Notes under the pieces: generated by a model
Told to the model about the DNA's origin: nothing
The model's input: only the letters and a program-made list of their open reading frames with translations
The model's database searches: none
Part shown: in pieces, positions 1-64,000 of the stretch
Numbering within the stretch: the first letter of the stretch is position 1
How the letters are laid out: the number at the start of each line of letters is the position of its first letter
Source of the DNA: Thiobacillus sp. 63-78
Lineage (GTDB): Bacteria > Pseudomonadota > Gammaproteobacteria > Burkholderiales > Thiobacillaceae
DNA: 64,000 nt
Reading direction: 5' to 3'
Assembly: GCA_001899765.1 (NCBI GenBank)
Contig: MKWM01000015.1
Span: forward strand, 1 to 64,000
Translations under genes and position numbers: made by a program

Positions 1-27
1 TCCAAAGTGAGTTGAGCCTGAAGGTGG

Positions 28-237
28 GTGAATCGGGATCATGGAGACATGATCGTGACGCTTCAAACCCATGCCCTGCAAACCCTGGAACAAGTCTGCG
101 CCTTCATGACAGGCGCCGGGCCCGTCTCCTTCACCCTGACCGATCGGGATTCGGCCCATGCCTGGATGGGCGATACCCTCAAACGCTTTGGCTACGCCCG
201 TGCATCCAGGGCCGACCGGGGCCTGTTGCGCCGCTAG
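28..237 (+). pseudogene. Transposase N-terminal remnant (integrase-core type)
   Basis: A 69-codon frame starting GTG at 28 (or ATG at 49) reads like the N-terminus of a DDE integrase-core transposase: a LxTLEQVxAF helix, then a FTLTDRDSA segment and a KRFGYARxSRADRGLLRR segment. In the family that last part continues into a helix-turn-helix, but here a TAG follows directly. Only about a fifth of a transposase is left and no catalytic domain follows. I read it as a dead insertion-sequence fragment. The match is from memory of the family, so confidence is limited. Confidence 0.42.
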
Positions 238-319
238 CCGCTCTCAACGTTGTCCCCAACCCCATCGCGCGAGGGCCGTTTCATGGAAACCGTCATGGGG
301 ACATGGCACGCGGCAGGCA

Positions 320-748
320 TCACGCATCCAGAACCCACTGGGGATTCCAGGCCACTTCCCAGAGATGCTGGTCCGGATCCAGGAAGTAGCCTGCGTATCC
401 GCCCCAGAAGGTATCGCGGGCAGGTTTGACGATGCGGGCGCCAGCGGCGGCGGCTTCGGCCATTACCGCATCGACGTCGGCTCTGGACGCGACGTTATGG
501 GCCAGCGAGAGGTCGGTGGCATTGGGCGCGCCTGGAGGCAAGCCGGTATCGTGGGCAAGGCTTTCCCGGGGCCACAGCGCCAGCTTCAGGCCGCCCTGGA
601 GTTCGAAGAAGGCGACGGCGCCGAACGCAAACTCGCGTCCCACGATGCCTTCGGTCTTGAAGCCCATGCCTTCGGCATAGAATTTCACCGCACGGTCGAG
701 GTCGTCCACGCCCAGGGTAATCAGGGTGACACGCGGCTTCATAGGCAT
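320..748 (-). CDS. VOC family (glyoxalase/bleomycin-resistance fold) protein
   Basis: A 142-residue single-domain vicinal-oxygen-chelate protein. It has the beta-strand opening RVTLITLGVDDLDRAVKFY, a central FFELQGGLKLALWP strand, and the closing GGYAGYFLDPDQHLWEVAWN motif, whose Asp/Glu residues end the metal or substrate cup. Family members are small dioxygenases, lyases or drug-binding proteins; the substrate cannot be told from sequence. It is the last gene of a leftward operon, 48 bases after the VIT-type transporter. Confidence 0.85.
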   Translation of the reverse strand: MPMKPRVTLITLGVDDLDRAVKFYAEGMGFKTEGIVGREFAFGAVAFFELQGGLKLALWPRESLAHDTGLPPGAPNATDLSLAHNVASRADVDAVMAEAAAAGARIVKPARDTFWGGYAGYFLDPDQHLWEVAWNPQWVLDA

Positions 749-796
749 CCTCTCCAGAAAGCATGCGGCGTTATCCAGGGCCCGCTATGCGGCCGA

Positions 797-1492
797 TCAA
801 GCCAGCGTGCCAAACCAGGCTCCGACGCCAGCCGTTACGCCCATGGCCAACGCACCCCAGAACGTGACGCGCAGGGCGCCCAGCACCACCCGCGAACCGC
901 CGGCACGGGCCGCCACGCTGCCCAGCAGCGCCAGGAACATGAGCGAGCTTGCCGAGACGAGCGGGATCAGGTCCGCTTCCGGTGCGAATACCGTGACCAG
1001 CAGCGGCATGGCTGCGCCGACGGAGAAACTGGCGGCCGAAGAAAGCGCCGCCTGGATCGGCCGGGCGGTCAACGCCTTGGAGATGCCGAGTTCGTCGCGC
1101 GCATGGGCGCCGAGCGCGTCGTGCGCCATGAGCTGATCGGCGACCTGCTTCGCCAGCGCCGGATCGAGTCCCCGCTTGACATAGATCGCCGTCAGCTCTC
1201 GGTGTTCGCCCGGATCGTTCGTCTTCAGTTCCTGTCGCTCGCGTTCGAGATCGGCCTGCTCGGTATCCGCCTGGGAATGCACGGAGACGTATTCGCCGGC
1301 CGCCATCGACATGGCCCCCGCGACCAGGCCGGCAAGGCCTGCGACGAGAACGCTGCTGTGGCCGCCCTGTGCCGATGCAACGCCCAGGATCAGGCTGGCC
1401 GTGGAAACGATGCCGTCATTCGCCCCCAGCACCGCTGCGCGCAGCCAGCCGATACGGTCAGTACGGTGCTGTTCCCTGTGACGTCGCGGCAT
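797..1492 (-). CDS. VIT1/CCC1 family iron/manganese transporter
   Basis: A 231-residue membrane protein with the VIT/CCC1 signature. The first helix carries GANDGIVSTASLILGVA and is followed by GAMSMAAGEYVSVHSQAD, which holds the metal-path Met and Glu residues. A charged cytosolic metal-binding segment of about 70 residues (ERERQELKTNDPGEHREL onward) precedes three more helices. The family moves Fe2+ or Mn2+ out of the cytosol, usually in exchange for protons. It sits 20 bases after an unknown membrane protein and two genes after an encapsulin-type ferritin, so a role in iron handling is likely. Confidence 0.88.
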   Translation of the reverse strand: MPRRHREQHRTDRIGWLRAAVLGANDGIVSTASLILGVASAQGGHSSVLVAGLAGLVAGAMSMAAGEYVSVHSQADTEQADLERERQELKTNDPGEHRELTAIYVKRGLDPALAKQVADQLMAHDALGAHARDELGISKALTARPIQAALSSAASFSVGAAMPLLVTVFAPEADLIPLVSASSLMFLALLGSVAARAGGSRVVLGALRVTFWGALAMGVTAGVGAWFGTLA

Positions 1493-1512
1493 GTTCCTCT
1501 TCCGGCGGTCTG

Positions 1513-2271
1513 TCAGTCGTCTTGCGGTGCGTGCAGGCCGGCGCGCTCCAGTTCAACCAGATGAGGCAGAAGCTCGGAATTCTTCTGGACATGGAAAATG
1601 AAGCGTGGCACATCCCGTTCGACGCTCTGGGCCATGAACGGCTCGCCCCAGAAGCTGAGCAGCGCTTCGGTGCCCCCGCTCAACTGGCTGTCGGCAAGGA
1701 TGAAGGAGGTCGTCTTGCTCAATCTGCACCAGCGGGGCTCCCTGACTTTCGCGTAGCCGGGACAGGTGGCGATTTTCGGGTACACGATCTTCTCCCACAG
1801 CTCCTTCTGGCTGATGTCGAGGACGAACTGAATGGAAGACACCATGGGGTTGTCCACGGCCGGGCGAAGCAGGACATCGAACAGCGGCTGGGGTTTGTAC
1901 ATCGACAGGCAGACGTTGAACCAGATGGTCTCTCCGCTCATGTGCCGGACGAATTGCTCATTCGCGTGGCGCAGATTGCGGGGGCCGACCAGGATGACTT
2001 CCGGATGTTTGAGCGTGGCCTGGATTTTCCGGACCATGTGCGTCATCTGCTCCACCTGTTCGGCGGTCAGCTCGTTGTTTCGCGTATGCCGCATGAAGTT
2101 GATGAACAGCAATCCGAGCAGGGCCAGGACGATAGGCAGGATGATGTATTCATCCGCTATGTGCAGCAGATGCAGGATGATCGCCGCCACGGCCGCCACG
2201 ATCCCCGCGATCGCATCCCATTCGAAACTGAGAAATTGTCTGAATTTCATGGCTTGTCTGGCAGACGTCAT
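1513..2271 (-). CDS. Conserved hypothetical membrane-anchored protein
   Basis: A 252-residue protein (245 if Met8, at 2250, is used). Two hydrophobic helices lie near the N-terminus (about residues 20-60: IAGIVAAVAAIILHLLHIAD and IILPIVLALLGLLFINFM). A soluble domain of about 190 residues follows, containing VILVGPRNLRHANEQFVRHM, ETIWFNVCLSMYKPQPLFDV and SFWGEPFMAQSVER. No known catalytic motif is apparent and I do not recognise the family. It lies 30 bases after the ferritin gene and 20 before the VIT transporter, so it is probably co-transcribed with both and may act in the same metal-related function. Confidence 0.7.
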   Translation of the reverse strand: MTSARQAMKFRQFLSFEWDAIAGIVAAVAAIILHLLHIADEYIILPIVLALLGLLFINFMRHTRNNELTAEQVEQMTHMVRKIQATLKHPEVILVGPRNLRHANEQFVRHMSGETIWFNVCLSMYKPQPLFDVLLRPAVDNPMVSSIQFVLDISQKELWEKIVYPKIATCPGYAKVREPRWCRLSKTTSFILADSQLSGGTEALLSFWGEPFMAQSVERDVPRFIFHVQKNSELLPHLVELERAGLHAPQDD

Positions 2272-2301
2272 GCGGCGCTCAACGCCGGGCTGGGCGCTCC
2301 T

Positions 2302-2595
2302 TCACTTGGCCGTATGCGCGATGGGCTTGTCCGTGAAGAGATAGTCCTTCATTTCTGCGGAAAATTTCGGATCCTGTCGACGGATCCATTCCATCACCAT
2401 TGCGGCGTGCTCCTTTTCCTCGTCGCGGTTATGCAGCAGGATCGCCTTCAGCTCGGGGTTCTTGCAGGCATCGGCGCGCTGGTTGTACCAGTCGACCGCC
2501 TCCAGTTCCTCCATGAGGGAGACGATTGCCCGATGCATGTCCCGGGTTTCGTCGCTCAGTTCATTAACGGGTTCATGATAGCCAACGCTTGACAT
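2302..2595 (-). CDS. Encapsulin-type ferritin (EncFtn), lacking the cargo-loading tail
   Basis: A 97-residue protein closely resembling the encapsulated ferritins. The motifs MEELEAVDWYNQR and HNRDEEKEHAAM supply the ferroxidase ligands: Glu30, Glu60 and His63 match the family's conserved Glu/Glu/His, with Glu29, Glu32 and Trp36 as the accessory site. EncFtn subunits form annular decamers that oxidise Fe2+ and normally store iron inside an encapsulin shell. This copy stops at ...KPIAHTAK, with no encapsulin-targeting peptide, and no encapsulin gene is in the window. GGAGA lies 7 bases before the ATG. It heads a leftward operon with a VIT transporter two genes downstream. Confidence 0.88.
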   Translation of the reverse strand: MSSVGYHEPVNELSDETRDMHRAIVSLMEELEAVDWYNQRADACKNPELKAILLHNRDEEKEHAAMVMEWIRRQDPKFSAEMKDYLFTDKPIAHTAK

Positions 2596-2841
2596 TGAAT
2601 TCTCTCCGGTTTGGTTGTGAACAGCCCGGTGGCGAGCGATCCGGCATGAGGAATCCTGATCCCGTTCATCGTCGGCGCCAGGCCAGACACGATGGTAACA
2701 GCGATTGGCCGCCCGTTTTCCTGCCGATGTGCGGCAGACCAGAGGGAATTCAGGGGATTGTTTCGTGGAGGCTTGCCAGGGTCATGCGGGGAAACGGGCG
2801 GCAGGGCTGGAAGGAGGGAGGGCATGCGCGTGTCTTCGGCC

Positions 2842-4623
2842 TTAATGTCCAACCCGAATCACCGTTTCCTCGCGCCGTGGATCGGCGGCGCCACCATGCG
2901 CGCCGGTCGTGGGATCGACGACGACGGCCTGCACCGAGCCGATGGTTTCCCGGCAGCCGTCCGTTCCCGTCTCGCCCAGGCCGGTATGCCCGAGTGTGCG
3001 TAGCGCGTCCTGCGTGGCGATGCTGAAGGCCGGCTGCATGAAGGGCAGGCCGCCTTCGCAACTGATCCTGCCCGTTGCCTGAGTGACCGACAGACGCGGC
3101 GCATCGATGGCCTGCTGCAACGTCATGCCGTGATCGATGACGTCGAGCGTGACGTTGAGCACCGAGTTGATGATGGTGGCGCCGCCGGGCGAGCCGTAGG
3201 CGGCGACGGGCTGGCCGTCTTTCAGCAGCAGCAGCGGCGCCATGCTGGAACGCGGGCGCTTGAACGGCGCGACGTCGTTGGCACCGGGGTTGCCCGTGGC
3301 CGGGTCGGCGCCGGGCATGAAATTGAAATCGGTCAGTTCGTTGTTGAGCAGAAAGCCATAGCCCGGCACGGTGATGCCCGAGCCCCAGGTGTATTCGATG
3401 GTGGTGGTGTAGCTCACCATGTTGCCCCAACGGTCGACGATGGCGAAGTGGGTGGTGTGGAGGCTTTCCTGTCGTGCGCGTACCGGTTTCGACTGCGCGG
3501 CGGCAGTCTCCCAGGGCGTGAGGTCGCCTGCCTGTGGCGTGTCCATGCGGCGGTCGGGCTGGATCAGCGCGGCGCGCGCCGCCAGATAGTCGGGATTCAG
3601 CAGGGCACGTTGCGGCATCGGCATGGCATCGTCGTCGCCGATCCACACGGCGCGATCGGCGAAGGCCAGGCGCATCGCCTCGGCCATCACGTGCAGCGTC
3701 CGGGGGCTGCCGAAGCCGTAGCCCTGTGCCGTGTCGCCGAGCGGGAAGCGTTCGAGCAGTTTCAGGATTTCCAGCAGGGTGAGGCCGCCGGCAGACGGGG
3801 GCGGCATCGCGGCGAGGGTCCAGCCGCGATAGTGGCCGATCAGCGGCGGGCGGATCGTCACGCGGTACTGCGCCAGGTCGGCAAGCGTCATGCGCCCCTT
3901 GCCCGCGTTGCCGAGTTCGCTGCGTCCACGTTGCTGCGCCTTGACGATGGCCTGGGCGATCGGGCCGCGATAGAAGACATCCGGCCCTCTGGCCGCAATC
4001 AGCTTCAGGGTTTTTGCCAGGTCGGGCTGCACCAGCCAGTCGCCTTCGGCCAGCGGTACGCCGCCGGGGCGGAAAATCGCGGCGGTTTCCGGCTGCAGCT
4101 GCGTGCGGCCGTCGTCGTCGGCAATGTCCTGGGCGAGGAAACGGTTGACGCGGAAGCCGTGCCCGGCGAGTTCGATCGCAGGCGCCAGCGTGTCGGCCAG
4201 CTTCATCGTGCCCCAGCGGCGCAACGCGGTATCGAGCCCAAGCAGCGTGCCCGGCACGCCTACCGCCAGGCCGCTGGTCGAGGCCAGGGGGAAACGCATC
4301 GGCAGACCGTCTGGCGCGAACATGTCGGCACGAGCCAGTGCCGGGGCGCGTTCGCGCGAATCGACGAAGAAGGTCTCGCCGGTTTTGGCGAGGTGAACCA
4401 GCATGAAGCCGCCGCCGCCGATGCCGGACGATTGTGGCTCGACGACGTTCAACGCGAACTGCACCGCGACGGCGGCATCGATGGCGTTGCCGCCTTGCGC
4501 CAGGATGCGTGCGCCGGCGGCCGCGGCGGCGGGTTGCGAGACGGCCACCACGCCTTCGGGTGAGGCCGCCGCCAGGGAGGGCGACAGCAGACAGAGGACG
4601 AGCCAGCGCGCAATACGGTTCAT
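2842..4623 (-). CDS. ggt: Gamma-glutamyltransferase (glutathione hydrolase)
   Basis: A 593-residue N-terminal-nucleophile hydrolase that cleaves or transfers the gamma-glutamyl group of glutathione in the periplasm. The ATG at 4623 gives a clean signal peptide (MNRIARWLVLCLLSPSLAAA). The large subunit shows ILAQGGNAIDAAVAVQFALN and ESQSSGIGGGGF-like segments. Self-cleavage is expected before the Thr of HTTHFAIVD, which starts the small subunit (NMVSYTTTIEYTWGSGI; SPGGATIINSVLNV). The open frame continues upstream to 4752 but those codons run towards nnrS and carry no family similarity. It follows nnrS by 82 bases on the same strand. Confidence 0.95.
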   Translation of the reverse strand: MNRIARWLVLCLLSPSLAAASPEGVVAVSQPAAAAAGARILAQGGNAIDAAVAVQFALNVVEPQSSGIGGGGFMLVHLAKTGETFFVDSRERAPALARADMFAPDGLPMRFPLASTSGLAVGVPGTLLGLDTALRRWGTMKLADTLAPAIELAGHGFRVNRFLAQDIADDDGRTQLQPETAAIFRPGGVPLAEGDWLVQPDLAKTLKLIAARGPDVFYRGPIAQAIVKAQQRGRSELGNAGKGRMTLADLAQYRVTIRPPLIGHYRGWTLAAMPPPSAGGLTLLEILKLLERFPLGDTAQGYGFGSPRTLHVMAEAMRLAFADRAVWIGDDDAMPMPQRALLNPDYLAARAALIQPDRRMDTPQAGDLTPWETAAAQSKPVRARQESLHTTHFAIVDRWGNMVSYTTTIEYTWGSGITVPGYGFLLNNELTDFNFMPGADPATGNPGANDVAPFKRPRSSMAPLLLLKDGQPVAAYGSPGGATIINSVLNVTLDVIDHGMTLQQAIDAPRLSVTQATGRISCEGGLPFMQPAFSIATQDALRTLGHTGLGETGTDGCRETIGSVQAVVVDPTTGAHGGAADPRREETVIRVGH

Positions 4624-4705
4624 GGCAACGGCCGGGATCGGCGTGAACAGGACAGGCAGAGCCTGCACTGGTTTGACCGGGCGCGTCAATGCGCAGGCAG
4701 GACGA

Positions 4706-5902
4706 TCAGCCGGGTTTGCCGTCGACGCGCGGGCGCAGCAACATCGGGCCATACACCGCGACGAACAGGCCGAATGCGGCGATCCATATCAGACCGGCCA
4801 CGTCCATGCCCCGCGTGTAGGCCGCCGGGAAAAGCAGCGGCAGCGCGACACGGGCCAATGCGGCCAGATTGATCGTCACGAAGGCCAGCGTCATGATGGG
4901 CGGCGGTTCCAGCGGCCGGCCGGTATGGCCGAGCGACACCCGCGCCATCATGCCCAGGGTCAGGACGCCGATGGCACCCGCAGTGAAGGCATGCAGCGCG
5001 CTGCCGGCAGCGGCGTCCCATCCCGCCGCAGACAGCGCCAGCAGCGCAAAGCCGAGCGGAACCCAGGCATAACCCAGATGCAGGACCCACAACAGCGGCA
5101 CCGACCAGTATTTCGAGGTATACCAGCCCGCCAGGCGGATCGCATGGGCGATCGCCGCCACGGCCGCCAGCAGGGCCGTGACGGGCGATTGCGGCGCGGC
5201 CACCGCGGCGATCAGCGTCACCAGAGTGGCGGCCGGTACCAGCCATTCGATGGTTTTCCAGCGCCGCGCGCGGGTTCGCAGCTTGTTGTCGGTAAAGTAG
5301 GGAATCACCCGCCCGCCCATCAGCGTGATGATCATGATCACCACGTATACGGCCAGATGCAGCCCCGGCCGTGCGGTCCCGGACGTCCAGTGCAGGGCCT
5401 CGGCGTGGACCAGCGCATTGGCGGCGGCCAGTGCCAGCAGCAGGATGGGAAAAGGATAATTGTGCAGTTGTTTCGTCCGCAGGATCGGCCATGCCAGCGT
5501 GATCGCCAGCGCGGGTAGGAACGCCAGGTCAATCAGTGCGACCAGCCCGCTCGGCAGGCCCGGAATCAGGAAGCCCAGACGTCCCGCCAGCCATAACAGG
5601 AACAGCGCGGCAAGCGGGCGGCCCGAAGGGGTGCGCAGCCCGGTCCAGTTCTGCGCCGCGGCCAGAAGAAACCCGGCAATCACCGCTACGGTGAAACCGA
5701 ATACCATTTCATGACCGTGCCAGACCAGCGAGGGCAGTTCGCCAGGTGTCATGACCCCCCCCAGCACAAGCAGCCAGAGCACCATCATCAATATGGCATA
5801 GAGTCCGGCCGCCAGAAAGAAGGGCCGGAAGCCGAGGCCGAACAATGCCCAGCCGGCGGGCGAGGGGCGCTTTTGCGGATCGTCGATGGGCAGCTTGGCC
5901 AT
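4706..5902 (-). CDS. nnrS: NnrS family heme/copper membrane protein
   Basis: A 398-residue protein with about 12 hydrophobic segments. It opens with the NnrS hallmark ALFGLGFRPFFLAAGLYA and has the conserved WHGHEMVFGFTVAVIAGFLL segment, whose histidines are likely heme or copper ligands. HAFTAGAIGVLTLGMMARVSLGHTG lies late in the protein. NnrS proteins are widespread in denitrifiers and protect cells from nitrosative stress during nitrate or nitrite respiration. The position downstream of the nar operon fits. A 14-bp stem-loop lies just upstream. Confidence 0.92.
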   Translation of the reverse strand: MAKLPIDDPQKRPSPAGWALFGLGFRPFFLAAGLYAILMMVLWLLVLGGVMTPGELPSLVWHGHEMVFGFTVAVIAGFLLAAAQNWTGLRTPSGRPLAALFLLWLAGRLGFLIPGLPSGLVALIDLAFLPALAITLAWPILRTKQLHNYPFPILLLALAAANALVHAEALHWTSGTARPGLHLAVYVVIMIITLMGGRVIPYFTDNKLRTRARRWKTIEWLVPAATLVTLIAAVAAPQSPVTALLAAVAAIAHAIRLAGWYTSKYWSVPLLWVLHLGYAWVPLGFALLALSAAGWDAAAGSALHAFTAGAIGVLTLGMMARVSLGHTGRPLEPPPIMTLAFVTINLAALARVALPLLFPAAYTRGMDVAGLIWIAAFGLFVAVYGPMLLRPRVDGKPG

Positions 5903-5946
5903 GAGGTGCAGTGGGGGTCGATCAGGGGGAAGCGTATCGGCACTCG

Positions 5947-5978
5947 CCCCATCCGGAGAGAATCCTCTCCGGATGGGG
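5947..5978. repeat. Perfect 14-bp stem-loop between dsrC-like gene and nnrS
   Basis: CCCCATCCGGAGAG, a four-base AATC loop, and CTCTCCGGATGGGG form a perfect hairpin in the gap between the DsrC-like gene and nnrS. No T-run follows on either strand, so it is not a classic intrinsic terminator. It may be an mRNA processing or stability element, or an attenuating structure. Confidence 0.8.
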
Positions 5979-6043
5979 TGCCGGGGCGCGGGTGTGAGAT
6001 TTCAACGGCGCCGTGGAGACGGAGGGAGTCCCGCGCCCTGCAA

Positions 6044-6397
6044 TCAGCCCGTGCTCCAGGCACGGGGCCGCTTCATGCCCGCGATCTTGCAGGCCTGTTT
6101 CACATAGCCGTAGGGGAACAGCGTCAACAGTTTTTTCTGCGCTTCTCTTTTTGCGTCCTTGTCCTTCTGCGCATCCTTGCCCATGCGTTCGGCCAGATGC
6201 CAGATGACGAAGCGGGCGTCAGCGGCAACCTGGTGTTCTTCGTAGAATTCGCGCATGAAATGGATGGCGCCCCAGTGGTCGTCGCTGAGATTGATGTTCT
6301 CGTCCCTGGCGAGGGCTTTGGCGATTTCCTCGTTCCAGTTGCCGGGATCGATCAGATAACCTTCTGCATCGCGTTCAGGCATCTCGACAGCAGCCAT
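6044..6397 (-). CDS. DsrC/TusE-family sulfur-relay protein lacking the terminal cysteine
   Basis: A 117-residue DsrC/TusE-fold protein: DAEGYLIDPGNWNEEIAKAL, the NINLSDDHWGAIHFMREFYEEH core, and the C-terminal arm KLLTLFPYGYVKQACKIAG. In DsrC two arm cysteines 11 residues apart carry persulfide or trisulfide sulfur. Here the inner cysteine (ACKIAG) is present, but the penultimate one is replaced by Trp in RPRAWSTG. It is therefore neither a canonical DsrC nor a TusE, which keeps the terminal Cys. The ATG at 6397 has AGGAG 6 bases upstream; the frame extends to 6442 without support. It follows the SQR-like gene, which suggests a sulfur-linked or regulatory role. Confidence 0.88.
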   Translation of the reverse strand: MAAVEMPERDAEGYLIDPGNWNEEIAKALARDENINLSDDHWGAIHFMREFYEEHQVAADARFVIWHLAERMGKDAQKDKDAKREAQKKLLTLFPYGYVKQACKIAGMKRPRAWSTG

Positions 6398-6497
6398 GGC
6401 TTTCTCCTGTTCCAATGGGTGGCTTAATGATTTATTTGGCATATATGTTTACATGTTCTGCCGCCGCAATCAAGCCTCTGAGCCGTGAGCGTCCTCG

Positions 6498-8048
6498 TCA
6501 GGTTCCCCCGCCGCTGAATTCGACGCCCGGCTGCCGTTCCGGCAAGGCTTCCACAAGCAGTTCGCGCCGGGCATGGGCCAAGGCATCGATACCGGGTTCG
6601 CTCAGATACGATTTGGCATCGGATATCGCGGCAGCCAGCAATTCGGCGGCCAGTTCATCGGGGTCGCGCCCCACCGACTTGGCCAGTGCCCGAAGTTCGA
6701 TGCGGGGATCCGACGCTAACCGGATTTCCAGCGGCTGACCGCTACCGGGCCCCGTAGGCGGGGGCATCTGCTCGCCATGCCCCGGACCCAGCAACCGGCT
6801 CATCACATCGGCGATCCGTGACGCGACGGAAGGCGTTTGACCCGCCGGTTGCAGGCGGATCTTGTTGACGAAATATTTCTCGAAATCAATCTTGGCCTGA
6901 TGAACCCAGCGTCCCTGCCGCATCCAGTTGATGTCGCGCAGCGGCACCTGGGGTTCCGACAAATAGGTCGCGCCGGTTTCGCCCATGTCTTTCAGCCACT
7001 TGGCGTATTGCGGGACATAACTCATCAGCGGCGCATCGCCGAACTGGGCCACGATATTGTGCACCACGATCTCGCCGGCTTTCTGGATGGCGTACACCGA
7101 ATCAGGCGTTCCCACCGGTACGGGCGTTTTCGTTACAGCGGGCTGGGCCATGCAGGTGCCAAGTGCGAAGACATTGGGATAGTCCGGATTGCGCAGGTAT
7201 TCGTCCACCACTACCAGCCCGTTCTCATCAACCAGTCCGGTCGCGCTGCGCACGCCCGGCACGCCGCCGAAGGCCGGCCAGTAGACTGAATAGGCATAGG
7301 GCAGGGTATGGGCCTGCCTGGTCTCGCCTTCAGCGGTGAGCTCGGTCAACTGGATGGTGTCGGCGTTGATCCGTGTCGTCAGGGCATTGCATATCACGTT
7401 GATTCGGGCATCGGCCAGTGCGGCCGTCACGGCGTCTCGGTTCGTCGCTCCGCCGCCAAGGCCAAGATGACCGGGCCATGGCTCGGGCGTGACCAGGGTA
7501 ATGGACACCCGTTCGCGGATATTGCGACGCTTGAGGTCGGCATCGATCAGGAACGCATATTCGTAAAGCGGCCCCAGTATGCTGGCGCCGGGCGCCGCGC
7601 CGATCACGATCGGGCCGGGGTGGCGCACGAACTTCCGATAAGCGGTCAGCGCGCGCTCGGCCTGATCGATGTGGATCACCGAATGCGTATAGTCGGCAAG
7701 GCCGGGAATTTTGTCCGTCATGCCGGTCACGCCCGTGGCGATCAGCAGGGCGTCGTAATACAGCACGTCGCCGTTCTCCAGGTCAACCTGGATCAGCTCG
7801 GGGTGGATTTGCTTGACGGCGCTGTGGATGAACTTGATCCCGCGCGATTCCAGATAAGGCGCGATGGGGAAGGCGATATCGGCACGTTCGCGCCAGCCCA
7901 TGGCGATCCATGGATTGGAGGGCACGAAGTGGAAATAGGGCTTGTCCGACACGACCGTCACTTCGTCGCGCGGGCCCAGTTGGGCTTTCAGGGCGTAAGC
8001 CGCGGTGACGCCCGCAATGCCGGCGCCCAGGATGACAACATGCGTCAT
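6498..8048 (-). CDS. SQR-like FAD/NAD(P)-binding quinone oxidoreductase
   Basis: A 516-residue flavoprotein of the sulfide:quinone reductase/NDH-2 group. It has an N-terminal FAD site (VVILGAGIAGVTAAYALKA), KPYFHFVPSNPWIAMGW, the strand YDALLIATG, a second Rossmann segment around PIVIGAAPGAS, and a C-terminal FAD/quinone segment NVFALGTCMAQPA. In true SQRs a redox Cys follows GAS; here it is Ile (GASILGPLYE), while the Cys of LGTC remains. About 90 residues of charged C-terminal extension go beyond the usual 430. The ATG at 8048 has AAGGAG upstream. Lying directly after narI, it may feed electrons to the quinone pool; the donor is uncertain. Confidence 0.85.
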   Translation of the reverse strand: MTHVVILGAGIAGVTAAYALKAQLGPRDEVTVVSDKPYFHFVPSNPWIAMGWRERADIAFPIAPYLESRGIKFIHSAVKQIHPELIQVDLENGDVLYYDALLIATGVTGMTDKIPGLADYTHSVIHIDQAERALTAYRKFVRHPGPIVIGAAPGASILGPLYEYAFLIDADLKRRNIRERVSITLVTPEPWPGHLGLGGGATNRDAVTAALADARINVICNALTTRINADTIQLTELTAEGETRQAHTLPYAYSVYWPAFGGVPGVRSATGLVDENGLVVVDEYLRNPDYPNVFALGTCMAQPAVTKTPVPVGTPDSVYAIQKAGEIVVHNIVAQFGDAPLMSYVPQYAKWLKDMGETGATYLSEPQVPLRDINWMRQGRWVHQAKIDFEKYFVNKIRLQPAGQTPSVASRIADVMSRLLGPGHGEQMPPPTGPGSGQPLEIRLASDPRIELRALAKSVGRDPDELAAELLAAAISDAKSYLSEPGIDALAHARRELLVEALPERQPGVEFSGGGT

Positions 8049-8071
8049 TTCAGTCTCCTTTGATCGGTTTG

Positions 8072-8131
8072 GGCGCGCGAAGCGCCACGTTCGCCCCCTC
8101 TCCCGCACGCGGGGGAGGGTTGGGGAGGGGG
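8072..8131. repeat. Palindromic intergenic repeat after narI
   Basis: Two hairpins fill the narI/SQR-like gap: GGCGC-gcgaa-GCGCC at 8072-8086, and CCCTCTCCC-gcacgc-GGGGGAGGG at 8096-8119 with a G/T-rich tail. The second has the look of a dispersed extragenic palindrome common in proteobacteria. No ORF is present. Confidence 0.65.
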
Positions 8132-8150
8132 AGCGATTTTGTGCATCTGC

Positions 8151-8834
8151 TTAACCACGCGGCCGTACAAGCTGCCACGCGCGCACGGCGTAGGTCGTCG
8201 CGGCAAAACCGCTCCATACATGCACCAGACGCGTGAAGGGGAAGACGAGGAAAATCGTCATGCCGAGGAACAGGTGGCTCTTGAACACCCAGCCTGCGTC
8301 TTGCAGCAGATCGACCGCGCCGCCGCGGAAGGTGACGATGCGCTGCCCCCATTCGGCCAGGCGGATCATCATGCTGCCGTCCAGATGCTGGGCCGATAGC
8401 GGAATGGTCGCCAGTCCGAGCAGCAACTGCAGCCAGAGCAACCACAGGATCAGGATGTCGCTGGTTTTCGAGGTGGCGCGGATGCGTGGCTCGGTCAGCC
8501 GGCGATGCAGCAGCAGCGAGATGCCGATGAAGGCCAGTACACCCGCGGTGCCACCCGAAATCATGGCGAGGAGCTGCTTGGCGCTGGCACTGATGAACGG
8601 TTCATAAATGAAGTGCGGCGTCAGCATGCCGACGAAATGGCCGAAGAACAGGAACAGCACGCCGATGTGGAACAGGTTGCTGCCCAGACGCAGCTGGCCG
8701 CGCCTGAGCAGTTGCGATGAATCACTCTTCCAGGTGTACTGTTCACGGTCGAAACGGATCAGGCTGCCGAGCAGGAAGATCGTCAGGGCGATGTAGGGAT
8801 AGATTCCGAACAGCAAGGTTTGCGAGTAGGACAT
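8151..8834 (-). CDS. narI: Respiratory nitrate reductase gamma subunit (cytochrome b)
   Basis: A 227-residue membrane subunit with five predicted helices. It opens with LLFGIYPYIALTIFLLGSLI. The heme-b histidine positions are in LGSNLFHIGVLFLFFGHFVG (helix 2) and in KSHLFLGMTIFLVFPFTRLVH (helix 5). NarI takes electrons from quinol on the periplasmic side and passes them to NarH. It is the last nar structural gene of the operon. A nested palindromic repeat separates it from narJ. Confidence 0.96.
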   Translation of the reverse strand: MSYSQTLLFGIYPYIALTIFLLGSLIRFDREQYTWKSDSSQLLRRGQLRLGSNLFHIGVLFLFFGHFVGMLTPHFIYEPFISASAKQLLAMISGGTAGVLAFIGISLLLHRRLTEPRIRATSKTSDILILWLLWLQLLLGLATIPLSAQHLDGSMMIRLAEWGQRIVTFRGGAVDLLQDAGWVFKSHLFLGMTIFLVFPFTRLVHVWSGFAATTYAVRAWQLVRPRG

Positions 8835-8863
8835 TTTCAGATACTCCTTTGACCAAAATTCTC

Positions 8864-8989
8864 ACCACAGAGGCATGAGGACGATAGGGGCCAGGATCTA
8901 GGGGCTAGGGAATGTGGTGCGGCGAAGCCGCACCGCCCCTAATTCCTGGTTCCTGACTCCTGGCCCCTAACTCTCTGTGCCTCCGTGGT
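8864..8989. repeat. Nested palindromic repeat in the narJ/narI gap
   Basis: The outer arms ACCACAGAGGC and GCCTCCGTGGT belong to the same family as the repeats at 11263 and 43956. Between them a second inverted repeat carries arms GGGGCCAGGatctaGGGG and CCTGGcCCCTAA, closing on the small hairpin GCGGCGAAGCCGC. One repeat family therefore appears inserted inside another. No coding potential is evident. Confidence 0.7.
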
Positions 8990-9002
8990 TAAACGGTTTT
9001 AA

Positions 9003-9671
9003 TCAATGTGCCGGGGACGAGGAAGCCTGCCGGCGCGATGCCGGCATCTGCATCACCGATACCTGCGGGCCGGGCTTGAGCAGGGGTTCGACGCCATCCA
9101 GCGACGGGCCGAACATCTCCATGGCCTCGTCCATGTTGCGCACCGGCGGCTCGGCCAGTTCCTGCGCCTCGACGGGCGACAGCGCTTCCAGCAGCTGGAA
9201 CGCGGTGGCATAGGGGCTGCCGTTGGCATCGAGCTTGCGGCCGACGGTGGCGAGCACGTGCACCGCATCGCCCAGCAGGTCGAGCGCCTCGTCAACCGGC
9301 AGCAGCGAGAGGAATTCGAGGAACAGCGGCACATAGTCCGGCAGTTCGGCGGCGCTGGCATCGAAGTCGCGCTTCCAGTATTCCTCCAGCAGGTTGATCA
9401 TGGCCGAGCCGCGATCGCGCGATTCGCCGTGGATGTGCTCGAACAGGTGCAGCGAATGCGAGGGGTTGCGGTCGAAGGTGGCGACGTAGTTTTCCTGCAG
9501 CGCGATCAATCCCGACTCATGCAGCAGATCGAACAACGGCGCCAGGCGGGCCGTGGCATTGCCGTTGAACCCGGTTTCGTCCAGCAGTGCGGCATGCATC
9601 TCGGGCAGCGCTTCCAGCCAGTCGGATTCCGGATACATCAACAGCATGGAAATGACTTTGAAGGTTTTCAT
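9003..9671 (-). CDS. narJ: Nitrate reductase molybdenum cofactor assembly chaperone
   Basis: A 222-residue TorD/NarJ-fold chaperone that binds apo-NarG and controls molybdenum-cofactor insertion before membrane assembly. Seen: the opening FKVISMLLMYPESDWLEAL, the family motif YVATFDRNPSHSLHLFEHIHGESRDRG, and an acidic LPDYVPLFLEFLSLLP helix. It starts 12 bases after narH and is followed by narI across a repeat-filled gap. Confidence 0.95.
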   Translation of the reverse strand: MKTFKVISMLLMYPESDWLEALPEMHAALLDETGFNGNATARLAPLFDLLHESGLIALQENYVATFDRNPSHSLHLFEHIHGESRDRGSAMINLLEEYWKRDFDASAAELPDYVPLFLEFLSLLPVDEALDLLGDAVHVLATVGRKLDANGSPYATAFQLLEALSPVEAQELAEPPVRNMDEAMEMFGPSLDGVEPLLKPGPQVSVMQMPASRRQASSSPAH

Positions 9672-9683
9672 CGTGCGGACTCC

Positions 9684-11231
9684 TTAACCGGTTTTCTTCC
9701 GGGCGTGCAGTTGCGACAGGTCGACCGGGACGGAATTCCTGCGGTTGCCGAACAGGCTGGTCTTGGGCGACACGCCGTCCGAGCAGCCATTGCCGAAGGT
9801 AAAGCCGCAGCTCGATTTTTCTTCGAAGGTGTTGATCGTCTCCTCGCGGTGAGTGCTGGGGATGACGAAGCGGTCCTCGTAGTTGGCGATCGCGAGATAG
9901 CGGTACATCTCGTCGGCCTGCGCGGCGGAGAGTCCCACCTGGTCGAGCGCGGCAGTGTTGGGCTTGCCTTCCACCGATTTGCCGCGCATGTAGGCGCGCA
10001 TCGCGAGCAGGCGGTCGAGCGCCGTGATCACTGGTTTTTCCTTGCCGCCGGTGAGCAGGTTGGCGAGGTAGGTGATCGGGATGCGCAGCGATTTGGTATC
10101 GGGAATGATGCCGTTCATCCCCATCTGGCCGGATTCGGCGGCGGACTGGATCGGCGACAGCGGCGGCACGTACCACACCATCGGCAGGGTGCGGTACTCG
10201 GGGTGCAGCGGGAAGGCGATCTTCCAGTCGATCGCCATCTTGTAGACCGGCGATTTCACCGCGGCGTCGAGCCAGGCTTCGGGGATGCCATCGGCGCGCG
10301 CGGCGGCGATGACGGCGGGGTCGCTGGGGTCGAGGAAGATCTTCAACTGCGCCTCGTAGAGTTCCTTCTCGTCGGTCACGCTGGCGGCCTCTTCGATACG
10401 GTCGGCGTCGTACAGGATCACGCCCAGATAGCGGATGCGACCGACGCAGGATTCCGAGCACACCGTCGGCTGGCCGGCCTCGATGCGCGGATAGCAGAAG
10501 ATGCACTTCTCCGCTTTGCCGCTCTTCCAGTTGTAGTAGATCTTCTTGTACGGGCAGCCGGAGATGCACATGCGCCAGCCGCGGCACTTGTCCTGGTCGA
10601 CCAGCACGATGCCGTCTTCCTCGCGCTTGTAGATCGAGCCGGAGGGGCAGGAGGCGACGCAGGTGGGATTGAGGCAGTGCTCGCACAGGCGCGGCAGATA
10701 CATCAGGAAGGTGTTCTCGAAGGTCGCGTGCATCTCCTTCTGCACGTTGTCGAAGTTCTTGTCGCGCCCGCGCGAGGAAAACTCGCCGCCGAGATCGTCT
10801 TCCCAGTTCGGACCCCAGTGGATCTTGTCCATTTTCTCGCCGGTGATGGCGGAGACCGGACGCGCGGTCGGCGGCGTCTCCGACAGCGGCGCCTTCTGCA
10901 GGTGCTGGTAGTCGTAGGTGAACGGTTCGTAGTAGTCGTCGATCTCCGGCAGGTTGGGGTTGCCGAAGATGTTGGCGAGGATCTTCAGCCGGCTGCCCTG
11001 GCGCGGCTCGATCTTGCCGTCGCCCTTGAGCCTCCAGCCGCCGTTCCACACGTCCTGGTTCTCCCACTGCTTGGGATAGCCGATGCCGGGCTTCGACTCG
11101 ACGTTGTTGAACCACACGTATTCCATGCCTTCACGCGAGGTCCACACGTTCTTGCAGGTGACCGAGCAGGTGTGGCAGCCGATGCACTTGTCCAGATTCA
11201 GCACCATGGCAATTTGCGCACGTACTTTCAT
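9684..11231 (-). CDS. narH: Respiratory nitrate reductase beta subunit (iron-sulfur)
   Basis: A 515-residue electron-transfer subunit. The cluster ligands are visible: CIGCHTCSVTCKNVW near residue 16, CEHCLNPTCVASCPSG near residue 183, CRGWRMCISGCPYKK (the Cys-to-Trp change that makes a 3Fe-4S cluster), and CIFCYPRIEAGQPTVCSESC. It carries electrons from NarI heme to the NarG molybdenum site on the cytoplasmic face. Length is normal for the family. A repeat-filled gap separates it from narG. Confidence 0.97.
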   Translation of the reverse strand: MKVRAQIAMVLNLDKCIGCHTCSVTCKNVWTSREGMEYVWFNNVESKPGIGYPKQWENQDVWNGGWRLKGDGKIEPRQGSRLKILANIFGNPNLPEIDDYYEPFTYDYQHLQKAPLSETPPTARPVSAITGEKMDKIHWGPNWEDDLGGEFSSRGRDKNFDNVQKEMHATFENTFLMYLPRLCEHCLNPTCVASCPSGSIYKREEDGIVLVDQDKCRGWRMCISGCPYKKIYYNWKSGKAEKCIFCYPRIEAGQPTVCSESCVGRIRYLGVILYDADRIEEAASVTDEKELYEAQLKIFLDPSDPAVIAAARADGIPEAWLDAAVKSPVYKMAIDWKIAFPLHPEYRTLPMVWYVPPLSPIQSAAESGQMGMNGIIPDTKSLRIPITYLANLLTGGKEKPVITALDRLLAMRAYMRGKSVEGKPNTAALDQVGLSAAQADEMYRYLAIANYEDRFVIPSTHREETINTFEEKSSCGFTFGNGCSDGVSPKTSLFGNRRNSVPVDLSQLHARKKTG

Positions 11232-11262
11232 GTTGTTGCTCCTTTAAACCTTGAAATCTTTC

Positions 11263-11337
11263 ACCACAGAGACACAGAGGCACAGAGAAAAGCAGAAGGC
11301 TTGATGGGAGTTCTCCGTGCCTCTGTGCCTCTGTGGT
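11263..11337. repeat. ACCACAGAG-type inverted repeat in the narG/narH gap
   Basis: The arms ACCACAGAGACACAGAGGCA and TGCCTCTGTGCCTCTGTGGT form a near-perfect long hairpin of 75 bp. Related copies lie at 8864-8989 and 43956-44098. When translated this family gives the well-known spurious NHRGTE...LCASVSLW peptides, so no protein should be called here. Confidence 0.85.
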
Positions 11338-11346
11338 TCATGGTTT

Positions 11347-14300
11347 TCACCCCCGCTCGACCAGCGGTCCTTCCATCCAGTCGACCTTCTTCATCTTGCG
11401 CACGATCACGTATTCGTCGCGGTTGGAACCGACCGTGCCGTAGTAGTTGAAGCCGTAGGCCAGCTGCGCGTAGCCGCCGATCATGTGGGTGGGCTTGGTG
11501 ATGGTGCGCGTCACCGAGTTGTGGATGCCGCCGCGGAAGCCGCTGGTCTCGGCGCCCGGCACGTTGATGATCTTTTCCTGCGCGTGATACATCAGGCACA
11601 TGCCCTTGGGCACGCGCTGACTGACCACGACGCGCGCCGTCAGCGTGCCGTTGACGTTGAACACCTCGACCCAGTCGTTGTCGACCAGGCCGGCCTGTTT
11701 GGCCTCGACCTCCGACACCCAGACGTGCGGACCGCCGCGCGACAGCGTCAGCATGCGCAGGTTGTCGGTGTAGGTGCTGTGGATGCCCCATTTCTGGTGC
11801 GGGGTGATCCAGTTGAGCACCAGTTCATGATTGCCGTTCGGTTTTTTGCCCAGCAGCGGTGCAATCGTCTTGGTGTCGACCGGCGGCTTGTACACGCACA
11901 GGCCCTCGCCGAAATCCAGCATCCACGGGTGGTCCAGATAGAACTGCTGGCGGCCGCTGAGGGTGCGCCAGGGAATCAGCTCGTGGACGTTGGTATAGCC
12001 GGCGTTGTACGACACGTGCTCCGATTCCAGCCCCGACCAGGTCGGCGAGGAAATGATCTTGCGCGGCTGTGACTGGATGTCGCGGAAACGGATCTTGTCG
12101 TCCTCGCGCGGAATCGCCAGATGCGTGTGGTCGCGCCCGGTGATCTTGGACAGCGCATCCCACGCTTTCAACGCCACCTGGCCGTTGGTTTCCGGTGCCA
12201 GCATCAGGATGACCTCGCAGGCATCGATGGCCGAGTCGATCTTCGGCAGACCCTTGGCTACGCCGTCAGCGGTGACGGTGTAGTTGAGTTCCGCCAGTTG
12301 CCTGACCTCATCTTCAGTGTTCCAGGCGATGCCCTTGCCGCCGTTGCCGACCTTGGTCATCAGCGGCCCGAGCGAGGTGAATTTCTTGTAGGTGTCGGCG
12401 TAATCGCGCGTCACGACGGTCATGCTCGGCATGGTCTTGCCCGGGATCGGGTCGACTTCGCCTTTCTTCCAGTCGCGCACCGCCATGCTCTGGCCCAGTT
12501 CGGAGGGCGTATCGTGCATCAGCGGGGTCAGCACCAGGTCCTTCTGCGTGCCGAGATGGGTGGCCGCGAGTTCGGAGAACTTCTTCGCGATGGTCTTGTA
12601 GATTTCCCAGTCCGACTTCGATTCCCACAGCGGCTGCACCGCCTCGCTCAAGGGATGGATGAAGGGGTGCATGTCCGAGGTGTTGAGGTCGTCCTTCTCG
12701 TACCAGGTCGCCGATGGCAGCACGATGTCGGAATACAGGCAGGTGGTCGACATGCGGAAGTCGAGCGTCACCAGCAGATCGAGCTTGCCCTCCGCCCCCT
12801 TGTCGTGCCATACCACTTCCTTCGGCTTGGCCTCGCCCAGTTCGCCGAGGTCGGGGCCCATCACCGCGTTCTGCGTGCCCAGAAGATACTTGAGAAAATA
12901 CTCGTGCCCCTTGCCCGATGAACCCAGCAGGTTGGAACGCCAGACAAATAAATTACGCGGGAAATTCTTCGGGTTGTCCGGATCCTCGCAGGCAAACTTG
13001 ATGGCGCCGCTCTTGATCTGCTCGACCGCATACTGGACGGGCTCGATGCCGGCGGCCTCCGCGGCTTTGGCGATGTCCAGCGGATTGACGTCGAGTTGCG
13101 GAGCGGAAGGCAGCCAGCCCATGCGCTCGGCGCGCACGTTGAAGTCGATCAGCCGGTAGTCGCCGTTCTTCTTGTCGGCGGTGGGCGAGAGGATCTCCGA
13201 GGCCGCCAGTTTTTCGTGGCGCCACTGGCTGGTGTGAGCGTAGAAGAAGGACGTACCGTTCATTTGCCGCGAGGGCCGATGCCAGTCGAGTGCGAAGGCG
13301 AGCGGCGTCCAGCCGGTCTGCGGGCGCAGTTTCTCCTGTCCGACATAATGCGCCCAGCCGCCGCCGGACTGTCCGATGCAGCCGCACATCATGAGCAGGT
13401 TCATGATGCCGCGGTAGATCGTGTCGTTGTGGTACCAGTGGTTCAACCCCGCGCCGAGGATGACCATGGATTTGCCATGGGTCTTGTCGGCATTGTCGGC
13501 GAACTCGCGCGCCACGGTGATGATGTCGGCGCGCGGCACGCCGCAGTGCTTCTCGGCCCAGGCCGGGGTATAGGGCACGTCGTCGTCGTAGGAGGTGGGC
13601 AGGTTGGGGCCGCCGAGGCCGCGATCGACGCCGTAATTGGCCAGCGTGAGATCGTAGACGGTGGCGACGCGCACGTCCTTGCCGTCGACGCTGATGATCT
13701 TCACCGGCATGTTGCGGGTGAGCAGTTCGTTGTGATCGTCGCCGCCAAAGTAAGGCATGGCGACCTCGGCGATTTCATCTTCATTGCCGAGCAGGGTCAG
13801 TTGCGGCTTCACATCCTTGCCGGAATACGCGTCGCGCATTTCCAGGTTCCATGCGCCGGACTGTCCCCAGCGAAAGCCGATCGAACCATTGGGCGCGACC
13901 AGGTAGCCGGTGTTTTCGTCGTATACCACGGTCTTCCACTCGGGATTGTTGTCCTGCCCCATGTTGCCGCTGAGGTCGGAGGCGCGCAGGTAGCGGTCTG
14001 CGATCAGCTTGCCCTCATGTTCCTTCAGCATCACCAGCATCGGCATGTCGTTGTACTGGCGGCAGTAGGAATCGAAGTATTCGCTGCGGTTCTTGTTGTG
14101 GAACTCGGACAGGATCACGTGGCCCATCGCCAGGGCCAGTGCGGCATCGGTCCCCTGACGCGGGGCGAGCCAGATGTCGCCGAATTTGACCATTTCGCCG
14201 AAGTCGGACGAGATGGCCACGGTCTTGGTGCCCTTGTAGCGCACCTCGGTGTAGAAGTGGGCGTCCGGAGTGCGGGTCTGCGGCACATTGGAGCCCCAGA

Positions 14301-15051
14301 CAAGCAGATAGGTCGAGTTGTACCAGTCGGCCGATTCCGGCACGTCGGTCTGTTCGCCCCACACCTGCGGGCTGGACGGCGGCAGGTCGCAGTACCAGTC
14401 GTAGAAGGACAGCGGCGTGCCGCCGATCAGCGACAGATAACGTGAGCCTGCCGCATAGCTCACCATCGACATGGCGGGAATCGGCGAGAAGCCGGCGACG
14501 CGATCCGGTCCGAATTCCTTGATGGTGAAGACGTTGGAGGCGGCAATGATCTCGGTCACCTCGTCCCATCTGGCCCGCACGAATCCTCCCTGGCCGCGTA
14601 CCGATTTGTAGCGTCTGGCCTTGTCCGGATTCTGGCTGATCGATTTCCACGCCTCAACCGGGTCCATCGTCTTCCTTGCCTCGCGCCACATTTCCATCAG
14701 GCGGCCGCGAATCAGCGGATATTTGACGCGCTGTGCCGAATACACGTACCAGGAGTAACTGGCGCCACGCGGACAGCCGCGCGGCTCATGATTGGGAAGA
14801 TCGGGCCGGGTGCGCGGGTAGTCGGTCTGCTGGACCTCCCAGGTGATCAGGCCGTTCTTGACGTAGATGCGCCAGCTGCACGATCCGGTGCAGTTCACTC
14901 CGTGGGTGGAGCGAACGATCTTGTCGTGCTGCCAGCGGCTGCGGTAGGCATTCTCCCAGCTGCGGTCTTCGTTGCTGACGACGCCGTGGCCATTGGAGTA
15001 CTCGGACAGGTTCTTCTTGAAGAAGGTCAGTCGGTCGAGGAAGTGACTCAT
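11347..15051 (-). CDS. narG: Respiratory nitrate reductase alpha subunit (molybdopterin)
   Basis: A 1234-residue catalytic subunit that reduces nitrate to nitrite in the cytoplasm using Mo-bis-MGD. The N-terminal FS0 cluster segment shows the unusual His ligand and Cys residues (HGVNCTGSCSWRIYVKNG, then GCPRGASYSWYVYS). Further segments are VWGSNVPQTRTPDAHFYTEV and LILGAGLNHWYHNDTIYRG-like, with a C-terminal GGYAQLAYGFNYYG domain. Length matches the family (about 1,240). No signal peptide is present, as expected for NarG. Confidence 0.98.
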   Translation of the reverse strand: MSHFLDRLTFFKKNLSEYSNGHGVVSNEDRSWENAYRSRWQHDKIVRSTHGVNCTGSCSWRIYVKNGLITWEVQQTDYPRTRPDLPNHEPRGCPRGASYSWYVYSAQRVKYPLIRGRLMEMWREARKTMDPVEAWKSISQNPDKARRYKSVRGQGGFVRARWDEVTEIIAASNVFTIKEFGPDRVAGFSPIPAMSMVSYAAGSRYLSLIGGTPLSFYDWYCDLPPSSPQVWGEQTDVPESADWYNSTYLLVWGSNVPQTRTPDAHFYTEVRYKGTKTVAISSDFGEMVKFGDIWLAPRQGTDAALALAMGHVILSEFHNKNRSEYFDSYCRQYNDMPMLVMLKEHEGKLIADRYLRASDLSGNMGQDNNPEWKTVVYDENTGYLVAPNGSIGFRWGQSGAWNLEMRDAYSGKDVKPQLTLLGNEDEIAEVAMPYFGGDDHNELLTRNMPVKIISVDGKDVRVATVYDLTLANYGVDRGLGGPNLPTSYDDDVPYTPAWAEKHCGVPRADIITVAREFADNADKTHGKSMVILGAGLNHWYHNDTIYRGIMNLLMMCGCIGQSGGGWAHYVGQEKLRPQTGWTPLAFALDWHRPSRQMNGTSFFYAHTSQWRHEKLAASEILSPTADKKNGDYRLIDFNVRAERMGWLPSAPQLDVNPLDIAKAAEAAGIEPVQYAVEQIKSGAIKFACEDPDNPKNFPRNLFVWRSNLLGSSGKGHEYFLKYLLGTQNAVMGPDLGELGEAKPKEVVWHDKGAEGKLDLLVTLDFRMSTTCLYSDIVLPSATWYEKDDLNTSDMHPFIHPLSEAVQPLWESKSDWEIYKTIAKKFSELAATHLGTQKDLVLTPLMHDTPSELGQSMAVRDWKKGEVDPIPGKTMPSMTVVTRDYADTYKKFTSLGPLMTKVGNGGKGIAWNTEDEVRQLAELNYTVTADGVAKGLPKIDSAIDACEVILMLAPETNGQVALKAWDALSKITGRDHTHLAIPREDDKIRFRDIQSQPRKIISSPTWSGLESEHVSYNAGYTNVHELIPWRTLSGRQQFYLDHPWMLDFGEGLCVYKPPVDTKTIAPLLGKKPNGNHELVLNWITPHQKWGIHSTYTDNLRMLTLSRGGPHVWVSEVEAKQAGLVDNDWVEVFNVNGTLTARVVVSQRVPKGMCLMYHAQEKIINVPGAETSGFRGGIHNSVTRTITKPTHMIGGYAQLAYGFNYYGTVGSNRDEYVIVRKMKKVDWMEGPLVERG

Positions 15052-15076
15052 GTATTCGCTCCTTTGTCGCTCATGG

Positions 15077-15151
15077 GTGAGCGGTTAGCAGTGAGCAGTG
15101 AACGGTGAGCGGGGCGGCCTTGCCGCTTGCTGCCCACCGCTTACCGCTCAC
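15077..15151. repeat. GTGAGCGGT-type inverted repeat between narK2 and narG
   Basis: GTGAGCGGTTAGCAGTGAG on one side and the inverse CCACCGCTTACCGCTCAC on the other form an imperfect 75-bp palindrome. It spans the narK2/narG gap and overlaps the narK2 stop codon (15148-15150). It is a different family from the ACCACAGAG repeats. Confidence 0.72.
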
Positions 15152-16758
15152 GGATTCTTGATATACGCGTTCTTGCGAAGATAAAACCACCAGTTGATCA
15201 CCAGGCACAGGGCGTAAAACACGGCAAAGCCATACATCGCCATTTCGGGGGTGCCGAGCTTGATCTGATCGCCGATCACGACCGGCGCGGCGAAGGCGCC
15301 GTAGGCGGCGACGGCCGAGGTCCAGCCGAGCACGGGGCCGGCCTGCTGGCGATCGAAGATGAAGCCGATGGAACGGAAGGTCGAGCCGTTGCCGACACCC
15401 GTGGCGGCAAACAGCACGATGAAGAGGGCGAGGAAGGTGAAGAAATACTGTTCCGGTGTCGCCGAATGGTAGGCTTCCTTCATCACGTAACCGACCGCCA
15501 CTGACGCGACGACCATCACGACAGAGGTCCACTGGGTGACGATCGAACCGCCGACCTTGTCAGAAATCCAGCCGCCCAACGGGCGTGCCATGGCGCCGAC
15601 GAAGGGGCCGATCCAGGCATAGGCGAGCACCGGCAGTGCGTTCGGGTTGGCTTGCGTGTGCGTCATCACGCCGTTTGCGTCGGGCACGTGAATGACGTCG
15701 AAGATGACCTTCATCGACAGCGGCAGCGCCATCGAAAAGCCGATGAATGAACCGAAGGTGACGATATAGAGGGTCGTCATCGCCCAGGTGTGTTTGTTCT
15801 TGAAAATCTGGAACTGCTTGGCGACCCCCTCCTTCATCGTACCGAAGGCGGCGAGCTTCATCACCGTGAGCATCAGTATGATATCGAGCGGAATGGCGAC
15901 CCAGACGTTGAGAATGCCGAGGCCCGTCGGTGCCGGCAGATACAGCCACAGCATGAAGATCGACGGCATGAAGGCGAGCGTGTAGAGGTAGGTGATCTTC
16001 GAGAATGCGACGATCGCATTGCCGGTGTCGGGCGAGATCGGCTTCAGGTTGTTCATGCCGAACCAGCACAGGATGGACAGCGGGACGAGCGACAGTACCC
16101 AGGTGAATCCCGCGTTCTGGATCCAGGTCTGGGTCCCGGCGGCAATCTTGCCGAAGATCCAGCCGCTTTCCTTGACCAGCGTCATCGGCTCGCCGCCGAG
16201 CGTGCCGAAGATGCTCACCGTCATGACGAGCGGGATGACGATCTGCATCGTCGTCACGCCGAAGTTGCCGAGGCCCGCGTTCAGACCGAGCGCCGTGCCC
16301 TGCAGCCGCTTCGGAAAAAAGCTGCTGATGTTGGACATCGACGATGCGAAGTTGCCGCCGCCGACGCCGCACCACAACGCCATCAACTGGAAGGACCACA
16401 GCGGCCATTCAGGGTGCTGCAGCACGATGCCGGTGCCGATCGCCGGTGCGAGCAGCATGGCCGTTGTCAGGAAGATGACGTTGCGCCCGCCCGCGAGGCG
16501 GATCAGGAACGACGCCGGGATGCGCATGGTCGCGCCGGCGATGCCGGCGATCGCGGTCAGTGTGAAGAGTTCGGCCTGGGTGAACGGAAATCCGAGGTTC
16601 AGCATCTGCACGGTGATGATGCCCCACATGCCCCAGACGGCAAAACCGCACAGCAGCGCCGGGATCGAGATCCAGAGATTGCGGTAGGCAATCTTCTTCC
16701 CGGTCGATTCCCAGAAATCGGGGTCTTCAGGGTGCCATTCCTTGATACTGTCAGTCAT
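15148..16758 (-). CDS. narK2: NarK2-type nitrate/nitrite MFS transporter
   Basis: A 536-residue, roughly 12-helix major facilitator. The nitrate-signature motifs are GVGGGNFASSMSNISSFFPK and ALGLNAGLGNFGVTTMQ, followed late by ATGVGNGSTFRSIGFIFD. NarK2-type proteins usually exchange nitrate for nitrite to feed the cytoplasmic NarG site. It is longer than a typical 460-residue NarK because of inter-helix insertions, for example around residues 180-200 and 340-370. It follows narK1 by 27 bases and precedes narG. Confidence 0.93.
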   Translation of the reverse strand: MTDSIKEWHPEDPDFWESTGKKIAYRNLWISIPALLCGFAVWGMWGIITVQMLNLGFPFTQAELFTLTAIAGIAGATMRIPASFLIRLAGGRNVIFLTTAMLLAPAIGTGIVLQHPEWPLWSFQLMALWCGVGGGNFASSMSNISSFFPKRLQGTALGLNAGLGNFGVTTMQIVIPLVMTVSIFGTLGGEPMTLVKESGWIFGKIAAGTQTWIQNAGFTWVLSLVPLSILCWFGMNNLKPISPDTGNAIVAFSKITYLYTLAFMPSIFMLWLYLPAPTGLGILNVWVAIPLDIILMLTVMKLAAFGTMKEGVAKQFQIFKNKHTWAMTTLYIVTFGSFIGFSMALPLSMKVIFDVIHVPDANGVMTHTQANPNALPVLAYAWIGPFVGAMARPLGGWISDKVGGSIVTQWTSVVMVVASVAVGYVMKEAYHSATPEQYFFTFLALFIVLFAATGVGNGSTFRSIGFIFDRQQAGPVLGWTSAVAAYGAFAAPVVIGDQIKLGTPEMAMYGFAVFYALCLVINWWFYLRKNAYIKNP

Positions 16759-16785
16759 CGTGTGCTCCAGGCTTGAAAAGTCGGG

Positions 16786-18042
16786 TTATTCGAGAGGATC
16801 GGCTGCTGCGGTGGCCCGGATCATCGGCATCTTGCGAACCTCGGTCAGATACATCCAGATCAGCGACACCCAGGTGATGCCGTACATCAGCATGAAGATG
16901 CCGCTGTTGATGCCGGTGAGATCGACGATGGCGCCAAACAGGATGGGCAGGATGAAGCCGCCCAGTCCGCCCATCAGGCCGACGATGCCGGAGATGACGC
17001 CGATGTTGTCGGGATATTCATCCGAGATGTACTTGAATACCGAAGCCTTGCCGAACGCCCAGCACAGGCCAAGAATGAACAGCAGGGCGGTGAATACCCA
17101 GACGTTGAGACCGAGATGCAGCGAGAACTCGCCCTTGGTCGTCTGGATCACCATGTCGGTCTGCGGGTAGGACAGCAGGAACAGACAGATCCACGATATC
17201 CACATCACCCACCACGTCAGCCGATGCGCGCCGACCTTGTCCGAGATCCAGCCGCCCACCGCGCGCATCACGCCGCCCGGCAGGGAAAAACAGGCCGCCA
17301 TCAGCGCAGCGGTCTTGATGGAGAAGCCGTATTCGGTGATGAAATACTTGGTCAGCCAGAGCGCCAGCGCCACGTAGCCGCCGAATACGATCGAGTAATA
17401 CTGGGAGAGCTTCCAGACATTGGGGTCCTTTAACGCGGCGAGCTGCTGCCTGAAGGTGATGTGACTGGGCACTTGATGCGTCGTATCGGTATAAGTGAAG
17501 ATCCAGAAAAGTATGGCCACGATCAGCATGGCCACCGCATACACATGCGGCACAGCCTGCCAGCCGTAAGCGACCACCAGGGAGGGCGCGATGAACTTGG
17601 TCAGCGCCGCCCCCGAGTTGCCGGCACCGAAGATCCCCATGGCAAATCCCTGGCGATTTTTCGGGAACCAGCGGGCCACATAGGCGATGCCCACCGAGAA
17701 CGACCCCCCGGCCATGCCCACGAATAGCGCCAGCAGCAGGAAATGCCAGTATTGGGTGGCGTAGCCGATCAGCCAGATCGGCACCACGGTCGCCAGCATC
17801 AGCACGAAGAAAACGATGCGGCCGCCCAGCTTGTCGGTCCACATGCCAAGCGGCAACCGGATGAGCGAGCCTGTCAGCACCGGCGTGGCGACCAGGATGC
17901 CGAATTCGGTCTCGTTCAGACCCAGCATATTCTTGATGGGGATCCCGATGATCGCGAACATCATCCATACGGCGAAACAGGCTGTGAAAGCCGTTGTACT
18001 CAGGGTGAGCACTGAAATCTGCTTCTGCGCCAGGGTGGCCAT
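16786..18042 (-). CDS. narK1: NarK1-type nitrate MFS transporter
   Basis: A 418-residue, 12-helix major facilitator. It shows the nitrate signatures GMAGGSFSVGIAYVARWFPK and FAMGIFGAGNSGAALTKF, and a late GLCWAFGKASVFKYISDEYP. NarK1-type proteins are thought to import nitrate with protons and so start nitrate respiration. It is first in the operon, next to the only large regulatory region on its side. Paracoccus fuses NarK1 and NarK2 into one chain; here they are separate, adjacent genes. Confidence 0.93.
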   Translation of the reverse strand: MATLAQKQISVLTLSTTAFTACFAVWMMFAIIGIPIKNMLGLNETEFGILVATPVLTGSLIRLPLGMWTDKLGGRIVFFVLMLATVVPIWLIGYATQYWHFLLLALFVGMAGGSFSVGIAYVARWFPKNRQGFAMGIFGAGNSGAALTKFIAPSLVVAYGWQAVPHVYAVAMLIVAILFWIFTYTDTTHQVPSHITFRQQLAALKDPNVWKLSQYYSIVFGGYVALALWLTKYFITEYGFSIKTAALMAACFSLPGGVMRAVGGWISDKVGAHRLTWWVMWISWICLFLLSYPQTDMVIQTTKGEFSLHLGLNVWVFTALLFILGLCWAFGKASVFKYISDEYPDNIGVISGIVGLMGGLGGFILPILFGAIVDLTGINSGIFMLMYGITWVSLIWMYLTEVRKMPMIRATAAADPLE

Positions 18043-18152
18043 GATGCGTCCTTTACCGTGATTTCAAGACTTGTTTATCTGAAATATGCTCGCAGTGTAT
18101 GCCTAAAACCGTAGATGAAAAGTGGGGAATTTGTGTGATTTGAGGGGCTTTC

Positions 18153-18168
18153 TACCTCCAAAGAGGTA
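18153..18168. promoter_or_regulatory. NarL-type 7-2-7 binding site upstream of narK1
   Basis: TACCTCC-AA-AGAGGTA matches the NarL/NarP inverted heptamer arrangement (TACYYMT, two bases, inverse): one half is perfect and the other has one mismatch. A further heptamer-like GGGGGTA follows at 18171. The centre is about 118 bases before the narK1 ATG and about 260 before the divergent cytochrome gene. NarX and NarL are encoded in this window, which supports the assignment. Confidence 0.8.
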
Positions 18169-18191
18169 GTGGGGGTAGATCGATAACCCAA

Positions 18192-18232
18192 TGATATGTA
18201 ACGGATATCAGGATATCTGCCCGGTACCGGGC
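18192..18232. promoter_or_regulatory. Two palindromes in the narK1/cytochrome c divergent region
   Basis: TGATAT-N7-ATATCA (18192-18210) and the perfect 14-bp GCCCGGTACCGGGC (18219-18232) lie in the 379-base gap between narK1 and the cytochrome gene. Neither has the FNR spacing (TTGAT-N4-ATCAA), and no good FNR box was seen here. They may be operators for another regulator. The rest of the gap holds no ORF that can be supported. Confidence 0.5.
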
Positions 18233-18421
18233 GGGAGGGGGGATATATTATGGAGTAGCTCTTCTGTAGTGAAGACCGCCCGAAGGTGAGATGATATATT
18301 CTCAATCGTGACGGGAGGCTGGCCACTGCGGTCCCGGGCCGCCTGGGCCAGAGGCTTCCGGAAAAGGCATTTTTAATCCATTGACCACCATTTCATCCAT
18401 CGGCAAAACAGGAAACTCACA

Positions 18422-18859
18422 ATGAAGAAGACATCGCTCATTCTCGCCATTTCTCTCGCAACCATGCTGGGGGCCTGCGGAAAGAAGGAAAGCACGCCCG
18501 AAAGCGCGGCGCCGGCCGTGCCCGAGGCGGCTGCACCGGCCCCGGCCGCCATGGAGAAGCATGACGAAACCGCGAACAAGCCTGAAGAGCTTGCTGCGAA
18601 CGACGCAGGCAAGAAAGTATTCGGCGCCACCTGCTCGCTGTGTCATGCGTCCGGGGCCGCGGGTGCGCCCATATTCGGTAACAAGGCCGACTGGGATCCG
18701 CGTATCGCCCAGGGCATGGATGTCCTGTACAAGCATGCGATCGAAGGGTTTACCGGTGCAAAAGGCGTGATGCCTGCGCGCGGCGGAGCCACCACGCTGT
18801 CGGATGACGATGTGAAGGCAGCGGTGAACTACATGGTGGACAAGGCCAAAAACAGCTGA
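18422..18859 (+). CDS. Lipoprotein cytochrome c, class I (c5-like)
   Basis: A 145-residue predicted lipoprotein. The signal peptide ends in the lipobox MLGAC (Cys19), then comes an Ala/Pro/Glu-rich linker of about 45 residues, and then one heme-c domain with CSLCH (about residues 71-75). The distal Met is probably in KGVMPARGG. It would sit in the periplasm, tethered to a membrane, carrying electrons. Being divergent from narK1, with a NarL-type site between, it is likely used under denitrifying conditions. A hairpin terminator follows 50 bases later. Confidence 0.9.
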   Translation: MKKTSLILAISLATMLGACGKKESTPESAAPAVPEAAAPAPAAMEKHDETANKPEELAANDAGKKVFGATCSLCHASGAAGAPIFGNKADWDPRIAQGMDVLYKHAIEGFTGAKGVMPARGGATTLSDDDVKAAVNYMVDKAKNS

Positions 18860-18909
18860 TCGAGCCGACCGGGCGACAGAACCGGGTCACCGGACAGGCA
18901 CGGAAACAG

Positions 18910-18942
18910 AACGGGGGGAGACGATGTCTCTCCCCGTTTTTT
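18910..18942 (+). terminator. Rho-independent terminator after the cytochrome c gene
   Basis: ACGGGGGGAGA and TCTCTCCCCGT pair around a CGATG loop and are followed by a run of six T on the + strand. The cytochrome transcript should end here. The nos operon reads towards it from the other side. Confidence 0.88.
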
Positions 18943-18971
18943 CATCCGGCTGTGGTCGTGCTCGGTTCGGA

Positions 18972-19571
18972 TCAGTGGCGATGACGGCCGTTGCGGCTCA
19001 GGGACGCCAGCCGGTCGGGCGTCATGTCCGGGGCGGTCAACACGGTGCCGCGGTGCTGGCGGACAAAGGCGTCCGCCGCCGCGCGGTTGGCGAACGCGGG
19101 CAGGTCGGCGTTGCGCATCGGGCCGGCCACCCGGGAACCCTGGACGAAGAAAGCCTGGCCGGCCTCCACCCACTGTCCGCTCTCGAAATCGCGGACATAG
19201 CTGACGGCGACATCGTCGAGGGTGTAGCGTCGCTCGTAGCGGCTGACCTTGTGGAGGAAGTTGAACAGGTTGACCGGTGAGTCGAAGTAATGGGCGGCCC
19301 CATCCCTGAAAATGACCTGCGCGGCCCAGCGCGGATAACGGGCGGGATACATGCCGCACACCGGACAGCGCGCCTCGGCGGGCAGCGGGCGCGGCGCGTA
19401 CAGAGGCTGGCCCGACGCCGGATCATAGGGGGTGGCGGGGGCGACAATACAAAGTTCGTTATCGAACAGGTCGCTGTCGCGCGCCGGTTGAGCGTCCGCG
19501 AGCAGCAGCAGGGCGGCGGCAAGTGCAATCGTCAAGCCTCCCGCCAGCCGCAGTCCCGGCGGCCTGTGCAT
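18972..19571 (-). CDS. NosL-family copper-binding protein (second copy)
   Basis: A 199-residue exported protein. After a hydrophobic signal (LTIALAAALLLLADAQ) it carries CPVCGMYPARYPRWAAQVIF, the CxxCGM copper motif of the NosL family, and the following YFDSPVNLFNFLHKV segment where NosL proteins hold a second metal-site region. NosL delivers Cu(I) for the CuZ centre of nitrous oxide reductase. This is the last gene of the nos operon; its start overlaps the previous stop by one base. It differs clearly from the lipoprotein NosL at 20215. Confidence 0.85.
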   Translation of the reverse strand: MHRPPGLRLAGGLTIALAAALLLLADAQPARDSDLFDNELCIVAPATPYDPASGQPLYAPRPLPAEARCPVCGMYPARYPRWAAQVIFRDGAAHYFDSPVNLFNFLHKVSRYERRYTLDDVAVSYVRDFESGQWVEAGQAFFVQGSRVAGPMRNADLPAFANRAAADAFVRQHRGTVLTAPDMTPDRLASLSRNGRHRH

Positions 19572-19936
19572 CAGTCGATATCCTTGACGCCGAGCAGCGG
19601 GTCCTCAAGCAGGGCGCGGATCAAGCGGTGCAGATTGTCTTCCGGTGTGGCATCGGGGCGTGTGAGCGGGTCGGCCACGATGCGGCCGGCTGCATCGTGG
19701 AAGTGGTGGGGGAAGGTTGCCAGGTCAGGATGCAGCGGTGCCGTGTCGATGCGGGATTCGACCTCGCCGAGAACCCATCGCAACGAATAGGCATCAGCCG
19801 CGGCATAGTGCACCTCCAGCGTCACGCCATTCTTCAGGTGAACGATGAAGACATCCTGGCGGTATTCGATCGTCCCCTCAAGGTCGTCCGGAAAAGCGTG
19901 TTCGATGGCCGTGCCCAGCTCGATATGCAGGCTCAT
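19571..19936 (-). CDS. TumE/DUF6516-like protein in the nos operon
   Basis: A 121-residue protein with VFIVHLKNGVTLEVHYAAAD, YSLRWVLGEVESRIDTAPLH, TFPHHFHDAAGRIVADPLT and a helical DNLHRLIRALLEDPLL tail. This layout (beta sheet, a His-rich FPHHxH loop, then a C-terminal helix) resembles the TumE/DUF6516 toxin family, but that is from memory and not certain. Its start overlaps the 90-residue partner's stop (ATGA), so the two are translationally coupled. Why it sits among nitrous oxide reductase maturation genes is unknown. Confidence 0.6.
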   Translation of the reverse strand: MSLHIELGTAIEHAFPDDLEGTIEYRQDVFIVHLKNGVTLEVHYAAADAYSLRWVLGEVESRIDTAPLHPDLATFPHHFHDAAGRIVADPLTRPDATPEDNLHRLIRALLEDPLLGVKDID

Positions 19937-20205
19937 ATCTTGTTGGCCACCTTGAGTACGTCGGTCAGGGCCACCCGGGCGGTTTCACGGGTGTCGGCGA
20001 GAATCCGGGCGGACAGATAGTGCTCATAGGCCGGATGCTCGGCCAGCGTACCGGTCCGGATCTTCTGCAGCAGCGCCGCTTCGTCCGTCACATCGTGGAA
20101 CTGCAGGATGGTCTTGCGGCTCTCGCGAAGTTCGTAGGTCAGTCTGGACAGCTGTTCGATGTCCGTCGCCATCTCGAACGGGACCGTTTCAAAGAATTCA
20201 GTCAT
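19933..20205 (-). CDS. Small hypothetical protein, partner of the TumE-like gene
   Basis: A 90-residue, mostly helical, charged protein with PFEMATDIEQLSRLTYELRE, TDEAALLQKIRTGTLAEHPA and YEHYLSARILADTRETARVA. No DNA-binding helix-turn-helix, signal or membrane segment is evident. It starts 9 bases after nosL and overlaps the next gene by 4 bases. If the downstream gene is a toxin this would be its antitoxin. Alternatively both may be accessory factors of N2O reduction. No family name could be assigned with confidence. Confidence 0.65.
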   Translation of the reverse strand: MTEFFETVPFEMATDIEQLSRLTYELRESRKTILQFHDVTDEAALLQKIRTGTLAEHPAYEHYLSARILADTRETARVALTDVLKVANKI

Positions 20206-20214
20206 GCTGGTCTT

Positions 20215-20736
20215 TCACATGTGGCTATCGTGAACCACGCCGCCATCCAGCACGACCATGTCGGGCTTGATGTCGGCAAAACGGGTGACCTTGCCGCCAT
20301 ATTCGGCGGCGAATTTCGTTGCGTCCTGTTCCAGCGCAAAGCTGGCGATGGTCGGCCCCATCGAGCCCTCGCGCTTGCTGCCGTAGACGTAATAGGCGGA
20401 TTTCGCATCGACCCAGTGGCCGTGCGGGTCGTCCCAGTCCGCCTTGCCCATGTCCTGCACGAAAATACCGCGCACTTCCCGGACCTGTTCCGGCGTGAGA
20501 TAGAGATGGAACATTTCGATCGTGTCGCAGAAGAAATCCGGCTCTGTCTGTCCGGCGTAGAAGATCTGCGCCTTGGGCCCGGGATAATCGGCCAGCAGCA
20601 TGCCGTCGAGCGCGCAGGAGGTGCCGCGGGTGATTTCCAGCGGCGCCACGGCGGTCGGACCTGAAGCCTGGCCACAGGCGGCGAGCAGGGTGGTTGTCAG
20701 GGCGGCGAGAATGAGCGTGCGTCGTGTCAGGGTCAT
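20215..20736 (-). CDS. nosL: NosL copper chaperone lipoprotein
   Basis: A 173-residue lipoprotein: signal peptide ending in LLAACG (lipid-modified Cys), then TSCALDGMLLADYPGPKAQ carrying the Cys and Met Cu(I) ligands, and EPDFFCDTIEMFHLYLTPEQ. The SAYYVYGSKREGSMGPTIAS segment is typical of NosL. It supplies copper to apo-NosZ in the periplasm. It overlaps nosY by 4 bases. Confidence 0.93.
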   Translation of the reverse strand: MTLTRRTLILAALTTTLLAACGQASGPTAVAPLEITRGTSCALDGMLLADYPGPKAQIFYAGQTEPDFFCDTIEMFHLYLTPEQVREVRGIFVQDMGKADWDDPHGHWVDAKSAYYVYGSKREGSMGPTIASFALEQDATKFAAEYGGKVTRFADIKPDMVVLDGGVVHDSHM

Positions 20737-21548
20737 TTACGGAATCTCCAGCTTGCGATACCCAGCGGCAGCACGATCCAGGCGAGCATGACCAGGCCGA
20801 GCAGCCAGGGATCGGCGAGGGAAGAAGGGAAGACGGTTGCCAGCCCGTACAGGGTGCGGACGTCGTCCAGGGAAAAGATGTTGAGGATGCGGAACACGTC
20901 GGCCGGGTTCGCCAGCAGCAGATAGGGCAGGGCGTCGCCTCCCCACTGGCCCCCGGTGACGACGAGCGCGCCGAGCAGCAGCAGATCGAATACCAGCACG
21001 AAGAAGAACCAGGTGGCGATCGCCAGTCCCGAGGCCCGGGTACGGTCCGCGGCAAAGACCGACAGCATCACCGCCAGGCTGAGGAAGGCGCAGCCCAGCA
21101 GCACCGAACTGAGCATGAAGCCGAAATAGTGATACAGGGCGTTGAGATCGAGCCGGGGCGACAGCATGATGGCCACCAGGCCGAAGCCGGCCACGGTCGA
21201 GAACGTCAGCGCGGCAGCCAGTCCCAGGTATTTGCCCAGCAGCAGTTCCAGTCGCGTGATCGGCATCGAGAGCAGAAGATCGAGCGATCCCCGTTCGCGC
21301 TCGCCGACGATGGCATCGAAACCCAGCACCAGCGCGATCAGGGGGATCAGGTAGATGACCAGGCTGACCAGGCTGGCGATGGTGAGATCGATCGAGCGAA
21401 AGCCCACCGAGCCCTGTTGTGCCGCGCCGAAATAGGCAATGACCAGGGCGAAGGCGGTGAATACCAGCGCCACGGCCAGCACCCAGCGGTTGCGGATGCG
21501 GTCCCAGAATTCCTTGCCTGCGATGGTGGCGATTTGTGCGATTTCCAT
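20733..21548 (-). CDS. nosY: NosY ABC transporter permease
   Basis: A 271-residue, six-helix permease opening with IATIAGKEFWDRIRNRWVLA. It carries the coupling segment GERERGSLDLLLSMPITRLE that meets the ATPase. With NosF and periplasmic NosD it forms the NosDFY complex needed to assemble the copper-sulfur CuZ site of nitrous oxide reductase. It lies 9 bases after nosF and overlaps nosL. Confidence 0.95.
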   Translation of the reverse strand: MEIAQIATIAGKEFWDRIRNRWVLAVALVFTAFALVIAYFGAAQQGSVGFRSIDLTIASLVSLVIYLIPLIALVLGFDAIVGERERGSLDLLLSMPITRLELLLGKYLGLAAALTFSTVAGFGLVAIMLSPRLDLNALYHYFGFMLSSVLLGCAFLSLAVMLSVFAADRTRASGLAIATWFFFVLVFDLLLLGALVVTGGQWGGDALPYLLLANPADVFRILNIFSLDDVRTLYGLATVFPSSLADPWLLGLVMLAWIVLPLGIASWRFRK

Positions 21549-21557
21549 GTCGCCTCC

Positions 21558-22499
21558 TCAGTCCGAAAAACCGAAGAACACGTCTTCGAGCGAGGGTTCG
21601 CGTACCGTGAGGTCGTGGACGCGATCGCCCAGCCGGGCGAGCGCCTCGATCACCGCCATCTTCGCTTCGCGCCGGCAGCGTACCTTCACGTGATCGTCGT
21701 GCGCCTCGATGGCGTCCACCTGCAGATCGGAGAGGGCCGTGCGCACCATCTCGAAATCCTCTTTCGCGACGCGCACGCTGAACCACAGCGGCAGGTCCAC
21801 CTGTTCGCGCAGATCCTGGACCGTGCCGCAGGCCTGTACCTTGCCGGCAGTCATGATCGCAATGCGATCCACCCGCTCCTGAATCTCGGCGAGGATATGG
21901 GAGGTGATGACCGTCGTCACGCCTTCGCTCCGGAGCTGCCGCAACGTCGTGTAGAAGCCGCGGATGGCTTCCGGGTCCAGGCCCGTGGTGGGCTCGTCGA
22001 GAAACAGGATGCGCGGCTTGCCGAGCAGCGCCTGGGCAAAGCCGAGACGCTGGCGCATGCCCTTGGAATATTCGCGTACGCGCCGTTTGGCTGCGTGCGC
22101 AAGCCCCACGCGTTCGAGCGTGGGTCCGGCCTCTTTCGGGGAGACGCCTTTCAGCCGGGCGAAAAACCACAGCGTCTCGAGGCCCGTGAGGTTGTCGTAG
22201 AGCACCACGTTTTCCGGCAGGTAGCCGACCGTGCGCCGTACGGCACGGAAGTCGCGGCCGGTAACACGCGCGCCGTCGATGCGGATATCGCCCGAGGTGG
22301 CGGGGATCAGACCGAGCATCATCTTGAACAGCGTGCTCTTGCCCGCCCCGTTGTGCCCGATGAGGCCGAACAGTTCGCCGGAACGGATGTCGAGGTCGAC
22401 GCCATCGACCGCATGGATGCTTCCATAGTGCTTGCGCACCCCCTGCGCGACGATCAGGGGCGCGCCGGCGTCATTGGGGGTGGGGGAAGTATTTGCCAA
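21558..22499 (-). CDS. nosF: NosF ABC transporter ATPase
   Basis: A 313-residue ATPase with Walker A GHNGAGKST, a Q-loop region around VGYLPENVVLYDN, the signature YSKGMRQRLGFAQALLG, Walker B RILFLDEPTTGLD and the switch histidine in TVITSHILAE. A C-terminal domain of about 90 residues follows, ending REPSLEDVFFGF. It powers the NosDFY maturation complex. Its start lies inside the 3' end of nosD (29-base overlap). Confidence 0.96.
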   Translation of the reverse strand: MANTSPTPNDAGAPLIVAQGVRKHYGSIHAVDGVDLDIRSGELFGLIGHNGAGKSTLFKMMLGLIPATSGDIRIDGARVTGRDFRAVRRTVGYLPENVVLYDNLTGLETLWFFARLKGVSPKEAGPTLERVGLAHAAKRRVREYSKGMRQRLGFAQALLGKPRILFLDEPTTGLDPEAIRGFYTTLRQLRSEGVTTVITSHILAEIQERVDRIAIMTAGKVQACGTVQDLREQVDLPLWFSVRVAKEDFEMVRTALSDLQVDAIEAHDDHVKVRCRREAKMAVIEALARLGDRVHDLTVREPSLEDVFFGFSD

Positions 22500-23751
22500 G
22501 CCATTGTCTCCAGTCAGGGTGGTGCGGCTGCATCAGCGGTTTGGGGTCGACGATGCTGGTGGCGCGCAGCAGGGGAAACTGCTGGCTGACCATGCGCAGC
22601 GTCTGCACGGCCGGGCTGGCCAGCAGCAGCTTCATCATCGGGTGGCGCCAGGACAGATAATCGACCATGTCGTTCGCTTCGTAGGGGACATCCCCGATGC
22701 CGTCGCCATTGCGGTCCCAGCCCACATAATTGCTCCAGTAGTTGCCAGACCATATCTCGTCCCGGCTGGCCACGTACTTGATCTGGGTGCGGTTCAGGAT
22801 GAAATCGTTGCCTTCCGCCTGGTTGCGGTAGGAGCCCGCCCACAGGTGCACCCCGACGGTATTGTCGATCACGAGGTTGTTGCGGAGGGTGTTGTATTCG
22901 GCGTCGTAGATGAAGAAGCCGCGGTTGTTGCCGGCGACGATGTTGCCTTCGACCACCGAATCCTGAATGGTGCGCAGCATGATTCCGTGGTCGGAGTTTC
23001 CCCAGGCGCGGTTGTTGCGCACGATCTGGTTGCGCACTTCCATGAGCGCCAATCCTCCCCGGTTGTGGTACGAGTCGTTGCCTTCCCACACGTTGTAGTA
23101 GGAATTCATGTAATGGGTGCCGTAGCGCACATCGTGAATGCGGTTGTTGCGGAAGATCGCATGATGGGACACATCCACGTAGATGCCGTCGCGCGTGAAG
23201 CTGATCTGGTTGCCGATGATGCGCGCCCGCTGCGTGTTGTAGAGCTGGATGCCATTGCCGCGCGAGACGGAGCGGTAATCGCGCTTGCCGGTAATGACGT
23301 TGTTCTCGACATGTACGTCGTTCGCCTTTTCGATCCACAGGCCGAAAAGATTGTAGGTCAGGTCGCAGTTGCGTACCGTCACACGATCGGCACCCGGCCG
23401 GATGTTGATGCCGGCATTCTGCTCGACCAGGCTGCCGCCGGAATCGCGTACGATCAGACCATCGATGGTGACATCCCCGGCGGTGATGTGGAGGGTGTCG
23501 CCCTTGAGGCCGCCGCTCAGGGTGGGGCGGTCGATTCCCTTCAGCGTCAGGGGTTTGTCGATCTGCAGGTTTTCCCGGTACAGGCCGCGCTCCACACGTA
23601 TTTCGTCGCCCGGGCGGGCCTGGGCGATGGCCGCGCCGATGGACTGGCCTGGCTGCACCGTCAGGATGTCGGCGCGGCCCGGGCCTGCCATACCGATCAG
23701 CAGACCGGCCAGAACCAACAGTGCGCCCGGTCTGATCGCTAATAAAGCCAT
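22471..23751 (-). CDS. nosD: NosD periplasmic copper-processing protein
   Basis: A 426-residue exported right-handed beta-helix protein. The signal peptide is followed by QPGQSIGAAIAQARPGDEIR and then repeated CASH/parallel beta-helix turns rich in N and G (for example VENNVITGKRDYRSVSRGNG, GHN-like NNRAWGNSDHGIMLRT and NTVGVHLWAGSYRNQAEGND). NosD works with NosFY to hand sulfur or copper to NosZ. It overlaps nosR by 13 bases at its start and nosF at its end. Confidence 0.95.
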   Translation of the reverse strand: MALLAIRPGALLVLAGLLIGMAGPGRADILTVQPGQSIGAAIAQARPGDEIRVERGLYRENLQIDKPLTLKGIDRPTLSGGLKGDTLHITAGDVTIDGLIVRDSGGSLVEQNAGINIRPGADRVTVRNCDLTYNLFGLWIEKANDVHVENNVITGKRDYRSVSRGNGIQLYNTQRARIIGNQISFTRDGIYVDVSHHAIFRNNRIHDVRYGTHYMNSYYNVWEGNDSYHNRGGLALMEVRNQIVRNNRAWGNSDHGIMLRTIQDSVVEGNIVAGNNRGFFIYDAEYNTLRNNLVIDNTVGVHLWAGSYRNQAEGNDFILNRTQIKYVASRDEIWSGNYWSNYVGWDRNGDGIGDVPYEANDMVDYLSWRHPMMKLLLASPAVQTLRMVSQQFPLLRATSIVDPKPLMQPHHPDWRQWLGKYFPHPQ

Positions 23752-26420
23752 TGCAGTCCCGGCAGATCCTGCAGGACATCCAGTATCCCGAAGCTCTTCA
23801 TGAGCAGGAACAGGACGACCGCGATGAGCAGGTTCTTGAACGCCACGTAGGAAGCCATGTCAGCCCAGGAGGCCGGGCGCAGGTTGCGTCCCCACCATGG
23901 ACCATCCTTGACGTAGGGTTTGCAGCGCATGCGCACGACCAGTTCATAGACGCTCCAGCCCAGCCACCAGCCGAGCACGATGCCGGGGCCGATCTGGCCG
24001 GCGGCGCCGAGCACCCACACCCAGGTCACCAGTACAGTCAGGGCGAATGTGACGGCCTGCAGCAGGATGGGCTGCTGGAAGACCTTGCGGCTCCAGGGGA
24101 ACAGGTGATCGAAGAACTCCTGGCCGATGAAGGCAGGCAGGCTGGGAGGCGCCGCGGCCGCCTGCGCGGAACGGGCGGAAATCGGGACGATGGGGATGAA
24201 ATAGCCGTCCGATCCGATCGCGGTCAGCGGTTGGCCGGCCTTGGTGCGAGCCTTGCGTTCCTTGACCAGCGGCGGGCAGGCGTGATCGTCGTAATACAGC
24301 ACCTGGCAGTCCAGACACAGCAGGCATTCGCGCTGGTCGATGCGACCGCTGTCGTCGATCGCCTGCGAGCCGCAACCGACCTGGCACGCCTTGCACGGCC
24401 CGCACTCCTGCTTGCGCTTGAGGCCCCACCAGCGGAACGTCGACGGCACGGCGAGCGCGGCGCCGAGCGGGCACAGGTACTTGCAGAACGGACGCTCGAA
24501 AAAGGCCGAGGCGACGATCAGGACCGTCCAGAAGGTCACGAAAGGCCATGAGCGGTTCCACACGCCGACCAGGAAGGTAGTTTTGAACGGCTCGACCTCG
24601 GCGAGCTTTTCAGCGATCCCCATGGAATAGAAGGATACCGCGAGCAGAATCGCAAAGATGCCGTATTTGATCCACTTCAGACGGTCATGCCAGTTCTGCG
24701 GCAGCAGGTGGCGCTGATAGCGTTTGAGTCCCAGCTTGCCGGCCACGTGGTAGGTCAGTTCCGCGAGCGAGCCGTAGGGGCACATCCAGCCGCAGAACAT
24801 CCCGCGTCCCCAGAAGAATACGGTGATGATGATGAAGATCCAGAACAGGAAGACGAACGGATCGGACAGGAACAGCTCCCAGCGCCATTCGAACAGGATG
24901 GCGTGGAACCAGGTCAGCACCTGCGTGATCGAGGGCACCGCCAGCAGGTAGAAACCGACGAAGCCGATCGAGGTGATCCACAGCAGATACTTGGGAATAT
25001 CCTTCCAGCGCTTGTCCTTGTGCGTCGAGCGGCGAACCAGCTTGTCGCGCAGCGCATAGACCGTTCCCGCCGCCGTGAGCCACAGCAGGAACAGGATGAC
25101 TTCGGTCTTGCGCGTCTTCCATACCTTGACCCAGGTGGCCTCGGGCTTGACGATTTCAGGCCGGCCGCCTTCCAGATAGCGCGCCGGCAGCCAGTATTCG
25201 CGGTCGAAATTGACGAAAGTCTTGGCTTCGGTCTGGCGGTCGCGCTTGTTGGCCAGGTAGACGAGGCTCCAGGGGTAGGCCGCGCTGAACATCGGCGAGC
25301 GGATGATGAAGATGGCCGATTCCTTGTAGGACGGAGCGCCGGCGGCCTCGATGCCGTACAGGTTGAGATAGTCCAGATCGCGGAAGGTGAAGGTGTCGAT
25401 CCCCTGGGAAACCTGTATCCGGTCGTAGATGGCGCCGCGGACAAAGCCCGAGCCCTTGAAGGAACCTGTGCCGTTGGCGATCATGAAAATGGCATGCTCG
25501 CCCGGCTGGAGTCTCGACATCAACGAGGCGTAGCCATGCTCGCCCAGGATGCTGCGCCCGACCGTCGGGGCATTGAGATAACCGAAATAGATGTCGATGT
25601 AGGGCTGCCCGCCGGGATCCAGACCGAGTTCCTCCGGCTTGACCTTGAGTTCCTGGACACTGCCTTCGTTACGCAGCGCCTGCCAGTCAAGCGTGCCCGG
25701 AACATCCCTGAACTTCGCCTGGGAGCGCACCGTCGGCTTGATGATGCCCACCTGCTGGGCGACTTCGACACCGCTACGCAGGATGACCTGGTTTTCCGCG
25801 ATGACCGTCACCGTGGCGCCGGAGATCGCATCGACCCCGATCATGCCTTCGCCAGACCCGGAGGCCCCCACTTCGATCTTGTCGCCGACGAACTTGCCGA
25901 GGTACTGCGTGACGAACTTGGTGAGTTCCGACTCGGGAATCCCCACCAGCAGAATCGGTTCGGAGTGCTTCAGGACCCGGACGCCGGTGATGATGCCCTT
26001 GGTATCCATGCCGATCAGGGTCACCACGGGCTTGCCGGAATAGGCGGGAATGTCCACGACGTCGGTGGACAGGAATACGTAGCCGATCAGCTTGCGGCCG
26101 TCCTTGCCTTTTTCGTCGTGCGTGTCTTTCTGGCCGTGCCGATTGTGCTTGTCTTGCTCTTCGCCATGATCGCTTTTGTCGTCATGCTCCGCTTTCTCGT
26201 TCCGGTAGGCCTCGACATAGGCCGGCTTGCCCATGCGTTTGGAAAAGCTGTCGGCGCCAGGCATCACGTCCTTGCAGGGGACGTACGCGCACAGGTCGGG
26301 ATCGGTGGAGAGTTGTGCCGGTAGCGGCGCCTCGTAGCTTTTGCCGGCGGCCAGGCCGTATGCGCAGCACAGGCAGAGCATGGTCAGGAAGTGGACAAGA
26401 TGGCGGGCGAGAAAATTCAT
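23739..26420 (-). CDS. nosR: NosR flavo-iron-sulfur membrane protein
   Basis: An 893-residue protein from the ATG at 26420, which gives a signal-like N-terminus; the frame stays open to 26645 without support. Domains in order: a periplasmic FMN-binding domain with the SGATVT attachment Thr, several membrane helices, then a cytoplasmic polyferredoxin with CGWMCPYGSL, CKYLCPLGAAL, CGPCKACQVGC and CLLCLDC. NosR passes electrons across the membrane to NosZ and is needed for its expression. An unusual His/Asp/Glu/Lys-rich stretch of about 35 residues (HDDKSDHGEEQDKHNRHGQ onward) sits before the FMN domain. Confidence 0.95.
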   Translation of the reverse strand: MNFLARHLVHFLTMLCLCCAYGLAAGKSYEAPLPAQLSTDPDLCAYVPCKDVMPGADSFSKRMGKPAYVEAYRNEKAEHDDKSDHGEEQDKHNRHGQKDTHDEKGKDGRKLIGYVFLSTDVVDIPAYSGKPVVTLIGMDTKGIITGVRVLKHSEPILLVGIPESELTKFVTQYLGKFVGDKIEVGASGSGEGMIGVDAISGATVTVIAENQVILRSGVEVAQQVGIIKPTVRSQAKFRDVPGTLDWQALRNEGSVQELKVKPEELGLDPGGQPYIDIYFGYLNAPTVGRSILGEHGYASLMSRLQPGEHAIFMIANGTGSFKGSGFVRGAIYDRIQVSQGIDTFTFRDLDYLNLYGIEAAGAPSYKESAIFIIRSPMFSAAYPWSLVYLANKRDRQTEAKTFVNFDREYWLPARYLEGGRPEIVKPEATWVKVWKTRKTEVILFLLWLTAAGTVYALRDKLVRRSTHKDKRWKDIPKYLLWITSIGFVGFYLLAVPSITQVLTWFHAILFEWRWELFLSDPFVFLFWIFIIITVFFWGRGMFCGWMCPYGSLAELTYHVAGKLGLKRYQRHLLPQNWHDRLKWIKYGIFAILLAVSFYSMGIAEKLAEVEPFKTTFLVGVWNRSWPFVTFWTVLIVASAFFERPFCKYLCPLGAALAVPSTFRWWGLKRKQECGPCKACQVGCGSQAIDDSGRIDQRECLLCLDCQVLYYDDHACPPLVKERKARTKAGQPLTAIGSDGYFIPIVPISARSAQAAAAPPSLPAFIGQEFFDHLFPWSRKVFQQPILLQAVTFALTVLVTWVWVLGAAGQIGPGIVLGWWLGWSVYELVVRMRCKPYVKDGPWWGRNLRPASWADMASYVAFKNLLIAVVLFLLMKSFGILDVLQDLPGLQWLY

Positions 26421-26575
26421 GGGAAGGAACCGCAAATATCTGAATATCAACTGGAGCACGCGCGAGGAGCCACAGCATACAGGCAGGCGCGTGTTTTGTC
26501 CGCCGGGCTGGCCGGCGGCATGGCACAGTGGCCCTCCGTTCCTCCCGGCCCACCCGGCAGGAACGGAGTGACTGC

Positions 26576-28546
26576 TCAGACCTCGACGATCATGCGGCTG
26601 CGCATCTCCAGATGCAGTGCATGACAGAAATTGGTGCAGTAGCACCAGTAGACGCCCGGCTTGTCCGCCACGAAGGTGACCGATTTGGTTTCCTGCGGGT
26701 TGACGATGAACTGGATGTCATACTTGGGAATGCCAAAGCCGTGGGTCAGGTCTTCCACCTTGTCGTGGTTGGTCAGGATGATGGTGACTTCGTCGCCCTT
26801 CTTGATCTTGAATTCACGCAGGCTGAAGGTCGGGGCCTGGCTGGTGAGCTTGACCGTGACCTTCTTGCCGTTGCGGAAGACGCCGGAATCCTTGGGATCC
26901 TTCACCGCGTTCGGGAAGTCGTCCAGATTGTAGATCTGGCGCGTCTTGATGATGTCGCGACGGACGATGATGGAGTCGTGCGGCTCCGAGTAGACCGAGT
27001 GGTCGGCGACCAGCAGCATCTTGTCGCCGCTGATGTCGATCAGCTGGGCGGTCTCGGCATGCAGCGGCCCCACGGGCAGGAAGCGGTCCTTGGAAAACTT
27101 GTTGTCCGAAATGAAGTATTTTCCATCCGAATCCTTGGTCTCGCCCATCGAGGTGAAGCCATGACCGGGCTGGTAATGCACGTCAATGCGGTCGACCACC
27201 GGCTTGGCGCTCTTGTCGCCCTTGTACGACTTGATCGCGGCATCCACGTTCCACTTCACGATCTGGCTGTCGAGGAACAGGGTGGTATAGGCGTTGCCCT
27301 TGTTATCGAAACCGGTATGCAGCGGGCCGAGACCGATCTCGGGTTCGGCGACCACCGCGTCGCGCGGATTGGCCAGGCCTCCATCGAACCATTTCAGCAC
27401 CAGGTCGTGTTCGATGAGCGAGGCGGTCGGCGAGAGCTTGCCCGAACAGGCGTAGTACTTGCCATCCGGACTCGCGTTCACGCCGTGGGGGTTTTTCGGG
27501 ATCGGCACATAGCAGGTCAGTGCGGTCTTGGGATCCTTGTTGGCCTCCTTGGTGCCGTCGACGACAGGAACCTTGGAACCCGCGATATAGCTGACCTTGC
27601 CGGCTTTCACGGCTTCTTCGATGCGGGCCACGTTGAAGAACAGGCAGGCGTCCATTTCCGCCACCATCATGTCCTCATAATGAATCCCCTTTTCGGTGTT
27701 GTACTGGTTGGTCGCGGCGAGTTTGCCATCGTAGGAACTGGCCACCAGGTCGCAGTTGCCGTCGATGAATACCTGCCAGCGGGGTTCCATGGTGTTGGCA
27801 TCGACGCAGGTGAAGATCGCTTTGTACTTGCTGGGGTCGTTCACATCACGCCCGTCGTTGGGCAGCGGGATCGAGAACTCGCCGCCGCAGAATACCCGGG
27901 TGGTGTGATTGATCGTGGAATCGACCGGATCGCGCTTGTCGGTGAAGGTGCCGTGAAAGCCCTGGACATTCGGGAGCTCGGTGATCTTGTCGCATTCCAT
28001 GGTATCCATGCGGATGCGTGCCAGACGGCCGTGGATCTTGTCGTTGACGAACATGTACTTGCCGTCATAGACGCCGTCGGTGTAGGACTGGTGCACGTGG
28101 TGCGTGTCGCCGGTGTGATACTTCAGGCTGCCGTCCGGCTTGGTGCCGATGATCGCCTTCGATTCGTTGGTGATCCCCCAGCCGACCAGCGCGTCCATGT
28201 TGAACACCGGAATGCGCTTGAGTTCACGGCCGGACGGGATGCCGTAGATGCGGACCTCGCCCGAGTGGCCTCCGCTTGAGAACGAATAGTATTCATCGAG
28301 CTTGCCCGGCGGAACCTCGTATTTGCTGTAATGGATATCGCTTCCGGCCTGTGCGGCAGGCGCGGCGCCCGTTCCCGCGCCTTCACCCGTCGCGGGTGCC
28401 GTTTTCTTGTTGCAGGCAGACAGGCCCAGCGAAAGACCCGCGCCAGACAGCCCGACCAGGGCAGCGGTGTTCATGAATTTCCGGCGGCTCAGATCAGGCT
28501 GGGCGTCGGATGGCTTGTTGTCGTCCTGCGTATGGTCCTGCGTCAT
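26576..28546 (-). CDS. nosZ: Nitrous oxide reductase, TAT-type (clade I)
   Basis: A 656-residue periplasmic enzyme that reduces N2O to N2. The ATG at 28546 has GGGGAG upstream; a TTG at 28567 also opens the frame. The twin-arginine motif SRRKFMN (Arg21-Arg22) puts it with TAT-exported clade I enzymes. The seven-bladed propeller holds the CuZ ligands (for example GDTHHVHQSYTDGVYDG), and the C-terminal cupredoxin holds CuA (CYCTNFCHALHLEM). The signal region ends in LGLSAC, a possible lipobox at Cys45 before an Ala/Gly/Pro linker, so membrane anchoring is possible. nosR starts 155 bases later. Confidence 0.97.
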   Translation of the reverse strand: MTQDHTQDDNKPSDAQPDLSRRKFMNTAALVGLSGAGLSLGLSACNKKTAPATGEGAGTGAAPAAQAGSDIHYSKYEVPPGKLDEYYSFSSGGHSGEVRIYGIPSGRELKRIPVFNMDALVGWGITNESKAIIGTKPDGSLKYHTGDTHHVHQSYTDGVYDGKYMFVNDKIHGRLARIRMDTMECDKITELPNVQGFHGTFTDKRDPVDSTINHTTRVFCGGEFSIPLPNDGRDVNDPSKYKAIFTCVDANTMEPRWQVFIDGNCDLVASSYDGKLAATNQYNTEKGIHYEDMMVAEMDACLFFNVARIEEAVKAGKVSYIAGSKVPVVDGTKEANKDPKTALTCYVPIPKNPHGVNASPDGKYYACSGKLSPTASLIEHDLVLKWFDGGLANPRDAVVAEPEIGLGPLHTGFDNKGNAYTTLFLDSQIVKWNVDAAIKSYKGDKSAKPVVDRIDVHYQPGHGFTSMGETKDSDGKYFISDNKFSKDRFLPVGPLHAETAQLIDISGDKMLLVADHSVYSEPHDSIIVRRDIIKTRQIYNLDDFPNAVKDPKDSGVFRNGKKVTVKLTSQAPTFSLREFKIKKGDEVTIILTNHDKVEDLTHGFGIPKYDIQFIVNPQETKSVTFVADKPGVYWCYCTNFCHALHLEMRSRMIVEV

Positions 28547-28893
28547 GTCGTGTGCTCCCCATCTCAAGAAAGTAATTGGCGCTTACGCCCGGATCGAAGC
28601 AAGGCAATCCGGAGCGATCAAACGGGCTGCAGCCGCACGGCCGTCTGCCCTGCGACAATATACCGCACTTGGGCGTTCGAATATAAGGAAAAATCGATCC
28701 CTAGGTGTTAAATAATCGGACCCTGAATTGAAGCTGATCTCTTGCAATAATCCACGGCCCGATAAGGGATATTTGCTAAGCCCATGTTTTTGCAATGAAT
28801 GGACACATGGGAGCGGATACGGGCTTACACTTCTGGTACTTTCGGGATACTCCCTTATTTTCCAGGCGGCCTGGCCCGGCAGGAGGCGGACAT
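28547..28893. promoter_or_regulatory. Divergent nosZ/narX control region
   Basis: A 347-base gap with both promoters. A weak FNR-like site, TTGAA-GCTG-ATCTC, lies at 28728-28741. Two NarL-half-site-like heptamers (TACTTTC, TACTCCC) lie about 40 bases before narX. No ORF in it is convincing. The narX ribosome site AGGAGG is at 28881-28886. Confidence 0.5.
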
Positions 28894-30822
28894 ATGAACG
28901 AGAAACGTAGTTTCCTGCAGCATTCGCTGCTGCTGAAACTGGGCGGCGCCCTGGCGCTGATCGCCAGTTTCGCCATCCTCGGCATGGCCAGTTCGGGCAT
29001 CATCGCCGAGTCGGTGCAGGGCAGCGGCGAAGCGATCAACGTGGCCGGCAGTCTGCGCCTGCAGACCTACAGGATGACCAGCCTGGCCCTGTCGTCCAGA
29101 TTGCCGGAGAGCAGCCCTCCTTCCGCCCAGCTTGAAAGGGCGATCGATGCGTTCGACGCTACGCTGGTCGAGCCGCACATCATGGAACTGATGCCGCGGC
29201 ATGTCGAAACCGAACTGACGCGCAGCTATGCAACGGTTCTGCAGGCCTGGCAGGGCATGAAGTCCCGTTTCAGGGCGGAGGCAAGCGGCGGCGCACCCAC
29301 TGCGGCAAGCCAGCTCTCGCTGATCGCCGAGGTCGATGGCTTCGTCGACAGGATCAACCATCTGGTCAAGCAGATCGAGCGCGATACCGAGGCGAAGATT
29401 CTGGTCCTGCGCATGGTGCTCGGCGCGGCCTTGCTGATGACGCTGCTGGTCGGTACGCTCATGCTGTATCTGGCACGCAACGACCTGATCCTGCCCCTGC
29501 GCGACCTGCTGTCGTTCGCGGCCAATGTCGGCCAAGGCAACCTCGCGGTGCGCACCGAGCACACCGGCAGCGACGAGCTTGGGCGGCTGGGGCAGGCGTT
29601 CAACCACATGGCCGAGGATCTGTCCAGGATGTATCAGAACCTGGAAGCGCGGGTGGAGGAAAAGACCGCCGAGCTCACCATCGCCAACCGTTCGCTGGAA
29701 TTGCTCTATCACTCCATCGCCCGGCTCTACAACGGGCCGGTGGCGCCGGATACCTATGCCATCCTGCTCAACGACCTGGAGAATGTCCTCGGTGTCGGGC
29801 ATGGACTGGCCTGCCTGGTGGAAGCGGGTGAAACACGCGCACGCGTGATCGCCAGCACGCTGCACCCGGACAACGGCGGCGATCCCGCCCAGTGCGGTCT
29901 GTCGACCTGCGCCGACTGTCTCGCCCACCGGACGCTGGCCGTCCATGCGTTACGGGATGGTCGCCGCATGCTGTCGCTGCCGCTCAAGGATACCGAGCAC
30001 CACTATGGCGTATTGCAACTGGAAATGCCGCCGGGCAGGGAGCTGGTGCAATGGCAGATCCACCTGCTGGAAGCGCTGTCGCGCCATATTGGCATCGCCA
30101 TCGGTACCGCGCGCCGGACCGAGCAGAACCGGCGCCTGTCGCTGCTGGAAGAACGCGCCGCCCTGGCGCGCGAGCTGCACGATTCACTGGCGCAATCGCT
30201 CGCCTACATGAAAATACAGGTCAGCCGCCTGAAGCCATTGCTCGCTGCGAAAGAGCCGCGGCCGGACCCATCGAGCGTGCCCGGCGAAGCCTCCGAGGTG
30301 CTGGAAGAACTGCGCGAAGGGCTCAACAGCGCCTATCGTCAGTTACGCGAACTCCTGACTACCTTTCGTCTTCGCATCGAAGGGGAAGGGCTGGCGTCCG
30401 CGCTGCAGGACACCGTGAATGAGTTTTCCGCGCGCGGCGGAATCCCCATCAAGCTGGATGTCCACCTGGCCGGCTGCACGCTCACCCCCAACGAGGAAAT
30501 CCACGCGCTGCAGATCGTGCGCGAGGCGCTTTCCAATGTGCTCAACCATGCCCGGGCGCAACAGGCCGCCATCAGCGTGCGCTGCAACAGCGACGGCTCG
30601 GTGTCGGCGATCGTGAGCGACGATGGCATCGGCATTCGTCAGGCGGCGGGGGCGCATCATTACGGCATGACGATCATGGAAGAGCGCGCCAGAAATCTGG
30701 GCGGCCGGCTGGGCGTCGAGACGCTTCCCACCGCCGGCACCCGCATCACCCTGCACTTCATGCCGGCCGCGCGACGCGACGCGCTGCCCGTTTCTCCCAT
30801 ACAATTGGCCACGCCCCCATGA
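28894..30822 (+). CDS. narX: Nitrate/nitrite sensor histidine kinase NarX
   Basis: A 642-residue membrane sensor. The ATG at 28894 follows AGGAGG by 7 bases; the frame continues to 28795 without support. After the first membrane helix comes the nitrate-binding P-box EAINVAGSLRLQTYRM (residues 46-61), then a periplasmic helical domain, a second helix, a HAMP linker, and a central GAF-like domain with a cysteine cluster (Cys334, Cys339, Cys342). The kinase has the phospho-His429 in ARELHDSLAQSL, then VSDDGIGI and GMTIMEERARNLGG ATP boxes. It phosphorylates NarL. Confidence 0.93.
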   Translation: MNEKRSFLQHSLLLKLGGALALIASFAILGMASSGIIAESVQGSGEAINVAGSLRLQTYRMTSLALSSRLPESSPPSAQLERAIDAFDATLVEPHIMELMPRHVETELTRSYATVLQAWQGMKSRFRAEASGGAPTAASQLSLIAEVDGFVDRINHLVKQIERDTEAKILVLRMVLGAALLMTLLVGTLMLYLARNDLILPLRDLLSFAANVGQGNLAVRTEHTGSDELGRLGQAFNHMAEDLSRMYQNLEARVEEKTAELTIANRSLELLYHSIARLYNGPVAPDTYAILLNDLENVLGVGHGLACLVEAGETRARVIASTLHPDNGGDPAQCGLSTCADCLAHRTLAVHALRDGRRMLSLPLKDTEHHYGVLQLEMPPGRELVQWQIHLLEALSRHIGIAIGTARRTEQNRRLSLLEERAALARELHDSLAQSLAYMKIQVSRLKPLLAAKEPRPDPSSVPGEASEVLEELREGLNSAYRQLRELLTTFRLRIEGEGLASALQDTVNEFSARGGIPIKLDVHLAGCTLTPNEEIHALQIVREALSNVLNHARAQQAAISVRCNSDGSVSAIVSDDGIGIRQAAGAHHYGMTIMEERARNLGGRLGVETLPTAGTRITLHFMPAARRDALPVSPIQLATPP

Positions 30823-31478
30823 GCCCGCCCGATATCCACACCATCCTGGTCGTCGACGACCACCCCCTCTTCCGCAAGGGAGTGATTCAGCTGATTCAGG
30901 CCGCGCCCGAATTCCGCTTTGTCGGCGAAGCGCCCAGCGGCAGGGAAGGCATCCAGCTTGCACTGGGCCTGCATCCCGACATGATCCTGCTCGATCTCAA
31001 CATGAAGGACATGAGCGGCATCGACGTGCTGAAGGCGATCAAGGATGAAGGGCTCGATTCGCGCGTCATCATGCTCACTGTGTCGGATCAGGCGGAAGAT
31101 CTGATGGCCGCGTTGCAGGCAGGGGCCGACGGCTATCTGCTGAAGGACATGGAACCGGAAGACCTGATGCGGCAACTGGCCGACGCCGCACACGGCAAGA
31201 TCACCATCAGCGAACGGCTGACCCAGCTGCTGGTCGCCTCGCTGCGCGAAAAGAGCCGTCCCGCAAACCTGACCGAAGCCGGCCTGACCGAGCAGGAGCA
31301 TCGCATCCTGGATCAGCTGGTCGATGGCAAGAGCAACAAGCTGATTGCCCGCGAGATGAACATCGCCGAGGGCACGGTGAAAGTCCACGTCAAGCATCTG
31401 CTGAAGAAGCTCAACCTGCGTTCGCGGGTGGAAGCGGCCGTGTGGGCCGATCGCTGCCGCCGGCAGGTCAAATCCTGA
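30819..31478 (+). CDS. narL: Nitrate/nitrite response regulator NarL
   Basis: A 219-residue LuxR-class regulator. The receiver domain has VDDHPLFRKG, the phosphorylated Asp59 in MILLDLNMKDM, and conserved Thr/Lys positions (IMLTVSDQ; YLLKDM). The C-terminal helix-turn-helix reads LTEQEHRILDQLVDGKSNKL and MNIAEGTVKVHVKHLLKKL. It overlaps narX by ATGA. The 7-2-7 site upstream of narK1 is a likely target. Confidence 0.95.
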   Translation: MSPPDIHTILVVDDHPLFRKGVIQLIQAAPEFRFVGEAPSGREGIQLALGLHPDMILLDLNMKDMSGIDVLKAIKDEGLDSRVIMLTVSDQAEDLMAALQAGADGYLLKDMEPEDLMRQLADAAHGKITISERLTQLLVASLREKSRPANLTEAGLTEQEHRILDQLVDGKSNKLIAREMNIAEGTVKVHVKHLLKKLNLRSRVEAAVWADRCRRQVKS

Positions 31479-31918
31479 CGGCGAATTTCCGGGTTCTGTG
31501 GTCAGTTTGGCTGAAGCGAGTCTGCCACATTGACAGGTACATATTGATCCGGCGAAGGGATATTTGAAGCCTGTTCGCACTTGGGCTGCTGAAGGGCAAC
31601 GGATGCACTGGACTCCGGACGCGGCTTGTCGAAATACTTTACAGTTTCTTGCGCTTCTCGGTTCGTCCCGGGGACGAGCCCTGAAAACATTGGCATTGAG
31701 CGGATTCCCATCATCAGGTTCATTTCTTGCTTATGATGGCTCTGGCTGGTTTGCTACAACGATTCGATACATTGCGGCGCTGCCGGCCTGTTTTGGCAGC
31801 GTGCCGACATCGGCTGACAGCGGGGAAAAATTGAGGACAAGCGCCGCGGATAGCCGGATCATCAGGACATGAGAATTTCGCGATCGATCAATAAAACGCG
31901 GCTCGCCAATCCCGACCG
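31479..31918. other. 440-base gap without a supported gene
   Basis: Lies between narL and the carbamoyltransferase gene. Short open frames exist on both strands, but none has a ribosome site or composition suggesting a protein. No terminator hairpin or known operator was recognised. It probably holds the promoter of the carbamoyltransferase operon. Confidence 0.5.
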
Positions 31919-33763
31919 ATGACCACCATTCTTGGAATTTCCTCCTACTACCATGACAGCGCGGCGGCCCTGTTGCGCGATGGCGAAATCATTGCTGTCG
32001 CCCAGGAAGAGCGCTTCAGCCGCAAGAAACACGATGCCCGTTTTCCGCTTCATGCCGTTCGCTACTGTCTGCGGGAAGCAGGAATCGGCCTGGGCGATGT
32101 CCAGTATCTGGTTTTTTACGACAAGCCGCTGGTCAAGTTCGAGCGTCTGCTGGAAACCTATCTGGCCTATGCGCCCAAGGGTTTCCGCTCGTTTCTTGCC
32201 GCGATGCCCATATGGCTGAAGGAGAAGCTCTACCTCAAGCATCAGCTGCGCAAGGAATTCTCCGAACTTTCCGGCATCAAGGAATCCCGGCTTCCACCGC
32301 TGCTATTTTCGGAGCATCACCAGTCGCATGCCGCTTCAGCCTTTTTCCCCAGCCCCTATGAAAAGGCGGCGGTGCTGTGCCTGGATGGCGTGGGGGAATG
32401 GTCGACGACGACAGCGTGGCATGGCGAATCCAACGACCTGACCCCCTTGTGGGAGATCGACTTTCCGCACTCTCTTGGCTTGCTCTACTCGGCTTTCACG
32501 TATTACACGGGTTTCAAGGTCAACTCGGGAGAATACAAGGTCATGGGGCTGGCCCCTTATGGCGAGCCGAAGTATGTCGACCTTATCTTCAAACACCTGA
32601 TCGACTTGAAGGAGGATGGCACTTTCCGCCTCGACATGTCCTACTTCAACTATGCAACCGGGCTCACCATGACCAACGACAAGTTCGACGCGCTGTTCGG
32701 CATGCCGCGACGCAAGCCCGAGTCGCCGTTGTCGCAGGCGCATATGGACCTTGCACGCTCGGTGCAGGAGGCGACCGAGGAAATCGTTTTACGACTGGCC
32801 CGCACGGTACGGAAGGAGACTGGAGAAGACTATCTGTGTCTCGCGGGCGGCGTGGCACTCAATTGCGTGGCCAACGGCCGCATACTGCGCGAAGGGCCGT
32901 TCAAGGACATATGGATTCAGCCTGCCGCCGGAGACGCCGGCGGTGCGCTGGGGGCCGCACTGGCGGTATGGTACCAGTATCTGGACAAACCCCGTACGCC
33001 AGATGGCGGCCTCGACGGCATGAAGGGAAGCTACCTGGGCCCGCGGTTTGAGGATTCCGAGATCGCGGACTTTCTCGACTCGGTGGGCGCACAATACCGG
33101 CGAGTGGAGGACGCCGACCTGTATCCGGAGCTGGCCGGGATCCTCGATGGCGAGAACGTGGTCGGCTGGTTTCAGGGCCGCATGGAGTTCGGACCCCGCG
33201 CGCTGGGCGGACGTTCGATCATCGGCGATCCCCGCAGCCGCAGGATGCAGTCGGTGATGAATCTCAAGATCAAGTACCGGGAGTCCTTCCGCCCCTTCGC
33301 GCCCTCGGTGCTTGCCGAGCGCGTGGGCAGGTACTTCGAGCACGACCGGCCCAGCCCCTACATGCTGATCGTCGCGCCGCTGCGCGAGGAACATCGCATC
33401 GCGATGACCGGGGAAGAGCAGAAACTCTTCGGCATAGAAAAACTCAACGTGCCACGTTCAGTGCTTCCCGCCATCACCCACGTAGACTATTCGGCACGTA
33501 TCCAGACCGTGCACAGGGAAACCAACCCCCGCTACCACAAGCTGATCGAGGCCTTCGAACAGCGCACGGGCTGCCCCGTCCTGGTGAACACCTCGTTCAA
33601 CGTGCGTGGCGAGCCTATTGTCGGCTCGCCGGAAGATGCCTATCGCTGCTTCATGAGAACGGAAATGGACTATCTGGTCATCGAGAACTTCATTCTTGCC
33701 AAACCGGACCAGCCGACCCTACCCAGGGATGAATCGTGGATGCAGGAATTCGAACTGGACTGA
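31919..33763 (+). CDS. NodU/TobZ family carbamoyltransferase
   Basis: A 614-residue enzyme with two domains. The N-terminal ASKHA-like domain opens ILGISSYYHDSAAALLRDGE and carries HHQSHAASAFFPSP, LCLDGVGEWSTT and CLAGGVALNCVANGRI. The C-terminal domain carries QGRMEFGPRALGGRSIIGDP and CPVLVNTSFNVRGEPIV. The family moves a carbamoyl group from carbamoyl phosphate through carbamoyl-AMP onto a hydroxyl of a sugar, antibiotic or lipid-like acceptor. The acceptor here is unknown. It heads an operon with an SxtJ-type membrane protein, a DUF5989 protein and an SGNH hydrolase, an arrangement suggesting modification of an envelope or exported glycan. Confidence 0.93.
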   Translation: MTTILGISSYYHDSAAALLRDGEIIAVAQEERFSRKKHDARFPLHAVRYCLREAGIGLGDVQYLVFYDKPLVKFERLLETYLAYAPKGFRSFLAAMPIWLKEKLYLKHQLRKEFSELSGIKESRLPPLLFSEHHQSHAASAFFPSPYEKAAVLCLDGVGEWSTTTAWHGESNDLTPLWEIDFPHSLGLLYSAFTYYTGFKVNSGEYKVMGLAPYGEPKYVDLIFKHLIDLKEDGTFRLDMSYFNYATGLTMTNDKFDALFGMPRRKPESPLSQAHMDLARSVQEATEEIVLRLARTVRKETGEDYLCLAGGVALNCVANGRILREGPFKDIWIQPAAGDAGGALGAALAVWYQYLDKPRTPDGGLDGMKGSYLGPRFEDSEIADFLDSVGAQYRRVEDADLYPELAGILDGENVVGWFQGRMEFGPRALGGRSIIGDPRSRRMQSVMNLKIKYRESFRPFAPSVLAERVGRYFEHDRPSPYMLIVAPLREEHRIAMTGEEQKLFGIEKLNVPRSVLPAITHVDYSARIQTVHRETNPRYHKLIEAFEQRTGCPVLVNTSFNVRGEPIVGSPEDAYRCFMRTEMDYLVIENFILAKPDQPTLPRDESWMQEFELD

Positions 33764-33765
33764 CC

Positions 33766-34173
33766 ATGAGCGGCCACGACATCTCCAGGCTTGGTCGGGC
33801 CGAACTGCGCCAATTCGGCCTGACCACCGGCGCCATCGTTGCATGCCTGTTCGGCCTGATCCTGCCCTGGCTGCTCGGCCGCCCCGTGCCTGTCTGGCCC
33901 TGGGTGCTGTTCGCCGTCCTGGGACTTGCCGCGCTGGCCGCGCCTGGCATCCTGCGCCCGGTCTACCGTGGCTGGATGAAATTCGGCGCTGTATTGGGCG
34001 CCGTCAACACACGCGTCATTCTGGGCGTGTTTTTCTTCCTGATCCTGTTTCCGGTGGGGCTCATGCGCAGGCTGTTCGGATCCGACCCGATGCGACGCAG
34101 GTTCGAAGACGGTGCGACCTACCGCATTCCAAGCGTGAAACACTCCCCCAAACATCTGGAGAGACCTTTCTGA
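33766..34173 (+). CDS. SxtJ family membrane protein
   Basis: A 135-residue protein with three to four helices (ATGs at 33736 and 33766; the latter follows the upstream stop by 2 bases). Segments: FGLTTGAIVACLFGLILPWL, WPWVLFAVLGLAALAAPGIL, VYRGWMKFGAVLGAVNTRVI and LGVFFFLILFPVGLMRRLFG. This matches the SxtJ family, named from saxitoxin clusters, which is often next to NodU-type carbamoyltransferases. Its function is not established. Confidence 0.85.
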   Translation: MSGHDISRLGRAELRQFGLTTGAIVACLFGLILPWLLGRPVPVWPWVLFAVLGLAALAAPGILRPVYRGWMKFGAVLGAVNTRVILGVFFFLILFPVGLMRRLFGSDPMRRRFEDGATYRIPSVKHSPKHLERPF

Positions 34174-34325
34174 TGCTCGATATCCTTAACGACCTGTGGG
34201 CGTTCATGAAGGAACGCAAGAAATTCTGGCTGGCTCCGATCATCGTCGTCCTGCTGTTGCTGGGCGGGCTTGTTGTGCTGAGTCAGGGTTCCGCCATTGC
34301 GCCGTTCATTTACACCTTGTTCTGA
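34173..34325 (+). CDS. DUF5989 small membrane protein (50 residues)
   Basis: A very short gene: MLDILNDLWAFMKERKKFWL, then one membrane helix (APIIVVLLLLGGLVVLSQGS) and an AIAPFIYTLF end. The start codon overlaps the sxtJ-type stop by one base, showing tight coupling. Proteins of this kind accompany NodU-type carbamoyltransferases and SxtJ in many genomes. The function is unknown. Confidence 0.85.
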   Translation: MLDILNDLWAFMKERKKFWLAPIIVVLLLLGGLVVLSQGSAIAPFIYTLF

Positions 34326-34374
34326 TTCGCCCAGGGAGACGGATGGCCGTCGTCCCCATGAATCAAACCGGACC

Positions 34375-35550
34375 ATGTCGAACACGCACAGAAGTAAATC
34401 CAGGACCGTTGTTTTCAGTCTGGTTCCGCTGATCTTCATACTGGTCATTCTGGAGATTGCCGGTCGGATTCTCTATCCGTTCGATCCGGATGGGCGGGCC
34501 ATGGTCATGGCTCGACGCGATCCCCGACTCAATCTTTCGTATTTCTCACAGGGGACGGATGCAAAAGCCATTCTCTTTGACATGTATCGCATGGACAAGC
34601 GATATCTTCCTTTTCTCGGCTATCTGGGCGCACCGAACAGCAGGTTGCCGACGATCAGCACCAATGCACTGGGCTTTCGGGACAGGGCAATCGCGCCGCG
34701 TCAGCCAAAGGAATTCCGGGTGCTGCTGCTGGGTGGTTCAACCGCCTGGGGCCTTGGCGCGTCATCGAACGACCATACCATCAGTGCAAACCTGGAACGT
34801 ACCCTGAACCAGCGTGGCGATGGCATTCGTTACCGCGTGATGAACGCGGCGTACCTGGGGTACATCGCACGTCAGGAAATGACTGTATTGACAGGATTCA
34901 TGGAAGATTTCGACCCGGACCTCGTCGTCAGCCTGACCGGCTACAACGACTTGACCACGATGATTCATGGAACGGGAGAAATTTTCGACCGGCCGGAGAC
35001 ACGCGAACTTGGTGAAGCGGTGACCCGGGTATTGCGACCGATGAACACGACCACGGCGTTGCGCAAGGTGGCCGGCAGCCTTGGGATCTGGCGTCTTGTG
35101 GTCTATTTCCGGGAAGTACGGCAGGTGTCCGCTCCCAAGGCTGGTGAATACGCGTTCGATCAGGCGAGCTCGGACAAGTGGGTGCCGCGAGTGGCCGAAA
35201 TGTACAAAATCATGGCCCGCTTCTCCGGGGATCACGGTCGACGCTATGTAATCGCGCTGCAGCCGGATATCGAAACCACGCGCAAACGAATGGGTGCCGA
35301 GGAAGCGAAACTTCGTTCGGCGGCGCGCACCGGAAGCACCGGGTTCGCTGCAGCCTATGCGTCCTATCGACGCAATCTGGCAGCAGCTCTGGGTGCGACG
35401 GACGACGCGCAGTTCATCGACCTGGGCGGCGCCTTCGATGCCGTGAGCGAGCCGGTCTTCATAGACGGCTGCCACCTTACGGATCGCGGCTACGCGCATC
35501 TTGCCGAGGTGCTCGCGGACAGGATCTCCTGGCCCGCTGGGGGCTCCTGA
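34375..35550 (+). CDS. Membrane-anchored SGNH/GDSL hydrolase-like protein
   Basis: A 391-residue protein with one N-terminal membrane helix (VVFSLVPLIFILVILEIAGR) and an exported SGNH domain. Block I is LLLGGSTAWGLGASS (Ser nucleophile), the Asn block is SLTGYNDLTTMI, and the catalytic Asp/His pair is DGCHLTDRGYAH near the C-terminus. Such proteins add or remove acyl groups on glycans. It is the fourth gene of the carbamoyltransferase operon, 49 bases after the DUF5989 gene. Confidence 0.85.
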   Translation: MSNTHRSKSRTVVFSLVPLIFILVILEIAGRILYPFDPDGRAMVMARRDPRLNLSYFSQGTDAKAILFDMYRMDKRYLPFLGYLGAPNSRLPTISTNALGFRDRAIAPRQPKEFRVLLLGGSTAWGLGASSNDHTISANLERTLNQRGDGIRYRVMNAAYLGYIARQEMTVLTGFMEDFDPDLVVSLTGYNDLTTMIHGTGEIFDRPETRELGEAVTRVLRPMNTTTALRKVAGSLGIWRLVVYFREVRQVSAPKAGEYAFDQASSDKWVPRVAEMYKIMARFSGDHGRRYVIALQPDIETTRKRMGAEEAKLRSAARTGSTGFAAAYASYRRNLAAALGATDDAQFIDLGGAFDAVSEPVFIDGCHLTDRGYAHLAEVLADRISWPAGGS

Positions 35551-35732
35551 ATCCGTTCGGCAGGGGCCGCAGCCAGTGCTTGCCAGCGGGCCAGCACTTG
35601 CATCGCCGTGGCGGAGGCGGCCACGGCGCCGATGCGGCCTTCGCATGCCAGGGAATACGGGTCGTATCCCAGCATTTCGCATACCGATACCTTGTCGTAA
35701 AGGAGCAGGGCGGATGACCCCGAACGCCTGAA
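35490..35732 (-). pseudogene. Remnant of hypE (hydrogenase maturation)
   Basis: On the minus strand, a frame of about 80 codons without an upstream start reads LLLYDKVSVCEMLGYDPYSLACEGRIGAVAASAT... and resembles the C-terminal part of HypE (typically CELLGLDPLYxANEGKLVAVV). The usual HypE ending, with its carbamoylated Cys tail, is replaced by unrelated residues. It overlaps the end of the SGNH gene on the opposite strand. No other hydrogenase genes are nearby. The assignment is based on one motif block. Confidence 0.48.
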
Positions 35733-36125
35733 TCAGGCCTGGCCGAGGACGCCTCGAACAAGATGTTCCGCAGGCTGGATATTGGACGTCAGTTCAGGCG
35801 ACAGCGCGTGCCGCCGAATGATCTCGGATGCCGAAACGAACATCACGACCGTCGTGCCGGGTCGGGATTCGCACACCAGGACTTTCAATGGAAGATCGAG
35901 GCCGACTTCCGGATTGGCAAGCATCAGCGGCGTGCCCGATTTGGGATTGCCGAAGATCACCAGCGTCGTGGGAGGCATCGACAGGCCAGCCGCCCGGGCC
36001 TCGGCCTGCTGGTCAATTGTCGCGAAGACCCGGATGTTTTTTTCGGCGAACGCATCGAGCAGTCGTTGCACGGTCCCGCTGAACGAGTATGGACTTTCAA
36101 GTTTGACGATGCCGGGTGATGTCAT
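35733..36125 (-). CDS. DUF302 family protein
   Basis: A 130-residue DUF302 domain: GTVQRLLDAFAEKNIRVFAT, IDQQAEARAAGLSMPPTTLV, and FGNPKSGTPLMLANPEVGLD, followed by PLKVLVCESRPGTTVVMF. The family is a small alpha/beta fold of unsettled function, often found in sulfur and metal-metabolising bacteria. It overlaps the upstream beta-barrel gene by ATGA. Confidence 0.92.
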   Translation of the reverse strand: MTSPGIVKLESPYSFSGTVQRLLDAFAEKNIRVFATIDQQAEARAAGLSMPPTTLVIFGNPKSGTPLMLANPEVGLDLPLKVLVCESRPGTTVVMFVSASEIIRRHALSPELTSNIQPAEHLVRGVLGQA

Positions 36126-36733
36126 GGGTTTTGACGCACAAGGTGGTTGGTATCGGTGTGGTGGAGGAGTCCGCGGCCCTTGATCTCAAGCTGCGTGTCC
36201 TGCTCGTAATCGAGACTGCCGTCGCCGCCCAGCCTGAGCTTGAGGAGGTAGCGCACGACCTTGAAGTTCTCGACCAGGTAGGGGTTCTGGCAAATGCCGT
36301 AGACCTCCGGCCCCGCTTCCGCCACCAGCTCAAAACTCGTCGCATCAGGTTCTGCCATCCCGCCGGCGTTGATGACGATGCCGCGCGGGACGGCAAACGA
36401 ATTCAGTACCATTTTGCTGGCGGGATCCCAAATCCAGTAACCTCTTTGCCCATGGAATGCTTCCCCGGCGATCTTGCCCGCCGTGGACGGGCTTCCCCGC
36501 CAGGCACTCGTATCGCAGACCAGCTGCCGGAGTTTCTGGTCATGGTTCGTGACTGCGGGGTTGACCGGCTCGAACACCCAGCGTTCGTGATACTGTTTTT
36601 CGGTATCGGTCTTCATCCGGTCGGGAAAACCGGGGGAGATGTCGGTGCCGCGACTTCCTTCCCAGACCCCTATCAGACCGGCCAGAGGCCCAAAACCCGT
36701 CATGCTTTCAACATTTTCCTGCTGGCTACTCAT
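36122..36733 (-). CDS. Heme-binding beta-barrel (FABP/nitrobindin-like) protein
   Basis: A 203-residue protein from the ATG at 36733 (AAGGAA upstream). It has the DUF1794/FABP-like barrel opening GPLAGLIGVWEGSRGTD, then QYHERWVFEPVNPAVTNHDQ, GQRGYWIWDPASKMVLNSFA and a late LGGDGSLDYEQDTQLEIKG. Nitrobindins of this fold bind heme and scavenge or isomerise peroxynitrite, which would suit a denitrifier, but the ligand here is unproven. Coupled to the DUF302 gene. Confidence 0.8.
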   Translation of the reverse strand: MSSQQENVESMTGFGPLAGLIGVWEGSRGTDISPGFPDRMKTDTEKQYHERWVFEPVNPAVTNHDQKLRQLVCDTSAWRGSPSTAGKIAGEAFHGQRGYWIWDPASKMVLNSFAVPRGIVINAGGMAEPDATSFELVAEAGPEVYGICQNPYLVENFKVVRYLLKLRLGGDGSLDYEQDTQLEIKGRGLLHHTDTNHLVRQNP

Positions 36734-36838
36734 GGCTGTTCCTTCTCGTGACGAGGTGACGTTTTGACAAGATGTCCTGATCACCTGTCTGATTGACTAT
36801 AGCAAGTCTTCACGGGCGGGAAGCGGCCCCGGCTGCCC

Positions 36839-38173
36839 TCACCGCATCTGGAACAGTTCCTGATGGAAGCGCTGCGGCGGCAGGCCATGGGCGAGAAAAT
36901 CCTCGCGCAGCGCCTGACCGAACCCCGGCGGGCCGCAGAACCAGATGCTGGCCGACTGCCATTCCGGTACGGCGGTCCGGATACGTTCGCCATTCAGTCG
37001 CCCATCCTTTGAACCGACCAGCAGGTGCAGGCGCACGCCCGCGGCGTCGGCATCTGCGCTGAGGCGGTCGATGGCGGCCTGCTCGAAGTCGGCGGTCGGA
37101 TGAAACAGATCGATCGTCCTGACGTCCGGCGTGGCGGCGCGCTGTTTCATGCGGGCGATGAACGGCGTGATGCCGATGCCCGCCCCCACCCAGATCTGAT
37201 GCGGCTGCGCATCCTCGAAGTCGAAACAGCCGTAAGGGCCTTCCACCGTCACCGGCATGCCGGGCTTCAGATGTTCGCGCAAGCGGGCGGTGTGGTCGCC
37301 CAGCGCCTTGGTGATGAAGACGATCCGGCGGTCGGCGGGGTTCCAGGCGGAGGCGATGGTATAGGGATGCGCGCTTTCGCCGCGCTCCGCGGTGACGAAG
37401 GCGAACTGCCCGGCGGCATGGCCGCGCCAGCCGTCCTCCAGCACCACGGCCGTTTCGAGCACGCGCAGCGCGGGGAAGTCGGTCAGCGCCACGACGCTGC
37501 CCTGGACCTTGCGGCCGGCTCCGATCCGGCCCGTCAGGGTCAGCAGCGCGGCCACGCTGCCGCCCAGCAGCAAGGCCGCCAGCAGCCAGCCGAGCGGCTG
37601 CGACCAGTACTCCACCTTGATGAGCACGGCAGAATGATAGGCCAGGGCAAGATAGGCGAGCGCGATCCATTGGTGGGTCTTGACGAACCAGTGGTAGGGA
37701 AAGCGCTTGACCAGGGCCAGCACGATCAGCACGGCGCTGGCGTAGAACGCCCATTCGCCGACGGATTCGGCAAACCCCCGCTGGCTGCGCAGCCAGCTTT
37801 CCAGGGTGCCGAGCGTTTCCTCCGCGCCCGGCGTTCTCGCGGGTTTTTCCAGCCAGCCCCAACCGACCATCCATTTGGTGCCTTGCCCCCACCACCAGTG
37901 AACAGTGGCGACCGCCAGCGCCGCGATGCCCAGCCACTTGTGCAGGCGGTACATCTTGTCCAGCCCGTCCAGATGCGGTTCCAGCCATTTCGGGCGCAAC
38001 GCCAGCAGCATGGCCGTGCTCATCAGGCCGATGCCGATCGTCCCGCTGTACTGCATGAACACGGTGCGAAATGAAAAATAGGTGAACGGCTCGGGGGCCA
38101 GCGTATCGGCGGCCAGCCATAACACGGTCAGCAGCAGCGGTACCGCCAGAAGGGAAAGCTTGATGCGTTTCAT
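36839..38173 (-). CDS. Ferric-reductase-like membrane flavoprotein
   Basis: A 444-residue protein. The N-terminal half has about six helices with heme-ligand histidines (YRLHKWLGIAALAVATVHWW; HQWIALAYLALAYHSAVL). The C-terminal half is a ferredoxin-NADP reductase module: FAD site HPYTIASAWN, then GPYGCFDFEDA, GAGIGITPFIARM and the NAD-binding IWFCGPPGFGQALRE. It would move electrons from NAD(P)H through FAD and heme b across the membrane. The ATG at 38173 was chosen because MKRIKLSLLAVPLLL gives a proper first helix. Confidence 0.88.
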   Translation of the reverse strand: MKRIKLSLLAVPLLLTVLWLAADTLAPEPFTYFSFRTVFMQYSGTIGIGLMSTAMLLALRPKWLEPHLDGLDKMYRLHKWLGIAALAVATVHWWWGQGTKWMVGWGWLEKPARTPGAEETLGTLESWLRSQRGFAESVGEWAFYASAVLIVLALVKRFPYHWFVKTHQWIALAYLALAYHSAVLIKVEYWSQPLGWLLAALLLGGSVAALLTLTGRIGAGRKVQGSVVALTDFPALRVLETAVVLEDGWRGHAAGQFAFVTAERGESAHPYTIASAWNPADRRIVFITKALGDHTARLREHLKPGMPVTVEGPYGCFDFEDAQPHQIWVGAGIGITPFIARMKQRAATPDVRTIDLFHPTADFEQAAIDRLSADADAAGVRLHLLVGSKDGRLNGERIRTAVPEWQSASIWFCGPPGFGQALREDFLAHGLPPQRFHQELFQMR

Positions 38174-38306
38174 GGATGCGTTCCAATGCGATTTCGTATG
38201 AGGCCCAAGGTTGTGGCTGGCCGACGCACGCAGGGAGCGGAGGCGATGCAGCGCATCAGGGTGGGCCGCGGGTTCGACCCGGCCGGGCCGGATGTCGGGT
38301 CCGGGC

Positions 38307-38651
38307 TCACTCCTGCCTGACGATGTCGACCGAGATTTCCACCGCGGGAATGGTCCCTCTGTTCTCAAGCCAGTGGGTCGTGTTCCTGTCCTCCGGCCAG
38401 CCCGCTCCGGGTCCATAGTCCGTCGCGACGCCATTTCGATGGTCAGTGATCGTTCCTTGCAGGATATAGACGGTGCCCGGTCGGTCTTGATGGGTGTGAA
38501 TCGGGCCGAAGACGCCCCCAGGGTCGAGGGTCACTCTGCGCATGCGAAGCTGGCGCCCTGTCATGCCCTCGATCTCGGGGCCAAGGTCAACCGCTGCGAG
38601 TAACTCCACCGTCACGCCTTGCGTCTCGGGCGCAAGCTGCTCGTCGCTCAT
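38307..38651 (-). CDS. Cupin domain protein
   Basis: A 114-residue single cupin: DPGGVFGPIHTHQDRPGTVY holds the first metal-binding motif (G..H.H), and WPEDRNTTHWLENRGTIPAV holds the second histidine. Function cannot be set from sequence; small cupins range from dioxygenases to isomerases and sensors. Confidence 0.86.
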   Translation of the reverse strand: MSDEQLAPETQGVTVELLAAVDLGPEIEGMTGRQLRMRRVTLDPGGVFGPIHTHQDRPGTVYILQGTITDHRNGVATDYGPGAGWPEDRNTTHWLENRGTIPAVEISVDIVRQE

Positions 38652-38758
38652 CGTGTTCTCCTCTCCGCACTTCCCGGGTCCAACGCCCCGGCACGGCCGG
38701 AGCTGCCGGCGCGAAGCCAGGACAGGACCAGCCGGCTGGCATCATATCTGATTTGCAC

Positions 38759-39334
38759 TCACGCGCCTGGCGGTAGCACCGTGAGCACGCGCGCCACGAA
38801 CAAGTGGAGTTCCTTCAGGTAATTGCGCAGGAACTCCTCGGTCGACGCATCCGTCACTTCCCCGTTTTCCGTGATCAGGCCTGGCTTGAACTGGATATAG
38901 GCCTCGAGCGTGTTCATCAGCGGCGAGTTGCAGAAGCACAGCACGCTGCGCAAGTGCTGCTGGGCCACGGCCGTGCCGATTGCGCCTGGCGAGGTGCCGA
39001 TCACCGCCGAGGGCTTGCGCGAAAACGAATTGGTCCCCCACGGCCGACTGGCCCAATCGATGGCATTTTTCAATGCGCCCGGAATCGAGCGGTTGTATTC
39101 GGGAGTGACGAACAGGATTGCGTCGACATTGGCGATCGCCTGCTTGAAAGCCTTTGCAACGGGCGGAAAATCCGCATCGTAGTCGTAACTGTAGAGGGGA
39201 AGCTCGCGAATCGGAATTTCCACCAGATCCAGCCCGGCATCGGGCGCCAGCCTCGAGAGTGCCCGGGCCAATAGGCGATTGATCGAGCCTTTGGCCAGGC
39301 TGCCGACCAGATAGCCAACTTTATATGTCTTCAT
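38759..39334 (-). CDS. NADPH-dependent FMN reductase family protein
   Basis: A 191-residue flavodoxin-like protein from the ATG at 39334. It has the FMN phosphate loop GSLAKGSINRLLARAL, DAILFVTPEYNRSIPGALKN (the family's PEYN motif) and DWASRPWGTNSFSRKPSAVI. Likely an NAD(P)H:quinone, chromate or azo reductase; the physiological substrate is unknown. Confidence 0.92.
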   Translation of the reverse strand: MKTYKVGYLVGSLAKGSINRLLARALSRLAPDAGLDLVEIPIRELPLYSYDYDADFPPVAKAFKQAIANVDAILFVTPEYNRSIPGALKNAIDWASRPWGTNSFSRKPSAVIGTSPGAIGTAVAQQHLRSVLCFCNSPLMNTLEAYIQFKPGLITENGEVTDASTEEFLRNYLKELHLFVARVLTVLPPGA

Positions 39335-39579
39335 GATTCCATCTCCATCTTGTGCAGGGTGCACATCAATTTTTGGGCGGCTCGACGTGGGAGGGGCGGG
39401 GCCGCCGGAACGGCGACGCCGCGTCGGGAACCTGCCGGCCGCATAGGCAGGCGGCCCCTCTCGATCGAAAGGTTAGACAATGTCGATCCCACAGACAAGG
39501 ACAGGCACCCGGATCGCGCGCTTGAGCGGTCTTCGGGCCTGACGCGCCGCTTGCGACACGCGCCTCCCGGCACGCAATG

Positions 39580-39900
39580 TCAGGCCGGCGTCGCAAGCTT
39601 GAGTCCGACGATCCCGGCAATAATCAGCGCAACGCTGATGAGCCGGGCGGTATTCGCAGGCTCTCCGAGCAGCACGATGCCCAGCACCACGGTCCCGACG
39701 GCACCGACCCCCACCCAGACGGCGTATGCGGTGCCCACGGGGAGCGACTTCATGGCGATGCCCAGCAACCCGAGACTGATGGCCATCGACAAGAGCGTGC
39801 CGACGGTAGGCCACAATCGGGTGAACCCCTCGGTGTATTTCAATCCGATTGCCCAGCCGACCTCAAACAGTCCCGCGACGGCAAGAATGAACCAGGCCAT
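39580..39900 (-). CDS. sugE: SMR-family guanidinium exporter SugE/Gdx
   Basis: A 106-residue, four-helix small multidrug resistance protein. The membrane Glu of helix 1 is in [17 protein letters not shown], and the Gdx-type signature [20 protein letters not shown] separates it from EmrE. Gdx subtypes export guanidinium in exchange for protons. The assignment is strongly supported by the guanidine-II riboswitch immediately upstream of its ATG. Confidence 0.93.
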
Positions 39901-39919
39901 GTTGATCTTTCCAGAATGC

Positions 39920-39967
39920 CGGGGTCGTCCCCGAAATATGCTGGAGAAGCGAGGTCGTCCCCGCTTC
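39920..39967 (-). ncRNA. Guanidine-II (mini-ykkC) riboswitch
   Basis: In the minus-strand RNA two hairpins precede sugE. The first, GAAGCGGGG-ACGA-CCTCGCTTC (39967-39946), is a 9-bp stem with one G-U pair. The second, CGGGG-ACGA-CCCCG (39933-39920), is a 5-bp stem. Both have the ACGR tetraloop diagnostic of the guanidine-II class, separated by 12 nt. The element starts 2 bases after the stop codon of the upstream ATPase-like gene and ends 19 bases before the sugE ATG. Ligand binding should expose the ribosome site. Confidence 0.93.
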
Positions 39968-39969
39968 CC

Positions 39970-40716
39970 TTAAACCGCTTGCCCGTCGCCCTCCGGCTTC
40001 ATGAACGAGCCGCCTGTTCCGGACAGGCTTCCCGCTTCGCCGTTCACCTTTTCGGGTACGAGATCCATGTAACGGAACCCGTCACGGGAAACGGCTTCGC
40101 CCGTCTGCACAGCGATCCCGGACGCGAACATCGGCCCCGCGAAGCAGAAGGTATGAAACTCACCGCGTTCGCCACACGGGTCGACTCCATCGGGCAACCC
40201 GGCCAATAGCGCCGCATTATACGGGCGCCCCACAAAGTCTTCCGGGAGCTGCCTGGGGTCAACGCAGGTCAATATTGCGCGCAGGCCTGCGTCCAGCATT
40301 TGACGGGCGAGGGCGGGCGTGTCGGCCGGCGAGCCCCACAGCGGAAACAGCGGCTCGATCCCCGTCCCGGACAGCATGCGGATCCGGTACTCGCGCACGT
40401 CTTCCAGGAACAGGTCGCCGAAGGCAATATGCGTAATCCCTTCCTCCCGTGCGCGCCCGAGCACCGCACTCATCCGTTCGCCGTACTCAAGGTTGGAGCA
40501 GGGGAACGGCAGGAGAACCGGCCAGAGAGGCAGTCCCGCCGCTGCGGCCTGGAGTTCCACGAGGCGATGGCGGACGGCGTGCATCGCCACGCGGTCGGCC
40601 ACTTCGTTGAATGTGGTGAGCAGGCCCACGACTTCCAGGCCCGGTTGTTTGCGAAGGACATGCAGCGCCCAGGCGCTGTCCTTGCCCGAACTCCACGAAA
40701 GCAGGATCCGATGCAT
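39970..40716 (-). CDS. Dph6-related ATP-pyrophosphatase (adenine nucleotide alpha hydrolase)
   Basis: A 248-residue protein with the PP-loop LLSWSSGKDSAWALHVLRK and VVGLLTTFNEVADRVAMHAV, typical of the diphthine-ammonia-ligase-like (MJ0570/DUF71) family. GDLFLEDVREYRIRMLSGTG and a late GERGEFHTFCFAGPMF motif follow. Bacteria lack diphthamide, so it likely amidates or hydrolyses another substrate with ATP. The ATG at 40716 precedes the PP-loop directly. The sugE riboswitch begins right after its stop. Confidence 0.88.
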   Translation of the reverse strand: MHRILLSWSSGKDSAWALHVLRKQPGLEVVGLLTTFNEVADRVAMHAVRHRLVELQAAAAGLPLWPVLLPFPCSNLEYGERMSAVLGRAREEGITHIAFGDLFLEDVREYRIRMLSGTGIEPLFPLWGSPADTPALARQMLDAGLRAILTCVDPRQLPEDFVGRPYNAALLAGLPDGVDPCGERGEFHTFCFAGPMFASGIAVQTGEAVSRDGFRYMDLVPEKVNGEAGSLSGTGGSFMKPEGDGQAV

Positions 40717-40780
40717 GCGGTATGTTCTCCATCTTCTCCCGACGGGAGCCAAGGCCTGTGAATACTATTTTCATGTCTGC

Positions 40781-41032
40781 TCAGCTGCCCCGGCCCATGA
40801 AGTACAGGGCAAGCAGGGGCGCCAGATTGAACAGCAGGATTCCAATCTTGTAGACAGCCATGCCGCCGTAGTGAATGGCGTCAAAGGAGTCGTCGGACAG
40901 CCGGAACCAGCGCGTGTGAAGGCCACGCATCCATTGGCGCGCCAGGACGAATGCAAGGAACCAGATCAGCAGGATCACATAGTTGACGACCAGCGAGCCA
41001 AGCAGGAATCGGCAGAGGAAATCCGGGTTCAC
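40781..41032 (-). CDS. DUF6868-like small membrane protein
   Basis: An 83-residue protein from a GTG at 41032, chosen because AAGGAG lies 7 bases upstream; the frame continues to 41143. Two helices (GSLVVNYVILLIWFLAFVLA; AVYKIGILLFNLAPLLALYF) flank the conserved HTRWFRLSDDSFDAIHYGGM segment. Function unknown. Confidence 0.75.
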   Translation of the reverse strand: MNPDFLCRFLLGSLVVNYVILLIWFLAFVLARQWMRGLHTRWFRLSDDSFDAIHYGGMAVYKIGILLFNLAPLLALYFMGRGS

Positions 41033-41175
41033 GATGTGCTCCTTTTGAATGCGTCGGCCACGGGCAGGCGCCAGATCAGGACAGGTAACGAAGCGGCCAG
41101 GCAGAAACGAACCGCCATGGACCGCCAGCGCCATAGAGGACAAGCATCCCCGTGGCGTCGGCCGGTAATGAACGG

Positions 41176-41748
41176 TCAGCCGTCAACTGGCGCATGGGGC
41201 GTTTGAAGAATGCGTTGATAGAACGCCAGATCGAGCCAGCGGCCAAACTTGAAGCCCGCCTGCCTGATCGTTCCGGCGTGGCTGAATCCAAGCTTTTGAT
41301 GGAGGGCGACGCTGGCGCTATTTGTTTCATCGATGCCGCCAATCATGACGTGGTACTGCTGCGCGACGGCCTGTTCGATGAGTTGCCGCATGAGCGCCTG
41401 CGCCAGGCCCTTGCCGCGATGGTCTCGATGGATGTAGACCGAATGTTCAACGGAATATTTGTATGCGGGCCATGCGCGAAAAGTGCCATAGCTTGCAAAT
41501 CCGAGAAGTTCGCCGGAGCGTGAAATGGCGCCAATGACGGGAAAGCTGGAGGCCTGCCTGGCTGAGAACCACCCCGACATGCTTTCAAGGCTGCGCGGTC
41601 TGTAATCGTATAGCGCGGTGGAGTGGGCGATGACCTCGTTGAGTATGGCAAGGATCGCCTCTGCGTGTGCCTTTTCGGTACAGTTCACGAATTCCACGGG
41701 TTCTCTCAGGCTGGCGGACAACTTGTTGTGGCGGCGAGGCGCCTTCAA
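41176..41748 (-). CDS. GNAT N-acetyltransferase, phosphinothricin type
   Basis: A 190-residue GNAT enzyme. ILNEVIAHSTALYDYRPRSL and MSGWFSARQASSFPVIGAIS are typical of the phosphinothricin/methionine-sulfone acetyltransferase branch. The acetyl-CoA loop is in YIHRDHRGKGLAQALMRQLI, with KLGFSHAGTIRQAGFKFGRW near the end. It likely acetylates a small amine such as methionine sulfoximine or a related amino acid. Confidence 0.9.
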   Translation of the reverse strand: MKAPRRHNKLSASLREPVEFVNCTEKAHAEAILAILNEVIAHSTALYDYRPRSLESMSGWFSARQASSFPVIGAISRSGELLGFASYGTFRAWPAYKYSVEHSVYIHRDHRGKGLAQALMRQLIEQAVAQQYHVMIGGIDETNSASVALHQKLGFSHAGTIRQAGFKFGRWLDLAFYQRILQTPHAPVDG

Positions 41749-41751
41749 GGA

Positions 41752-42150
41752 CTACTGCGTCCCCGCCCGCTCGTTTCCCGGATCGAGTTCGACGCAATCG
41801 GATTCGCAGGCGCCCGGCGCATCGGGTTGACAGGACGGTGCCGGGCGATGCAATACCGCGCGCACCGGCGTGATTCGCAGCAACTCGCCCACGATGGTGG
41901 CCTGTCCGTCGATGATCAACGAGTAGTCCGATTCCGATTGCGGTGGCCAGACCAAACCCACCGCGGGCCGCTCCAGGGCGTTTTCGCGGGTGCGGCGGCC
42001 GATGCCCTTCACAACCAGTTCGCGGCCCTGGAGCACCGCGGATACCGCAACCGCATGGGGCGCACTGTTGGCGTTCGTCGTCATCAGGTAAGCGAACCGA
42101 TAGCGCGCGATGACGCTTGCCAGGTTCGACGATTCAACCGGAATGCTCAT
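41752..42150 (-). CDS. PNPOx-like (split-barrel flavin/heme-binding) protein
   Basis: A 132-residue protein with the pyridoxamine-phosphate-oxidase-like barrel: IARYRFAYLMTTNANSAPHA, AVLQGRELVVKGIGRRTREN and SDYSLIIDGQATIVGE. Such small proteins bind flavin, F420 or heme. The C-terminal 30 residues are Cys/Pro/Glu-rich and atypical. It starts 3 bases upstream of the GNAT gene on the same strand. Confidence 0.78.
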   Translation of the reverse strand: MSIPVESSNLASVIARYRFAYLMTTNANSAPHAVAVSAVLQGRELVVKGIGRRTRENALERPAVGLVWPPQSESDYSLIIDGQATIVGELLRITPVRAVLHRPAPSCQPDAPGACESDCVELDPGNERAGTQ

Positions 42151-42200
42151 GACTCCCTCTCATGTCGACTGCTTCAGTGCAAACCATGCCGCACCAGCTC

Positions 42201-42223
42201 ACGTGCAATATACACCGTGAAAG
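42201..42223. repeat. Second copy of the attI-proximal 23-bp motif
   Basis: ACGTGCAATATACACC, one variable base, then TGAAAG. The same sequence (22 of 23 bases) occurs at 53099-53121 next to the integron integrase. Here the other half of the 53-kb palindrome is missing. It lies between the PNPOx and HdeD genes. Confidence 0.75.
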
Positions 42224-42313
42224 ACATATTCCCCCGCGCAGCGGGTGTGCGGACTCGCGTGTGATCGACGCGCATTCCCGCTCCACGGTTGTGCGCGTTC
42301 ATGAGCGTGCAAG

Positions 42314-42871
42314 TTACTTGCCGAAATTGCGCACCCTGAACGCCAGAATCACGAGCAGGACGCCGAAGATTACGGCGTATATCGCAATCAGCCAAAGCAC
42401 GGCAAGCGCGCCCGCCAGCGGCTGCGCCATGAGGATGACACCGAACACGACCGAGACGAGCCCGCCGAGGATGAGCAGCCACTCGCCCTCGATCTCCTTC
42501 CGCAGACGGATTGCCGCCACGATCTCGAGCACGCCGGTGGCGACCGCCCAGATTGCGATGTAGAACAAAAGCGCGAGCGCAGTGATGCCGGGGACCAGAA
42601 AAGTCAGTATCCCGATACCGATGCCCAGTAATCCCCAGATCAGCAGCAGCCCCCAGTGCTCACGTTCCTTGCGTTCCGCGATGGCGGTCCAGACGCCAAG
42701 AATGCCATCCGCCGCCGAGTATGCGCCGAAGAGCAACACCAGCGCGGCGAGCGAGATGCCGGGTTGAAACCAGACCAGGACACCGAACGCGATCGCGACG
42801 AGACCGCGCAACAGCAGCACCCACCAGTTACGGGAAAGCATTCCAGAAAATTGGTTCTCTATAGTGTTCAT
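42314..42871 (-). CDS. HdeD family membrane protein
   Basis: A 185-residue protein with six helices arranged as repeated pairs: WWVLLLRGLVAIAFGVLVWF, LAALVLLFGAYSAADGILGV, GLLLIWGLLGIGIGILTFLV, and so on, ending RNFGK. HdeD proteins contribute to acid or envelope stress tolerance. The ATG at 42871 follows GGAG by about 9 bases. Confidence 0.9.
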   Translation of the reverse strand: MNTIENQFSGMLSRNWWVLLLRGLVAIAFGVLVWFQPGISLAALVLLFGAYSAADGILGVWTAIAERKEREHWGLLLIWGLLGIGIGILTFLVPGITALALLFYIAIWAVATGVLEIVAAIRLRKEIEGEWLLILGGLVSVVFGVILMAQPLAGALAVLWLIAIYAVIFGVLLVILAFRVRNFGK

Positions 42872-42994
42872 GTTTGAACGACTCCTTTTGACGATGGTTA
42901 AAAGCCAGCGAACATTCCCGTTCACCGGCGGCGGACGGGCGGCGCGGAGTGCCGCGCGCGAGCCGTCCGGCGCAACGGATTGTCAGGTGCGACG

Positions 42995-43795
42995 CTAAAT
43001 TGCCAAGGCCTCGCCGGCCAGTCGCCCAGCCTCCTGGAGCTTGGCGTGACGGGCCTCCAGATCAGCCTTGACTTCGGCGATACGCTTCTCGATCTTTGCC
43101 TTTTGCCGATCGCTCGCGTGTTCGAGCTGTTCCTGCATGGCGGCGATCTTCGCATCGGCTTCACGCCTTGCTTGATCGATTCGGGTTTTGGCCTGTTCCT
43201 GCATCACCTGGGCCTTCTTCTTCGCTTCGTCGATCTGCGCCTGGATCGCGGCCTTGTTTTCCGCGTGTGCCTGAGCCAGCTCGTCCTTGAGCTGCTTTAC
43301 TTCGGCCTTGAATTCAACAGACTCCCGGGCCAGCTGGTCCTCGACGACCTCGGAGCGCAGGCGCCGGAAGACCACCCCATCCAGTTTCCTGATGCGTGCG
43401 TTAACGGGCTCCGTCCAACTCTCCTCCACATCGGCCAGAACGGCGACCTTGCCGGGGCCGAGAGCCTTCGAGACATCGTCCACGAACTGGATGTCGATGC
43501 CCCCCTTGTTCAGGTCGGAGACCAAGCCTGCCAGTCCGCCTACCGACGCCCCCACGACGAGCCCGACCGGCCCCGCCAACAGACCCACCATGCTTCCAGC
43601 CAACAGGCCGAGCGCGGCACCGATGGGTCCCCCTTCGGCAGACTGTTTCATGCTCACGCTGCCGGAGGTGTCCTTGACGAGGACAGCCGTGGCGTACAGC
43701 GTGATGTCCCCGTCCTTGTGCAGGGCCTTGAGCGCGCTGAGACCCTCGAAGGCCACCGTCTCGCTGTTGAAAACTGCAACCATCATCTTGTTCAT
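42995..43795 (-). CDS. DUF1269 membrane protein with C-terminal coiled coil
   Basis: A 266-residue protein. The N-terminal DUF1269 domain (MMVAVFNSETVAFEGLSALK) leads to a Gly-rich membrane hairpin (AALGLLAGSMVGLLAGPVGL). After a linker, about 120 residues of heptad-rich, Ala/Lys/Glu/Gln helix form a long coiled coil. The ATG at 43795 has AGGAG 8 bases upstream, better than the GTG at 43804. Function unknown; it may link membrane and cytosolic or envelope partners. Confidence 0.85.
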   Translation of the reverse strand: MNKMMVAVFNSETVAFEGLSALKALHKDGDITLYATAVLVKDTSGSVSMKQSAEGGPIGAALGLLAGSMVGLLAGPVGLVVGASVGGLAGLVSDLNKGGIDIQFVDDVSKALGPGKVAVLADVEESWTEPVNARIRKLDGVVFRRLRSEVVEDQLARESVEFKAEVKQLKDELAQAHAENKAAIQAQIDEAKKKAQVMQEQAKTRIDQARREADAKIAAMQEQLEHASDRQKAKIEKRIAEVKADLEARHAKLQEAGRLAGEALAI

Positions 43796-43955
43796 GTCCG
43801 ACACTCCTTTGGGTTGACGGGTTTCTTGCGCCGCAGGCCGGGCCCGTCACGCCCAGCCTGCGGGAAGGGCATGCGCCCAATGTTGCCCATAACCGGAAGA
43901 CCCTGGACGGCGAAGCCGGCCAGGCTGCGTTGGCTTGAATGAACCTAAATTCCGC

Positions 43956-44098
43956 ACCACAGAGACACAGAGACACAGAGGCACAGAGAAACCCGAAAAA
44001 CGGGACTTCTCCGCATTTTTTCCCACTCATCCATCGGGTGAACCGCGGCAGGAATGCAAGCGTATGTTTTTGCTCGCTGTTCTCTGTGTCTCTGTGGT
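43956..44098. repeat. ACCACAGAG-type inverted repeat, long copy
   Basis: Arms ACCACAGAGACACAGAGACA and GTTCTCTGTGTCTCTGTGGT flank about 90 bases of unrelated DNA. It belongs to the family at 11263 and 8864. It fills most of the 343-base gap between the DUF1269 and cupin genes; the rest holds nothing recognisable. Confidence 0.85.
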
Positions 44099-44138
44099 TC
44101 AACTGCTTTTTCCAAGATGAATGGCCAGGCTGCTGTCG

Positions 44139-44525
44139 TTAGCCAGCCATTTTCCCGAGCATGTGATCGATCACTTTGCTGTGCTCGTGCTGCGGGCTGA
44201 ACAGGATGACATCGGCGTCCTGACCCACTCTGACCGTGTGGTCAGGTGGCCAGTAGAACAAGTCGCCGCCATGGATTTCTTCACTGCTGCCGTCCGCATA
44301 GGTCACCGTGAGCGCACCTTGCAGGACATAGCCCCAGTGCGGAGCCTGGCAAAGATCGTTCTCCAGCCCCTGAAGGAGCGGGGCGATATCGGTGCCTGCG
44401 GCGAGTGAAAAGTATTCGCCGCTGATCGTGCCGTATCCGTCCGCGCTGCCGAACCCGGTCTTTTGGCGGGCGATGGCGCCCGGCGCATTGATTCTTACGG
44501 GGATGTCTTGCTTGGCGATGTGCAT
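44139..44525 (-). CDS. Cupin domain protein
   Basis: A 128-residue cupin from the ATG at 44525, with GGAGG 8 bases upstream; the frame runs open to 44798 without support. It has LCQAPHWGYVLQGALTVTYA (first motif) and GDLFYWPPDHTVRVGQDADV (second motif), ending PQHEHSKVIDHMLGKMAG. Role unknown. Confidence 0.85.
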   Translation of the reverse strand: MHIAKQDIPVRINAPGAIARQKTGFGSADGYGTISGEYFSLAAGTDIAPLLQGLENDLCQAPHWGYVLQGALTVTYADGSSEEIHGGDLFYWPPDHTVRVGQDADVILFSPQHEHSKVIDHMLGKMAG

Positions 44526-44794
44526 CGTAGGGACCTCCGTCGTGACAATGAACTCAAACCAGCGGCCGGGCGTTCCCGCTGGAGCGCAGTGTGATGGTGC
44601 GAACGATTCTCGGAAGACGGTCGCCAAGGCAAGTGCGAGGCCCGCATAGATCACGATCACCACCCGGAAATATTCCGGCGATTCCGCGCGCGATACCGTT
44701 CTGCCCCATGCACCAGACTTTACGTAGACCTCCCCTGTCACTGTAGCGTACAGCGTGTACAAGCCAAGCTTCCTCTCGATGGAAGGGTTGGGTC

Positions 44795-44889
44795 TCACCG
44801 TTTCGCTTTTGCTTTCGCGGGCCAGACGCGAAGCGAGCAGTGTTTGGCCGCATGCGTGAAGTCTTTGTCTGTGGTGAGGAGTTCAGCCG
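44795..44889 (-). pseudogene. C-terminal fragment of a PIN-domain (VapC-like) toxin
   Basis: The minus-strand frame AAELLTTDKDFTHAAKHCSL followed by RVWPAKAKAKR and a stop matches the end of PIN-domain nucleases (LLTTDKDF is the last acidic motif). Its upstream part is replaced by the attC remnant at 44881-44927. This appears to be the decayed last cassette of the integron. Confidence 0.65.
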
Positions 44890-44927
44890 CACCGCGAAAC
44901 GGCATCGGCTTGAATGAATGGTCAGGC
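44881..44927 (-). other. attC site remnant at the distal end of the integron
   Basis: GAAACGGCATCGGCTTGAAT and the core GTCAGGC (44921-44927) match the complete attC at 45532-45592 over about 38 bases. The far half is degenerate (GAGGAGTTCAGCC instead of CCTGAATTAAGCC) and has no core site. It follows higA, whose stop codon lies in the core. Confidence 0.78.
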
Positions 44928-45215
44928 CGCTGCCAGCTTGAGCTTGCCTACGCCGTGCAAATCCACAGACTGCCGTGCGATCCAAAGGTCGTGTGCGTCC
45001 TGCATGGCAAGCCAACTTTCAGGAGAGCGGCCAATGGCCTTGGCAAGACGCAAGGCCATCTCAGGCGAAATACGACCACTGCCGTTCAAAACACGACTGA
45101 GCGTAGAGGCTGCAACGCCGAGCTTTTCGGCTAGCACACGGCCGCTGATCCCATTGGGCTCAAGGTAGATGCCGGCGATGAACTCACCGGGGTGTGGGGG
45201 GTTGTGCATAGTCAT
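44922..45215 (-). CDS. higA: HigA-type antitoxin
   Basis: A 97-residue XRE-family addiction antitoxin: HPGEFIAGIYLEPNGISGRV, a helix-turn-helix in LAEKLGVAASTLSRVLNGSG, and the family's RLAKAIGRSPESWLAMQ. It represses its own operon and blocks HigB. The toxin gene comes first, the usual higBA order; the start overlaps the higB stop by one base. It is carried on an integron cassette. Confidence 0.93.
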   Translation of the reverse strand: MTMHNPPHPGEFIAGIYLEPNGISGRVLAEKLGVAASTLSRVLNGSGRISPEMALRLAKAIGRSPESWLAMQDAHDLWIARQSVDLHGVGKLKLAAA

Positions 45216-45493
45216 TAGTGATAATCCTCATAGTCCAACACATAAGCGTTCCCATCCTGGAACTCGAACGTGATTCGCCAGTTGCCGCTGACGGTAATTG
45301 ACCAGCGACCCCGCATTTCGCCTTTCAATGGATGCAGGCGGAAACCGGGAATGTCCATGTCTTCAATAGTTTGGGCGGTATCCAGTGCGATCAATTGCAG
45401 CCTCAGCCGTTTGATGTGACTGGCTTGAACACCTGATGCACCGCCAGTTTCATACAGACGCCGCAAGCCTTTGTGCCGAAAGGTCTTGATCAT
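45215..45493 (-). CDS. higB: HigB-type mRNA interferase toxin
   Basis: A 92-residue RelE-fold toxin: FRHKGLRRLYETGGASGVQA, a basic helix, HPLKGEMRGRWSITVSGNWR and the closing ITFEFQDGNAYVLDYEDYH. HigB cleaves mRNA on ribosomes. It forms the integron cassette between the attC sites at 44.9 and 45.5 kb with higA. Confidence 0.93.
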   Translation of the reverse strand: MIKTFRHKGLRRLYETGGASGVQASHIKRLRLQLIALDTAQTIEDMDIPGFRLHPLKGEMRGRWSITVSGNWRITFEFQDGNAYVLDYEDYH

Positions 45494-45531
45494 ATGCCGA
45501 ATGTATCACGTTGCGCATCATGCAACAAGTG

Positions 45532-45592
45532 GCCTGACGCCTGAATTAAGCCCGCGCCGCGAAACGGCATCGGCTTGAATGAATGGTCAGGC
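45532..45592 (-). other. attC site (61 bp) of the acetyltransferase/LysE cassette
   Basis: Core heptamers GCCTGAC and GTCAGGC bound a palindromic site whose inner arms include GCCGCGAAACGGC and CGGCTTGAATGAATG. Both cores have GTC instead of the usual GTT, so the crossover base triplet is altered on both ends. Confidence 0.88.
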
Positions 45593-45643
45593 CGCAGGTA
45601 TGCCCAAGTCGAGTGGCCGGGCAAGCCCGGATGCGCGGCGTAT

Positions 45644-46207
45644 TTATTTTTCTGCCGTCGATCTTGACCGGGCTGGATTTCCAAATGCAGTCGCACCTGC
45701 CGGCACATCGCGTGTCACGACGCTTCCGGCACCGATCAGCGCATCGTCCCCGATGGAAACACCCGGCAAGATGATTGCGCCAGCTCCGATCCATACATTG
45801 CGCCCAATGCGGACCGGGCGACCAAACTCCAGGCCCGCAGCCCTTTGCGCCGGGTCACGGGGATGGTCGGCGGTCAAAATCTGCACACCAGGCCCAATTT
45901 GCGTCATGTCTCCAATCACGACTTCCACGACGTCAAGAATCACGCAATTGAAGTTCAGAAAAGCGCCCGCGCCAATCCTGATGTTGAAGCCGTAGTCGCA
46001 ATGGAATGGTGGGCGGATCACGACGCCATCCCCCACAGCGGCAAAGCGTTCCACCAATAGTTGGTGCCGCTCCGTGTGCGGCTTGTCGAGCGACGTGTTA
46101 TAGCGAACCATCCATGCCTGCGCCGCGGCCTGATCGGCCTGGATTTCAGGGGCGCCCGCGTGGTACAGCTCGCCCGCCAGCATTTTCTCTTTTTCCGTTC
46201 GCATCAT
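45644..46207 (-). CDS. Maltose/galactoside O-acetyltransferase family protein (LacA/NodL-like)
   Basis: A 187-residue left-handed beta-helix acetyltransferase. The N-terminal domain is KEKMLAGELYHAGAPEIQAD. Hexapeptide repeats include NIRIGAGAFLNFNCVILDV and IGRNVWIGAGAIILPGVSIG, with the catalytic His in ILTADHPRDP. It acetylates a sugar hydroxyl. It shares a cassette with the LysE-type exporter 55 bases upstream, since no attC lies between them. Confidence 0.93.
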   Translation of the reverse strand: MMRTEKEKMLAGELYHAGAPEIQADQAAAQAWMVRYNTSLDKPHTERHQLLVERFAAVGDGVVIRPPFHCDYGFNIRIGAGAFLNFNCVILDVVEVVIGDMTQIGPGVQILTADHPRDPAQRAAGLEFGRPVRIGRNVWIGAGAIILPGVSIGDDALIGAGSVVTRDVPAGATAFGNPARSRSTAEK

Positions 46208-46262
46208 TCAGTTCTTCGTGATCCTGTGAGTTGGAGGTGCTTGGCCCTTGATGGCATGCCCA

Positions 46263-46895
46263 TCAACCCTTGCGCTCCATGACGATCAGCCGCACTGCAA
46301 GGCCGAGAAAGACCACACCCATCAGGCGCTCAAGCACCAACTGACGACGTGGGCTCGACAGCAGCCATTGCCCCAGGCTGCCGCTGGCGATGGACAAGCC
46401 TGCCTGGAATAGCAGGCCGAGAAATGCCAGGACTGCGCCGAGGCCGACAATTTGCTGGAAGATCGACCCGAAGGACGGCGAGGCGAATTGCGGCAGAAAC
46501 ACGCCAGAAAACAGGATGGCCTTGGGGTTCAGCAGATTCGTGAAGAACCCGCGACGGAAGTTCTCGAATGGGGAGCGGCTGGTAGTTTGAGTGCCGGTCT
46601 CGAAAGGCCTGGCGCGAAACGACTTGTAGGCGAGGAAGACCAGGTAGGCCGCGCCACCATAGCGGATGATATCGAACGCGAGAGGCGACGTGGCGACGAT
46701 TGCCGCAACCCCCACGGCAGCAAACACCGCATGAGCAAACATGGCCAGTGCGATGCCCGTAGAAGCCCATAAGGCGGGACGGCGGCCTTCAGTCACCCCA
46801 GTGGCGACAATAAATGCCACATCAGGCCCCGGCGTGATAAGTAGCACGAAGGACACCGCGAGGAAGACGGGCAGGACAGAAATATCAAACGGCAT
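46263..46895 (-). CDS. LysE/RhtB family exporter
   Basis: A 210-residue, six-helix amino-acid exporter: LAVSFVLLITPGPDVAFIVA carries the LysE signature TPGPD, then GYAL-type RYGGAAYLVFLAYKSFRARP and FRRGFFTNLLNPKAILFSGV. Substrate unknown. It is the promoter-proximal gene of a two-gene cassette. Confidence 0.93.
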   Translation of the reverse strand: MPFDISVLPVFLAVSFVLLITPGPDVAFIVATGVTEGRRPALWASTGIALAMFAHAVFAAVGVAAIVATSPLAFDIIRYGGAAYLVFLAYKSFRARPFETGTQTTSRSPFENFRRGFFTNLLNPKAILFSGVFLPQFASPSFGSIFQQIVGLGAVLAFLGLLFQAGLSIASGSLGQWLLSSPRRQLVLERLMGVVFLGLAVRLIVMERKG

Positions 46896-46911
46896 GGTGC
46901 CTCCGTGAAAG

Positions 46912-46980
46912 GGCTAACGAATGAGGTAACCGGCCTCGCGCGGCCTGATGCGCGAGGCCCGGTTGACCGAGAGGTTAGCC
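46912..46980 (-). other. attC site (69 bp) of the hicAB cassette
   Basis: GGCTAAC and GTTAGCC cores are exact inverses. The inner arms GGTAACCGGCCTCGCGC and GCGCGAGGCCCGGTTGACC form a strong stem. The hicB stop codon lies in the core. Confidence 0.92.
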
Positions 46981-47313
46981 ACCTGGTTGAACCGCCTGCT
47001 GTAGAACCTCGGTCGCCCACTGGTTAAGGCTCTTGCCAGCGGCCTGTGCGGCCACCAGAGCCCGACCGTGAACCTCAGGGGGCACACGGAGCAACAACTT
47101 GCCGGATGCTGGCTTCTCAGGATGAAGTCCCTCCTTCTTGCACTCAGCGAGATAGTCTTTAACAGCATGCTCAAACTCGGCCCGCAACTCCGCAACCGTC
47201 TCGCCATGAAAGCTAATGATGCTGCGGATGCCGAGAATGCGGCCGACGAAAATATTGTCTCGCTCGTCGTACTCGACGCGAGCGGTATAGCCCTTATATG
47301 ACATAGTGTTCAT
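46975..47313 (-). CDS. hicB: HicB-type antitoxin
   Basis: A 112-residue antitoxin. The N-terminal partial RNase-H-like domain (YKGYTARVEYDERDNIFVGR; FHGETVAELRAEFEHAVKDY) is followed by a ribbon-helix-helix tail (KLLLRVPPEVHGRALVAAQA, then KSLNQWATEVL). The ATG at 47313 overlaps the hicA stop (ATGA); the open frame extends further but inside hicA. Confidence 0.92.
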   Translation of the reverse strand: MNTMSYKGYTARVEYDERDNIFVGRILGIRSIISFHGETVAELRAEFEHAVKDYLAECKKEGLHPEKPASGKLLLRVPPEVHGRALVAAQAAGKSLNQWATEVLQQAVQPGG

Positions 47314-47564
47314 GGCATTACTCCTACGCGTTCCAGAAGCTCTCGCGCCTCTTCGACTTGATAACGCTTGGCTTCCTTTCCCGGATGTGGCCGATGGCAC
47401 CGCCACTGCTCACCCTTGAACTCGATCTTGACGCGCGAACCCTCGCGCTCCGAGATGAAAGCTCCAAGAGCCTTCATCAACGCTTCAATGTCAGCGAACG
47501 GAATGGACGCTGATGTCGGGCGCGCAAAGATGGCGCTGAGCGTTTTTCGATGTTTGGCGTTCAC
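47310..47564 (-). CDS. hicA: HicA-type mRNA interferase toxin
   Basis: An 84-residue protein of the HicA/YcfA-like dsRBD fold: RKTLSAIFARPTSASIPFAD, IEALMKALGAFISEREGSRV and FKGEQWRCHRPHPGKEAKRY (the His-containing strand). Members of the family cleave RNA. It is first in the hicAB pair on this cassette. Confidence 0.87.
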   Translation of the reverse strand: MNAKHRKTLSAIFARPTSASIPFADIEALMKALGAFISEREGSRVKIEFKGEQWRCHRPHPGKEAKRYQVEEARELLERVGVMP

Positions 47565-47616
47565 GAGGGGACGATATCATAAAGTGATATCACTTGCAAT
47601 CGGGTAAGCGTGAGGT

Positions 47617-47707
47617 GGCTAACGTTCAAGTTCAGGGGTGTGCCAACGCCTGAGTTCAGGAGCGTGCTACCCATAGGCGGAGCGTCCCCTGCAACGCCGG
47701 GTTGGAC
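47617..47707 (-). other. Candidate attC site (91 bp)
   Basis: GGCTAAC at 47617 and GTTGGAC at 47701 (a full GTTRRRY match) bound an imperfect palindrome with arms such as TTCAGGGG and CCCCTGCAA. A separate hairpin, TCACGG-CAGGAAA-CCGTGA (47709-47727), follows just before the antitoxin stop codon. Confidence 0.72.
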
Positions 47708-47732
47708 CTCACGGCAGGAAACCGTGAAGTAC

Positions 47733-48020
47733 TCATGAATGGATCGGAGAAGCTGAGAGCTTCACACCGAGAGCGTGAAGTAGTTTGAGCATGGTGTCGT
47801 AGCGTGGCTTGGCGCCTGGTGTAAGCGCTTTGTAGAGACTCTCGCGGCCAAGGCCGGTATCCTTCGCAAGTTGTGCCATACCACGGGCGCGAGCCACATC
47901 ACGCACTGCGGTTAGAAATACATCGGGATTGGAATCTTCCAATGCGACGGTTATGTACTCTGCGATGGTTTCTTCATCATCGAGATAATCAGCAGCGTCG
48001 AAGGGTGCAAATTTGGCCAT
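47733..48020 (-). CDS. Addiction-module antidote protein (HigA-like), orphan
   Basis: A 95-residue antitoxin: FDAADYLDDEETIAEYITVA, FLTAVRDVARARGMAQLAKD, then the helix-turn-helix TGLGRESLYKALTPGAKPRY. This family normally follows a RelE/ParE-type toxin gene and overlaps or abuts it. The upstream toxin here is truncated, so the antitoxin seems to be left without an active partner. Confidence 0.9.
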   Translation of the reverse strand: MAKFAPFDAADYLDDEETIAEYITVALEDSNPDVFLTAVRDVARARGMAQLAKDTGLGRESLYKALTPGAKPRYDTMLKLLHALGVKLSASPIHS

Positions 48021-48023
48021 GGT

Positions 48024-48200
48024 TCACTCCTTATCCAAAACCCGCGCCATCTCAAGGGCGCGCTTGATGTCACGCTTCTGCGAGGACTTATTGCCACCCA
48101 GGAGAAGCAGGTAGATCACCTCGCCGCGACGAGTGAAATAGACTCGATAGCCGGGGCCGAAATGGAGTGCTGCGTAAATGTGGCTGGCAAAAAAAGCAGA
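48024..48200 (-). pseudogene. N-terminally truncated RelE/ParE toxin joined to an attC half
   Basis: The last 50 or so codons (GPGYRVYFTRRGEVIYLLLL; KSSQKRDIKRALEMARVL) are the C-terminal half of a RelE/ParE-type killer protein, which is normally about 100 residues. The first half is missing. Upstream the frame runs through attC sequence into unrelated codons back to an ATG at 48365, giving a 113-residue composite frame. The toxin is probably inactive. Confidence 0.78.
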
Positions 48201-48264
48201 AGCATTTGAATTCATCGGCCTACGCGGCGCTATGCGCAAGGTCCGGTGAAATGACGGGTTGGGC
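48200..48264 (-). other. Partial attC site fused to the truncated toxin
   Basis: The right core GTTGGGC (48258-48264) is intact. TTCATCGGCCTACGCGGCGC and GCGCAAGGTCCGGTGAAATGA form the arms. The left core is missing and the toxin fragment starts instead, so a deletion removed the cassette end and the toxin N-terminus together. Confidence 0.72.
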
Positions 48265-48361
48265 ATCGCCGATTGATTGGCAGGCAGGTGTCGGATATGG
48301 CGTCGTGCCAGCAGGTCGGCCATCTCACCTGTTTTTTTCAGGGAGATGGTGTCCAATCTTG

Positions 48362-48589
48362 TCATGCACCAATCAATTGTGCGCTGTAACCGAAGGACTG
48401 GACCTTAGCCAGTAATACCGCTGTGGAGGTTGCGTCTGGATTAAAGGCAACCAGCAATAAATGCTCTTTTCCAGGATTGAAACGTGGGGAGACCACACCG
48501 TCCAATTGCCGCATCGATTCCTCCAGCGTCTTTCTTTGTTGCTCGTTAAGGTCTTGATTAATATGAATCATAACGTCGCTGATATCCAT
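48362..48589 (-). CDS. Small HMA-like protein without metal-binding cysteines
   Basis: A 75-residue protein with a ferredoxin-like heavy-metal-associated fold pattern: VMIHINQDLNEQQRKTLEES, MRQLDGVVSPRFNPGKEHLL, then LLAKVQSFGYSAQLIGA. The CxxC metal site of HMA domains is absent. Proteins like this occur in sulfur-oxidising proteobacteria, but the function is unknown. A short frame starting in its stop codon (ATGA, 48365) leads into the composite toxin frame. Confidence 0.72.
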   Translation of the reverse strand: MDISDVMIHINQDLNEQQRKTLEESMRQLDGVVSPRFNPGKEHLLLVAFNPDATSTAVLLAKVQSFGYSAQLIGA

Positions 48590-48665
48590 GATACTGCTCT
48601 CCTGATGATGACCGGACAGGCAATATTTTTATATCACGTTAACGCAGATATACAAACGCTCCACG

Positions 48666-48835
48666 GCCTAACGCCTACCGTCAGCGATTGGGCTGATGAT
48701 GCCGGCTGGACGTTGCGGACTGGTGGGGCTTGTCATGGTTTATCTCCATGGTTGTGGTGAAACTAATCATAGCTGCCCAAGCAGGGTACCCGGCAGCATC
48801 GCTGACGGTCGCTCCACTCGAATACACAGTTATGC
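48666..48835 (-). other. Atypical long attC-like site (about 170 bp)
   Basis: The left core GCCTAAC is followed by ACCGTCAGCGAT; the inverse ATCGCTGACGGT precedes a right core-like GTTATGC (48829-48835), which contains the rhodanese stop codon. The centre is longer than in ordinary attC sites, so this may be two sites fused or one interrupted by an insertion. Confidence 0.55.
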
Positions 48836-49717
48836 GTCATCTCGCTCGATCGGCAGTGTCTCGTCGTTCGCCCACTCATGCATCGAGTTATCGTAGACAG
48901 CAACATTCGGATACTCGAGTTGGTGCAGTAAAAAAGCGTCCAGCGTCGCCGCGATGCCGCCGCCGCAATAAACCAGTACACGCTTTGATGGCTCCGCGCC
49001 GGCCTGCGTGAACGCTGCACCAACGACATCTGCACTCTTAAGCGTGAGGGAGTGTTCTTCGATCAGCGAAAGCGCGGGCACGTTGACACTTCCAGGGACG
49101 CGCCCGGGGCGCCCATACCGCGGGTTGTCGCCGCTGTGCAGGTCAGGTGCGAGCGCGTTGATCATGCACGCACGCGGATCGCCAATGGCCGCCTTCACTT
49201 CATCCTTCCCGATGAAAATCTCGTGGCGCGGCTTGGTTACGAGCGTTGCCGGCGGATAGCACGTCTCGATCGTTTCCGTCGGCCGCCCTTCTGCGATCCA
49301 TTTGTCGAAGCCGCCGTTGAGAATTGCGGCATTATCGAAACCAACGTACCGAAGCATCCACCATAGGCGCGTTGCCCACTGCATCCGTTTTCGCGAGTAG
49401 AGGACGACATGAGAGCCTGTGCCGATGCCTTTCTCAGCGAAGCGAACGGCGAGAGTTTCAACATTCGGTAAGGTGAAACGAAACTTGCTCGAACTGTCAG
49501 AGAGTTCCTCTTGCAAATCGAGAAAAGCGGACCCCGGTATATGCGCTCTTTCGTATTCGGCACGACCGCTCTCCACGCGGTACGGCCTGCCGGTTCCAAT
49601 TTCGTCATGGAGAAACGTTGTGCAATCAAAAACCCGCAGATGGGAATCGCCGAGACTATTCGCCAGCCACTCGGTTTCGACGATTGCACCGGGGTTTGCA
49701 TATCGCGTCGCGCTCAT
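48830..49717 (-). CDS. Two-domain rhodanese sulfurtransferase
   Basis: A 295-residue protein with two rhodanese domains. The first (WLANSLGDSHLRVFDCTTFL; HIPGSAFLDLQ; YSRKRMQWATRLWWMLRYVG) lacks the catalytic Cys. The second (GRVPGSVNVPALSLIE) has the active loop VYCGGGIAATLDAFLL with the sulfur-carrying Cys. It moves sulfur from thiosulfate or 3-mercaptopyruvate to cyanide or a thiol. It is an integron cassette gene bounded by attC sites. Confidence 0.92.
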   Translation of the reverse strand: MSATRYANPGAIVETEWLANSLGDSHLRVFDCTTFLHDEIGTGRPYRVESGRAEYERAHIPGSAFLDLQEELSDSSSKFRFTLPNVETLAVRFAEKGIGTGSHVVLYSRKRMQWATRLWWMLRYVGFDNAAILNGGFDKWIAEGRPTETIETCYPPATLVTKPRHEIFIGKDEVKAAIGDPRACMINALAPDLHSGDNPRYGRPGRVPGSVNVPALSLIEEHSLTLKSADVVGAAFTQAGAEPSKRVLVYCGGGIAATLDAFLLHQLEYPNVAVYDNSMHEWANDETLPIERDDA

Positions 49718-50094
49718 AAAGCTTCCTTTCCGCTTCGTGGTGATGTTGTATAACGTTCAACTTGAGAGGCCGGACACAAGGGGTGCGCAGCCCCGCTTGT
49801 GTCCGGTCCCCTCGAAGTTGTTGTTATCCACTCTTGCTCAGTGTTCGTGCATGCTTCAGGCGCGGTTGCATTTAGCATGGTCGAACAATAGAACACGAAA
49901 ATAATCTTAAAACTGGGTTTCTGCACTTCAGGCACGAGCAGAATTTGGCCGCATCGATCCCAATCGACGCTATAGCTCTTCGGTGTAGGGGCTGAGAAAA
50001 ATGTGGTCTCGATCACAGCTTGTTGTGCGGATGCCTCGAAGGGCAAGAAGCAGATGAGTACAGGCGCGAAACAAATAGTTCGAGCTATCTTCAT
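49714..50094 (-). CDS. Small exported protein whose frame runs through attC
   Basis: A 126-codon frame with a clear signal peptide (MKIARTICFAPVLICFLPFE, then ASAQQ). The mature part, VIETTFFSAPTPKSYSVDWD onward, has cysteines at CGQILLVPEV, FYCSTML and EACTNTEQ. No family is recognised. After about residue 88 the frame crosses the attC site at 49748-49829 and ends over the rhodanese start, so the natural C-terminus may be lost or recruited from attC. Confidence 0.6.
   Translation of the reverse strand: MKIARTICFAPVLICFLPFEASAQQAVIETTFFSAPTPKSYSVDWDRCGQILLVPEVQKPSFKIIFVFYCSTMLNATAPEACTNTEQEWITTTSRGPDTSGAAHPLCPASQVERYTTSPRSGKEAL
49748..49829 (-). other. attC site (82 bp)
   Basis: GTATAAC and GTTATCC cores. 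The inner palindrome has perfect arms GGCCGGACACAAG and CTTGTGTCCGG around GGGGTGCGCAGCCCCG, itself a small hairpin. It separates the small exported-protein cassette from the rhodanese cassette. Confidence 0.9.
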
Positions 50095-50238
50095 TTAAGC
50101 GCGCTAACGTAGAGCTAACCGGCTCGCCAACAGGTTTGCCTCCTCGGTATTACATCGGTCATCCATGCCGGAGCTCAGAAAGATTGGCTTGAACATCCAG
50201 GCGCGTCCCGGTATCGGCGGCATAGCAAGGGACAGCCG

Positions 50239-50295
50239 AGCTAACAGCCACCGGTGCGCCGCTTGCGACGCGTCCGGTGCACTGCAGTGTTGGGC
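50239..50295 (-). other. attC site (57 bp)
   Basis: AGCTAAC and GTTGGGC cores; arms AGCCACCGG and CCGGTGCACT around GCGCCGCTTGCGACGC. It lies just left of the nuclease-like cassette gene. Extra CTAAC motifs at 50102 and 50113 suggest an older site between it and the exported-protein gene. Confidence 0.9.
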
Positions 50296-50302
50296 ATCGT
50301 TG

Positions 50303-50923
50303 TCACAGAACACGAATGTTCTCCTCGAACTGACGTTCGTCACGTGACCTTTCGAATACCTCCCAGAGTGCCGTGCCATGCGCATCCCATTGCGGATGCG
50401 ACGCCTTCTGATTCTTGTATTCGCTGAAACGCCGGTAGATGAACGCAAGAACGTCTGGCCAGAGAACTTGCGGAACCAGAGGATACCGGGCTGCTACGTC
50501 CGGATTGACCTCACGACCGAGACACATTAGCGAGACGTAATAGAGCTGGCTTTGATAGTGGCCTGTCTCGTATAGGGATTGGGCCGCCAAGTCCGCCTCG
50601 ATTTTTGGAAAGGCGCCGACTGCGCGAAACACGCGCAGCATGTTTTGACGCTCCGGGCTCGTCCAAGGTCCGTTCAGTGCGCAGCGCCCGCTTTTTACCT
50701 CAGCAATGGCGATGAACGACTTCTCGTGCACCCTCGTAAAGCGAGGCTCATCCTTCATGGGGCGATGAAGGTTCTCGGCACGGTAGGGCAAACGAATGCC
50801 CAATACATCAACGTCGGTCTCTTGATTTCTGCCGCAATCTGGATGGACGACGAAATTCGGAATGGTCAGAAAGCCGTTCAAGCGCAAATACCAATACGCG
50901 AGTTGTTCTGAGCTTATGTCCAT
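50303..50923 (-). CDS. PD-(D/E)XK nuclease-like cassette protein
   Basis: A 206-residue protein from the ATG at 50923. HPDCGRNQETDVDVLGIRLP supplies an Asp, and KSFIAIAEVKSGRCALNGPW supplies the E-V-K of the PD-(D/E)XK nuclease superfamily. The rest is helical (LWPDVLAFIYRRFSEYKNQK). The motif pattern suggests a DNA-cutting or repair-type enzyme, possibly part of defence, but no specific family was recognised. No methylase accompanies it in the cassette. Confidence 0.65.
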   Translation of the reverse strand: MDISSEQLAYWYLRLNGFLTIPNFVVHPDCGRNQETDVDVLGIRLPYRAENLHRPMKDEPRFTRVHEKSFIAIAEVKSGRCALNGPWTSPERQNMLRVFRAVGAFPKIEADLAAQSLYETGHYQSQLYYVSLMCLGREVNPDVAARYPLVPQVLWPDVLAFIYRRFSEYKNQKASHPQWDAHGTALWEVFERSRDERQFEENIRVL

Positions 50924-50943
50924 AAATTGACCGCGGCTACGAC

Positions 50944-51015
50944 GCCCAACGTTTGCGCTCAGGCGCCCGGAAGGAGCGTAGCGACTGACGGGTCGCCTGG
51001 AGCGCATTGTTGGGC
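50944..51015 (-). other. attC site (72 bp)
   Basis: GCCCAAC and GTTGGGC cores are exact inverses. Arms GCGCTCAGGCG and CGCCTGGAGCGC, with an inner GGAGCGTAGCGACTGACGGG, complete the site. Confidence 0.93.
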
Positions 51016-51016
51016 T

Positions 51017-51409
51017 TCATGAACACGTCACCTCTGCTCGGTCATTGCGGTGAACCACAGAAACCCACCGCTCATTTTCAAAAGAGAATCTCACCTCTAC
51101 TCCACCCGCACTCAATTCTTGTGTGAGTAAGACCAGACAAGCTCCTTTAATGTGGCATTTTGACCCGATGTCCTCCAAGCCAAACTCGAAGCCCGCCTCG
51201 TTTGATTTCTCGGGCGCCCCCTCAGACCTGCGCCAAAAGATTAGGAACGGCTCAAAGTAGAGGCGATACCACGCGCCTTCAAAACACATGTGTGTGATGT
51301 ACGCTCTGTCTTCGATGATGCCTTCATGCCGATAGTCTTGGCACAGAAACGCCTCGCACCGCTTCCCCTCAATTTGTGGCACATCACCATTTATGTACAG
51401 CTCATCCAT
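51017..51409 (-). CDS. Hypothetical integron cassette protein
   Basis: A 130-residue soluble protein: MDELYINGDVPQIEGKRCEA, EDRAYITHMCFEGAWYRLYF, FLIFWRRSEGAPEKSNEAGF and VRFSFENERWVSVVHRNDRA. Predicted mainly beta-strand. No family recognised. Bounded on both sides by complete attC sites, so it is a cassette gene. Confidence 0.72.
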   Translation of the reverse strand: MDELYINGDVPQIEGKRCEAFLCQDYRHEGIIEDRAYITHMCFEGAWYRLYFEPFLIFWRRSEGAPEKSNEAGFEFGLEDIGSKCHIKGACLVLLTQELSAGGVEVRFSFENERWVSVVHRNDRAEVTCS

Positions 51410-51428
51410 GGGTCATTGCTTCCTGTTA

Positions 51429-51485
51429 GCCCAACGCTAGAGTTAAGCGGCGGCGAAGCCGTCCGCCTTGAACGAGTTGTTAGCC
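51429..51485 (-). other. attC site (57 bp)
   Basis: GCCCAAC and GTTAGCC cores; arms AGTTAAGCGGCGG and CCGTCCGCCTTGAAC around a CGAAG turn. Typical size and layout. Confidence 0.92.
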
Positions 51486-51539
51486 GGCAGCGGAACTCAA
51501 GAGCGTGCAAAAATACGCCGATTGATGTTGAGGTGAACC

Positions 51540-52064
51540 ATGCACAGCTTTGATGAACTTGCCTCCCGGTGCGCCGCTTTTACCCTTGCAAGCTTGCAGG
51601 ATGCGAACGAGCGAACCGTTGAAGCGCTGCAAACCAGTGGCGCCACCTCGCTCGTTAAAACACTACAGATGATACAGCTGCAGAAAGTGATCTTGGCGGT
51701 TGGAATGTTCTCGATCTTTGAAGCGAGCTTACAGGACCGTTTTGGCTGCAGCGACGGCTTCCGTGAGGCCGGGCAAATCTTAGATCAACAAGGTGAGACC
51801 GAGCTGAAGGAAAAGTTCTCCAATCTCGCCGCAGCCATCAATGTACTCAAGCATGGCAAGGGCCGCAGCTACGATGCTCTTGTGGCGAAGGCTGAGACCC
51901 TACCATTTCGCGTAAAGATGCCCGACGAGGCGTTTTTCTTTGAGGGTGACGTTTCCGAGGTCTCAACTCTTGTCGAAGTAGACGATGAATTCGTACAGCG
52001 GTGCGGCAACGTAATTGACCAAGTATCTCAAGTCTTGCGCAGGGCACGCCCGGACTTTTTCTGA
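51540..52064 (+). CDS. Hypothetical cassette protein in reverse orientation (HEPN-like?)
   Basis: A 174-residue helical protein encoded opposite to the other cassette genes: LASRCAAFTLASLQDANERT, ILAVGMFSIFEASLQDRFGC and AAINVLKHGKGRSYDALVAK. The LKHGKG(R)S segment and all-helical pattern recall HEPN-type RNases, but no full R-x4-6-H motif can be confirmed. The flanking attC sites at 51.43 and 52.09 kb show it is a cassette gene; it probably has its own promoter in the 54 bases upstream. Confidence 0.65.
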   Translation: MHSFDELASRCAAFTLASLQDANERTVEALQTSGATSLVKTLQMIQLQKVILAVGMFSIFEASLQDRFGCSDGFREAGQILDQQGETELKEKFSNLAAAINVLKHGKGRSYDALVAKAETLPFRVKMPDEAFFFEGDVSEVSTLVEVDDEFVQRCGNVIDQVSQVLRRARPDFF

Positions 52065-52089
52065 CAATTTAGCGGCGCATGCTCTTAAA

Positions 52090-52156
52090 GGCTAACGTTT
52101 GAATTGAGCGGCCTGCGCGGCTTTTCGCGCAGGTCCGCTCGAATGATGGGTTCGGC
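52090..52156 (-). other. attC site (67 bp)
   Basis: GGCTAAC and GTTCGGC cores; arms TTGAGCGGCCTGCGCG and CGCGCAGGTCCGCTCGAA around GCTTTT. It lies left of the AbiU2-like gene. Confidence 0.88.
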
Positions 52157-52162
52157 CTCGGC

Positions 52163-52708
52163 TCACTTGAGCGCTCTCAGCAACTTCAACGTAGCCTCAC
52201 CAAGCCGCCCATCACGAGGAATTCCGATAGCACCTTGATGAGGAGCACCGGCAAGTTGTTCAATGAATGTAGCGGCGTCGTAAATGATGCGGCGGACTTC
52301 ATTCCAGGTGATATTGAGTGGAGAGAAGACATCTTTCTCAGAGAGGCGGGCATCAATGTGAGCGACGGTCTTGTGGCGCACGGTGACAAGCGGAGCTGCC
52401 CGATTTGCCAATGCCGTATAGCTCGACTCAATATCTTGAAACTTCGTTGGGTCTGTTTCTTCTCGGATGAGCGCTAGGTAGGTTGGCAATGATGAAGAGT
52501 CGGAACGTTTGTCAAAGAGGTGCGCCAAGTAGATGAAGCATGCCGTGTAATGAGCATCTTGTGACGCGCGGAAGAAGTCACTGTGCTCGTTCATTGAGCG
52601 GAAAAACTGAGGCTTGGCGTCACTCATTTGTGCCCACCAGACGTCGTAGTGAGTTTTCGCGCCCGTCGCCGAGCTAACCAAATCAGCAAGTACCTTCGAG
52701 CGGTTCAT
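52163..52708 (-). CDS. AbiU2-like protein (possible abortive-infection HEPN)
   Basis: A 181-residue protein from the ATG at 52708; a GTG at 52741 would add 11 residues but overlaps attC. It reads YDVWWAQMSDAKPQFFRSMN, DAHYTACFIYLAHLFDKRSD, then VTVRHKTVAHIDARLSEKDV, and ends in a C-terminal helix. The RHKxVAHxD segment and helical layout resemble the AbiU2 domain of phage-exclusion proteins. The match is from memory. It is the first complete cassette gene next to the integrase end. Confidence 0.62.
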   Translation of the reverse strand: MNRSKVLADLVSSATGAKTHYDVWWAQMSDAKPQFFRSMNEHSDFFRASQDAHYTACFIYLAHLFDKRSDSSSLPTYLALIREETDPTKFQDIESSYTALANRAAPLVTVRHKTVAHIDARLSEKDVFSPLNITWNEVRRIIYDAATFIEQLAGAPHQGAIGIPRDGRLGEATLKLLRALK

Positions 52709-52740
52709 GTAGAGGCCGAACGTGTTCGAGTTGAGTACCA

Positions 52741-52801
52741 CCCCGAAGGGGCGTAAGCCGGGAGCGAAGCGAGCGGTGTGTGCTCCAACGAGGCGTTAGG
52801 C
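52741..52801 (-). other. Partial or divergent attC site
   Basis: The right core GTTAGGC (52795-52801) is good. ACCCCGAAGGGG, GGAGCGAAGCGAGC and TGTGCTCC make internal stems. No RYYYAAC core is seen on the left, where the AbiU2-like gene begins. Confidence 0.58.
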
Positions 52802-53093
52802 GCAGATGGCCATGTATCCACTGGACTGGTTTGGATCACGCTTTTCCCTTCCTTCGACTCGGGCCGCTCTGTTGGAAAGAAACGTCCCCCCGCAATATTG
52901 TTATGTGGCGCGAAGCGTAGTCCACGTCGTCCGCATCAACGGCTTTGTGTTATGCGGCGAACGTTGCATACGCTTCGCTCAATAGCATTTTTAACGGCCA
53001 CCGTAAATTCACCAATTTCCATTCCACCTCATCAGTTGTCGGTGGCTGAAACATGCTCGCGAAGACCGCTCACGCGTGCGCATGGCTATCTGA
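52802..53093. other. Integrase-proximal region without a supported gene
   Basis: About 290 bases between the last attC and the attI core. It contains core-like heptamers GTTATGT (52900-52906) and GTTATGC (52949-52955) around GCGCGAAGCGTAGTCCACG, suggesting one or more decayed gene-less cassettes. No open frame here has a convincing start. Confidence 0.5.
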
Positions 53094-53151
53094 GCTTAAC
53101 GTGCAATATACACCTTGAAAGGTGTATATATAAGTTCATATAAGGTGTATA
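53094..53151. other. Candidate attI site and palindromic element
   Basis: The core GCTTAAC (inverse GTTAAGC, a full GTTRRRY match) at 53094-53100 is followed by a perfect palindrome with arms ATATACACCTT and AAGGTGTATAT around GA (53106-53129), then a third direct copy AAGGTGTATA at 53142-53151. Integrase-binding repeats next to a core site are what an attI should have. The AT-rich stretch from here to 53215 probably also holds the intI promoter and the cassette promoter. Confidence 0.65.
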
Positions 53152-53215
53152 AAACCGGAACAAACTTCATAATATCTTTGATTTATATGATTTATCGCTA
53201 TTAGTTAGGGGGCAT

Positions 53216-54194
53216 ATGTTTCCAGCAGATATACTTTCCTCCCCCCAAACTGCTCGACCAAGTGCGCGACCGGGTCCGGGTCAAGCATTACAGCATTCGC
53301 ACCGAGACGCAATATGTGCAGTGGATCCGGCGGTTCATCCTGTTTCACGGCAAGCGCCATCCGCGTGATCTTGGGGCGCCGGAGGTCGAGGCGTTTCTGA
53401 CGCATCTTGCGGTGGAGGGCAATGTGGCGGCGGCGACGCAGAATCAGGCTTTGTCGGCGCTGCTTTTTCTGTACCGCGAGGTGCTGGGAATCGAGTTGCC
53501 CTGGCTCGACAAGCTGACGCGCGCGAAGCGCCCACAGCGCTTGCCGGTGGTGCTGACGCGCGACGAGGTGCGGGCGGTGCTGGGGAAGATGGACGGTGTT
53601 TACGGTCTGCTGGCGCGTCTGCTGTACGGTACGGGGATGCGCTTGATGGAGGTGATCCGCTTGCGGGTGAAGGATGTGGAGTTCACCCGCGGCGAGATCG
53701 TGGTGCGCGATGGCAAGGGGGCGAAGGATCGGGTGACCATGCTGCCCGAATCGGTCAAGGCCGATTTGCGGGCTCATCTGGCGCGGCGGCGCGATCTGTT
53801 CGAGCAGGACAGGCGGGTGGGCAAGGCCGCGGTTTATCTGCCGGATGCACTGGCACACAAATACCCGAACGCATCGACGGAGTGGGGCTGGCAGTATGTG
53901 TTTCCCTCGGGCAGCTATTCGATCGATCCGCGCAGCGGCGAGGAGCGCCGGCATCATCTCGACGAAAAGCTGCTGCAGCGCGCGATGAAACGGGCGGTGC
54001 AGGCGGCGGACCTGGCCAAACCGGCGACGCCGCATACGCTGCGGCATTCGTTCGCCACGCATCTGCTGGAGCGCGGGCAGGACATTCGCACGATTCAGGA
54101 ACTGCTGGGCCACAAGGATGTGGCGACGACGATGATTTACACGCATGTATTGAACAAGGGCGGGCATGGGGTGTTGAGCCCGCTGGATATGTGA
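53216..54194 (+). CDS. intI: Integron integrase IntI (frame interrupted near the start)
   Basis: A tyrosine recombinase of 310 residues from the GTG at 53262. The catalytic set is Arg127 ([12 protein letters not shown]), His258/Arg261 ([12 protein letters not shown]), His284 and Tyr293 ([17 protein letters not shown]). The IntI-specific extra domain [20 protein letters not shown] is present, which separates it from XerC/D and phage integrases. Codons before 53262 (PKLLDQ) also match IntI, but the only ATG, at 53216 after AGGGGG, is out of frame unless one C is removed from the CCCCCC run at 53241-53246. It reads away from the cassette array. Confidence 0.92.
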
Positions 54195-54209
54195 ACCGGT
54201 GTTTTCAGA

Positions 54210-54605
54210 TCAGACGGTTTTCACCTTGTATTTGACGCCCTTGTGGCCTTTCAGGTCGGCATCCTGCGTCCACAGGGTGGCCTGGCACGCCCGGGCGGTG
54301 AGCAGAATAATGCTGTCGGCCATGGGAAGTTGGTGTTTGGCCGAGTAAAGCGCGGCAGCCAGCGCGGTGTCGGCATTGAGGCCAACGATTTCGCCCCGTG
54401 CCATGAAGTCGGCTGCCTGGTGGGCTGCCGGTTCGCCACGCAATAGCGCGACACGCTTGCAGACCTCGAAGACGGAAAGGCTGGGCACGATGAGGGATTC
54501 CGTGGCTTCGAGAATGGGAGCGAAGAAATCGGCATTGCTGCCGTTGGCGAAATATTCCAGCCAGCCGCAGGAATCGACCACGTTTATGCCCTTTGGGGCA
54601 TTCAT
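54210..54605 (-). CDS. vapC: VapC-type PIN-domain ribonuclease toxin
   Basis: A 131-residue PIN protein: VVDSCGWLEYFANGSNADFF has the first Asp, VPSLSVFEVCKRVALLRGEP the conserved Glu, and PMADSIILLTARACQATLWT plus TQDADLKGHKGV the last acidic residues. It would cleave RNA. The ATG at 54605 overlaps the antitoxin stop (ATGA). It converges on intI, 15 bases away. Confidence 0.92.
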   Translation of the reverse strand: MNAPKGINVVDSCGWLEYFANGSNADFFAPILEATESLIVPSLSVFEVCKRVALLRGEPAAHQAADFMARGEIVGLNADTALAAALYSAKHQLPMADSIILLTARACQATLWTQDADLKGHKGVKYKVKTV

Positions 54606-54808
54606 ACGCGGTCGTCCTCGCGCTCGATATGGGTATCGATCCCAGGCAGAAAACCGCGCGCGGCGGTGATAGGCTGCTCGGGAATCAGCTCGATGTGGTC
54701 GCCCTGGATGCGCGCCCTGAGTTTCTGGCCGGGCTGGAGGTTGAGCTGACGGCGCAGGTCGCGTGGGATGACGACTTGAAATTTGGGGGAGACGGTGATC
54801 GTTGTCAT
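54602..54808 (-). CDS. vapB: AbrB/VapB-type antitoxin
   Basis: A 68-residue swapped-hairpin AbrB protein: TITVSPKFQVVIPRDLRRQL, then LQPGQKLRARIQGDHIELIP and a charged toxin-binding tail. It binds its own promoter and neutralises the PIN toxin. The order antitoxin then toxin with a 4-base overlap is the usual vapBC layout. Confidence 0.93.
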   Translation of the reverse strand: MTTITVSPKFQVVIPRDLRRQLNLQPGQKLRARIQGDHIELIPEQPITAARGFLPGIDTHIEREDDRV

Positions 54809-54844
54809 GCAATACTCCTTTCGTATGACGTTACAATATCGTAA

Positions 54845-55830
<986 letters not shown>

Positions 55831-55857
55831 GGTGGGTGGCCTGTGAGAACCGTTGCG

Positions 55858-56065
55858 CCGTTCGTGGTGAGCCCTTCGATGAACTCAGGACAGGCTTGTC
55901 GAACCACCTTGGTCATGACCGGGGAGAGCGTGTAGTCAGCCCTTCGACAGGCTCAGGGCGAACGGATTGGGGGTTAGGGTACTCGTTGAGTTGCTGCTTG
56001 GTGCTGGCCGTTGTCCCGTTCGTGGTGAGCCCTTCGATGAACTCAGGACAGGCTTGTCGAACCAC
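55858..56065. repeat. Cluster of CCCTTCGA-type dispersed repeats
   Basis: Two near-identical 50-bp direct copies (55858-55907 and 56016-56065) contain GAGCCCTTCGATGAACTCAG and GACAGGCTTGTCGAACCAC. A shorter related copy (AGCCCTTCGACAGGCTCAGG...) is at 55938-55966, and a variant follows at 56395. Each has internal dyad symmetry. The 248-base gap holds no gene. Confidence 0.85.
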
Positions 56066-56078
56066 ATTTTGGCAACCC

Positions 56079-56372
56079 TCAAATCTCTTTCTTGGATCTG
56101 TTATTGGACAGCCTTGTAATCTCGTCCCAGTCGCCGCATATCAATGCTTCCTTCTTGGCCCGGCTCCAACCTTTGATCTGCCGTTCGAAACTCAAGGCTT
56201 CAATTCGCGTTGAACATGCCTGGCTCCAGACCAGCTCAACCGGCAACCGCGTCGCAGTGTAGCCGCTGCACGTCCCTGTCACGTGTTCGCCGACTCGCCT
56301 GTCGAGATCATCCGTATGGCCTGCATAGTACGAGCCATCCGCGCAGTGCAGCAGATATACCCAGAATCCCAC
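56079..56372 (-). CDS. GIY-YIG nuclease family protein
   Basis: A 97-residue single GIY-YIG domain. VYLLHCADGSYYAGHTDDLD carries the (G/V)YL...YYAG motif and the DLDRRVGEH Arg, with CSTRIEALSFERQIKGWSRA supplying the conserved Glu. It resembles the YhbQ/UvrC-N branch. A DNA processing or repair role is likely. Confidence 0.93.
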   Translation of the reverse strand: MGFWVYLLHCADGSYYAGHTDDLDRRVGEHVTGTCSGYTATRLPVELVWSQACSTRIEALSFERQIKGWSRAKKEALICGDWDEITRLSNNRSKKEI

Positions 56373-56394
56373 GATCTTTCCTCCGGGCGATCTT

Positions 56395-56430
56395 TCAAGC
56401 CCGTTCGGGCTGAGCTTGTCGAAGCCCGGC
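56395..56430. repeat. Variant copy of the CCCTTCGA-type repeat
   Basis: TTCAAGCCCGTTCGGGCTGA and GCTTGTCGAAGCCCGGCC form a hairpin related to the copies at 55858 and 56016. It lies between the DUF4870-type and GIY-YIG genes. Confidence 0.7.
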
Positions 56431-56436
56431 CTCCCC

Positions 56437-56775
56437 TCAAAGTGGCATCGGCTTGCCGTCGTTCAGATTGAGCCAGCCCTTGGCGATACGGTAGATGAAC
56501 CAGATGCCGGCGACGCCGAGCACCAGCCAGCCGATCAGGATGATCCAGGTGAGGGCACCGAGGACGAACCACCCCACGCTCCACCAGAAGGTGCGGATCT
56601 GCCAGCGGAAGTGGCTTTCCATCCAGGTGCCCCGTGCGTCGTCGAGCTTGATGTAGTTCAGCACGATGGCGACGATGGCGGTGACGCCGGAAAACAGCGA
56701 CAGCGCATACAACGCATACGTCACGGTGTTCAGGGTTTTGAGGCTGGCGAGCTTGTCGTCGGTCGCGGTATCCAT
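56437..56775 (-). CDS. DUF4870-like membrane protein
   Basis: A 112-residue protein with three helices: TYALYALSLFSGVTAIVAIV, IRTFWWSVGWFVLGALTWII, and LIGWLVLGVAGIWFIYRIAK. The ESHFRWQIRTFWW and YRIAKGWLNLNDGKPMP motifs mark a common proteobacterial family of unknown function. It overlaps the M48 peptidase gene stop. Confidence 0.88.
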   Translation of the reverse strand: MDTATDDKLASLKTLNTVTYALYALSLFSGVTAIVAIVLNYIKLDDARGTWMESHFRWQIRTFWWSVGWFVLGALTWIILIGWLVLGVAGIWFIYRIAKGWLNLNDGKPMPL

Positions 56776-57551
56776 CAGTTACGCGCTTTCTCGTAGATCG
56801 GCATCATTTTCGGTACCAGCGCGTTCAGCGCCTGCATGCGGTTGGCGGGCGAGGGATGGGTGCTGAGGAACTGCGGCGGGCCGTTGCCGCTGGCCTGGCC
56901 CATTTTTTCCCACAGGCTGATGGCGGCATGCGGATCGTAGCCGGCGCGGGCGGCGAGTTCGATGCCGTAGCGGTCGGCCTCGGACTCGCTTTCGCGGCTG
57001 TTGGGGAGGGTCAGCGCAAGGTCGGCCACCGGCGACAGCACGGTGAGATCCTGCCCGACGAGGATGGAGCCGAGCTGCAGTCCGCTCTGCTGGGCCATGG
57101 CGCGCGACATGCGCTCGCGGCCATGGCCCAGCAGGGCGTGCGAGATTTCATGCCCCATGATCTGGGCGATTTCGTCATCGCTCAATTTCAGCTTTTCGAT
57201 AATGCCGGTGTAGATCGCCATCTTGCCGCCAGGCATGCACCAGGCGTTGAGCGTGGGTTCGTCGATCACCGCAACCGACCATTTCCAGTCACGGCTGGGC
57301 GGGTACATGTTGCCGGCCTGTACGATCAGGCGATCGGTGATGCGCTTGACGCGGTTGTTCAGCGCTGCGTTGCTGCTGAGCTTGCCATTCTTTCGTGCTT
57401 CACTCAGCGTTTGGGCATAGGCCTGGGCTGACGAAGACTGCGCCTGTTCTTCGGATACCAGCACCAGTTGCTTGCGGCCGGACACCGGGTTGGTCTGGCA
57501 GCCCGCGAGCGTGACGGCGAGCAGCGCTGAAACGACGAGTGTGCTTTTCAT
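56775..57551 (-). CDS. M48 family metalloprotease lipoprotein (LoiP/YcaL-like)
   Basis: A 258-residue zinc peptidase. The lipobox TLAGC follows the signal peptide, then VSGRKQLVLVSEEQAQSSSA, MPGGKMAIYTGIIEKLKLSD, the zinc site GHEISHALLGHGRERMS, and SRESESEADRYGIELAARAG with the third zinc ligand. It would degrade misfolded outer-membrane or periplasmic proteins. Confidence 0.94.
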   Translation of the reverse strand: MKSTLVVSALLAVTLAGCQTNPVSGRKQLVLVSEEQAQSSSAQAYAQTLSEARKNGKLSSNAALNNRVKRITDRLIVQAGNMYPPSRDWKWSVAVIDEPTLNAWCMPGGKMAIYTGIIEKLKLSDDEIAQIMGHEISHALLGHGRERMSRAMAQQSGLQLGSILVGQDLTVLSPVADLALTLPNSRESESEADRYGIELAARAGYDPHAAISLWEKMGQASGNGPPQFLSTHPSPANRMQALNALVPKMMPIYEKARN

Positions 57552-57570
57552 GGGGTACCTTTTCCGTTGC

Positions 57571-58395
<825 letters not shown>

Positions 58396-58451
58396 GATGG
58401 ATCCCTGTGATGGAAGGTTGAATGAAAGGAACGAATGATGGAGCGGTGGGG

Positions 58452-59648
58452 TCAGGCGACCTCGCCGACGAAAGCGGCCATGCGCCGGGCGGCTTCGACG
58501 CAGGCTTCCAGGCTGTCGACCAGTGCGATGCGGACGAAACCCTTGCCGGGGTTGACGTTGGCGGCATCGCGCGCGAGATAGCTGCCGGGCAGAACGGTCA
58601 CGTGCTGTGTTTCGTACAGGCCGCGCGCGAATGAGGTATCGTCGCCGCCGGGTACCCGTGCCCACAGATAGAAGGCCGCGTCGGGCGTGTCGAAAGCCAG
58701 CACGTCCTTGAGCAGCGGCATTACGGCGGCGAATTTCTCCGCGTACTGGCGGCGGTTTTCGATCACGTGCGCCTCGTCGTTCCAGGCGGCGATGCTGGCG
58801 GCCTGCACCGCCGGATTCATTGCGCTGCCGTGATAGGTGCGATAGAGCAGGAATTTCTTCATGATGGCGGCGTCGCCCGCCACCATGCCCGAGCGCAGGC
58901 CGGGCACGTTGGAGCGTTTCGACAGCGAGTTGAATACGACGAGATTCTGGAAGCCGCGCCCGAGTTGCTGCGCGGCGGTGAGCGCGCCGAGCGGCGGCCG
59001 GTCTTCCTCGAAATAGATTTCCGAATAACACTCGTCAGCCGCGATCGCGAAACCGTGCCGGTCGGACAATTCGAACAGCCGTTTCCATTCGTCCGGCGAC
59101 ATCACCTTGCCGGAGGGATTGCCCGGCGAGCATACGTAGACCAGACTGATGCTTTCCCACAGATCCTCCGGCACCCGCGACCAGTCCATGCGGAAGCCGT
59201 TTTCGGGCAGTGTGTTGAGGAAAAAGGGACGGGCGCCGGCCAGCAGGGCCGCGCCTTCGTAGATCTGGTAGAACGGGTTCGGCGAGATGACCGTGCGCCG
59301 GCCGTGACGGCTGGAATCGACGCCGGCCTGGGCGAAGGCGAACAACGCCTCTCTGGAACCGTTGACCGGCAGTACCTCGGTCGCCGGATCGAGTTTCACG
59401 CCGTAGCGACGTGTCGCCCAGGCGGCAATGGCTTCCCGCAGTGCATCCGAACCCTGAGTGATGGGATAATTCGCCAGCCCGCCGAGTCCGGCGATCAAGG
59501 CATCCTGGATGAATCGAGGCGTCGGATGCCGGGGCTCGCCGATCGACAGGTTGATCGGTGCAAGGCCGGGATTCGGCGTCACCCCGGCGAAAAGCTCGCG
59601 CAGTTTCTGGAATGGATACGGATGAAGTTGATCAAGGCGCGGATTCAT
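58452..59648 (-). CDS. dapC: Succinyldiaminopimelate transaminase
   Basis: A 398-residue fold-type I aminotransferase. [20 protein letters not shown] is the proteobacterial DapC opening; [28 protein letters not shown], and [11 protein letters not shown] follow. The PLP lysine is in [16 protein letters not shown]. It acts just after DapD in diaminopimelate synthesis, and the two genes are 56 bases apart. Confidence 0.95.
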
Positions 59649-59689
59649 GGCAGTACGGGATTTGACTCAGCCACCCATTATAAAGCCCC

Positions 59690-60592
59690 ATGTCGTCGAT
59701 TTCCTTGCAGCGCACGCTTGCCGTCGGCAGTCTGACCTACGCCGCCACCCTGTGGGGGCTGGTGTGGTATCCCTATCGTCTGCTGGGCGAGGCGGGCGTG
59801 GGGGGCATTGCATCGAGCTTCTTCACCTACGCAACGCCTCTTTTGCTGATGGGCTGGCTGCATGGCCGCGTATTGCGCGAGGCGCGCGGTCACTGGCTGT
59901 GGCTTGCCGCGCTCGGCATCGCGGCGGGCTGGACCAATCTGGCCTACGTGCTGGCGGTGCTCGAAGGCGAGGTCGTGCGTGTCCTGCTGCTGTTTTATCT
60001 GTCGCCTTTATGGACGGTGCTGTTCTCCCGCCTGCTGTTGCACGAGAAGCTCAACCGGGCTGGCTGGGCGGTGATGGCGCTGGCCGCGGGCGGCGCGCTG
60101 GCCATGCTGTGGCAGCCCGGCGAGTGGCCGCTGCCGGCCAGCCGCGCCGAATGGCTGGGCCTGTCGGCAGGGGTGATGTTTGCGGCGAATAACGTGATCA
60201 GCCGCCATCTCCAGGGCGTTGCCGAAGGCGCCAAGGCGGTGTCGGTGTGGGTGGGCGTCGCGCTGCTGACCGTGATCGGCCTGACCCTCAAGCCGGCCGA
60301 ACTGGGATTCATCGCGCAGGCCTCGCCCGTCACCTGGCTGCTGCTGGCCGGAGTGGGCATTGCCATCGGCAGCATGACTTACGCCGTGCAGTATGGCCTG
60401 GCGCGCGTGCCGGCCAACCAGGCCATCGTCATCTTCCTGTTCGAACTGGTGGTCGCGGCCGTCGCGTCCTATTTCCTGTCGGACGAGCGCATGGGCGGGC
60501 AGGAATGGGCGGGCGCCGTCATGATCATCACCGCCAGCCTGTTTTCCGGGCACATGGAAAACGATCCAGCGAAAGAGCGCCCTCATGTCTGA
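59690..60592 (+). CDS. EamA/DMT family transporter
   Basis: A 300-residue, ten-helix drug/metabolite transporter with two EamA repeats: LTYAATLWGLVWYPYRLLGE, LAVLEGEVVRVLLLFYLSPL, WTVLFSRLLLHEKLN for the first; GVMFAANNVISRHLQG and NQAIVIFLFELVVAAVASYF for the second. Substrate unknown. Divergent from dapC; its end overlaps the VOC gene by 8 bases. Confidence 0.92.
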   Translation: MSSISLQRTLAVGSLTYAATLWGLVWYPYRLLGEAGVGGIASSFFTYATPLLLMGWLHGRVLREARGHWLWLAALGIAAGWTNLAYVLAVLEGEVVRVLLLFYLSPLWTVLFSRLLLHEKLNRAGWAVMALAAGGALAMLWQPGEWPLPASRAEWLGLSAGVMFAANNVISRHLQGVAEGAKAVSVWVGVALLTVIGLTLKPAELGFIAQASPVTWLLLAGVGIAIGSMTYAVQYGLARVPANQAIVIFLFELVVAAVASYFLSDERMGGQEWAGAVMIITASLFSGHMENDPAKERPHV

Positions 60593-60980
60593 CGGATATC
60601 CGCCCGTGCGCGTCACGGCCCTGCTGCATGCCGGCCTGCTGGTATCGGATCTCGCGCGTGCGAAGACCTTCTACGAATCGGTGCTGGGACTGAGACCGTA
60701 TCCTCATCGCCCCGCCTTGCCTTATCCCGGCGAGTGGTACGACCTCGGCGACAGCCAGCAACTGCACCTGATGCAGTTGCCCGATCCCGATGCCGAATCG
60801 GTGCGCCCCGGACACGGCGGCCGCGACCGCCACATCGCGCTGGGCGTGAAAGACATGGCTGCGCTGAAAAGCCGTCTTGACGCGGCCGGGATCCCGTACA
60901 CGGCAAGCAGATCGGGGCGACCGGCGCTGTTCTGCCGTGACCCGGATATGAATACGCTGGAGTTCGTCGAAGTCCCTTGA
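60585..60980 (+). CDS. VOC family protein (glyoxalase-like)
   Basis: A 131-residue VOC domain with two halves: LLHAGLLVSDLARAKTFYES and LGDSQQLHLMQLPDPD, then RHIALGVKDMAALKSRLDAA and FCRDPDMNTLEFVEVP. The metal-ligand His and Glu positions are present (LLHAGL, LHLM, RHIALG, LEFVE). Translationally coupled to the DMT transporter. Confidence 0.92.
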   Translation: MSDGYPPVRVTALLHAGLLVSDLARAKTFYESVLGLRPYPHRPALPYPGEWYDLGDSQQLHLMQLPDPDAESVRPGHGGRDRHIALGVKDMAALKSRLDAAGIPYTASRSGRPALFCRDPDMNTLEFVEVP

Positions 60981-61095
60981 TCCAGGATCGATCCGCCAGA
61001 TTGCTGCGGCAAGCCCGCAAGGAGCGTTCTATTTCGCGGTCGAGATCAGCCGTAAACGGGCCTGATGGCGCGGGTCGGGAGAGACGGGACCGGAT

Positions 61096-62355
61096 TTACG
61101 CGAAAAGCGACTGACCATCACGCGCCAGCAGCGCGGCACCGTAGGCGGCTTCGGTGTGGGCGGCGCGGCTCACCGGCACGCCGAGCAGGCGCTGGCGGAT
61201 GCGTGTCCAGGCAGGATTCCGCGCGCCGCCGCCAGCGGTCTCGACGCGGCTCACGGGGGTGGCGCCCAGATCGGCCAGCAGGCCGTAGCCGCGCGCCTCG
61301 ATGCGCGCCAGGCTTTCCAGCAGGCCGTGCAGGAATTCCGCATCGTCGGCCGGCCGCGGCGCCAGGCGGGGCGCCAGCAGGGGATCGTTGACCGGGAAGC
61401 GCTCGCCGGCGCGCAGCAGCGGCAGATAGTCGTGCGGGCTGGCCACATTCGGGTCGATTTTTCCGCTCAGCTCGGCGAGTGTGCGGTCGTCGAAGAATTG
61501 CCGCAGCACCGCCCCGCCGGCGTTCGATGCGCCACCCGCCAGCCAGCGACTGCCGTACCAGTGGCTGTAGATGCCATGTTCGGTCGATTCCACCATGGTG
61601 TCGGAAAGCAGCTTCAGGACCAGGGTGCTGCCGAGCGAGGTGACCGCTTCGCCGCTCTGGGTCACGCCGGCGGCAAGGAACGCCGCGATGGAATCGGTGG
61701 TGCCTGCGTGCACCATGCAGCCGGGATTGATCCCGAGGTAGCGTGCGCGCGGGCGCGACACGGTGGCGAGCCGGGCCCCGGGAGGCATCGGCACCGGCAG
61801 GTAGTCGGCATCGATCAGGTATTCGACCCAGGCCGGCCATTTCAGCTCGTCGAGGTCGAGACCCATTTTCAGCGCATTGTGATAGTCGGTCATGCCCACC
61901 CGATCGGTCAGCAGGCCCGACAGCCAGTCGGCCTGGTTGAGATAAAGCCGCGCACCGGTGAGGCCGAGGCGCTTCTTCAGCCATAGTGTCTTGGCCAGCC
62001 CGGAGGTGACAGCGGCGGCAGGATGGCCGGGGACGGCGGTTCTTGCGATCAGCGCGGCTTCGTCGACCGCGCGATCGTCGTGGTACAGAAGCGGCGGATG
62101 ACGTGGGTAGAGTTCCTCGTCGCAGGCCACCACGGTGCCGGAGGTGCCATCGAGCGCGAGGTCCGATAGCTGGGTGCGGATGGGCGACGGCAGCGAGGCG
62201 AGCAGATCCCACAATGCCTCGCGCCAGATGCCGGCGCGTTCGTATTCCCGCAGCGTGCCGAAGTCGCGCGCATCCTCGATCAGGATGCTTCCTCCAATGT
62301 CGATGACGCAGCTGCGTGCGCCCGAGGTTCCGAAATCAATACCCAGAAAATACAA
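61096..62355 (-). CDS. FGGY-family sugar kinase (ribulokinase-like)
   Basis: A 419-residue ASKHA kinase, somewhat shorter than the usual 480-500. It has the phosphate-1 loop FLGIDFGTSGARSCVIDIGG, LALDGTSGTVVACDEELY, DYHNALKMGLDLDELKWPAW, VHAGTTDSIAAFLAAGV and TSLGSTLVLKLL, then ETAGGGARNPAWTRIRQRLL (adenosine motif). It resembles the short D-ribulose kinases of cyanobacteria and plants. No sugar-pathway genes are beside it. Confidence 0.9.
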   Translation of the reverse strand: MYFLGIDFGTSGARSCVIDIGGSILIEDARDFGTLREYERAGIWREALWDLLASLPSPIRTQLSDLALDGTSGTVVACDEELYPRHPPLLYHDDRAVDEAALIARTAVPGHPAAAVTSGLAKTLWLKKRLGLTGARLYLNQADWLSGLLTDRVGMTDYHNALKMGLDLDELKWPAWVEYLIDADYLPVPMPPGARLATVSRPRARYLGINPGCMVHAGTTDSIAAFLAAGVTQSGEAVTSLGSTLVLKLLSDTMVESTEHGIYSHWYGSRWLAGGASNAGGAVLRQFFDDRTLAELSGKIDPNVASPHDYLPLLRAGERFPVNDPLLAPRLAPRPADDAEFLHGLLESLARIEARGYGLLADLGATPVSRVETAGGGARNPAWTRIRQRLLGVPVSRAAHTEAAYGAALLARDGQSLFA

Positions 62356-62359
62356 TGGA

Positions 62360-62806
62360 TTATCCGCGTGTATTCGACTGATGATCGAAGCTGCTGAGCT
62401 CGACGCGCGGGGTGGGTTGCCAGCCCTTCTTGCGGTGTTCGGCGACCACGTTGGTGAAGATGCCGCCGCGCACGTAGAATTTGGCGGTCAGCCGCATGAA
62501 GCGCGGCTTCGTCGCTTTGACCAGATCATCGAGTATCCGGTTGGTCACCGCCTCATGGAAATGGCCCTCCTCACGGAAGCTCCACATGTAGAGCTTCAGG
62601 CTCTTGAGTTCGACGCAAGTTTTGTCGGGAATGTAGTCAAGCATGATCGTGGCGAAATCGGGCTGCCCGGTTTTGGGGCAAAGACACGTAAATTCAGGGA
62701 CTTCCATATGAATGTGAAAGTCACGATCAACTTTCGGGTTGGGGAAGGTTTCCAGGATTCTGGCGGGCGTGGAGGGCATAAAGGGCTCGGTGTAGAATGA
62801 CGGCAT
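62360..62806 (-). CDS. queF: NADPH-dependent preQ0 reductase
   Basis: A 148-residue T-fold enzyme (short QueF type) that reduces 7-cyano-7-deazaguanine to preQ1 for queuosine. The catalytic Cys is in [20 protein letters not shown], with [29 protein letters not shown]-type binding segments split by conserved E and H. The ATG at 62806 has GGAG 7 bases upstream. It ends 4 bases before the kinase gene start. Confidence 0.96.
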
Positions 62807-62863
62807 AAAAACGCTCCCGGAGAGCGCCGGAGACATCATTATAAAAGCCAAGGTTCCACTGTC

Positions 62864-64000
62864 TTGCGTTTAACTCACATCAAACTCGCCGGTTTCAAGA
62901 GTTTCGTCGATCCCACCGTGATTCCCGTCCCCGCGCAGCTGACCGGCGTGGTGGGGCCGAACGGCTGCGGCAAGTCGAACGTCATCGACGCCGTGCGCTG
63001 GGTGCTCGGCGAATCGTCGGCCAGGCATCTGCGCGGCGAATCGATGCAGGACGTGATCTTCAATGGCTCCGGCGGCCGCAAGCCGGCGTCGCGCGCCTCG
63101 GTCGAACTGGCGTTCAACAACGAGCTTGGCCGCGCCGCCGGGCAGTGGTCGCAGTACGCGGAAATTTCGGTCAAGCGCGTGCTCGACCGCAGCGGCGATT
63201 CCACCTATTACATCAACAACATGCGGGTGCGGCGGCGCGACGTCGCCGACCTGTTCCTCGGTACCGGCGTCGGTGCGCGCGCCTACGCCATCATCGAGCA
63301 GGGCATGATTTCGCGCCTGATCGAGGCCAGGCCGGAGGAACTGCGCGGTTATCTGGAAGAAGCCGCGGGCGTGTCCAAATACAAGGAGCGCCGCAAGGAA
63401 ACGGAATCGCGGCTGAAGGATGCGCGCGACAACCTCAACCGCGTCGAGGACATCCAGCGCGAACTCAAGACCCAGGTCGAAAAGCTCGGTGCGCAGGCCG
63501 AAGTCGCCCAGCAATACCGCAGCCTGCAGGCCGATTTGACGTTTTCCCAGCATCGCCTGTGGTACGCGCGGAAGCATGACGCCGCCCAGCAGCGCGCGCG
63601 CATCGACCGCGACCTCACCGAAGCGCAGAACAGGCTGGAAGCGGAAACCGCGCGCCTGCGCCACATCGAATCGGCGCTGGAAACCGCGCGGCAGACCCAG
63701 TTCGCCGGGCAGGATACGCTCAATACCGCGCAGGCAGCGTATTACCAGGCGCAGTCCGAAGTCGCGCGCATCGAGCAGACCATGGCGCACCAGAATGCCA
63801 CCCGTGAACGGCTCTATCGCCAGGTGCAGGATCTGGGCGCGCGCGTGGAAGCCCAGCAGGCGCGCCGAAGCGGCACGCAGGATGCGCTGCACGAAGTCAA
63901 CGCGCAGCAGCCCGGCCTCGAAGCGGCGCTGATGGAGGCCGAAGCCGCCGCGCGCCAGGCCACCGACAGCACCTTGCCGGAGAAGGAAACCGCCCTGCGC
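62864..64000 (+). CDS. smc: Chromosome segregation protein SMC, 5' part
   Basis: The first 379 codons of SMC, running off the window. A TTG at 62864 starts [20 protein letters not shown], the exact family N-terminus, so TTG is the likely start. Walker A is [29 protein letters not shown] and [20 protein letters not shown] are typical of SMC heads. After about residue 165 the long coiled coil begins (for example [20 protein letters not shown]). SMC condenses and organises the chromosome with ScpAB. Divergent from queF. Confidence 0.96.

Follow-up and report, generated by a model that had tools for sequence, protein, structure and literature searches.

Results

A chromosomal integron in Thiobacillus

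The DNA analysed here, a stretch of 64 kb referred to below as the window, carries an integron located on the chromosome of a Thiobacillus species; its identity as an integron is beyond reasonable doubt. The locus comprises a single integrase and attI, ten attC sites found with a covariance model, and about eleven cassettes. The integron integrase gene intI (53262..54194, plus strand) encodes 310 residues when read from a GTG. The product matched the integron-integrase model TIGR02249 at 487 bits against a cut-off of 265 (492.9 bits when read from 53250) and scored below the cut-offs of the XerC and XerD models, which identifies it as an IntI-type tyrosine recombinase. An earlier note on this DNA had proposed an integron with an IntI, and the integrase did not fall outside the IntI clade. 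The closest Thiobacillus integrases are 94-92% identical to it.

The intI frame is open from 53205 and its stop codon ends at 54194. The GTG at 53262 is the first standard in-frame start and, judged from the reading frame, a possible start of the gene. An ATG at 53216 proved to be out of frame on comparison with relatives. Because intI has no in-frame ATG, the present mobility of the integron is doubtful. This frame problem was absent from the earlier reading. No match to an SOS-box consensus was found in the window with up to three mismatches.

Integron cassettes are inserted at attI or at an attC in the form of folded single strands, which IntI cuts. Comparison with relatives placed attI at 53094..53151 (minus strand), where a GTT core (53098-53100) is accompanied by three AAGGTGTATA repeats. 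This repeat occurs three times in the whole window, each time at attI, with zero occurrences expected. The element was found in 11 of 15 aligned relatives, ending at the GTT core; two of the relatives (L011 and L012) also share with the window the first cassette past it.

The attC array

A simple attC scanner gave poor separation, with 1.1 matches per array length in dinucleotide shuffles at a score of at least 40, and was used solely for gathering seeds from relatives. Of 59 candidates collected, seven were removed prior to alignment, six because their orientation or shape was unusual and one because it exactly duplicated another, so that the covariance model was seeded with 52 attC sites from other genomes and none from the window. 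The 64 kb were then searched on both strands with filters off. Ten sites were found at 45.5-52.8 kb, all on the minus strand and thus forming an array of one orientation, and the best match outside the array within the 64 kb reached 11.9 bits. The sites lie at 52715..52801 (21.0 bits), 52090..52156 (71.8 bits), 51429..51485 (45.0 bits), 50944..51015 (51.0 bits), 50239..50295 (28.2 bits), 49748..49829 (35.1 bits), 48196..48264 (29.5 bits), 47617..47707 (43.0 bits), 46912..46980 (58.2 bits) and 45532..45592 (40.7 bits). The site at 52715, which is 87 bp long, scores 34.4 bits in the relative L011. The one at 48196 is a remnant inside a toxin frame, with an R' end that lacks the GTT core, and in the one at 45532 AAC and GTT are replaced by GAC and GTC. 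A further remnant at the distal end (44876..44927, minus strand) scored at background level (10.9 bits for 44876-44920) and shares 88% identity over 49 bp with an attC of L082.

The earlier note had described a leftward array with the integrase facing away from it, attC lengths of 57 to 91 bp and seven clear sites (45532, 46912, 49748, 50239, 50944, 51429 and 52090). Strands and lengths agree with this description, and all seven sites are among the ten found by the model, which added those at 47617, 48196 and 52715. The suggestion that the cassettes come from several sources is plausible from attC similarity: over 65 bp, the 52090 site shares 98% identity with an attC of a Sulfuriferula integron, and the 45532 site shares 88-90% identity with sites from other integrons.

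Gene-bearing cassettes

Cassettes 2 to 11 carry genes, on the minus strand unless stated. Cassette 2 encodes a HEPN_AbiU2 protein (52163..52708; Pfam PF18734, E 2.6e-20, or 3.1e-20 for a longer frame; 72.9-73.2 bits against a gathering cut-off of 26.8). An ORF for a 174-aa protein in cassette 3 (51540..52064, plus strand) is reversed relative to the array. The protein has one plasmid homologue, 50.6% identical, and matched no family in Pfam, NCBIfam, PADLOC or PHROGs apart from a sub-threshold Pfam match at E 0.033; a HEPN fold was guessed for it and dropped, as no support was found. The 130-aa protein of cassette 4 (51017..51409) has two plasmid homologues, 31-33% identical. Cassette 5 encodes a PD-(D/E)XK-like protein (50303..50923) with one plasmid homologue, 45.8% identical; viral relatives were searched for and none was found. 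Its label, already given in the earlier note, rests on a motif seen by eye and gained no support from Pfam, NCBIfam, PADLOC and PHROGs, which gave no match, or from a PDB sequence search, which gave nothing below E 0.7. A 126-aa ORF in cassette 6 (49714..50094) runs through its own attC and matched a PHROG of unknown function at E 0.01.

In cassette 7, a rhodanese-domain protein (48830..49717; Pfam PF00581, E 7.1e-25) is accompanied by a 75-aa ORF (48362..48589) whose NCBIfam match is weak (E 0.0035) and lies far under the cut-off. Cassette 8 contains a truncated toxin frame (48024..48365), in which the HI1419 match covers only residues 67-108 (TIGR02683, 60.0 bits, below the cut-off of 62.85), and an HI1420-type antitoxin (47733..48020; Pfam PF21716, E 5.7e-37). 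Cassette 9 encodes a HicA toxin (47310..47564; Pfam PF07927, E 2.5e-7) and a HicB antitoxin (46975..47406; Pfam PF05534, E 8.9e-18), the real start of which probably lies later than in this frame. A LysE-type exporter (46263..46895; Pfam PF01810, E 4e-33) and a maltose-O-acetyltransferase-like protein (45644..46207; Pfam Mac and Hexapep; 197 bits with NF007499, below its cut-off of 314) are found in cassette 10. Cassette 11 carries a HigB toxin (45215..45493; Pfam PF05015, E 5.6e-23) and a HigA-type antitoxin (44922..45215; Pfam HTH_3, E 1.3e-11).

The Pfam matches thus bear out the higBA, hicAB, AbiU2-like and rhodanese cassettes that had been listed before. The list had missed the LysE exporter, the acetyltransferase-like protein, the third toxin-antitoxin pair, whose toxin is truncated, and the first cassette, which has no gene. 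Its view of the cassettes as defence-type is supported only in part, by the HEPN_AbiU2 domain, one nuclease-like motif and the toxin-antitoxin pairs; however, PADLOC defence models identified no system among the ten cassette proteins compared (best E 0.044), a set that left out the higBA, hicB, LysE and acetyltransferase proteins.

A gene-less cassette family

Cassette 1 (52721..53099, minus strand; 379 bp) adjoins the integrase side of the array. It ends in its own attC (52715-52801) and carries no gene. Homologous units in other genomes extend from the GTT core to the attC core, with lengths of 296-416 bp. Of the 32 indels seen among the copies, 31 have lengths not divisible by three. No ORF of at least 25 aa is present in all ten copies compared; one of 25 aa, which lies within attC, is found in seven. 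Short ORFs occur on either strand (in the window, for instance, of 28 and 59 aa); in relatives they are disrupted by frame-shifting indels, and they were rejected. We are highly confident that this is a real family of gene-less cassettes. No description of a gene-less hairpin cassette family was found in the literature searched.

Near-full-length copies occur in 8 of 56 Thiobacillus genomes, including that of the window, and some match was present in 17 of 117 genomes of the host's bacterial family. The family occupies the first position of the array in eight loci, the second in two, the third in three and the fourth in two. In a scan at the level of the order, an intI was found in all seven genomes with the bulged head of the hairpin described below, besides that of the window, against a background of 142/398 (P 7e-4). 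The copies of the family are related, and counts over them are therefore not independent. At one locus (L158) the hairpin is present, with 2.5 kb between it and the closest attC found by the model. Several matches were kept outside the counts: G213, G444 and G464 of the order scan were without the bulged head and had no intI over the cut-off; G588 and G786 of a scan of the class had a changed head (L212, L216, L214); and G628 and G810 of the same scan were mostly plain palindromes. A search of plasmids with one copy as query found no member of the family. Nine pattern matches were obtained in viral contigs, none with the hairpin.

A conserved hairpin and a closing stem

Comparison of the copies revealed a conserved bulged hairpin in the middle of the cassette (52904..52988, minus strand; stem about 52910-52978), with up to 29 pairs and single-base bulges. 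Seventeen of the 29 pairs have changed on both sides among copies, and the covariation value of 0.287 compares with 0.120 for shuffles and no more than 0.097 for slid partners. Perfect palindromes can persist through templated correction, with no need for selection. The bulges of this hairpin persist in most copies.

A second stem, which also covaries, joins the first bases of the cassette (5' arm, 53080..53093) to those directly before attC (3' arm, 52802..52815; both minus strand). The closing-stem score averaged 35.1 in 19 copies and 23.7 in 86 other cassettes, with overlap between the best controls (34.5) and the lowest family values (25-26); weaker end pairing is also seen in ordinary cassettes. 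Folded as a circle, the bottom strand gave a z of -4.3 (19 copies) against -2.1 (25 other cassettes). The window's own copy folds worse than most, with z of -1.6 for the top and -2.3 for the bottom strand.

One explanation to be weighed is an ordinary sedentary integron in which the gene-less cassette is decayed, functionless filler. All parts of the platform and most cassettes are indeed ordinary, and damage is seen in intI and one toxin. This reading nevertheless leaves unexplained a covarying gene-less cassette that is common to integrons of several bacterial families, and we consider it improbable.

Regulation of transcription is another explanation. By eye, a TGnTA motif, which we take to resemble an extended -10 element, lies directly before the hairpin in 18 of 20 aligned copies. 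Cassette 1 might then be a promoter or transcription-control cassette that starts or shields transcription of downstream cassettes, the hairpin being part of the leader. According to PMC11014356, promoter activity was present in the majority of the 29 Vibrio cassettes without genes that were assayed, and promoters in such cassettes are not findable in silico. A promoter alone does not explain the covarying hairpin, the closing stem and the scarcity of G-U pairs, and we regard this reading as unlikely.

Probably folded DNA rather than RNA

A hairpin that is conserved, covaries and lies in a non-coding cassette might also be a small RNA or RNA element; integron-encoded small RNAs exist, as PMC8876359 describes for sRNA-Xcc1 of Xanthomonas. 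The pairing pattern speaks against this. G-U pairs make up 1.6% in the hairpin, 13.1% in 4.5S RNA, our sole RNA control, and 0.5% in the attC L stem. Among changed cells, those changed on one side only were 3/66, 34/88 and 2/113, and the ratios of G-T to A-C mismatches were 8:12, 123:4 and 2:13, respectively. Furthermore, no Rfam family matched cassette 1 up to E 5, and the sRNA-Xcc1 model (RF02221) gave, against the window's own genome, one chance match elsewhere (16.9 bits; gathering score 53). An RNA role thus seems quite unlikely. Because the hairpin contains few G-U pairs, folded single-stranded DNA is favoured over RNA, and the substitution pattern suggests that the fold probably acts as DNA.

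The hairpin was also compared with attC. A core-like trio is present at the loop, the arms are permuted, and outer R''/R' boxes around the L stem are missing. With model R1, the hairpin was absent from the ten best matches, 52900-52940 scoring 7.7 bits. Judged by the order of its boxes, the hairpin is not an attC.

Discussion

Integron cassettes are usually viewed as genes carried by a recombination site. The family described here would demonstrate that a cassette can be retained purely for its DNA structure. It would also provide a natural system for asking which properties let a cassette strand recombine efficiently, and account for some of the unannotated portion of cassette arrays.

We propose that the hairpin and closing stem act as folded DNA in the near-selfish spread and persistence of the cassette in this Thiobacillus chromosomal integron, a proposal to which we give an even chance. 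In the family to which cassette 1 belongs, the single strand is built to fold, with attC at one end, the bulged hairpin mid-way and the closing stem, which would lengthen the attC stem in the excised circle. Hairpin and stem would most likely aid the folding of their own strand, IntI binding or replication, and the cassette would thereby spread and persist as a near-selfish element; any promoter effect would be secondary. That the fold has a role in the cassette's own recombination is a more tentative suggestion. In its boldest form, which we consider rather doubtful, the proposal would make cassette 1 a structure-only, near-selfish, MITE-like parasite of integrons. Its excised strand would be a rod with attC at one end and, at the other, a second hairpin with attC-like bulges, putatively recognizable by the integrase, and it would spread among beta- and gamma-proteobacterial integrons by out-recombining or out-replicating gene cassettes. 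If the hairpin binds IntI, it would represent a second class of folded integrase site.

The locus resembles the sedentary chromosomal integrons of beta- and gamma-proteobacteria in its IntI, its attI, an attC array running away from intI, and its toxin-antitoxin and unknown cassettes, and the intI and attC type is also found in Thiobacillus and many relatives. Unlike in those integrons, intI here lacks an in-frame ATG, and the first cassette lacks a gene and contains a second conserved hairpin. Gene-less promoter cassettes, which like cassette 1 have an attC and no gene, have reportedly been obtained from an oral metagenome. The gene-less promoter cassettes of Vibrio (PMC11014356) share the same make-up, but "hairpin" and "secondary structure" are absent from the main text of that report, whereas cassette 1 has a covarying hairpin. 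The sRNA-Xcc1 cassette (RF02221; PMC8876359) is likewise an integron cassette that codes for no protein and contains a conserved, structured element, but the pairing pattern of cassette 1 is not RNA-like and the RF02221 model does not match it. The cassette 1 hairpin also resembles attC, which acts as a folded single-stranded DNA hairpin (PMC2727003), in having a G-U-poor covarying stem. Its arms are in permuted order and the outer R box is missing, but one arm carries a pair of single-base bulges spaced six bases apart, next to a GTT/AAC trio, and these bulges resemble the extrahelical bases that the L box carries 6 to 8 nt apart.

Integron integrase and attI

An earlier note had proposed an integron with defence-type cassettes at 44881..54194. 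The integron was borne out: the integrase (IntI) scored 487 bits against TIGR02249 (cut-off 265), and was accompanied by an attI and ten attC sites. IntI fell under the cut-offs of the XerC and XerD models, and was the single integron integrase above the curated cut-off in the host genome (3.2 Mb, 74 contigs). Its closest relatives, 92-94% identical, were from Thiobacillus and proteobacterial assemblies. A genome assigned by the genome search to the host's own genus (G009) matches Thiobacillus sp. 65-1059 in every one of 2,983 bases, which places the host in Thiobacillus. When 500 bases upstream of intI were aligned, an element with AAGGTGTATA-like repeats was common to 11 of the 15 aligned relatives; it was not seen in loci L014, L015 and L029, and the sequence of L009 ends early. 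Past the GTT core the upstream sequences diverge, except in L011 and L012, where the window's first cassette is also present. The conservation of the repeat element up to this core, and the divergence beyond, thus delimit attI. The window has three exact copies of the AAGGTGTATA repeat, all at attI, against 0 expected.

The integrase frame does not include the ATG at 53216; the stretch directly behind this ATG falls five bases short of its length in L009-L012. The frame is open from 53205, with GTG 53262 as the first standard start. As nearly one third of the intI genes in an early survey were pseudogenes (PMC2426708), a weakened integrase here would not be unusual. By itself this is an ordinary sedentary integron; the part worth following is its gene-less cassette.

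attC sites and gene cassettes

A simple scanner returned 112 attC candidates from 48 of 80 integrase loci. Fifty-nine were kept by length and score, seven were dropped, and the 52 aligned sites displayed strong covariation in the attC L stem. A covariance model built from these 52 (R1), with no window sequence in the seed, was run on both strands of the window with filters off. Ten sites (71.8 to 21.0 bits) were found within 45,532-52,801, all on the minus strand; an eleventh match (11.9 bits) lies outside the array. A whole-genome search that scored 150 of 3,580 candidates also found C12:63483 and two sites on contig C42, and its list lacked the weakest window site (52715). The attC-like sites elsewhere in the host genome are at 947-1010 and 1609-1672 of locus L089 (C42) and 5484-5554 of L090 (C12), with 35.8-48.9 bits. 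Those on C42 are preceded by a metallo-beta-lactamase-fold (ODP family) gene and a SnoaL-like gene, and resemble cassettes that have no integrase close by. The attC at 45532-45592 (-) has cores GAC and GTC, not AAC and GTT, and recombination there may be blocked by these alterations on both sides. Beyond the last attC remnant, 44770-44798 (-) resembles by eye an attC 5' half, R'' and L'' only, and is not among the R1 hits.

The genes of the array are, in order, those for an HEPN_AbiU2 protein (Pfam E 3.1e-20), a 174-aa unknown protein in reverse orientation, a 130-aa unknown protein, a PD-(D/E)XK-like protein (labelled by eye), a 126-aa ORF, a rhodanese with a 75-aa ORF, an HI1419/HI1420-type TA pair, hicAB, LysE with an acetyltransferase, and higBA. 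The 126-aa ORF, in cassette 6, has no stop before the attC, reads through it, and overlaps the rhodanese start (49714-49829, -), so that cassettes 6 and 7 could be translationally coupled. The HI1419/HI1420 toxin frame resembles its family in residues 67-108 only, and its middle is taken up by an attC remnant that lacks the R' core. PADLOC, applied to ten cassette proteins, gave a best E of 0.044 and no match beyond. Plasmid homologues were few, being found for the 174-aa protein (one, 51%), the 130-aa protein (two, 31-33%) and the PD-(D/E)XK-like protein (one, 46%), the last of them close to a UvrD-type helicase and to a gene annotated as PDDEXK; a search for those of the AbiU2 protein found none. 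Elsewhere in the window, at 39580-39966 (-), a Guanidine-II riboswitch (RF01068, 48.2 bits) lies ahead of an exporter of the small multidrug resistance family (Pfam E 1.2e-28), which reads as an ordinary guanidine exporter arrangement.

A family of gene-less cassettes

Between attI and the AbiU2 cassette lies a unit of 379 bp (cassette 1; 52721-53099, -) with a terminal attC of 87 bp (52715-52801). In Thiobacillus 65-1059 it is also first in the array, with a different cassette following. Of 56 Thiobacillus genomes searched at the DNA level, 23 had some match, several to attI only, and eight had near-full-length copies, the window's own counted. A second copy, used as query, matched 17 of 117 genomes from the host's taxonomic family, many partially; one cassette copy had no match in 72,556 plasmid records. 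Complete copies span from the GTT core to the core of their own attC. Among ten copies we counted 32 indels relative to the majority, only one a multiple of three, and no ORF of at least 25 aa was common to all ten, indicating that the cassette is non-coding. Rfam returned nothing up to E 5 for 52700-53250.

Judged by R1 hits between cassette and integrase, the cassette stands at position 1 in eight loci (the window, L011, L144, L157, L158, L016, L044 and L046), at position 2 in L143 and L162, at position 3 in L145, L160 and L164, and at position 4 in L161 and L051; these positions are minima, as an attC missed by R1 would push them higher. In L158 (6294-9013, genome G273) the hairpin described below adjoins intI and the closest R1 attC is 2.5 kb off, as if something had been inserted into the cassette.

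The conserved hairpin

Cassette 1 contains a hairpin (52904-52988) whose stem has up to 29 pairs with single-base bulges and whose loop is short. Of 399 genomes in the order, 11 matched a covariance model built from ten copies (R2); of 369 in the class, 6 matched, the window's included. R2 also matched integron loci of Halothiobacillus, Sterolibacterium and others. The bulged head was present in eight of the 11, the window's included, seven by the exact pattern and G337 by a variant; it was absent in G213, G444 and G464. An intI above the cut-off was found in 7 of 7 head-bearing genomes of the order scan (window's excluded) versus 142 of 398 (P 7e-4). Among the six class matches, G672 is a clear further member with adjoining attC sites.

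Twenty copies were aligned, excluding identical ones (L158, L087, extra G337 copies), partial ones and late finds. An R1 attC follows closely in 18; the exceptions are L149, with a shortened attC, and L046, without an R1 match. All ten copies folded singly beat their own shuffles (z -3.75 to -8.7), L016 with its inner part changed. Across the 20, 88.7% of cells in the stated structure were paired, and changes on both sides occurred in 17 of 29 pairs. The covariation score of 0.287 compares with 0.120 for shuffles and no more than 0.097 when partners were slid; these counts come from copies that are not phylogenetically independent. The family and its fold are well supported.

L211, L215 and L217 carry long, near-perfect palindromes that share the AGCGAAGC outer arm of the hairpin but lack its bulged head. 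Those of L215 and L217 adjoin attC sites, the latter near an integrase 44% identical to IntI. The three are possibly distant relatives of the hairpin.

Pairing of the cassette ends

In 19 measured copies (L149 and L046 being outside the set), the bases following the 5' GTTRRRY pair with those preceding the attC R'' (53080-53093 with 52802-52815 in the window). The sequences of this closing stem differ between distant copies, and pairing is poorer in L051 and L164. Scored beyond the R box, the stem had a mean of 35.1 (25 to 45), compared with 23.7 (up to 34.5) for the ends of 86 other cassettes of the same loci. The latter, too, outperform permuted ends in pairing; a closing stem in weaker form is therefore general. 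In circular folds with DNA parameters, the mean bottom-strand z was -4.3 for the 19 copies and -2.1 for 25 comparison cassettes of like length, picked from neighbouring attC pairs; cassette 1 of the window, at -2.3, is among the weakest.

DNA or RNA, and comparison with known systems

G-U pairs are tolerated in RNA helices, and less so in folded DNA. The 4.5S RNAs of this order, represented by 30 loci (29 distinct rows) taken from 40 genomes with a match, had 13.1% G-U among their pairs, and 34 of 88 changed cells were one-sided. The corresponding values were 1.6% and 3 of 66 for the cassette hairpin, and 0.5% and 2 of 113 for the attC L stem, a known single-strand DNA hairpin. The ratios of G-T to A-C mismatches were 8:12, 2:13 and 123:4 in the hairpin, attC and 4.5S RNA, respectively. 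By these counts the hairpin pairs like attC, in a comparison with 4.5S as the single RNA control. On this pairing pattern, the better reading is that the gene-less cassette would act as DNA; a biological role is hypothetical.

The head also resembles the attC L box: one of its arms has two single-base bulges, at a distance of six bases, next to a GTT/AAC trio. In the attC literature, the conserved extrahelical bases are a G in L'' and, 6 to 8 nt from it, a T (PMC2727003). In contrast to attC, the arms are permuted and the R box is absent, and therefore the hairpin is not an attC. Mainly open-access literature on gene-less cassettes, inverted repeats and hairpins, covered by titles, abstract openings and passages, yielded no description of the family, and the Rfam model of the Xanthomonas integron sRNA had no match here. 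The known systems are gene-less cassettes with promoter activity, from Vibrio (PMC11014356) and the oral metagenome (PMC6557892), and the integron-encoded sRNA of Xanthomonas (PMC8876359).
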